Shown here: positions 1 to 29,298 of the stretch, piece after piece | How positions within the stretch are numbered: the first letter of the stretch is position 1 | Layout: each line of letters begins with the position of its first letter | Virus record (IMG/VR): IMGVR_UViG_3300001847_000572 | Location: 1-29,298 of that record | Source: a virus | DNA: 29,298 bases | Reading direction: 5' to 3' (one strand) | Notes under the pieces: generated by a model | Database searches by the model: none | What the model was told of the DNA's origin: nothing | What the model saw: the letters and a program-made list of their open reading frames with translations, nothing else | Translations under genes and position numbers: made by a program

Positions 1-1
1 A

Positions 2-550
2 ATGAATATTTTTTACTTACATAAAGATACACGAAAATGTGCTGAATATCATAACGATAAGCACACCGTGAAAATGATACTTGAATATGCTCAATTGCTT
101 TCTACTGCTCATCGGTTTCTTGACGGTACTCCCACTGTTGTCGTTAAACCAACAACTGGCAGAAAACGAATTTACTATCTTCTCTCTGATAGTAATAATG
201 ATTTGTTTTACCGTGCCACTCATATCAACCATCCTTCAGCTATTTGGGTACGTCAGTCTATAAAGAATTATATGTGGCTTGCTGAAATGCTTGAATCGTT
301 GTGTGGTGAATATACTTATCGGTATGGTAAAATTCACAAAGTAGAATCTTCTGGTTTGATGCAAGCATTGAAAAATAACATTCCTAAAAATCTTGCTGAT
401 AAAGATTTTACTGAACCGACACCTGCGATGCCTGATGAATGTAAAGTTTCAGGTAATTCAATCGCTTCATACAGGAATTACTATATAATGAATAAGACAC
501 ATCTGGCAAACTGGAAAAATCGTAGTAAGCCTGATTGGTATCCGACATAA
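2..550 (+). CDS. Conserved phage protein of unknown function (DKHxVKM-type)
   Basis: 182 aa, starting MNIFYL at base 2, so the gene appears complete although it abuts the window edge. The N-terminal part contains CAEYHNDKHTVKMILEYAQL, a Cys/His/Asp/Lys-rich motif that I recognise from hypothetical proteins of many T4-like and other aquatic phages. The function of that family is not known to me. No signal peptide or membrane segment is visible. The stop is followed 10 bases later by the next gene, preceded by the weak Shine-Dalgarno AAGGA, so it is probably co-transcribed with it. The upstream regulatory region lies outside the window. Confidence 0.8.
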   Translation: MNIFYLHKDTRKCAEYHNDKHTVKMILEYAQLLSTAHRFLDGTPTVVVKPTTGRKRIYYLLSDSNNDLFYRATHINHPSAIWVRQSIKNYMWLAEMLESLCGEYTYRYGKIHKVESSGLMQALKNNIPKNLADKDFTEPTPAMPDECKVSGNSIASYRNYYIMNKTHLANWKNRSKPDWYPT

Positions 551-560
551 GGAATTTGTA

Positions 561-863
561 ATGCCAACATATGTATTTCGTAATAAAGAAACAGGTAAAC
601 AATTTGAATCGTTCATGGGTATTTCAGCAAAAGAAAAATATATTGAAGAAAATCCAAATATTGAGCAAATTATCACAGAAGTAAATATTGTTTCTGGTGT
701 AAATAGTGGCGCAAAAGTTCCATCAGGTTTCAAAGATGTTCTGTCTAAGATTTCAGATGCACATCCACAAAGTCCATTAGCACAAAAACATAAAACTAAA
801 ACAATCAAAGAAACTAAGACACGCGATATCATAAAGAAACATGTCGCTAAAATGACTTCGTAA
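561..863 (+). CDS. Small conserved phage protein, FmdB-like N-terminus without cysteines
   Basis: 100 aa. The start MPTYVFRNKETGKQFE resembles the opening of FmdB-type zinc-ribbon proteins (MPTYEYRC...), but the protein has no cysteine at all, so it cannot form the zinc ribbon. The C-terminal third is Lys/Thr-rich and basic, which would suit nucleic-acid contact, but that is inference. AAGGA lies 7 bases upstream of the ATG. The stop codon shares its last base with the ATG of the next gene (TAATG), which indicates translational coupling with the exonuclease gene. Similar short proteins occur as hypotheticals in T4-like cyanophages; the function is unknown. Confidence 0.75.
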   Translation: MPTYVFRNKETGKQFESFMGISAKEKYIEENPNIEQIITEVNIVSGVNSGAKVPSGFKDVLSKISDAHPQSPLAQKHKTKTIKETKTRDIIKKHVAKMTS

Positions 864-1546
864 TGTTCAATTTTGTAAAACTTCCTGAATTGGATTTTGA
901 TTTAGAATCCATTACTACTGAATTTGGTAGGAGATATATTACACCAAGTGGAGAAAAGTATCCATCTGTAACAACGATATTATCATCTTATAATAAAGAT
1001 GCTATTATGGAATGGAGAAATGCTGTTGGTGAGAAAGAAGCAAATAAAATTTCAGGTCGTGCAGCACGAAGAGGAACAAGACTTCACAAGTTATGTGAAG
1101 ATTATGTAAATGGAAATCTTGGCGAATTGCAGCGTCAAATGATGATGCCTTTTGATAAGATGATGTTTCGCCAAGTAAAAAAATTACTTGATGAAAATTT
1201 GAATAACATTTATTGCCAAGAACAAGCCCTTTATAGTGATAGATTGAAAATTGCTGGTCGCGTTGACTGTATTGCTGAATGGAAAGGGAAATTATCAATT
1301 ATTGACTATAAATCGTCAACAAAAATCAAAGACGAGCGTTATATAGAGAACTACTTTATGCAATGCACGGCTTATTCGGAAATGTTTTTGGACTTGACAG
1401 GAAAAGAAATTGATGATATAATAGTCCTTATAGCAACTGAAGAAGAAGTGCCGCAAGTATTTGAAAAGAAGAAGTTTGACTATTTGGAAAGATTGAATAA
1501 ATATATCAGCAATTATTCTATGAGCATGGTTGCGAAAGCAGGCTAA
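863..1546 (+). CDS. PD-(D/E)XK exonuclease, RecB/Cas4-like
   Basis: 227 aa. The RecB-family nuclease motifs appear in order: GTRLH (His75), Glu120, GRVD (Asp135), DYK (Asp148, Lys150) and QCTAY (Gln167). In this family Asp135, Asp148 and Lys150 coordinate the metal and cleave DNA, and the Q-xxx-Y motif is diagnostic of RecB/AddB-like exonucleases. The protein is a stand-alone nuclease domain with no helicase part. Homologous single-domain exonucleases are common in T4-like cyanophages and probably act in recombination or host DNA breakdown. It overlaps the preceding stop by one base, so it is translationally coupled. No motif residue appears to be missing. Confidence 0.85.
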   Translation: MFNFVKLPELDFDLESITTEFGRRYITPSGEKYPSVTTILSSYNKDAIMEWRNAVGEKEANKISGRAARRGTRLHKLCEDYVNGNLGELQRQMMMPFDKMMFRQVKKLLDENLNNIYCQEQALYSDRLKIAGRVDCIAEWKGKLSIIDYKSSTKIKDERYIENYFMQCTAYSEMFLDLTGKEIDDIIVLIATEEEVPQVFEKKKFDYLERLNKYISNYSMSMVAKAG

Positions 1547-1587
1547 TCACCTATCCTACCTGTAAAGGAATAACACCATTTTTTGAA

Positions 1588-1640
1588 GTGTGAATGATTA
1601 TCACACAAAACACAAAAGATACCGGATTCGCTAAAGAATC
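1588..1640 (+). other. Gene-free gap with two small hairpins (no clear terminator)
   Basis: The gap at 1547-1658 holds no convincing ORF. It has two short inverted repeats. GTGTGA (1588-1593) pairs with TCACAC (1601-1606) across a 7-base loop. GATTC (1625-1629) pairs with GAATC (1636-1640) across 6 bases. Neither is followed by a T-tract, so I do not call a terminator. Confidence 0.3.
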
Positions 1641-1658
1641 ACACAGGATGCTCATAAA

Positions 1659-1916
1659 ATGAGATGCCCATATTTAACAAAAGACGAATTATGTAGTATT
1701 TACGAAACTAGACCGGAATGTTGCAGAAGTTTTCCAAGCAAAAGTCCAAATTGTTATGTGCCGGCATGGTGCGATTTAGATTGTAAAAATTGTAAAGATA
1801 AGTGTTGTAATTATATAAGTTTAGATAGTAAAACAGGAAATGAACCAAAGCCTATAGATTTTTATAGGTCACTTGACATAAAGTGTGAAAATTGCACTCA
1901 ATGTTGGGTTAAGTAA
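1659..1916 (+). CDS. Small cysteine-rich protein, YkgJ/CxxCxxCC-like
   Basis: 85 aa with 13 cysteines (3, 12, 21, 22, 32, 38, 42, 45, 49, 50, 76, 79, 82). Residues 10-26 contain ELCSIYETRPECCRSFP, which matches the closing signature of YkgJ-type Zn/Fe-chelating proteins (Y-xx-RP-xx-C-xx-FP). The CxxC...CC cluster at 42-50 resembles the opening signature of the same family. The two halves are therefore in reverse order compared with a normal YkgJ domain. A metal-binding role is likely but the substrate is unknown. An in-frame stop at 1632 excludes a longer N-terminus. The gene ends about 10 bases before the tmRNA acceptor segment and may share its transcript. Confidence 0.7.
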   Translation: MRCPYLTKDELCSIYETRPECCRSFPSKSPNCYVPAWCDLDCKNCKDKCCNYISLDSKTGNEPKPIDFYRSLDIKCENCTQCWVK

Positions 1917-1925
1917 AGAATTGCT

Positions 1926-1983
1926 GTATGAAGTGAAGTAAAAGGTGTTCTGGACGAGGGTTCGATTCCCTCCATCTCCACCA
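1926..1983 (+). ncRNA. ssrA: tmRNA acceptor piece (3' segment, upstream)
   Basis: This roughly 58-nt segment carries the 3' strand of P2, the T-arm, the 3' acceptor strand, discriminator A1980 and the encoded CCA (1981-1983). On its own it looks like a tRNA 3' half, but no tRNA 5' half lies upstream. Its acceptor partner is at 2082. The mature 5' end is inferred from pairing with 2249-2255. Confidence 0.85.
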
Positions 1984-1994
1984 TAAGGACTTTT

Positions 1995-2114
1995 ATGTTT
2001 GAAAATTGGCATTGGGTTTATATATGGGGCATAATAGTTTTTGTAAATTATATGTTTTGGATTATTAAGAGTCTTTTTGATGGGGATGCTCGGTTTCGAC
2101 AGGGCAATGAGTAG
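1995..2114 (+). CDS. Possible 39-aa single-pass membrane peptide inside the tmRNA spacer
   Basis: An ATG at 1995 opens a 39-codon frame ending with TAG at 2112-2114. AAGGA (1985-1989) lies 5 bases before it. The peptide starts MFENWHWVYIWGIIVF and has one strongly hydrophobic, Trp/Tyr-rich stretch at about residues 6-24 followed by Lys and charged residues, like a small inner-membrane protein. It fills the 98-nt spacer between the two tmRNA pieces and its last 11 codons run into the coding piece, so translation and tmRNA processing would compete. It may be a real microprotein or a chance frame; composition and RBS favour the former slightly. The function is unknown. Confidence 0.4.
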   Translation: MFENWHWVYIWGIIVFVNYMFWIIKSLFDGDARFRQGNE

Positions 2115-2167
2115 CGGAACAGACAGCACGGTAGGCGATGACCGTAAATCAAGCAAAACTCATAAAT

Positions 2168-2200
2168 GCAAACGAAAGCGTTTATAAATTAGCAGCCTAA
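2168..2200 (+). other. ssrA: tmRNA tag reading frame, ANESVYKLAA
   Basis: The resume codon GCA (2168-2170) opens a frame reading Ala-Asn-Glu-Ser-Val-Tyr-Lys-Leu-Ala-Ala, then TAA (2198-2200). It has the standard AN start and LAA end; the LAA terminus is the ClpXP-recognised signal in studied bacteria. The length equals the E. coli encoded tag (ANDENYALAA). The Lys before LAA, where E. coli has Ala, is unusual to my knowledge. An A at -4 from the resume codon, important for frame setting in E. coli, is present. Confidence 0.9.
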
Positions 2201-2208
2201 AAACTGCT

Positions 2209-2248
2209 TAGGGTTTCGGTAACTGTCCTAGTAACAGAATCAGTTACC
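2209..2248 (+). other. H-type pseudoknot after the tmRNA tag
   Basis: Two interleaved stems are visible. TAGGG (2209-2213) pairs with TCCTA (2226-2230), including one G-U pair. GGTAACTG (2218-2225) pairs perfectly with CAGTTACC (2241-2248). Loops are 4, 0 and 10 bases. This is the classical H-type layout of a tmRNA pseudoknot downstream of the tag. Confidence 0.8.
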
Positions 2249-2273
2249 ACTTTATCAAACTAAGGAGATTCAC

Positions 2274-2417
2274 ATGAAATTCGTTACCACACTTTTCGCA
2301 ATGTTGTTTGCTTCAACCGTTTTTGCTGCTGATGCACCTAAGAAAGATGAAGCAAAGAAAGAAGCACCTAAAGCAGAAGCTAAGAAAGAAGCTAAAAAAG
2401 AAGAAGCTAAGAAATAA
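2274..2417 (+). CDS. Small exported Lys/Ala/Glu-rich peptide with signal peptide
   Basis: 47 aa. MKFVTTLFAMLFASTVFA is a typical Sec signal peptide: Lys, a hydrophobic core and an FAA cleavage region. The predicted mature part is about 29 residues and is built almost only of Ala, Lys, Glu, Asp and Pro in a KKEA/KAEA-like repeat. A strong AAGGAGA (2262-2268) lies 5 bases before the ATG. The gene follows the tmRNA coding piece directly and ends at a terminator, so both could share one transcript. Similar short exported Lys/Ala-rich proteins are common in beta- and gammaproteobacterial chromosomes, which suggests a host-derived accessory gene. The function is unknown; an envelope or acid-stress role would be guesswork. 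Confidence 0.75.
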   Translation: MKFVTTLFAMLFASTVFAADAPKKDEAKKEAPKAEAKKEAKKEEAKK

Positions 2418-2429
2418 GTATATGGTTTC

Positions 2430-2460
2430 GGTGGGTTATCCTTAAACCCACCATCCTTTT
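2430..2460 (+). terminator. Rho-independent terminator after the 47-aa gene
   Basis: GGTGGGTT (2430-2437) pairs perfectly with AACCCACC (2445-2452) over a 7-base loop, followed by ATCCTTTTT. It ends the tmRNA/47-aa peptide unit. The T-tract runs straight into the late-promoter motif TATAAATA at 2461. Confidence 0.85.
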
Positions 2461-2468
2461 TATAAATA
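2461..2468 (+). promoter_or_regulatory. T4-type late promoter (TATAAATA)
   Basis: This is an exact match to the T4 late -10 consensus TATAAATA, recognised by the late sigma gp55. Initiation would be expected around 2474, only about 2 bases before the ATG at 2476, so the mRNA would be nearly leaderless. No Shine-Dalgarno is visible before that ATG. Confidence 0.6.
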
Positions 2469-2475
2469 TTATATT

Positions 2476-3168
2476 ATGAAAATACATATTGGTCCTTACA
2501 AAGAATGGCTCGGTCCGTATCAAATTGCGGAAAAGATTTTATTCTTTATTCCTAAACAAAGAGATGAATCTGGTTTTCCTCGCACCGCCGATGTTGTTCA
2601 CAATTTCGGTAAGTGGTTGTCTGAAGATAAAAATGGAAAAGATTCTAGACTAACTAAATTCTGTAATTGGCTTGAAAAAAAGCGCAATCGTAAAGTAAAG
2701 ATTCATATTGACAATTACGATACTTGGAATATGAATTCAACATTAGCGATGATTATTTTACCTATGTTGAAGCAATTGAAAGACACAAAACACGGTGCGC
2801 CTAATACAGATGATAAAGATGCGCCTGTTGAATTGCGTAGCACATCAGCACCTAAGAAAGAACACGACTACGATACTGATGGCAATCATTTCAAGCGTTG
2901 GGATTATATTCTTGATGAAATGATTTGGACTTTTGAACAATTGCATCCTGATACTGATTGGGAATCACAATATTATTCTGGTGAACATGATATTGTTTGG
3001 GAACCTAAAGGTGAATTGAACGAAAAAGGTAAACCAAAATTCTATGAAATGAAAAAAGGTCCTAAAGATACTTTTCAAATTGACATGAAAGGTATGCGAA
3101 AACATCAAAAGCGTATTGATAATGGTCTACGACTTTTTGGTAAATATTATTGTGCGCTTTGGGATTGA
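2476..3168 (+). CDS. Conserved phage protein of unknown function
   Basis: 230 aa. I recognise the pattern (DNYDTWNMNSTLAMIILPML, then HFKRWDYILDEMIW) as a widespread hypothetical protein of T4-like and other aquatic phages, always of about this length. The middle is Trp- and acidic-residue-rich. The C-terminus (about 190-225) is basic and aromatic. No catalytic motif, signal peptide or membrane segment is visible. It follows a TATAAATA late motif and a terminator, so it starts a new, probably late, transcription unit. An abundant late or virion-related role would be inference. Confidence 0.8.
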   Translation: MKIHIGPYKEWLGPYQIAEKILFFIPKQRDESGFPRTADVVHNFGKWLSEDKNGKDSRLTKFCNWLEKKRNRKVKIHIDNYDTWNMNSTLAMIILPMLKQLKDTKHGAPNTDDKDAPVELRSTSAPKKEHDYDTDGNHFKRWDYILDEMIWTFEQLHPDTDWESQYYSGEHDIVWEPKGELNEKGKPKFYEMKKGPKDTFQIDMKGMRKHQKRIDNGLRLFGKYYCALWD

Positions 3169-3176
3169 CTAAATAG
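3167..3176 (+). promoter_or_regulatory. Likely late promoter (GACTAAATAG)
   Basis: CTAAATAG lies just after the stop of the upstream gene and resembles the CTAAATA/TATAAATA late motif of T4-like phages. The same TGACTAAATA string recurs at 6229-6238. Initiation would fall near 3182, at the base of the hairpin at 3180-3205. Confidence 0.45.
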
Positions 3177-3179
3177 AAG

Positions 3180-3205
3180 TGTCGGCAATACACAATAAGC
3201 CGACA
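3180..3205 (+). other. Perfect 7-bp hairpin in the leader of the 91-aa gene
   Basis: TGTCGGC (3180-3186) pairs with GCCGACA (3199-3205) over a 12-base loop, followed by TTTATC. It could be a weak terminator for the upstream gene. If the late motif at 3167 is used, it would instead be a 5'-end stabilising structure. Confidence 0.5.
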
Positions 3206-3233
3206 TTTATCAACACACACACAGGAGAAACAA

Positions 3234-3509
3234 ATGAGTAATATGACACCCTTTGAAATTCGCCTTGACCTTCTAAAAATGGCGAAAGACATGTTGGAAC
3301 AAGAATATCAAACCCAACGTGAAAAAATTGTGACTGAATGGCAAATAAAGGTTGAAGCATCCAAAATCAATGGAAATGCGATACCTGACCATCCCGCTTT
3401 GCCACCTTATCCTTCAGAAACAGAAATAATAACAAAAGCACAAGCACTAAATGTGTTTGTTTCAAATATTGGTACTACACCAGAAGTAAAAAGCAAGAAG
3501 TCTGCTTGA
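3234..3509 (+). CDS. Small conserved phage protein, unknown function
   Basis: 91 aa. The N-terminal MTPFEIRLDLLKMAKDMLEQ and the central Pro-rich stretch PDHPALPPYP match a small hypothetical protein found in many T4-like cyanophages and relatives. The first 40 residues look like an amphipathic, coiled-coil-forming helix and the C-terminus ends in a Lys-rich tail. An AGGAGA lies 5 bases before the ATG. The gene is followed by a strong hairpin at 3517, so it forms a short monocistronic or leader unit. The function is unknown. Confidence 0.8.
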   Translation: MSNMTPFEIRLDLLKMAKDMLEQEYQTQREKIVTEWQIKVEASKINGNAIPDHPALPPYPSETEIITKAQALNVFVSNIGTTPEVKSKKSA

Positions 3510-3516
3510 TGTAATC

Positions 3517-3542
3517 GGAGAGAACTTTCGGGTTCTCTCCTT
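3517..3542 (+). terminator. Strong stem-loop, terminator-like
   Basis: GGAGAGAAC (3517-3525) pairs perfectly with GTTCTCTCC (3532-3540) around TTTCGG. Only two T residues follow before CAAC, so termination may be partial. It may also act as an RNA processing or stability element between the 91-aa gene and the hydrolase gene. Confidence 0.6.
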
Positions 3543-3560
3543 CAACAAAAAGGAGAAATA

Positions 3561-4103
3561 ATGCGTAAGAGCATTTTTGTAACTATATTTTTTATAGCGA
3601 CAATACTGAGTTTTAGTTTTATGATGGCAGAATCAAAATCTTATTATTTGCCATATAAAGTCGTATTCAATAATTTGGCAGGTGACGCACAAAAAGAAGT
3701 AGAATGTTTAGCAGAAAATATTTATTTTGAATCAGCATATGAACCTAACTCAGGTAAAATTGCTGTAGCATTTGTAACATTGAACAGAGTAAATAGTGGA
3801 CAATTTGCTAATACGATTTGTGAAGTTGTAAAACAGAAAATCAATAATGTTTGCCAATTTTCTTGGTGGTGCGAAGATAAACCACATGCAATTTCTACTA
3901 ATAAGTCATTGACAAATAGTAGCAATCTGTTGTATAATGATATTAGAAATTTGGCAACGTATGTTTATGTAAACTCTGATAAAATGAGTGACCCATCAAG
4001 AGGTGCTTTGTATTATCATGCTGATTATGTAAATCCTCGTTGGCCAAATATGATAAGGCTAACACAAATAGGTAGACATATTTTTTACAACAAAAAGGTA
4101 TAA
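3561..4103 (+). CDS. SleB-family cell wall hydrolase with signal anchor
   Basis: 180 aa. Residues 5-22 form a hydrophobic signal peptide or signal anchor after MRK, so the enzyme is exported. The rest matches the SleB/Hydrolase_2 family: CLAENIYFES (catalytic Glu candidates 52 and 57), IAVAFVTLNRV, a CQFSWWC motif at about 98-104, and the closing YYHADYVNPRWP. Family members are lytic transglycosylases or amidase-like peptidoglycan hydrolases of spores and bacteria, and are also used by phages as endolysins. A good AGGAGA precedes the ATG. The next gene, a small membrane protein, starts 2 bases after the stop, so the two are co-translated. It is likely the phage endolysin or a wall-remodelling enzyme; an exported (SAR-like) endolysin would need no classical holin. 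Confidence 0.85.
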   Translation: MRKSIFVTIFFIATILSFSFMMAESKSYYLPYKVVFNNLAGDAQKEVECLAENIYFESAYEPNSGKIAVAFVTLNRVNSGQFANTICEVVKQKINNVCQFSWWCEDKPHAISTNKSLTNSSNLLYNDIRNLATYVYVNSDKMSDPSRGALYYHADYVNPRWPNMIRLTQIGRHIFYNKKV

Positions 4104-4105
4104 AA

Positions 4106-4390
4106 ATGGAAGAAACTAACACACAAGAAAGCAAATCACTACTCAAACTTGATGTAACTATTGTTATTTGTTCAATGTTGGTATTGATATCCGCAATCAT
4201 AGGTTATTGCTATTATAATATTCGTGACCGTGAATTGATGGCAAACAATATTCAAAATGCTATTGAAAAAGGTATTGACCCAATGACAGTTCGTTGTTCT
4301 TATGCCAAAATTGACGATACGATTTGTGTTGCTTTTGCTATTACACATACTTCAACCAGTAATCCCGCAGTTACTTTGTCTAAAAAATAA
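4106..4390 (+). CDS. Small single-pass membrane protein
   Basis: 94 aa. A polar N-terminus (1-15) is followed by one strong transmembrane helix at about residues 16-38, then Arg-Asp-Arg and a C-terminal domain with GIDPMTVRCSYA. Similar small membrane proteins with a DP-xx-V-RC-A motif occur as hypotheticals in T4-like cyanophages. It starts 2 bases after the hydrolase stop, so a role in lysis or envelope interaction (spanin or holin-like) is possible, but it lacks clear holin features. It is followed by AAGGAG and dsbA. Confidence 0.7.
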   Translation: MEETNTQESKSLLKLDVTIVICSMLVLISAIIGYCYYNIRDRELMANNIQNAIEKGIDPMTVRCSYAKIDDTICVAFAITHTSTSNPAVTLSKK

Positions 4391-4405
4391 AAGGAGTTTT
4401 TCGTT

Positions 4406-4678
4406 ATGACAATCAAACAATTGGATGTGAATATTTTGTCTAATCCAGAAGATAGGCAAAAACTACTAAAAGTTATCAAAGACTGTTCTGATAGTATGAC
4501 ACGTGCTAAATCGGAAAAAGATTTTGTTCGTGAAGCAGTCGCAGAAATCAGTGAAGAATTAGAAGTACCTAAACGTCTTGTAAATCGCATGGTCAAAGTT
4601 TATCATAAGCAAAACTTTGATGAAGAAGTTGCCGTTCAAGACCAATTTGAAACTCTTTATCAGACGGTGGTAAAATAA
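4406..4678 (+). CDS. dsbA: DsbA-like dsDNA-binding protein (late transcription)
   Basis: 90 aa; T4 DsbA is 89 aa. The protein is a single helical domain rich in Lys/Glu. Its end, VKVYHKQNFDEEVAVQ...ETLYQTVVK, parallels the T4 DsbA end ALYHKDN...ELYDTVFSK. T4 DsbA binds double-stranded DNA near late promoters and modulates late transcription. Position supports the call: in T4, dsbA precedes 33, 59 and 32, and the same order is seen here. AAGGAG lies before the start. The next gene overlaps by one base (TAATG). Confidence 0.8.
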   Translation: MTIKQLDVNILSNPEDRQKLLKVIKDCSDSMTRAKSEKDFVREAVAEISEELEVPKRLVNRMVKVYHKQNFDEEVAVQDQFETLYQTVVK

Positions 4679-4941
4679 TGAAATTTACTTTTATTTGTGA
4701 AGATTTGGCTGATATTGAATATTCTGGTGGTATCAAAATTACTCATGAATTTGAACGCGATGATTTGTCAGGTATTCTTGAAAATTTCAAAGATTTTCTC
4801 GCAGGATGTTCTTTTCAAGTGCAAGATTGTATTTTAGAAATGAATCATATTGAAGAACCATATCCTACATCTAATCTTTCTGCTGATGAAATTTTGAATG
4901 GACCTAAATCTCTCAATGATGTTACAGATAATGCCAACTAA
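4678..4941 (+). CDS. Small conserved phage protein between dsbA and 33
   Basis: 87 aa, acidic. The opening MKFTFICED and THEFERDDL resemble a small hypothetical protein common in T4-like phages of aquatic bacteria. The function is unknown and no motif is recognisable. It is coupled by one-base overlap to dsbA and overlaps gene 33 by 11 bases, so it belongs to the dsbA-33-59 operon. Confidence 0.7.
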   Translation: MKFTFICEDLADIEYSGGIKITHEFERDDLSGILENFKDFLAGCSFQVQDCILEMNHIEEPYPTSNLSADEILNGPKSLNDVTDNAN

Positions 4942-5155
4942 AGATGAAATGGCCAAATTTGCAGAAGCGATTGAAGATATAGTTACAAAAACAGATTATA
5001 ATTATATTGAAGCAATCGTTCATCATTGTGAAACTACTGGTCTTGAGATAGAAGTCGCAGCAACACTTATAAATCCTAATCTAAAATCAAAGATTAGATG
5101 TGTTGCTATGGACTTCAATTTACTAAAAGGAAAATCTTCTCGGTTGCCTATATGA
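4931..5155 (+). CDS. 33: Late promoter transcription accessory protein gp33
   Basis: 74 aa from ATG 4931 (MPTKDEMAKF). This start is preferred over the upstream ATG at 4898 because the frame between them is entirely inside the previous gene and gp33 of related phages begins MPTxxEM. T4 gp33 (112 aa) bridges RNA polymerase beta-flap and the sliding clamp gp45 as co-activator of late transcription. The short form here is typical of cyanophage-like relatives. The conserved core is DYNYIEAIVHHCETTGLEIE followed by LIxxNLKSKI. The stop TGA overlaps the ATG of gene 59 (ATGA). Confidence 0.8.
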   Translation: MPTKDEMAKFAEAIEDIVTKTDYNYIEAIVHHCETTGLEIEVAATLINPNLKSKIRCVAMDFNLLKGKSSRLPI

Positions 5156-5754
5156 TAACTGGTTATGAAGCGTTTGGAATATATCAAGCATTGAAGTTAC
5201 ATTTTACGACAGAAAATTTTGATTACTTCAAATATAATGGTAAATCTAAGATAAGTGTAACTTCATTTGAGAATCGGAAAGATAAGTGGTTCTTCTATAA
5301 ATTATCAAGAAAATTTGTCAATAAAAAAGATATGACGAATTTTATCGCACATAATTTTATTGAAGAAGGTGATGTTTGGTCGGGTGCTTTGTTGGAAGAA
5401 AAAGCAGAAACCAATCATCAATTACACCAGAAGATAAATGAATCTTTGACATATACATTCAAAAATGATTGTAAGAATCTTTTTGGTAATTCAATAGACC
5501 CAAACAAATATCTTGAAGTTGTTGATGGTCAGTATCCAGAATTATTGAAGAAAGCATTACAGAAAGATATTTCGTTTGAGACTTTGTGTGTATTGAATAA
5601 GATATTGAATTTCTTTCCTATGTGGAACAAAAAAATAAACGATACAGTTTTTTGGCCCACATTCAAAAGAAAGATTGAAAAATATACTCCGTTTATGGAA
5701 ATTGATATTGAAAAATATAAAAAAATACTGAAGGATATTATAAATGAAAGTTAA
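5152..5754 (+). CDS. 59: gp59 helicase loader
   Basis: 200 aa from ATG 5152 (MITGYEAFGIYQAL); T4 gp59 is 217 aa. The start overlaps the gp33 stop as ATGA, which argues against the upstream ATG at 5098 inside gene 33. gp59 loads the gp41 replicative helicase onto forked DNA coated with gp32. Recognisable elements are VTSFENRKDKWFFYKLSRKF near residue 40, matching the T4 segment KRRDKYFFQKLSEKY, and a helical C-terminal half with SFETLCVLNKILNFF, matching SFETFILLDSFLNI. It is flanked by genes 33 and 32 as in T4. It overlaps the nucleotidase gene by 11 bases. Confidence 0.85.
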   Translation: MITGYEAFGIYQALKLHFTTENFDYFKYNGKSKISVTSFENRKDKWFFYKLSRKFVNKKDMTNFIAHNFIEEGDVWSGALLEEKAETNHQLHQKINESLTYTFKNDCKNLFGNSIDPNKYLEVVDGQYPELLKKALQKDISFETLCVLNKILNFFPMWNKKINDTVFWPTFKRKIEKYTPFMEIDIEKYKKILKDIINES

Positions 5755-6235
5755 AAAAGTGTATTTGGACATGGATGGTGTGTTGTGTAATTTTGATAAA
5801 CGGTATAAAGAATTGTATGGCGAAGATTCTGAAAACGACCGTCCAAAGAAAAATTTTACAACGAATTGGCCAGATTTTATTGCGAGAAAACAATTTCTTA
5901 CATTAGAATGGATGCCGGGTGCAAGAATATTACTTGATACGATTGAACAGTATCCGGTAAAGATTGAAATTCTTTCCTCATCGGGTGGTCATCAATTACA
6001 TGATGAAGTTCGTGACCAAAAAGAACAATGGTTGAAGGATCACTATATCAATTATCGTGCAAATATTGTTCCTGGTAAGAAATATAAAACAATGTATGCT
6101 ATTCCTGAAGTTATATTGATTGATGATACTTACTCAATCATTGACAATTTCAATCAAGCAGGTGGAATAGGAATACATCATAAAGATATCGGCAATACTC
6201 TACAAATTCTGATATCGTATCTTGAAAGTGACTAA
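5744..6235 (+). CDS. HAD-superfamily 5'-nucleotidase-like phosphatase
   Basis: 163 aa. HAD motif I is LDMDGVLC (nucleophile Asp9, acid/base Asp11), motif II is LSSSGG (about 78-80), motif III is the KKYK region (112-115) and motif IV is LIDD (Asp127, Asp128). The compact size and DMDGVL..F pattern resemble 5'(3')-deoxyribonucleotidases, so a role in nucleotide turnover during phage DNA synthesis is likely. In T4 nothing lies between 59 and 32, so this is an insertion in an otherwise conserved block, sharing translation with gene 59 through an 11-base overlap. Confidence 0.8.
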   Translation: MKVKKVYLDMDGVLCNFDKRYKELYGEDSENDRPKKNFTTNWPDFIARKQFLTLEWMPGARILLDTIEQYPVKIEILSSSGGHQLHDEVRDQKEQWLKDHYINYRANIVPGKKYKTMYAIPEVILIDDTYSIIDNFNQAGGIGIHHKDIGNTLQILISYLESD

Positions 6236-6250
6236 ATACTCTGATATAAT
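6222..6250 (+). promoter_or_regulatory. Sigma70-like promoter before gene 32
   Basis: TTGAAA (6222-6227) and TATAAT (6245-6250) are separated by exactly 17 bases, a near-consensus host sigma70 promoter. Between the boxes sits GACTAAATAC (6230-6239), a late-promoter-like string, so gene 32 could be transcribed both by host-type polymerase and late. Confidence 0.65.
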
Positions 6251-6275
6251 GATGTTGTGGATAAGAAATTTATAT

Positions 6276-6296
6276 ACCGTTAATAAACCGTTAATA
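6276..6296 (+). repeat. Tandem direct repeat in the gene 32 leader
   Basis: ACCGTTAATA occurs at 6276-6285 and again at 6287-6296, one base apart. It sits in the untranslated leader, before AAAGGA and the ATG. T4 gp32 represses its own translation by binding its leader RNA, so this AU-rich repeat is a candidate operator (inference). Confidence 0.5.
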
Positions 6297-6310
6297 CGAA
6301 AGGAAATACT

Positions 6311-7189
6311 ATGAGCAGTTTCGCAAATCTCAAACGCAATGCAAGTTCCCTTGAAAAACTAGCCAAAGCAATTGAATCGTCAAAGCAATCAGAAGGTGGT
6401 TCAAAAGAAGATACTCGGTTTTGGCAACCCACAGTAGATAAAGCAGGCAATGGAATGGCAATTATTCGCTTTCTTCCAGCAGCAGCAGAAGATGGTGATG
6501 ATGCACTTCCTTGGGCACGTGTTTTCTCACATGGCTTTCAAGGTCCTGGTGGTTGGTTGATTGATAATTGTTTGACCACAATGAATGGTGCAAAATGTCC
6601 AGTCTGTGAACACAATTCTACACTATGGAATTCTGGTATTGAAGCAAATAAAGATATCGTTCGTAAACAAAAACGCAAGTTGAATTATATTGCGAATATC
6701 TATGTTGTTTCTGATCCAGCAAATAGAGAAAACGAAGGACAAGTAAAATTGTTCAAGTTCGGTAAAAAAATCTTTGATAAACTTACCGAAGCAACAAATC
6801 CTGAGTTTGCTGATGAAACACCAATCAATCCATTTGATATGTGGAATGGTGCAAATTTCAAATTGAAGATTCGCAATGTTGAAAGTTATCGCAATTATGA
6901 TAAAAGCGAATTTGATAATCCTGGTGCATTGAAATCTGACGATGCTGAATTGGAAAAGATTTGGAAATCAGAATATTCGTTGAAAGAGTTTTCTGATGCA
7001 AGCAATTTCAAATCTTATGACCAACTTCGTGCGCGTCTTGATAAAGCACTTGGTTTTGAAGGTATCGCACCTAAATCCAAAGCAGAAGATTTGATTGATG
7101 AAGTTACAAAAACATCTTCAAATGTTGATTTATCTTCTGATGAGGATGGCGAACTTGATTATTTCAAATCACTCGCTAAGTCAGAATAA
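6311..7189 (+). CDS. 32: gp32 single-stranded DNA-binding protein
   Basis: 292 aa; T4 gp32 is 301 aa. The N-terminus has the basic LAST-type element LKRNAS (7-12), which gives cooperativity in T4. The core shows the zinc site His74, Cys87, Cys96 and Cys99, with spacing close to T4's His64, Cys77, Cys87, Cys90. The C-terminus is acidic (SSDEDGELDYF), the protein-protein interaction tail. gp32 coats ssDNA and organises the replication, recombination and repair complex with gp59, UvsX/Y and polymerase. It has its own promoter and leader, and a strong terminator follows. Confidence 0.95.
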   Translation: MSSFANLKRNASSLEKLAKAIESSKQSEGGSKEDTRFWQPTVDKAGNGMAIIRFLPAAAEDGDDALPWARVFSHGFQGPGGWLIDNCLTTMNGAKCPVCEHNSTLWNSGIEANKDIVRKQKRKLNYIANIYVVSDPANRENEGQVKLFKFGKKIFDKLTEATNPEFADETPINPFDMWNGANFKLKIRNVESYRNYDKSEFDNPGALKSDDAELEKIWKSEYSLKEFSDASNFKSYDQLRARLDKALGFEGIAPKSKAEDLIDEVTKTSSNVDLSSDEDGELDYFKSLAKSE

Positions 7190-7212
7190 AAAAAGATAAT
7201 TGAAATCTTTTA

Positions 7213-7235
7213 GCCCCGCCGAAAGCGGGGTTTTT
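7213..7235 (+). terminator. Rho-independent terminator after gene 32
   Basis: CCCCGC (7214-7219) pairs with GCGGGG (7225-7230) around CGAAA, followed by five T. It separates gene 32 from the convergent minus-strand cluster. Read from the minus strand the hairpin lacks a T-tract, so it probably serves gene 32 mainly. Confidence 0.9.
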
Positions 7236-7238
7236 CAT

Positions 7239-9527
7239 TTATGCTGCTGAATATTGTGAACCAACCATTGATTGGAATATATCATAATTATATGCATCTG
7301 CTGTTTGAGTAGAACCCGCGGCTGTTGGATTTGATTGTTTTTTCGGTGGTGTAGCTTGTGCTGTTTGTGCTATTGGAGTAGCGGGTTGCATTGCAGCCAT
7401 CTTTGCATCATTTACTATTGTTGATGTGTTTTGAAGATTTTGGCCAGCCGTAGGTGTGTTTAATATTTCTTGTAACATTTGTCCAGCTTTTGTATTTGAC
7501 TTATTAACACCTTTCTCATCATAAAAACTTTTGCCAGATGTAGTTGGTAAACCTGCCCATATTTTAGCCATATTATTTTGAAATTGATCCGAAGTCATAT
7601 CTCCTGAAAGCCATCGTTTAAGACCCGCTTCATTTAATAAAGCTGTTGCCAATTTGTCTTGTGTCTTTTCATCAAATTTATCTCCGAGTTTTACAACACC
7701 CGCGTCAACTAAACCTTTCAGAGTTTTTGGTATTATTTGATAACGACCGGCAGCAAATATTTTTCCTTCTTTTATTCTTTTTTCTTCACTGTCATTATTC
7801 CCCGCAGCCCTATTTAAAATTTGTCCGATAGTCATATCGGTTAAATTCATTCCTATAATTGTTTTTGAATCTCCTGATTTACCTGCAGGTTGTCTTTTTC
7901 CATTCTTTATTACGGTTCCTTGATTCATGGCATTGTAATTACCCACTGTTGCGGATTCCGCTGTTGATATAACATCTAATAAACTTGTAATTTTATTTTG
8001 AACCTCAGAACCTGCAATGCGACCAGGGCTTGTCTTAGGCGCCTCTGGCGGAGATGTAGGAACTGGCATAGGAGTTCTACGTTTATAACTTCCTTCACTT
8101 ACTTCAGGTTTATACATCGGCGCGGCAGGAGCAACAATAGTTCCAGCTGGAACTTCATGTGGCGTTGGTTCTGTTGATTCTGGCGCCGGTGGACCCATTG
8201 GTTCTACTGGTGGTGCTGGTGGTCCCATTGGTTCTGCTGGTGGTGCTGGTGGTCCCATTGGTTCTGTTACGGGTGTTGGTCTTTCAGCAGCTTCAGTTCT
8301 TAACATATCCATTTCATCAGCAGGTGTTGGAGAACCAGCTTCTTCAGCTTTTTTCTCCATTTCAAAAGATTTTATTAAGTTATCTTCATTTTCTGTCCAC
8401 CATTCATATATTTCAATTAAAAGTGCTGCGGTTAATCCCCAAGATACCAAACTTATAGTTGCTGAAAGACCTGCTGTGAATGGCGCTGCTGCAAGACCTG
8501 CTAAAAAACTACTTAATCTAATAGAGGCAGGTATTGAAAATTTAGCAATAATTTTTTTCAAAACATATCCGCGAAGACCAGGAACTTTCTCAATTTTTAA
8601 ATAATATTTTCTGAGACCTTCTAAAGCCTTTTCAAGTTTTGCATTTTTAGCACTTGTCATTTTACCAGATTCACCAGTATATCTACCCGTTTTTTCATTG
8701 AATCCTGTTGGTTGTTTTGGTCCAATTTTTTCTTGAACTCTTGCATCTAATTTTGGCTGTATTAATTGTTTTGCTCCATAAACACCTAAAGCGGCAGCAG
8801 CACCTTCAGCTATTCCCTCGTATCCACTATTACCACCCTCTAAATATTTTTCACCCAAATATGCCCCACCTAAAGCAGCAGCGGCGCCTCCTAACAAACC
8901 AAATTTACCTCTACCTTTAACTGGTTTACCTTTACCACCTTTACCACCTTTACCACCAGGAAATAAAGATTTCAATCCTAAAGCCTCTAGAATGGTATCT
9001 TTCCAATCTTTGCCAGTGTTATCACCCATTTCAACAAAAAGAGCAGAACTTTTAGTTTGGCCATCCCTTCTACCTAAAGAAAATTTACCACCGCTAACAC
9101 CTGCAATTTTTTTGTATGCACTTTCATATAGAGTTTCTCTTTCACCTGCTCTTTTGAAAAACATGTCTGCTTTTGTTGTTGCTGTTCCACCAGATAGTTT
9201 AACAAGTTTTTGTATATTTGATCTCATTAAATTCATATCTCTTGCCATAGCAGGAAGAACCATAGTATTTTTTGCAGTCAAAGCTGACGTTGCTGCTATT
9301 GATGAAATAATTTTATTATCTAAATTAGAAGAATCGTCTTTTTCTTTTCTTTGTTTTCTTGAAAGGGCACTATATGCCTTCAATGCAGGAAACATCGTTA
9401 CAAGAAGTCCAGACTGGTCAAGTATTCTTCTAGGATCAATCTTCTCTAAAGCCTTTTTACCTAAAGCTGATCCTAAACCTTTTCCTGCTAGTTTTTCTTG
9501 TTTATAGATATCTGCTATTGATGCCAT
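7239..9527 (-). CDS. Tail hub/tape-measure-like protein with lambda-type lysozyme domain
   Basis: 762 aa. Residues 1-180 are helical and basic (IADIYKQEKLAGKG). A Gly/Lys run (PGGKGGKGGKGK) lies at 187-202 and an Ala/Gly hydrophobic segment at about 205-225. Strongly hydrophobic helices occupy about 332-377, and a Pro-rich 10-residue repeat (EPMGPPAPPA type) lies at about 420-446. Residues 513-690 match phage lambda R lysozyme (GH104 lytic transglycosylase): TAES with candidate catalytic Glu524, AGRYQ (593-597), and the lambda-like ending KIWAGLP. It likely digests peptidoglycan during DNA injection. Its place in the baseplate cluster and the membrane helices suggest a hub or tape-measure role like gp29, but no gp29 homology is evident. 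It is the last gene of the minus cluster. Confidence 0.8.
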   Translation of the reverse strand: MASIADIYKQEKLAGKGLGSALGKKALEKIDPRRILDQSGLLVTMFPALKAYSALSRKQRKEKDDSSNLDNKIISSIAATSALTAKNTMVLPAMARDMNLMRSNIQKLVKLSGGTATTKADMFFKRAGERETLYESAYKKIAGVSGGKFSLGRRDGQTKSSALFVEMGDNTGKDWKDTILEALGLKSLFPGGKGGKGGKGKPVKGRGKFGLLGGAAAALGGAYLGEKYLEGGNSGYEGIAEGAAAALGVYGAKQLIQPKLDARVQEKIGPKQPTGFNEKTGRYTGESGKMTSAKNAKLEKALEGLRKYYLKIEKVPGLRGYVLKKIIAKFSIPASIRLSSFLAGLAAAPFTAGLSATISLVSWGLTAALLIEIYEWWTENEDNLIKSFEMEKKAEEAGSPTPADEMDMLRTEAAERPTPVTEPMGPPAPPAEPMGPPAPPVEPMGPPAPESTEPTPHEVPAGTIVAPAAPMYKPEVSEGSYKRRTPMPVPTSPPEAPKTSPGRIAGSEVQNKITSLLDVISTAESATVGNYNAMNQGTVIKNGKRQPAGKSGDSKTIIGMNLTDMTIGQILNRAAGNNDSEEKRIKEGKIFAAGRYQIIPKTLKGLVDAGVVKLGDKFDEKTQDKLATALLNEAGLKRWLSGDMTSDQFQNNMAKIWAGLPTTSGKSFYDEKGVNKSNTKAGQMLQEILNTPTAGQNLQNTSTIVNDAKMAAMQPATPIAQTAQATPPKKQSNPTAAGSTQTADAYNYDIFQSMVGSQYSAA
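8188..8265 (-). repeat. 30-bp tandem repeat encoding Pro-rich linker
   Basis: About 2.6 copies of a 30-bp unit (8188-8217, 8218-8247, 8248-8265) encode EPMGPPAPPx decapeptides. It is an in-frame linker ahead of the lysozyme domain, so copy number could vary without frameshift. Confidence 0.8.
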
Positions 9528-9529
9528 TT

Positions 9530-9661
9530 TTATCTCTTTTTAGCTTGTTTAAGTTTTTCTGCTTCTTCTTCTAAATATTTCATTAACATATCAATATAAA
9601 TCGCTCTTTCCCAAGGTATCATATTTTCCAATTCAGTCAAACTATACTTATGAAATTGCAT
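9530..9661 (-). CDS. Small baseplate/tail assembly ORF, likely C-terminal extension of gp26 by -1 frameshift
   Basis: 43 aa from ATG 9661 (MQFHKYSLTELENMIPWERA), ending in a Lys/Glu-rich helix. The ELEN-M-PWER pattern followed by an aromatic/aliphatic run resembles the second, frameshifted part of phage tail assembly chaperones and small hub-assembly proteins of T4-like phages. There is no Shine-Dalgarno before this ATG, and the frame is open upstream to the end of gp26 with protein-like coding (DNLGNYYRTNFSL) but no ATG, GTG or TTG. Translation as a -1 extension of gp26 is therefore more likely than independent initiation. The next gene begins 2 bases after its TAA. Confidence 0.7.
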   Translation of the reverse strand: MQFHKYSLTELENMIPWERAIYIDMLMKYLEEEAEKLKQAKKR

Positions 9662-9711
9662 GAGTGAAAAGTTTGTCCGATAATAGTTACCTAAATTATC
9701 ATGAGAAAGAG

Positions 9712-10443
9712 TTATAAGAAAAAATTTTGTAGTCCTTCAATTGGTATTTTTTCTTCATAATTACATTTCTTACATTTAAATGTAATTTCATGAGTTAATT
9801 TTGGAACAGTATCAAAAAATCTTTGAACTTTTTCCATATCTTTTTGCTGAAGATTATCAATAAATTCAATTAATTCTTCTTTTGAAGAATCTTTTGATTT
9901 GTAAATTTGATTTTCATCATAGATATAATCAATACATTCTATCAATAATTCTATAAGATTATCTGTATCAGATTTATTTTGTAAATTTGTTAATGTCTCA
10001 AAAGTTGGATACTTCATCATTATTCCAAGTTTTGAATTCAATTCAATTTTTTTATTATGTTCAGGATTTAAAATAGGTTTTATATCCAGTAAGTTAATAT
10101 CAAATTTTTCAATTGAATTACAAGGTGTATCTTCACCATTTTCTTTTGTAATTATATTATTACATTTATAACTTAAATTTACAACATCATTTACTGACCT
10201 TGCTCTGAGATTTAGAAAAAGATATTCTAAATCAAATGTTGGTATTTCATCAACATCAATATCATCAATTACACAATTTTTTACAATTTGCTTAATTGAA
10301 TTTAAAGTTTCTTTCATATCTTCAGACTGATTTGCCATCAACAATAATTTCTGTTCTTTTACTAAAAATGGACGAAATTTTATTGTTTTTCCATTTGAAA
10401 TCATTTTAAAATCATAAGTTGGTACTTCTAGTTTTGGTAACAT
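9712..10443 (-). CDS. 26: gp26-like baseplate hub protein (T4_baseplate family)
   Basis: 243 aa; T4 gp26 is 208 aa. It starts MLPKLEVPTYDF. The conserved C-terminus has a CKKC pair and ends EKIPIEGLQNFF, the signature of the gp26/T4_baseplate family in aquatic T4-like phages. A second cysteine pair occurs near residues 103-123 (CNN...PCN), so a zinc ribbon is possible. gp26 takes part in assembly of the central baseplate hub. It ends at a slippery sequence and probably has a minor extended form. The context is between gp54 and the lysozyme-bearing tail protein. Confidence 0.75.
   Translation of the reverse strand: MLPKLEVPTYDFKMISNGKTIKFRPFLVKEQKLLLMANQSEDMKETLNSIKQIVKNCVIDDIDVDEIPTFDLEYLFLNLRARSVNDVVNLSYKCNNIITKENGEDTPCNSIEKFDINLLDIKPILNPEHNKKIELNSKLGIMMKYPTFETLTNLQNKSDTDNLIELLIECIDYIYDENQIYKSKDSSKEELIEFIDNLQQKDMEKVQRFFDTVPKLTHEITFKCKKCNYEEKIPIEGLQNFFL
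9718..9727 (-). promoter_or_regulatory. Candidate -1 ribosomal frameshift site at the end of gp26
   Basis: On the minus strand the gp26 frame reads CAA AAT TTT TTC TTA TAA. It contains two overlapping canonical slippery heptamers, A AAT TTT (9727-9721) and T TTT TTC (9724-9718), only two codons before the stop. A -1 shift continues as NFFLITLSHDNLGNYYRTNF and joins the small downstream ORF, for a 304-aa product. I did not find a clear stimulatory hairpin downstream. Confidence 0.6.
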
Positions 10444-10460
10444 AATATCCTCATTTTAAA

Positions 10461-11222
10461 TTATAATGTTAGTGCTGAACCTATAGGCAATAATCTTGAC
10501 ACGCCTGTTCCTAATAGTTCTGTTGCTGCCGCTGCCAAATCATAATTGCCATCATATATTGTTCTATATTTTTGATAAGCAAATTGAACACTTAATCTAT
10601 GAAATCCTTCTTCTCCCCAATTTAATGGTTGTGCAGCAACACCAACAGGAAAAGCATCCATCATTTCTACCGCATATATTTGTTTTATAAAATCGTCGTA
10701 TTGAATAACTTTGATGTTTGTTAAATAACCAGATGTTTGACTTTTTGGAAATCTCATATTATTTGTATCTAATGGTTGTATTGTTTCCATCCACCTATCA
10801 AACAACTTTCTTTCATAAAAATCATTTGTGCATAGAAATGTTAAAGTTGTTTCTGCATATTGAGTTTGATACGGTACTTTAAAAGTTGGACCATATATTT
10901 TAACATCAGCAGTCATCAAAGTTTTACCAGGTAATTCGGCACTTTCGCATTGCAATGAAAGATATCTGGCAATTGATGGTGATGTTGAAGAAGCAGAACT
11001 ACTTTTTTGTCCTTCAGTTGATGCGCCAGTAGCAGAAGCAATAGCATCTGTTACATCATTAAAAACAGAGTTTGGAAAATTCAATATTTTTTCAATTATA
11101 CTATTTGTTGAACCTGCATTAATTATATTTGGTATTGGTAAAATAACTTCAAAGCGACATGGTTTTGCAAGTCCGTCTTTACCGCGAACATTTGCCAGAA
11201 ATAAATTTGGTGAAAAAGCCAT
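10461..11222 (-). CDS. 54: gp54-like baseplate tail tube initiator
   Basis: 253 aa. Core motifs are LQCESAELPGKTLMTADVKIYGP, split here as ESAELPGKTL and KIYGPTFKVPYQ, then TLTFLCTNDFYERKLFDRWM and a WGEEGFHRLSVQF strand near the end. These are typical of tail-tube-fold proteins; T4 gp54 (320 aa) shares the gp19 tube fold and nucleates the tube on the baseplate with gp48. The protein is shorter than T4 gp54. Its start overlaps the preceding stop by one base. The alternative is tail tube gp19, but the baseplate neighbours favour gp54. Confidence 0.7.
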   Translation of the reverse strand: MAFSPNLFLANVRGKDGLAKPCRFEVILPIPNIINAGSTNSIIEKILNFPNSVFNDVTDAIASATGASTEGQKSSSASSTSPSIARYLSLQCESAELPGKTLMTADVKIYGPTFKVPYQTQYAETTLTFLCTNDFYERKLFDRWMETIQPLDTNNMRFPKSQTSGYLTNIKVIQYDDFIKQIYAVEMMDAFPVGVAAQPLNWGEEGFHRLSVQFAYQKYRTIYDGNYDLAAAATELLGTGVSRLLPIGSALTL

Positions 11223-11803
11223 TAGAATTTTTTCCTTGAATCGTAGAATACTTTGCTTGTTGACGCACCGACAAACTGTTCAACGGGTAACATTACAGCA
11301 ATATCCCATTCATCTGCTGAAATTTCCAAAAATCTTGATTCTATATGACTGAATAGATATCTTTTGATGCATGGTGTTGCTTCAAATATTCTGGAAGATG
11401 CTTGGAGATGTGGATAACTGATACGAAGTCTTGTCTTTTCATCATATCTATCATCAGTCAAAGTATCGCTTAGTTTGTCTAATAAAACTATTCTGTTTTT
11501 TATATGTATGTAATGTAAATTCAAACCTAAAAAGCCATCTGGATATCTTTCAATAGGTATTACCAGTGGAAAAGTATCATAATAGGGTAGTCTGTCTTTT
11601 GTTTTTGGGTCGTAATAGTAAAAATACATTCTACCGATAAATGACCTAGATTTTAGTCTTTCACGGTCACGCATCAGTGTTGATGGTGTTGGTTTCAATT
11701 CCTTAACTTTTGCCCGGAGCCATTGTCTAGAAGCATTGGTTCTAGGATTGAATCCTTCTTTTGCTAGAGAATCTTTGATTCTGTCTATTAGTTTTTTTGC
11801 CAT
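11222..11803 (-). CDS. Conserved myovirus protein next to gp4, unknown function
   Basis: 193 aa, basic. The N-terminus is Lys/Arg-rich (1-50), followed by GRMYFYYYDPKTKDRLPYYD and FPLVIPIERYPDGFLGLNLHY, a pattern I know from hypothetical proteins of many marine T4-like phages. No enzyme motif is visible. It lies directly after gp4; in T4 the neighbour of gene 4 is gene 2 (DNA end protector), so a head-completion or DNA-end role is conceivable, but I see no sequence proof. It is coupled to gp54 by a TAATG overlap. Confidence 0.65.
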   Translation of the reverse strand: MAKKLIDRIKDSLAKEGFNPRTNASRQWLRAKVKELKPTPSTLMRDRERLKSRSFIGRMYFYYYDPKTKDRLPYYDTFPLVIPIERYPDGFLGLNLHYIHIKNRIVLLDKLSDTLTDDRYDEKTRLRISYPHLQASSRIFEATPCIKRYLFSHIESRFLEISADEWDIAVMLPVEQFVGASTSKVFYDSRKKF

Positions 11804-11806
11804 TCA

Positions 11807-11815
11807 CTATTTATC
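11807..11815 (-). promoter_or_regulatory. Late-promoter-like motif GATAAATAG (minus strand)
   Basis: Between gp4 and the 193-aa gene the minus strand reads GATAAATAG, the same core (TAAATA) as the plus-strand motifs. It ends 4 bases before the ATG, so initiation would fall at or just inside the gene. Confidence 0.35.
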
Positions 11816-12247
11816 TTATATTCCCAACTCTCTTTCCGTAAGAATTTTGAACTGCCAGCCGTGTTCTTGGCAAAACAAATCTGCTGCTTTCCACTTTTCT
11901 TGATTGACAATATATGTTTTTGCTTCTTCCAGATAGCGTCTTGTTTTGCGTTTTTGAGTGGGCATCTGTGTTTGTTTATATGGTTTTATCTCAAGAACCA
12001 ATGTTTTTTCAGTTCCTTCTTTTGTTTTGACTCTTGCGACAAAATCGGGAAAATATCTATGCGTTCTTTGGTCAATAGGAGACTTATAGCGGATAATCAA
12101 TTCTTCTGATGACCACCAGATTACATTGGAATTTTCATCCAACCACTTCATCACTCTCAGTTCCCAGCTTGAGCGATAAACGATTTCTTTTACATTTCCT
12201 TTGTATTTACTGGGATTTTTCGGTACAAACCATCCTTTATAAGACAT
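11816..12247 (-). CDS. 4: gp4 head completion protein, PD-(D/E)XK nuclease fold
   Basis: 143 aa; T4 gp4 is about 150 aa. Features in order are YRSSWELRVMKWLDEN (Glu29), SSEELIIRY, HRYFPDF (Asp68), LEIKP (Glu86, Lys88) and KWKAA near 119. Asp68 with Glu86-x-Lys88 gives the PD-(D/E)XK active site of TnsA-like nucleases, as known for T4-type head completion proteins. gp4 is thought to trim packaged DNA ends and lets tails join full heads. It is the first gene of the minus cluster, 34 bases from the divergent gp48 start. Confidence 0.85.
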   Translation of the reverse strand: MSYKGWFVPKNPSKYKGNVKEIVYRSSWELRVMKWLDENSNVIWWSSEELIIRYKSPIDQRTHRYFPDFVARVKTKEGTEKTLVLEIKPYKQTQMPTQKRKTRRYLEEAKTYIVNQEKWKAADLFCQEHGWQFKILTERELGI

Positions 12248-12253
12248 AAATAC
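12245..12253 (+). promoter_or_regulatory. Late-promoter-like motif CATAAATAC before gp48
   Basis: CATAAATAC overlaps the gp4 start codon on the other strand and precedes the gp48 ATG (12282) by 28 bases. It would give a leader of about 23 bases. On the opposite strand the spacer reads GACTAAGTAG, a weaker match that could serve gp4. Confidence 0.45.
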
Positions 12254-12281
12254 TACTTAGTCAATCTCATTTGGAACAAAA

Positions 12282-13388
12282 ATGCCTCTTTTTAGTCTTT
12301 CCGATATAACTTTTCAAAATAAAGATGCACGTGGTCCTCTATCATCTTTAGTATCATCACCGTTTCAAAATAATCTTTATCGATATCCAAACGATTTGGG
12401 TAGTAGTTATGATAAAGGTCACTATATGGTAATTTATGCAAGGGTGCAAGAAAAAAGTAGTTACGCAACATCTTCTGCTGGGATTAACGCACCGTCTGGT
12501 GATATTTTAGCTAAAACTACAGGGTCTACTTTAAGTGATGTTATGGGTACCGGCGGTATACCCGCTCAATCTACACAAAATGTAAAGAATATATCAGGCT
12601 CAAGTTTTATAAGAAAAACTAAAATGACTACTGATTCAATAGCTTTGTATATGCCAGATACCCTTTTATATGCATACAATCAAACTTATGCCGATGTTTC
12701 TTTGACCGATACATTAATTGGTAAAGGTGTTGCCGCAGGTATATCGCTCGCTGATGCTGAAAAAGGTAAAAAAGTTTCAACATTTTTGTCCTCAATGTTT
12801 AAAAGCGCAGGAATAACTTTAGCTGAAAATGCTATTGGTGGAGGAATAACTCCAGCAGCAATTTATGCTGGTCTTGGAATAGTTGAAAATCCTATGCTTG
12901 AATTAATTTATCGTAATCCAAATTTTAGAACTTTTCAATTTGATTTTATGTTCTATCCAAGAGATGAAAGTGAAGCTAAAGGTGTTCAAAAAATTATTGA
13001 GAGATTGAGATTTCATCAAGCACCCGAAATTAGTTCACCGGGAGGTGCAAATCAATATGCATTTTTAGTTCCTCCTTCTGAATTTGAAATAAGATTTTAT
13101 TACAATGGACAACAAAATCCAAATATACCTCCAATAGGAACTGTCGTTTTAGAGAGCATAAATTTGAATTATGCTCCTAACGGTTTCAGTGCGTATGAGT
13201 CTTACGGACAAAATTTACCTTCTTTAGGTGGCACTGGTATGCCTGTTGCTATTCAAATGACCCTACAATTTAAAGAAATTACTTATCTCACAAAATCTGA
13301 TTTTGATAGTGGACAAAGTATTACTCAAGAACAAGCAAGAACTTCGCAAGACGCTGTTTATTATAATGATGAATTGCCATCAGGATAA
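12282..13388 (+). CDS. 48: gp48 baseplate tail tube cap
   Basis: 368 aa; T4 gp48 is 364 aa. The N-terminus has YRYPNDLGSSYDKGHYMVIY, and the C-terminal half has NPMLELIYRNPNFRTFQFDF, PRDESEAKGVQKIIERLRFH, and the closing strand GMPVAIQMTLQFKEI. This is the usual pattern of gp48 of aquatic T4-like phages; the RTF-F-F-F-PR segment belongs to the tube-like fold. gp48 caps the hub and together with gp54 starts tail tube polymerisation. A helical Ala/Gly-rich insert lies at about 125-190. It is the first plus-strand gene of the baseplate cluster, followed 9 bases later by gp53. Confidence 0.85.
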   Translation: MPLFSLSDITFQNKDARGPLSSLVSSPFQNNLYRYPNDLGSSYDKGHYMVIYARVQEKSSYATSSAGINAPSGDILAKTTGSTLSDVMGTGGIPAQSTQNVKNISGSSFIRKTKMTTDSIALYMPDTLLYAYNQTYADVSLTDTLIGKGVAAGISLADAEKGKKVSTFLSSMFKSAGITLAENAIGGGITPAAIYAGLGIVENPMLELIYRNPNFRTFQFDFMFYPRDESEAKGVQKIIERLRFHQAPEISSPGGANQYAFLVPPSEFEIRFYYNGQQNPNIPPIGTVVLESINLNYAPNGFSAYESYGQNLPSLGGTGMPVAIQMTLQFKEITYLTKSDFDSGQSITQEQARTSQDAVYYNDELPSG

Positions 13389-13397
13389 AATAAAAAA

Positions 13398-14060
13398 ATG
13401 TCTAGATATTTCAATTACTTTCCAAAAACAAATTATAGTTCGGCTAATAATTCAATAATAACAGATAACGTAACAAATATTATTGCACGTTATGCATTTG
13501 AGAATAAATTAAAAGAAAATACTTCTGTATATTATGAATATAATATTCAAGAATCTGATACGCCAGAAATAATAGCTTTTAAATATTATGGTAATCCTGA
13601 ACGACATTGGATAGTTCTAATGTTCAATCAAATTTTTGACACACAATATGATTGGCCTTTAAATTCAAATAATTTAAATAACTATATTGATAAGAAATAT
13701 TCTGCACCCGAATATGCAAATAATTCTAATACATTTGCGGGACTAACTTGGGCACAAAATACGAACAATATCCATTCATATTATAAAGTAATAACAAGAC
13801 AATCATCGGATGGTCTTGGAGAAATTATACAAGAAAAAATAGAAGTTGATGCTAATACATATACTAATAATGTTACCGTTGGTACTGTAAATGTAACAAC
13901 AGCAGACAATAAAACAATATCTATTATTACAACAAAAGAAACAAAAACTTATTATGATTATGAGAATGATTTGAATGAAAGTAAAAGAACAATTAAATTA
14001 CTAAAAAAAGAATTTGTTGATGCTGTTGAACAAGAATTTTTGAGAGTTGTAAATGCTTAA
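13398..14060 (+). CDS. 53: gp53 baseplate wedge subunit
   Basis: 220 aa; T4 gp53 is 196 aa. The diagnostic segment FKYYGNPERHWIVLMFNQIFD at about residues 68-88, split here as KYYGNPERHW and VLMFNQIFD, corresponds to T4's YGNPQLYWVLLMCND and is a LysM-like fold. gp53 bundles gp6, gp7 and gp25 in the inner baseplate. The C-terminal third is more polar than in T4. It overlaps the next gene by 8 bases, so translation is coupled to the hub protein. Confidence 0.85.
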   Translation: MSRYFNYFPKTNYSSANNSIITDNVTNIIARYAFENKLKENTSVYYEYNIQESDTPEIIAFKYYGNPERHWIVLMFNQIFDTQYDWPLNSNNLNNYIDKKYSAPEYANNSNTFAGLTWAQNTNNIHSYYKVITRQSSDGLGEIIQEKIEVDANTYTNNVTVGTVNVTTADNKTISIITTKETKTYYDYENDLNESKRTIKLLKKEFVDAVEQEFLRVVNA

Positions 14061-15381
14061 AGAATCAACACAATATGTAATAAAAGAACTGGCAATTGTT
14101 ACAAAAGGTGGCAATACTCTTGATATTAGAAATATATTTGAAGAAATTAGTCTTTTTGATACAATTCTTTTTCCCGTAATAAGTGGACAGATATTAATCA
14201 CTGATGCCATAGGACTATCAAAAAGACTTTTGTTTGATGGTTCAGAAACAATTCTAATACATCTAAAAAAATCAGATGATAATGACCAAGGAACATTCAA
14301 AAAAGCATTTAAAATTTATAAGCAATCAAATAGACAAAATATAACAATACAAAGTGAATCTTATATTTTACATTTTGCATCAGATGAGTTGATGTTTTCT
14401 GAACAATTAAGAGTTAATCAATATTATGAAGGTACTTATTCAAAAATATCAATAAAAATTCTTGAAGATTATCTTCAAGTTTCTAAAAATAGATTAAACG
14501 GTTTTTATACACAATCATTTGGTTTGAAGAAAGTTGTTATACCAAATTTGAAACCAATTGATGCGATACAATGGTGCTGTAAAAGAGCAACGGACCAATT
14601 ACAGTCACCAAATTTTTTATTTTTTGAAAATATTGATGGATTTAATTTTGTTTCTCTTTCTGATTTATTACCAAAAAATCCTGTTTCTGATGTTAAATAT
14701 CAAACTAAAAATATCCAAAATGAAGATGCTCAACAAGAAATGTCCGGTGCTAGAAGTTTTGAAGTTTTAACACAAACGAATTTTTTAGAAAGAACAAAAT
14801 CTGGTGTCAACGCAGGTAAATTTATAGGTTTTGATCCAATAACAAAGTCTATACAAGAACAAGATTTTTCATATGGCTCACATTATGAAAATATGAAACA
14901 TGCGAATAAGCAGCCTAATTTTAGTGAGATTACAAATCGTGACGGTTCAACAAATTCTACTACATATAATTCAAGAAAATCTGTTAGTTTATTTACAACA
15001 AATAGAAAAAATAGTGAATATATAAAATCACATGATCCATATTCTTTAACTACCGATGAAAATCAAAATGCATTTTTGTTTCAGAGAAAAGCAATTATTG
15101 AAAATTTATTATCAAAAAGATTAAAAATAGTTATGCCAGGAAATTTTCAATTATCTTCGGGTTATAATGTGAACGTTGATTTACCTTACATGGGCGCAAA
15201 ATCTACAGATTATACAAATAAAGATGTATCTATTACAGGTAAATATTTAATAGTTGCAGCAAGACACATAATTGGTTTTGAAAAATTTGAAACTATAATA
15301 GAAACTGCAACAACATCAAATGATTTGGATTTTATTCCAAAAAGCAGTCCACAAGAAGAAATGATTATAGAAGAATATTAA
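14053..15381 (+). CDS. 27: gp27-like baseplate hub protein
   Basis: 442 aa; T4 gp27 is 391 aa. The N-terminus is a beta-rich domain (about 1-100), followed by LDYLQVSKNRLNGF-like helices and NLKPIDAIQWCCKRA (about 155-170), the phage tail hub pattern in which a helix follows a proline. Another beta domain comes at 340-430. It lies immediately upstream of gp5, its partner in the (gp27)3-(gp5)3 spike. The identification rests on position and overall plan more than on sequence identity. A low-complexity Asn/Lys-rich stretch lies around 290-320. Confidence 0.7.
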   Translation: MLKESTQYVIKELAIVTKGGNTLDIRNIFEEISLFDTILFPVISGQILITDAIGLSKRLLFDGSETILIHLKKSDDNDQGTFKKAFKIYKQSNRQNITIQSESYILHFASDELMFSEQLRVNQYYEGTYSKISIKILEDYLQVSKNRLNGFYTQSFGLKKVVIPNLKPIDAIQWCCKRATDQLQSPNFLFFENIDGFNFVSLSDLLPKNPVSDVKYQTKNIQNEDAQQEMSGARSFEVLTQTNFLERTKSGVNAGKFIGFDPITKSIQEQDFSYGSHYENMKHANKQPNFSEITNRDGSTNSTTYNSRKSVSLFTTNRKNSEYIKSHDPYSLTTDENQNAFLFQRKAIIENLLSKRLKIVMPGNFQLSSGYNVNVDLPYMGAKSTDYTNKDVSITGKYLIVAARHIIGFEKFETIIETATTSNDLDFIPKSSPQEEMIIEEY

Positions 15382-15382
15382 A

Positions 15383-16225
15383 ATGGAAAAATTTGAAGAA
15401 CGCAAAGATTTTGCAGGTAAAAATGGATTTATATGGTGGATGGGTGTTGTTGAAGATAGAAATGACCCTTTAAAAATGGGTCGTTGTCGTGTTAGATGTG
15501 TTGGTTGGCATTCAGATAACAAAATGCAATTACCCACAAATGGTCTTCCTTGGGCTATACCTATTTTACCAACAAATAATCCAAATCCATATGCAATTAA
15601 GGAAGGTGATATGGTCGTTGGTTTCTTTGTTGATGGAGAAAATGCTCAACAACCTGTAATTTTAGGTTCAGTTCCTTCTATTCCATTACAAGCAGCAAAT
15701 GCACAACAAGCATACAATGATCCAAGAACAAGTGCTGAATTAGCAGATGCACCAGTAAAACCTAATGAAACGGCAACAGGATATCCAAGAAGATTGGATG
15801 AACCTACAACATCAAGACTTGCAAGAAATGAAAGTATTGAAGATTCAATTGTGTCGTTGAAAAAAGGTAAAAAAGAAAGTAAAGTTGAACCTAATCCTTA
15901 TTATAACGCAAAATATCCATATAATAATGTCTATGAATCTGAATCGGGTCATGCGATGGAATTTGACGATACAAAAGATGCTGAAAGAGTTCATTTGTAT
16001 CATAGGTCAGGTTCATATATTGAATGGGGACCTGCGGGCGATAGAGCAGAAAGAATACAAAAAGATAAGTTTACAGTCGTTGTTGGAAATGAAGAAGTAT
16101 ATGTCAAAGGTGATGTAATTGTATATGTTGATGGTAATGTCAATATGCAAGTTGGCGGTACATATACTGTTCAGTCTGGTGGAACAATGACATTTATTGC
16201 ACCTAGAATAGATTTGAATCCATAA
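15383..16225 (+). CDS. 5: gp5-like central spike protein without lysozyme domain
   Basis: 280 aa; T4 gp5 is 575 aa. Residues 10-100 form the OB-fold (GVVEDRNDPLKMGRCRVRCV, GLPWAIP, EGDMVVGFFVDGEN). A C-terminal repeat follows, KGDVIVYVDGNVNMQVGGTY and so on, typical of the triple beta-helix needle of VgrG/gp5 spikes. The T4 lysozyme domain between these two parts is absent; only a roughly 80-residue linker is present. It starts 1 base after the gp27 stop, and its stop overlaps the start of the PAAR tip gene. Confidence 0.88.
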   Translation: MEKFEERKDFAGKNGFIWWMGVVEDRNDPLKMGRCRVRCVGWHSDNKMQLPTNGLPWAIPILPTNNPNPYAIKEGDMVVGFFVDGENAQQPVILGSVPSIPLQAANAQQAYNDPRTSAELADAPVKPNETATGYPRRLDEPTTSRLARNESIEDSIVSLKKGKKESKVEPNPYYNAKYPYNNVYESESGHAMEFDDTKDAERVHLYHRSGSYIEWGPAGDRAERIQKDKFTVVVGNEEVYVKGDVIVYVDGNVNMQVGGTYTVQSGGTMTFIAPRIDLNP

Positions 16226-16515
16226 TGCCACCAATCCATAGAGATACCGATCCTAGAATTTGTGGTGCTGAAACAACTGTTGTAAAGCAATCAACTGTTT
16301 ATGCCAATTCTTTATTAGTTGCTGTAAATGAAGATCCAGATAGTCATGGTGATGGTGGTTTAATTGCTAAATGTAAAAATGTTTATATAAATGGAAAAAT
16401 GGTAGTAAATCATACACCAGATCACGCAGAAGCAGATGATTTATGTCCAATACCACCTGTTCACTGTGAGCCAGCAACAGAAGGTGGTTCACCAAACGTT
16501 TTCGTAGGAGACTGA
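16225..16515 (+). CDS. 5.4: PAAR-type spike tip protein (gp5.4-like)
   Basis: 96 aa. The beginning is MPPIHRDTDPRICGAETTVV, with an NVYINGKMVV hairpin in the middle. His41, His63, His67, Cys74, His80 and Cys81 are candidate metal ligands. PAAR proteins sharpen the needle of gp5/VgrG trimers with a bound iron or zinc atom and pierce the outer membrane. The coupled start (TAATG) directly after gp5 fits. T4 gp5.4 has the same size (97 aa). Confidence 0.85.
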   Translation: MPPIHRDTDPRICGAETTVVKQSTVYANSLLVAVNEDPDSHGDGGLIAKCKNVYINGKMVVNHTPDHAEADDLCPIPPVHCEPATEGGSPNVFVGD

Positions 16516-16524
16516 GATAAATAC
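16516..16524 (+). promoter_or_regulatory. Late-promoter-like motif GATAAATAC before gp25
   Basis: GATAAATAC sits only 3 bases before the gp25 ATG at 16528. If it is a late promoter, the transcript would start at about the start codon and be leaderless. The only Shine-Dalgarno-like string (AGGAG, 16506-16510) is 17 bases away, too far for normal use. Confidence 0.4.
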
Positions 16525-16527
16525 AAA

Positions 16528-16932
16528 ATGGCTACAGTAACTATACCAACATTAAGAAAATTTAGAGATTTGGATTTAAGTTTCATATCGCATCCTATTC
16601 GTAAGGATGTGAATGTTTTTGTTAATGAATATGCGATAATAAATTCTGTCAAGAATCTGGTTTTAACTAATTTTTACGAAAGACCTTTTAGACCCGAAAT
16701 TGGTAGTAATATTAGAAGGTTATTATTTGAAAATTTTGATGTAATAGTATCAACACAAATAGAAAGAGCAATTCAAGAAACTATTGAGAATTATGAACCT
16801 AGGGTTACTATTTCAAAAATATTAGTAAAACCTGATCCAGATAAAAATGGTTATAATGTTACACTCAATTTTTTCATCATAAATCTGACTAATCCACTCT
16901 CAATAACATTCTTCCTAGAAAGAATTAGATAA
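16528..16932 (+). CDS. 25: gp25 baseplate wedge subunit (lysozyme-like fold)
   Basis: 134 aa; T4 gp25 is 132 aa. The family hallmark is Glu90-Pro91-Arg92 in ENYEPRV. Other conserved parts are DLDLSFISHPIRKDV, LVLTNFYERPFRPEIG, and NP-S-TFFLER at the end. gp25 with gp6 and gp53 forms the trigger that starts sheath contraction; it has homologues (TssE, GpW/gp25) in type VI secretion systems. It is followed 2 bases later by gp6. Confidence 0.95.
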   Translation: MATVTIPTLRKFRDLDLSFISHPIRKDVNVFVNEYAIINSVKNLVLTNFYERPFRPEIGSNIRRLLFENFDVIVSTQIERAIQETIENYEPRVTISKILVKPDPDKNGYNVTLNFFIINLTNPLSITFFLERIR

Positions 16933-16934
16933 AA

Positions 16935-18995
16935 ATGGCTGACCGTTTACGCATAACAGAACTTGATTTTGATACAATCAAGCAAAATTTAAAAAATTTT
17001 TTAAATCAACAATCATATTTTACTGATTACGATTTTGAAGGTTCAGGTTTAAATGTATTATTGGACATTTTAGCATATAATACACATTATAATGCATACT
17101 ATTTGAATATGGTTGCAAACGAATCGTTCTTGGATACTGCTATTTTACGTGATTCAACAGTATCTTTGGCTAAAACTTTAGGATATTTACCATATTCAAT
17201 GAAATCGCCAGTTGCAACAATTAATTTTACAGCAACAACAACTTCAAATGTTTCTGGTTCTTTGACATTACCCGCAGGAAGTTCATTTCTATCAAATCAA
17301 ATAGATGGGAAATCTTATAACTTTGTTGTTGTTAATGACACCACAGTAACTAAAGCAAATACTTCATATTATTTTGAAAATCTTGAAATATACGAAGGTC
17401 AATATGTAACATATGATTTTGTTTATAATCAACAAACAAATCCAAAACAAATTTTTACTTTACCTGATGAAAACATTGATACGACAACATTGAAAATTCA
17501 AGTAGCATCTTCACCATCAAATACATCAATCTCAACGTATAATCTAGTCACAGATGTTTTAGATGTGACAGTTGATTCAAAAGTTTATTATTTGCAAGAA
17601 GGTCGTAATGGTAAATTTCAAATTTATTTTGGTAACGATACTGTAGGAAAATCATTACCGGACGGTGCTTTAGTCAGAGCAAATTATGTATTGACAAATG
17701 GTACGGCAGCAAATAAAGCAAATGGATTTGTATTTGTTAGTGGTTCAGTTACAGACAGTTTAAATCAATCAATAACAAATCTCACAGTAACGCCAGTTTC
17801 AGCAGCAGCAGGTGGTTCAGATAGAGAAACTGTTGATAATATCAAATTTTCAGCAGCAGCACAATTCTCAACTCAAAACAGACTTGTGACATATAAAGAT
17901 TATGAATCATATCTTTTGAAGAATTATCCAAGTATTGATTCTCTTTCTGTTTGGGGTGGTGAGAGTGAAACACCTCCAGTATATGGAAAAGTTTTTATTT
18001 CAATGAAACCAAAAACTGGTTATTATATTTCTGAAACAGAAAAGCAAAGAATTATTGATGAAATTATAAAACCAAAAGCAATCGTAACAACAACACCTGA
18101 AATTCGTGATCCAAAATATCTTTATTTGCTTGTTTCAAATTATGTTGAATATGATCCAAAGAAAACAACATTGACCTCAGACCAATTGAAAACAGCAATA
18201 AGAAATGCGGTTATATCATATAATACAACTTATCTAAACAAGTTTTCATCATCATTTGTAATGTCAAAACTTCAAGACAATGTTGATATGATTGATTCAA
18301 ATGCCATCAAAGGTTCTGAAATTACGTTACGTTTACAAAAGAGATTTGAACCGCAAATAGGAATTTCTGCTAATTATACTGTTGACTTTTCTGTTCCTCT
18401 CCATCGCGGTACAACAAACAACAAATTGGTTTCTTCACAGTTTGGCGCATATGATATTTTGGGAAATATTCAACAATCACAATTAGAAGAAACACCAGAA
18501 TCATTTACGGGTCTATCTTCAATTTCAGTGTTGGATCCAGGTTCAGGTTATACTTCAGCACCAACAGTTACAATTACAGGTGATGGTACAGGTGCAACAG
18601 CAGAAGCGATTATTGTCAATGGTAAAATTCAAAGCATCAATGTAGTCAATCGTGGTATCAATTATACACGTGCAATTGTTACTATTAGCGGTGGTGATGG
18701 TTTTGGTGGTGCTGGTCTTGCAGTTCTTGATGGTAGAAAAGGAACATTACGTCTGGTATACTTTGACAGCAATGCACAAAGACAAATCATCAATGATAAT
18801 ATTGGTACTATAAATTATGATACAGGACTTATTCAAATAAATGATTTGCGTGTTGTTACATTAGGTACAAGTGATGCGATGATTCGTTTATCAATTGAAT
18901 CTGAAAAAGGTATTGTAGATTCTTCAAAAAATACAATTATTACAATTGACATTGATGATCCTTCAGCAATTACAACCGAATTAGTTCAGATTTGA
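16935..18995 (+). CDS. 6: gp6 baseplate wedge subunit
   Basis: 686 aa; T4 gp6 is 660 aa. The N-terminus (TELDFDTIKQNLKNFL, then GSGLNVLLDILAYNTHYNAY) is the baseplate_J/gp6 signature. The middle has AGGSDRETVDNIKFSAAAQF and TYKDYESYLLKNYPSI, also characteristic. gp6 dimers form the ring that ties the wedges together. Residues about 533-600 contain an inserted glycine-rich beta module (PGSGYTSAPTVTITG) that T4 gp6 is not known to have. The stop TGA overlaps the next start as TGATG. Confidence 0.9.
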   Translation: MADRLRITELDFDTIKQNLKNFLNQQSYFTDYDFEGSGLNVLLDILAYNTHYNAYYLNMVANESFLDTAILRDSTVSLAKTLGYLPYSMKSPVATINFTATTTSNVSGSLTLPAGSSFLSNQIDGKSYNFVVVNDTTVTKANTSYYFENLEIYEGQYVTYDFVYNQQTNPKQIFTLPDENIDTTTLKIQVASSPSNTSISTYNLVTDVLDVTVDSKVYYLQEGRNGKFQIYFGNDTVGKSLPDGALVRANYVLTNGTAANKANGFVFVSGSVTDSLNQSITNLTVTPVSAAAGGSDRETVDNIKFSAAAQFSTQNRLVTYKDYESYLLKNYPSIDSLSVWGGESETPPVYGKVFISMKPKTGYYISETEKQRIIDEIIKPKAIVTTTPEIRDPKYLYLLVSNYVEYDPKKTTLTSDQLKTAIRNAVISYNTTYLNKFSSSFVMSKLQDNVDMIDSNAIKGSEITLRLQKRFEPQIGISANYTVDFSVPLHRGTTNNKLVSSQFGAYDILGNIQQSQLEETPESFTGLSSISVLDPGSGYTSAPTVTITGDGTGATAEAIIVNGKIQSINVVNRGINYTRAIVTISGGDGFGGAGLAVLDGRKGTLRLVYFDSNAQRQIINDNIGTINYDTGLIQINDLRVVTLGTSDAMIRLSIESEKGIVDSSKNTIITIDIDDPSAITTELVQI

Positions 18996-21538
18996 TGACT
19001 ACTGATTACAAAACCTCAATACTTGTAAATAGGCAACTTCCTGAATTTGTTCGGGACGAGTATCCATTATTTCAAACATTTCTTGAAGCATATTATGAGT
19101 TTCTTGAACAACAGCAAGGAACTGAACAAAATGACCTTATAACAAAGGCAAAAGACCTTCGTTACATTTCAGATGTTGATTATTCAATTGATGAATTTGA
19201 ACAACAGTTTTTCAATACATTTGCTGCTTTGTTTCCGCGTGATGTTTCTGTTGATAAAGCATTTCTAATCAAACATGTGTTACCTTTATATCTATCAAAA
19301 GGTTCTGAAAAGTCATTCAAACTTTTATTCAGAATGCTTTATGGGCAAGAACTTGATGTAAGTTATCCAAAAAATAATATTCTTCGTGCGTCAGATGGTA
19401 AATGGTTAATTGAAAACATTGTAAAAGTAACCACCGACATTTATTCCTATTATACTGGAAATGGCTCAACTAAAGAATTTTATCTAATACAAATTGTTGG
19501 TCAATCTGTTGTAACTGTGTATGTAAATGATGTTTTACAGACAAGTGGTTATTATGTCCATAAAGAATCGCAAAAAATTGTATTTGATTCTGCGCCAGCA
19601 AATAATTCAACAATAAAAGTTTATTATAGTAATTTGAATTATGACGTTTTTACAAATAGAAAAATACATGGTGTAACGTCAGGTGCTTCTGCTATTGTTG
19701 AGAAAGTATTATCAAGATTTATCAATAATGATTTAGTTATTGAGTTATTTGTCAATTCAAAGACACTCGTTGGAAATTTTGAATTTGGTGAAAAACTCAC
19801 AGTTGATATTATAGGTCCTGATGGCAATTTGATTGATGTTTCTCTGCAATCATTTTCTGCTTTAGCGACAATCAATTTATTATACGGTGGTTCAAGTTAT
19901 AATGTTGGTGATCCAGTTATCGTAAATGCACCAAATTCAATTAGAACTCCATCTGCAATTGTATCAAAAACATTCAAAGGCACAATAGATTCTGTTACTG
20001 TAAATGAAGGTGGTGCAGGATTTGCAACAACACCAACAGCAAATGTTGTTGCAGTTGGATATTTACCCACACAATTATTATTTCATATAGGTGCGGTTAA
20101 TACATACGGCGCAAATTCATCCAATACATTTACAATATTTACTGATATAATAAGTGATGTTGATCCTGCAAATACCGTATTATCCGCATCAAATTGGCAT
20201 TTTTCAGGTAATTCTGGTGGTGGTTCAAACCTGAATAGTAACATTATTCAAGTTCTAGCAAACACATCATATACAAGTATTGGTGAAATTTCTACTGTTG
20301 CAATTGATGCTGCAAATGCTGTTGTAACAAGTCCACCAACACTGAATGCAACACCCGCTGTTTTGAATATTGCGCCACAGACAGCAAATACAGCAACTTA
20401 TACAAAAATTTATATTGATACTTTTGGTTCATTGGGTAAATTGATTATAAACAACGGCGGTACAGGATACGCAGTCGGCGATGAGTTAGTATTTACTAAC
20501 CAACCTATGTCGTTTGGTATTGGTGCTGCGGGTGAAGTCGCAACTGTTGATGGTTCAGGCACAATTACAAAAGTTCAGTTTGTACCAACAAAAATAACAG
20601 GTACAGCAAATATACAAAGTTCAAATGTAATGATTGTTGGTACAGGAACATCATTCAAATCCGAACTTCATGTTGGTGATTCAATAAAAATAGGTTCAAA
20701 TACAAGAAAAGTTACTATAATCGCATCCGATACTTCGTTGAATGTTGACAGTGCTTTTGGTGAAACTGCAAATAACAAATATGTTCGGCTATGGAACAAA
20801 TATATGTTGGGTGGTGAGAATTATGCTCAAAATAAATTGCCTACAGTCACAGTCACTTCTTCGGGTGGCACAAATGCAAATATCTCAGTTACAGCAATAA
20901 TGGGTGATGGTGAAAATCTTTCTGTTGTTACTGGAAATAATAGACCAGGCGAAATCCAAGAAATTACTATTACTGATGCAGGTAAAGGATTGATATATGT
21001 TCCTGCAATTGATTTGAGTAAGTCAGGTGATGGTACAGCTACAGCAAATGCGACAGTTTCACAAACATTTGAAGTATTGCCAGGTAGATGGACTACATCT
21101 GACAGTATTCTTTCTTCTTCTGAAAGAAAACTTGAGGGTAGAGATTACTATGTTGATTATTCTTATGTCACAGCATCAACAACAGAATTTGCCAAATATA
21201 AGAAAATATTCAATGATTTGTTACATCCATCTGGTTTCAAAGCGTATGGTGAATTGATTCAACAAAATCAAGCACAAACTATAATACCTACATTTTCTTA
21301 TACGAATACAGCAATCGCTATTTCTGGTACAGCAAATGTCAAATCGGGTAGCATTTATGTGACGGGAATGAATACCAAATTCAATGTAGCAAATACAACA
21401 ATCTTCACAATAGGTTCACAAATAGCAATCAATACTGAAATAAGAACAATCAGTAGTGTTATAAGTAATACTAACCTTGCAGTATCTTCAGCATTTACAA
21501 TTACTTCAAATAATGAAGATATTGTTGTTATAAGTTGA
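18995..21538 (+). CDS. Large baseplate structural protein, gp7 position
   Basis: 847 aa from ATG 18995; the TTG at 18992 is ignored because the ATG overlaps the gp6 stop as TGATG. The N-terminal 100 residues (ILVNRQLPEFVRDEYPLFQT, then YYEFLEQQ) form a conserved helical start of a large structural protein found after gp6 in aquatic T4-like phages. The remainder is a chain of beta modules of the GxGY type (about 290-360, 480-520, 650-690). A second module type appears twice, near residues 530-600 and again at the end (775-847). Its place between gp6 and gp8 equals T4 gp7 (1032 aa), but I see no gp7 motifs, so the symbol is left open. Confidence 0.75.
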   Translation: MTTDYKTSILVNRQLPEFVRDEYPLFQTFLEAYYEFLEQQQGTEQNDLITKAKDLRYISDVDYSIDEFEQQFFNTFAALFPRDVSVDKAFLIKHVLPLYLSKGSEKSFKLLFRMLYGQELDVSYPKNNILRASDGKWLIENIVKVTTDIYSYYTGNGSTKEFYLIQIVGQSVVTVYVNDVLQTSGYYVHKESQKIVFDSAPANNSTIKVYYSNLNYDVFTNRKIHGVTSGASAIVEKVLSRFINNDLVIELFVNSKTLVGNFEFGEKLTVDIIGPDGNLIDVSLQSFSALATINLLYGGSSYNVGDPVIVNAPNSIRTPSAIVSKTFKGTIDSVTVNEGGAGFATTPTANVVAVGYLPTQLLFHIGAVNTYGANSSNTFTIFTDIISDVDPANTVLSASNWHFSGNSGGGSNLNSNIIQVLANTSYTSIGEISTVAIDAANAVVTSPPTLNATPAVLNIAPQTANTATYTKIYIDTFGSLGKLIINNGGTGYAVGDELVFTNQPMSFGIGAAGEVATVDGSGTITKVQFVPTKITGTANIQSSNVMIVGTGTSFKSELHVGDSIKIGSNTRKVTIIASDTSLNVDSAFGETANNKYVRLWNKYMLGGENYAQNKLPTVTVTSSGGTNANISVTAIMGDGENLSVVTGNNRPGEIQEITITDAGKGLIYVPAIDLSKSGDGTATANATVSQTFEVLPGRWTTSDSILSSSERKLEGRDYYVDYSYVTASTTEFAKYKKIFNDLLHPSGFKAYGELIQQNQAQTIIPTFSYTNTAIAISGTANVKSGSIYVTGMNTKFNVANTTIFTIGSQIAINTEIRTISSVISNTNLAVSSAFTITSNNEDIVVIS

Positions 21539-21547
21539 AATAAATAG
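21539..21547 (+). promoter_or_regulatory. Late-promoter-like motif AATAAATAG before gp8
   Basis: AATAAATAG directly follows the upstream stop and ends 6 bases before the gp8 ATG (21554). It repeats the TAAATA(C/G) core seen before gp25 and gp48. A weak AGAGA (21546-21550) is the only possible ribosome binding site. Confidence 0.4.
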
Positions 21548-21553
21548 AGAACT

Positions 21554-23098
21554 ATGTCAGCATATACATCAAAAAAATCATCCTACGCTAACGCAAAACT
21601 TTTCAAAGAGTCTTTCTATAGCGGAACAACACCAAATCTTGGTTATGTTTTTATTGGCAAAAATTTACCATATACAAATGAATCGTCTCCAGATACCATC
21701 ACTGATACTGTCCACGATGAGAAAAGTTTTTGGGATAACATGTATGCAGCCAAAAGAATTACGGGTTATGATGTAGAATTGGTTGCTTCCAGAATCAATT
21801 GGACATCAAATACAAAATATTGTCAATACGATGATACTGTAACTGCAAATACATTATTGTCAACAAATACAGTTGGTCCTATGTATGTCATAACCACTGA
21901 TAATAATGTGTATTTGTGTCTTTCTAATAATAGTTCAGCTAATTCAACTGTTCAGCCCACAGGACAGAACTTTTCAGCAAACGGTAATATTTCAACATCT
22001 GACGGCTATATTTGGAAATATTTGTATAATATCCGTGCATCAAATAAGTTCCTTTCAAATGTTTGGATACCCGCACCATCATCAACAAATCAATTAGATT
22101 ACAATATGTCAAATGTTGTTTCTGTTGATGGTGAAATAGCAAGTGTTGCTGTAACAAATACTGGTTCAGGATATATTCATAGCACAATTTATGTAAGTTC
22201 TTTTGTTACCGGATGCACAATATTATCAGTTTCAAATACAACAAATATTGCAGCAAATATGGCAATTACTGGCACAGGTATTACCACTGGAACCTATATT
22301 TCTACTGTTGATGTTGTTTATAAGACAATAACACTTTCTACAGCAGCAACAGCAAATGGTGGCGGTGGTGGTGCAAACAATCTATCCGTTGCAACCCGAG
22401 CATATTTTGATGGAGATGGAACATCAGCCGTTGGTTCTGTTTCATTGACTGGAAATTCAGTATCTTCAGTCACTATAACCAGCTATGGTAAAAATTATTC
22501 TAGATGTAATGTTTATCTTTATGGCACAGGAACGAGTGCAAACGCAAGAGTAATTTTACCACCAAAATTTGGTCATGGAACAAATCCAGCAAAAGAAATA
22601 GGCGCAACAAATGTAATGATTGCTTCTAAAATAGGTGAAGTTGATTCAACAGAAGGCGGATCGATTTCTTCAAATACAACATTTAGACAGTATGGCATTT
22701 TGTTGAACCCTTATAAATATGGTAATACTGTTGCTGAAACAGTTGCTAATGCAAATACAGTTATTTCACAGACAACAAATATATCTTTGATTGCGGGTTC
22801 TTCATATAATTTGAATGAATTTGTGTATCAAGGTAGTTCGGCAAATACATCAACATTTAGTGGTTATGTAAATGACCAAACTACAAATGTTGTGAAATTG
22901 ACAAATGTAAAAGGTTCGTTGTCTGTTGGTGCACCTCTATATGGACTTACAACAAATCCAACAGGTAGAATTGTTGTAAGTGAAACCAATCCTGAATTGC
23001 AACCATATACTGGCGATATAATTTATGCACAAAATGTAACAAAAACACAAAGAACAGATGGTCAAGCAGAAAACTTAAAATTTGTTATCAGTTTTTAG
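21554..23098 (+). CDS. 8: gp8-like baseplate wedge subunit
   Basis: 514 aa; T4 gp8 is 334 aa. The N-terminal half follows gp8: AKLFKESFYSGTTPNLGYVFIG, then SFWDNMYAAKRIT and DVELVASRINW, NNVYLCLSNN, and SDGYIWKYLYNI at about residues 150-162, matching T4 GDGYVWEYLFEI. The end returns to gp8-like IVVSETNPELQPYTGDIIY and a terminal LKFVISF strand, matching T4 INILFTF. The extra 180 residues are inserted GxGY beta modules at about 195-340. gp8 joins gp10, gp7 and gp6 in the wedge. Confidence 0.85.
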   Translation: MSAYTSKKSSYANAKLFKESFYSGTTPNLGYVFIGKNLPYTNESSPDTITDTVHDEKSFWDNMYAAKRITGYDVELVASRINWTSNTKYCQYDDTVTANTLLSTNTVGPMYVITTDNNVYLCLSNNSSANSTVQPTGQNFSANGNISTSDGYIWKYLYNIRASNKFLSNVWIPAPSSTNQLDYNMSNVVSVDGEIASVAVTNTGSGYIHSTIYVSSFVTGCTILSVSNTTNIAANMAITGTGITTGTYISTVDVVYKTITLSTAATANGGGGGANNLSVATRAYFDGDGTSAVGSVSLTGNSVSSVTITSYGKNYSRCNVYLYGTGTSANARVILPPKFGHGTNPAKEIGATNVMIASKIGEVDSTEGGSISSNTTFRQYGILLNPYKYGNTVAETVANANTVISQTTNISLIAGSSYNLNEFVYQGSSANTSTFSGYVNDQTTNVVKLTNVKGSLSVGAPLYGLTTNPTGRIVVSETNPELQPYTGDIIYAQNVTKTQRTDGQAENLKFVISF

Positions 23099-23112
23099 GA
23101 AAATAAGATAAA

Positions 23113-26100
23113 ATGACAATCAATACCAATTTCAATACAAATCCTTACTATGACGATTTTGATGAAGATAAAAAACATCTTCGTATGTTGTTCAAACCGG
23201 GTTATGCAGTTCAAGCCCGTGAATTGACACAATTACAGACGCTCCTTCAAAATCAAACTTCTCGTTTTGGTAAACATGTTTTTACAAACGGTTCAAAAGT
23301 ATCGGGGGCTGGACAAACTGCTCAGGCAGCTACTTATTTGAAATTGAATTCTAGTTATTCAGGCGTTTCTATTTCTGCTAATAGTTTCAATGGAATGACC
23401 ATTTATTCCACTGATAATTCAAAAAGAGGACAAGTAATAAAAGTATATGACGCAGATGCGGGAACTGGTGATCCTATTACGTTGATGGTAAAACAATTAT
23501 ATGGATCAGATTTTGTTCCTGGTGAAACAATAAAAACAAGTGAAACATCTCCAGCATATGCAAACGTTTCAACTTCCGGTGTTGGAACTGGAATTACATT
23601 TTCTGTTGATGGTGGTTATTGGTTTTATGAAGGTTTTTTCATTAAAAGTTCTGCACAAACTATTGCCGTTTCAAAATATGGAACAAAACCTAATGTAATA
23701 GTTGGATTTGAAATAACCGAATCGGTTGTCACATCAAGTGATGATACCACATTACTTGATCCTGCGTTAGATGCATCAAATTATCAAGCACCTGGTGCAG
23801 ACCGTTACGTGATTAATATGACACTTTCTTCACGTCCTCTTACGTCAACTGATACTACAGCTTTTATTCAAATTGGTAAATTTGTCAATGGTGCATATCA
23901 ACCAAAACCATTAGAAATATCATACTCAGTTCTTGCAGATGAATTTGCACATAGAACTTTTGACCAATCGGGTAGCTATACCGTAAATCCATTTAAAATT
24001 ACATTAGCTGACAGTTCTTCAAATTCAGCACAAACAGTTGTAACATTATCGCCTGCAAAAGCATATATTTTTGGATATGAAATTGAAACTAAATTTCCAA
24101 CCGATATTGTCGTTGATAAACCTAGAGATACACTTTCAGTATCAAATAAAGATATTACTGCTGATTACGGTGAATATGTTTATACAACAAATCATTATGG
24201 AACATTTCCTATAGATTCGTTATCAACAATTGATGTTCATTGCGTTTCAAAAGCAAATGTCAATACATCATCTGTTGCGGCATTAAGTAATACAAAAATA
24301 GGAACTGTTCGCGTAAAATCTTATCAATATGACAGTGCAACAAATACTTCAAATTCACAGACTTATGCATATAGAACTTCTCTATTTGATATAAACATTG
24401 TCAATTCAATTACCGGAAATGTAAACACAGCAACATCAACAACAGTAACTATTGGTAATGTTTCAACAGGCCAAATATTTTCAAGCGTGACGGATGCATA
24501 TACCGGCGCTAAATTCAGAATTACAACAGGAACTGGTTCAGATGAAGCAGCAAAAACAATCACTTCTTTTAATGCAGCAACTCAAACATTGACATTTTCT
24601 GCTGCTGATGCTTTTGTCAATACTCCAACATCTGCATCTAAATTCTCAATTGATTTTGAATTTGCAAGTGCTGAAAGTTTTATTGTAAATTCATCAACAA
24701 CAATAGTTTCTTCTGCCGATATTAGTTCTTTCTCTAAAGATCCAGCAGCAACCTATAATGATGCTTATATAAGTGATACAGGTATTGAACCACTTATCTT
24801 TAAGTTTGGTGAAGATTGGATTGCAAATAATTCAGTCACAAATATGCTGTATTATTACAAAAAATTATATACAGGCGTAACATTTTCTGGAAATACAGCA
24901 ACGATTTCTGTACCTGATGCAGCACGTGAAACATTTGTATCAGCAGCAACATCAAGTGCTGAATTGACAAATTATGATATTGTTTGTACCTCAGCTAGTG
25001 GAAAACATATTGTTGGTCAAACCGTAACATCAGCAAATCTTTCAGTTTCATTGGGTGGAGGTAGCACAACAGCTTCATTGACAGTCACAGATTCAAATTC
25101 AATGACAGCTAATGTTATCGCAACAATTTATGTTCCTATTCCTGTCGCAAAATCAAAAACATATGTAACCTGTAATCCTTGCGTTCAAACATCATCATCA
25201 AATTCTGGTAGTATTACTGCAACTGTTGATAGTGGAAATGTGATTGTTTTTGGTACACAAGGTCAAACAACGATTGCTGCGAATACTGTAAATAAAGTCC
25301 CAGGAACTGCACAATCATTATATGTAACAGATGTAACTCAACTTGTTCAAGTATTAGACTTCAACGGTGCAGCAGTTGCGAATACAGGTGGAACAGACGT
25401 TACTTCAAAATACACATTAGATAGTGGTCAAAGAGATTCTTACTATGACCATGCATCAATTATATTGAAATCAGGAGTTACTGCACCAAAAGGACCGCTT
25501 GCTGTAAGATATAATAGATATACTTCTTCAGGCAGCGGATTCTTTACAAATGCATCATATATTCCAAATTATACTTCAATACCTTCATATACAGCACGTT
25601 CTGGCGTTACATATAGTCTAAGAGATTGTATTGATTATCGTCCACTTCGTGCTGATGCTTCAGGAAGTTATACAACAGGAACAGTTTCATTTGATTTGAC
25701 TTCTCTAACTGGTCCAAAAATACCAGAAATGGGTTCACCAATTATCGCAAGTTATTCTTACTATTTGCCAAGAATTGATAGAGTGGTTATTCACAAAACT
25801 GGCGTATTTGATGTTGTAAAAGGTATTTCTGCAATAAATCCTGTTGATTCACCAAATCCAAGTGATGCAATGACATTGTATATGCTACATAATCCTCCAT
25901 ATGTAGCCAATACATCAAATATCAATGTTCAATATGTTGAAAATAAACGTTATACAATGCGTGATATCGGAACTCTTGAACAAAGGATTCAAAATCTTGA
26001 ATACTATACATCATTGTCATTAATTGAACAAGATACTTTGAATAAACAAGATTTGACAATTCTTGATTCAACTAATTTGCCAAGATTTAAGAATGGTATT

Positions 26101-29100
26101 ATTACTGATTCATTTAAAGGACATTCTGTTGCTGACGTTACAAAAGATGATTATAAAGCATCTATTGATATTCAAAATCAAGAAATGCGTCCTACATTTA
26201 ACATATCGTCATACTCTTTAGCTTTTGATTCTGCAAATTCAACAAATTATTTCCAATATGGACCATTTGTAACTGTCTCAGCAAATTCGGTAACATTCGT
26301 TGACCAACCATTGGCATCTTCTGTTGTTAATGTAAATCCATTCAATGTTACGAAATTTTTAGGTCACATAACATTGAATCCACCTTCTGATATTTGGGTT
26401 GATTCAACACGTGCTGCTGACGTTTTAGTTGATTTGTCGGGTAGCAAAGATGCTTGGACAATGATTACTAAATTGTTACCAGTAACTTATCAGTGGGGTT
26501 CATGGCAAGATATATTCTTTGGCGCATCAACTACTTCAACAAGCGGTGCTTATGCCGCTGGTGGAAGTATATGGCAAACATCAACAACTACCCAATCTGT
26601 AACACAACAACGTCAAGGTATAATGACATCTGTTGTTCCAGAACAAATTACTCAATCATTAGGTGACAAAGTTATTGATGTGTCAGTTATTCCTTACATG
26701 AGGGCAAATCGGATTGCGTTTTATGCGACAAATTTGAAACCTATTACAACTCTTTATCCATTTTTTGATAATAAACCAGTTGAAACTTATGTTGCAAGAG
26801 CAAATAGATTTTTAATTGATAAAGGTGGACTATTGTTCCATTGTGGTTTAGGAACACCTGAAAAAATCAATGTTGCTAATACTTTAACAGGAACAACAAT
26901 CAATGTAGTTAAGACTGCACAAAATTCAGGAAATTCTGTATTTACATTCAATATAGTTGATGTTCCTGGCGCTTCGTTTGTTGGTAATACAAAAATAGTT
27001 GGACAACAATCAGGATTGACCGCAAATGTTGTTGGTTATGAACACTATTCTGGAAATGCAGTAAGTGCGACAAGCAGCACTATCGTCATTTCAAAAGATG
27101 CTTCAGGTGCCAATAATGAAGGTTATTATGCAAACACAGCAAATAGTAATATAATATTCATCGTTGGTGGAACTGGTGCAGGACAACAAGCAACAATAAG
27201 TTCTTATAATGCAGGAACAAGAACTATTACAATTTCAGGAACATGGACAACAACACCGGACACATCTTCAATATATTCAATAGGTAGAATGACAACTACC
27301 AGAAATGGTGATATATCTGGATTGTTCTACATGCAAGGTGGTATATACAAAATAGGTGAAAAAACATTTGCATTAGTTGATAACTCAATCAATGACTTAC
27401 CAAGTTGTGGAACAAGCGGTGAAGTTTCTTATTTTGCACAAGGTTTGTTACAGACTATGCAAAAAGAAAGTATCACAACAATTCAACCAACAATTCAACG
27501 TATCGCTGTTACAAGTTCTCAAGTTATTACCAGAACAATAGGAAGCAGAACACAATGGCTTGGTTGGGATACTCCAGATCCTGGCGTCGCCGGCGGTGGT
27601 GGTGGATGTGACCCATTAGCAGAAACATTTACTGTATCACAAGTAACATATCCAAATGGAATTGTTTTAGATAAAGTTCGTGTATGTTTTGCAACAAAAG
27701 ATACAGAAATGCCTGTAATCCTTCAAGTTCGTCCTTCTGTAAACGGATATCCATCTGCTGATACAGTATTCCCATTTGCTTCTGTTACATTGACACCTGA
27801 TAAAGTTAATGCGATTGGAACTGATGGAACACCAAGTTTAGACGATGCATCAAAATATACAGAATTCGTTCTCGATTCTCCACTGTATTTGAAAGCTGGT
27901 GAACATTCAATTGTTCTAATGACACCATCAAATCAATATTCAGTATTTGTTGCGGATGTTGGGTTAAATAATTTTGCTGATGGTACACAGATTTCAAAAC
28001 AACCATATACTGGTTCATTATTTAAATCACAAAATGCTTCTACTTGGACACCGGAACAAAATTCTGATTTGATGTTTAGAATTTATAGAAAATCATTTGA
28101 TACTAATAATTCCGCATATGCATATTTCAATCTTGATTTAGCACCTACAGCAAATGCATCAACATTGACTGCAAACACTCCATTTGATGTTGCATTCTTA
28201 TCAACATCGGAGATTGTCGTTGCAAACACATCACTTTCATATGCGTTCAATTCTGAAACATCAACCGGTGGATATTCTGGTTATAAGAATATAAAACCAT
28301 TGACAAATTATTCATGTCATGATGGTTCTGAAAGAAGAATATTGAATCCAACAACAGGTGCAAAAACATTTATTGTTCGTGCAACACTTGGAACAACAGA
28401 TGAAGCAGTTTCACCAATGCTTGACACTTATAGATTTGGTGTTCTTGCAATTGAAAATATTATTAACAATATGCCTTTATTGAATACTGGATTTAGTATC
28501 ACAACAATAGGTTCAGGATATACAGCAAATACAGGCGTAACAATATCTGCACCTGCATCTGGTGGTGTTCAAGCAAATGCATATGCTTATGTTTCTGGTG
28601 GAAATGTTGTAAGTATTATTGTTGATACTCCAGGTTCTGGTTATACAACATCACCAACAATAACAATTAGCGCGCCTCCTGTTCCATCGGGTAATACTAC
28701 AGCAGTTGCAACATATAATGGAGAAGATGGTAAAATTGGTGGCAATGCTTATGCTCGGTACATTGCTCGTAAAGTTACTCTTGCTGATGGATTTGATTCT
28801 GGTGATTTGCGTGTATATGTAACTTCTTACATACCACCAAACGCGAGTGTTTTGGTTTACTATAAGATGCTATCAAAATCTGATTCTGATATTTTTGATA
28901 ATAAATCCTATCAGTTGATGACACAAATAAACAATCTAAACTTTGTATCAACCGGTCCAACTGATTATCGTGAATTGACATTTGCTCCTGGTGTAAGTGG
29001 ATCAGCAAATAATTCTGTTTCTTACACATCAGGTGGTTCATTATTTACATCGTTCAAGACATTTGCTATCAAGATTGTATTGACAGGAACTTCAACAACA

Positions 29101-29157
29101 GACGTTCCAAAAGTGCGTGATTTTCGTGCAATCGCTCTACCAGCAGGAACTGTATAA
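23113..29157 (+). CDS. Giant baseplate/tail structural protein, DUF4815 N-terminus
   Basis: 2014 aa. The opening NTNPYYDDFDEDKKHLRMLF and KPGYAVQARELTQLQTLLQ is the DUF4815 signature of large virion proteins in T4-like phages of aquatic bacteria. The order continues with Thr/Ser/Asn-rich beta modules (about 430-800), a helical segment TLEQRIQNLEYYTSLSLIEQ at about 955-975, and a second beta region including CDPLAETFTV at about 1495-1505. Then come ILQVRPSVNGYPS and a C-terminal pair of GSGYT modules (about 1795-1860). It probably forms the outer baseplate or fibre-attachment network taking the role of T4 gp10-gp12; the exact homologue is unknown. The frame is intact over 6 kb. AGGA lies 12 bases before the ATG. 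Confidence 0.8.
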   Translation: MTINTNFNTNPYYDDFDEDKKHLRMLFKPGYAVQARELTQLQTLLQNQTSRFGKHVFTNGSKVSGAGQTAQAATYLKLNSSYSGVSISANSFNGMTIYSTDNSKRGQVIKVYDADAGTGDPITLMVKQLYGSDFVPGETIKTSETSPAYANVSTSGVGTGITFSVDGGYWFYEGFFIKSSAQTIAVSKYGTKPNVIVGFEITESVVTSSDDTTLLDPALDASNYQAPGADRYVINMTLSSRPLTSTDTTAFIQIGKFVNGAYQPKPLEISYSVLADEFAHRTFDQSGSYTVNPFKITLADSSSNSAQTVVTLSPAKAYIFGYEIETKFPTDIVVDKPRDTLSVSNKDITADYGEYVYTTNHYGTFPIDSLSTIDVHCVSKANVNTSSVAALSNTKIGTVRVKSYQYDSATNTSNSQTYAYRTSLFDINIVNSITGNVNTATSTTVTIGNVSTGQIFSSVTDAYTGAKFRITTGTGSDEAAKTITSFNAATQTLTFSAADAFVNTPTSASKFSIDFEFASAESFIVNSSTTIVSSADISSFSKDPAATYNDAYISDTGIEPLIFKFGEDWIANNSVTNMLYYYKKLYTGVTFSGNTATISVPDAARETFVSAATSSAELTNYDIVCTSASGKHIVGQTVTSANLSVSLGGGSTTASLTVTDSNSMTANVIATIYVPIPVAKSKTYVTCNPCVQTSSSNSGSITATVDSGNVIVFGTQGQTTIAANTVNKVPGTAQSLYVTDVTQLVQVLDFNGAAVANTGGTDVTSKYTLDSGQRDSYYDHASIILKSGVTAPKGPLAVRYNRYTSSGSGFFTNASYIPNYTSIPSYTARSGVTYSLRDCIDYRPLRADASGSYTTGTVSFDLTSLTGPKIPEMGSPIIASYSYYLPRIDRVVIHKTGVFDVVKGISAINPVDSPNPSDAMTLYMLHNPPYVANTSNINVQYVENKRYTMRDIGTLEQRIQNLEYYTSLSLIEQDTLNKQDLTILDSTNLPRFKNGIITDSFKGHSVADVTKDDYKASIDIQNQEMRPTFNISSYSLAFDSANSTNYFQYGPFVTVSANSVTFVDQPLASSVVNVNPFNVTKFLGHITLNPPSDIWVDSTRAADVLVDLSGSKDAWTMITKLLPVTYQWGSWQDIFFGASTTSTSGAYAAGGSIWQTSTTTQSVTQQRQGIMTSVVPEQITQSLGDKVIDVSVIPYMRANRIAFYATNLKPITTLYPFFDNKPVETYVARANRFLIDKGGLLFHCGLGTPEKINVANTLTGTTINVVKTAQNSGNSVFTFNIVDVPGASFVGNTKIVGQQSGLTANVVGYEHYSGNAVSATSSTIVISKDASGANNEGYYANTANSNIIFIVGGTGAGQQATISSYNAGTRTITISGTWTTTPDTSSIYSIGRMTTTRNGDISGLFYMQGGIYKIGEKTFALVDNSINDLPSCGTSGEVSYFAQGLLQTMQKESITTIQPTIQRIAVTSSQVITRTIGSRTQWLGWDTPDPGVAGGGGGCDPLAETFTVSQVTYPNGIVLDKVRVCFATKDTEMPVILQVRPSVNGYPSADTVFPFASVTLTPDKVNAIGTDGTPSLDDASKYTEFVLDSPLYLKAGEHSIVLMTPSNQYSVFVADVGLNNFADGTQISKQPYTGSLFKSQNASTWTPEQNSDLMFRIYRKSFDTNNSAYAYFNLDLAPTANASTLTANTPFDVAFLSTSEIVVANTSLSYAFNSETSTGGYSGYKNIKPLTNYSCHDGSERRILNPTTGAKTFIVRATLGTTDEAVSPMLDTYRFGVLAIENIINNMPLLNTGFSITTIGSGYTANTGVTISAPASGGVQANAYAYVSGGNVVSIIVDTPGSGYTTSPTITISAPPVPSGNTTAVATYNGEDGKIGGNAYARYIARKVTLADGFDSGDLRVYVTSYIPPNASVLVYYKMLSKSDSDIFDNKSYQLMTQINNLNFVSTGPTDYRELTFAPGVSGSANNSVSYTSGGSLFTSFKTFAIKIVLTGTSTTDVPKVRDFRAIALPAGTV

Positions 29158-29158
29158 G

Positions 29159-29298
29159 ATGGAAAAAGTAAATATACCACAGACTCCTTATTATCGTGAT
29201 TTACATTCAAAAGCAATTTTGAATACAGATAAAAGAAGTCGTGATAAATACTTGATGGACCGTGAAATTGCTTTGAAAGAAAAAGCAGAAAAAGATGC
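29159..29298 (+). CDS. Partial gene running off the right edge
   Basis: ATG 29159 starts 1 base after the DUF4815 stop and the frame stays open to the last base (46 codons visible). It begins MEKVNIPQTPYYRDLHSKAI and continues with charged, helix-forming residues (KRSRDKYL, KEKAEK). The PQTPYY-HSKAI opening is familiar from small hypothetical proteins following large tail proteins in aquatic T4-like phages. The function is unknown. The 3' end is outside the window. Confidence 0.6.
   Translation, partial: MEKVNIPQTPYYRDLHSKAILNTDKRSRDKYLMDREIALKEKAEKD

Follow-up and report, generated by a model that had tools for sequence, protein, structure and literature searches.

The window, i.e., the whole 29,298-nt stretch of DNA analyzed here, is the 29.3-kb IMG/VR virus record IMGVR_UViG_3300001847_000572, a fragment of a T4-like myophage genome. 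Its annotated proteins show a T4-like gene content (exonuclease, ssb gp32, DsbA, gp33, gp59, tail tube, baseplate wedge, and hub). The tmRNA gene is located in the replication and recombination region (exonuclease, DsbA, gp33, gp59, and ssb gp32) with the baseplate genes further along, and the gene order is exonuclease, CxxCxxCC ORF, tmRNA, several ORFs, DsbA, gp33, and gp59 (Table 1). Directly 3' of the tmRNA there is a 47-aa ORF (2274-2417) with a signal peptide and Lys/Ala/Glu repeats, and a terminator-like hairpin comes next.

Table 1. Features of the tmRNA locus and its neighbors (window coordinates).
Feature	Position	Strand	Evidence
PD-(D/E)XK exonuclease, conserved upstream neighbor of the tmRNA	863-1546	+	phrog_298 (E 1e-72), PF12705
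Candidate (inferred) sigma-70 promoter within the exonuclease gene: TTGACA-17-TATAAT with TG	1394-1422	+	nearest good match in window
Small CxxCxxCC-domain protein between exonuclease and tmRNA	1659-1916	+	PF03692
Acceptor (3') piece: 5' end, P2 strand, T-arm, acceptor 3' strand, encoded CCA	1922-1983	+	ARAGORN, Rfam, alignment of relatives
Outer helix (P2d) 5' strand TGCTG, partner CAGCA 2124-2128	1922-1926	+	RF04321 alignment; covaries in relatives
P2 strand TGTTCTG, partner CAGGGCA 2100-2106	1946-1952	+	covariance model, relatives
T-arm GAGGG-TTCGATT-CCCTC	1956-1972	+	sequence, Rfam, relatives
Acceptor 3' strand CATCTCC, discriminator A, CCA (1981-1983); pairs with 2082-2088, including G3-U70	1973-1983	+	sequence, relatives
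Intervening segment, 98 nt; expected to be excised; ends can lengthen the acceptor stem	1984-2081	+	folding, relatives
Coding (5') piece, taken as far as the pseudoknot end	2082-2248	+	ARAGORN, Rfam
Acceptor 5' strand GGGGATG	2082-2088	+	sequence, relatives
GGTTTCGAC in 5' half	2092-2100	+	sequence, ARAGORN, Rfam
P2 5' strand CAGGGCA, just after TCGA	2100-2106	+	fixed-position test in relatives
Outer helix 3' strand CAGCA	2124-2128	+	RF04321 alignment, relatives
PK1-type stem ACGGT/ACCGT upstream of tag	2128-2145	+	Rfam alignment; sequence
Tag reading frame ANESVYKLAA and TAA	2168-2200	+	sequence, ARAGORN
H-type pseudoknot: TAGG 2209-2212/CCTA 2227-2230; GGTAACTG 2218-2225/CAGTTACC 2241-2248	2208-2248	+	sequence, relatives
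Candidate intrinsic terminator of the unit (terminator-like hairpin)	2430-2452	+	sequence
gp33-like late-transcription coactivator, conserved downstream neighbor	4898-5155	+	PF16805 (E 1e-17)

ARAGORN reported the locus as tmRNA* (permuted) with the tag ANESVYKLAA. The Rfam covariance model RF04321 (tmRNA_permuted) aligned over its full length (1-213) with 142.1 bits against a cut-off of 47 (E = 3e-28), and RF01850 (beta_tmRNA) gave 118.5 bits against a cut-off of 84 (E = 8e-36), whereas the alpha and cyano models gave 59.9 and 38.1 bits. Based on the ARAGORN call and on these scores, of which beta is the highest among the three type models, positions 1922-2248 are a real tmRNA gene, circularly permuted, in two pieces and of the beta type. 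The first-pass annotation, which had proposed a phage-encoded permuted two-piece tmRNA from the letters, was therefore right, and the covariance-model match whose absence would have refuted it was obtained with both Rfam models. A single-strand fold of the whole gene was also considered as support; its margin over shuffles is no more than moderate (z -2.3), and since it does not match the pseudoknotted two-piece structure either, it was left unused.

The 3' half (T-arm to CCA, 1956-1983) lies upstream of the 5' half, which holds GGGGATG and GGTTTCGAC, as had been described, and the 7-bp acceptor stem with the Ala-identity G3-U70 pair, the intact tag and the intact H-type pseudoknot were likewise confirmed. 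The start of the acceptor piece, placed earlier at 1926, was corrected to 1922 or earlier because of the position of the outer helix. The usual tmRNA tag pattern is ANDE....LAA, and the window tag departs from it but keeps the degradation-type end.

The two remaining pairings had to be redrawn. P2 was described earlier between 1946-1952 and CGGAACA at 2115-2121, which is the wrong register, the partner being CAGGGCA. At fixed positions in 25 distinct exonuclease-linked phage tmRNAs, the model register forms 6.64 of seven pairs versus 4.60 in the earlier one. In total 166 of the 175 P2 cells are paired, compared with 144.7 ± 2.6 (maximum 156) when the partner strands were re-dealt 1000 times, and compensated P2 changes such as CAGCGTA/TGCGTTG and CAGATTG/CAGTTTG are seen in relatives. 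The outer helix that was proposed between ATGAAGT and ACTTTAT (1928-1934/2250-2256) is not conserved, and a perfect 7/7 complement within a stretch of ~100 nt is found in a minority of relatives. The conserved outer helix in the RF04321 alignment and in the relatives is TGCTG/CAGCA, with AGTTG/CAACT, GATCG/CGATT, AGTCG/CGACT, and GTTAC/GTAAC elsewhere. Five Watson-Crick pairs are formed there in 19 of 26 cases versus 5.2 ± 1.9 when the search is repeated on re-dealt pieces, and since the sequences are mutually related neither these nor the P2 shuffle figures are probabilities. In the covariation count of the relatives the P2d and pseudoknot-stem registers were chosen as the best fit, which biases the counts; the fair tests of pairing are the fixed-position P2 and the re-dealt P2d.

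The acceptor stems vary on both sides and are always fully paired (GGGGATG/CATCTCC, GGGCCTG/CAGGTCC, GGGCCAG/CTGGTCC, and GGGGGTG/CACCTCC). The window and all relatives with extractable pieces have both the G3-U70 pair and the discriminator A; extraction demanded at least six of the seven acceptor pairs but did not require a G-U at position 3. Judging from these alignments, the acceptor stem, P2, the outer helix and the pseudoknot change in a compensated fashion among the relatives. The second refutation test set for the first-pass annotation, that the pairings be kept in related phages, was passed as well, with P2 in the model register and the outer helix at 1922-1926/2124-2128; the P2 and outer-helix registers first drawn are not conserved.

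Relatives of the neighboring exonuclease define a set of 46 viral loci, and a permuted tmRNA lies downstream of this exonuclease in 37 of them (34 by ARAGORN, with L019, L020, and the truncated L043 added by the covariance model). Four of the nine other loci have less than 1 kb of downstream sequence. The other five (L037-L041), all of one lineage, have the exonuclease followed by 4.9 kb or more of sequence, in which neither ARAGORN nor the covariance model detected a permuted tmRNA; apparently it was lost there or never gained, and the tmRNA is therefore dispensable. The tags differ widely between phage lineages, and almost all retain a hydrophobic end in -AA, mostly -LAA, -MAA or -IAA. Most of the 19 exonuclease-linked loci scanned for type are beta (L025 and L046 are alpha) and the named isolates compared below score as alpha, from which it follows that the slot holds different types. 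There is a moderate correlation between the distances of the exonuclease and those of the tmRNA (Spearman 0.41, reached by 3 of 2000 permutations), with a tmRNA tree that is short and weakly supported; this would fit mostly vertical inheritance together with some replacement. That the tmRNA gene is complete and is kept in the same slot by a family of related aquatic T4-like phages is well supported.

The spacer between the tmRNA halves also varies among the loci. In L044 (7620-8017), and also in L043, a protein gene lies inside the permuted tmRNA gene: the 398-nt spacer holds a complete 124-aa ORF (MLSFRNFTESREDPHLYHATY...), whose product has no Pfam match over the cut-off and which is absent from the 119-nt spacer of the sister L042. 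The spacer of L005 (~1606-1700) has another T-arm-like piece (GGGTTCGATTCCCACCGTATGCCA), which may be left over from a tRNA 3' end. In L049, L112, L118, L188, and L195 only 4-7 nt separate the CCA from the 5' acceptor strand, and the halves are almost joined.

The T4-type late promoter word TATAAATA occurs without mismatch 41-47 nt before the T-arm GGAC, just before the RNA 5' end, in 7 of the 24 distinct loci linked to the exonuclease (background 0.9% of random 50-nt segments from the same loci), and near-consensus sigma-70 promoters with up to two mismatches are found at the same place in 7 of 26 loci (background 3.2%); these counts are not independent because several loci are near-identical relatives. 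Directly before the tmRNA of the window neither TATAAATA nor a near-consensus sigma-70 promoter is present. The candidate inside the exonuclease gene (Table 1) may be accounted for by the coding sequence, since the relative L005 has a similar, weaker word there. Early expression of the tmRNA was proposed by the authors of the Melnitz study (PMC9004378).

Taken together, this is very probably a functional phage ssrA of the permuted beta type that has been maintained largely by vertical inheritance and would rescue ribosomes and tag proteins during infection via host factors. By analogy with the established tmRNA pathway, its role is most likely that of an ordinary trans-translation RNA acting with host SmpB, AlaRS, and ClpXP. 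Cleavage of the precursor by host tRNA-processing enzymes would yield two RNAs, the acceptor RNA (~62 nt) and the coding RNA (~170 nt), which the acceptor stem, P2 and the outer helix at 1922-1926/2124-2128 would keep joined. Host AlaRS would charge the acceptor RNA through G3-U70, and the tmRNA with host SmpB would free ribosomes stalled on broken mRNAs, ANESVYKLAA being added as a ClpXP-type degradation tag. In this way ribosomes and amino acids may be recycled while host and phage mRNAs are cut up. We infer this processing, charging and tagging, and their benefit to the phage. No SmpB was found in the 29-kb window or in 19 larger phage contigs and that of the host is assumed; as the window is a fragment, the phage could also encode SmpB outside it. 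Control of ribosome rescue by the phage, as already suggested in the first-pass annotation, may be considered plausible.

A different and rather improbable role is that of a decoy or inhibitor of host trans-translation, in which the phage RNA titrates SmpB or swaps the host tag, and other proteins are tagged or spared. This was proposed for the tag-less tmRNA of mycobacteriophage DS6A, a TLD-only RNA similar to a molecule with demonstrated tmRNA-inhibiting activity (PMC4131195; PMC11915505), and the difference in tags between phage lineages would agree with it. Yet a decoy needs the TLD alone, whereas the tag frame, the resume codon context, the pseudoknots and the degradation-type C-terminus are all kept here.

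With regard to the origin of this phage ssrA, transfer from a host of a two-piece-tmRNA lineage had been suggested. The beta score agrees with an origin in such a lineage, but a recent transfer is unsupported, as many divergent phages have the gene in the same slot and the closest sequences among those aligned are phage tmRNAs. These are 76.9%, 75.5%, and 75.2% identical to the window tmRNA, while the best bacterial one reaches 66.7% within a limited sample (399 genomes of one order, few with a permuted gene, and 13 further loci). It comes from a 1.9-Mb genome of the sampled order and has the tag ANDESYALAA, which L013 and L024 among the phage loci have too. Integrating elements often use ssrA, and a recently captured, functionless host ssrA, i.e., a transduction relic or attachment-site remnant, would also agree with the beta-type scores that point to a bacterial beta origin. 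Such use of ssrA is described in PMC11915505 as well. We consider this explanation very improbable, since no integrase is found among the annotated window proteins, the gene content is T4-like, phage rather than bacterial sequences are closest, and the shared slot across divergent phages with compensated changes largely refutes it. A mis-call of a tRNA-like stretch with chance pairing, for which the failure of the first P2 and outer helix could be cited, is refuted by two independent programs and the compensated changes and has practically no probability left.

A wider reading of the working phage ssrA, which we put forward only tentatively, is that it belongs to an ancient phage-owned lineage in a fixed T4-like slot, with alpha or beta type differing by lineage. 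The early and/or late promoter that some members have just before the mature 5' end may then provide rescue and a tag that are timed by the phage and independent of the host.

Two-piece tmRNAs of T4-like marine phages were published in 2022 (PMC9004378); the phenomenon is therefore already known and the window is a further well-supported example. Buchholz et al. (2022) described the two-piece tmRNA of Melnitz and counted 53 such RNAs in phage genomes, of which 50 are aquatic or marine; of 47 related contigs, 17 had a permuted tmRNA. Their discussion covers the maintenance of ribosomes as well as selective tagging (PMC9004378). The tmRNA database holds 79 unique phage tmRNAs (PMC11915505). The additions made here are modest, namely the beta type, the conserved slot and, in some relatives, promoters immediately ahead of the gene. 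It is now testable whether ribosome rescue during infection is provided by the phages themselves and whether they select the degradation tag.

Melnitz, a phage of OM43, is also a T4-like myophage with a permuted two-piece tmRNA in the same slot as in the window, its order being PhoH, PD-(D/E)XK exonuclease, two small ORFs, tmRNA, gp33 coactivator, and gp59. The slot is shared by the pelagiphages Mosig (exonuclease, ORF, tmRNA, and gp33) and HTVC008M, in which the exonuclease (144063-144755) is followed by an ORF overlapping the permuted tmRNA (145161-145370) and later by the gp33 late-transcription factor. The HTVC008M gene (L227; KC465899.1) has the tag ANFNEYALAA and is unannotated in the phage-collection record. 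In contrast to the beta-type window, Melnitz, Mosig, and HTVC008M score as alpha type (106.7, 67.6, and 83.8 bits for the three). A glutamine riboswitch adjoins the Melnitz tmRNA, whereas the Rfam scan gave no match to it in the window at the gathering threshold. Stenotrophomonas phages (Marzo, DLP6, and others) also have a permuted, beta-type tmRNA, but it adjoins tRNA genes and is not downstream of the exonuclease. Compared with the bacterial two-piece tmRNA of the betaproteobacterial lineage (RF01850/RF04321), the window gene is phage-encoded, scores 118.5 bits with beta_tmRNA versus 276.6 bits for the Azoarcus gene, and has a 98-nt spacer versus 26-44 nt in the bacterial members examined, for which the fetch pattern allowed 20-50. 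The 3'-terminal hairpin of the bacterial beta model, an accessory and non-defining element, is unaligned in the window, where the next ORF follows immediately on the tmRNA 3' end. The gene order, the acceptor stem, T-arm, P2 and outer helix, the tag and the downstream pseudoknot are shared by both.
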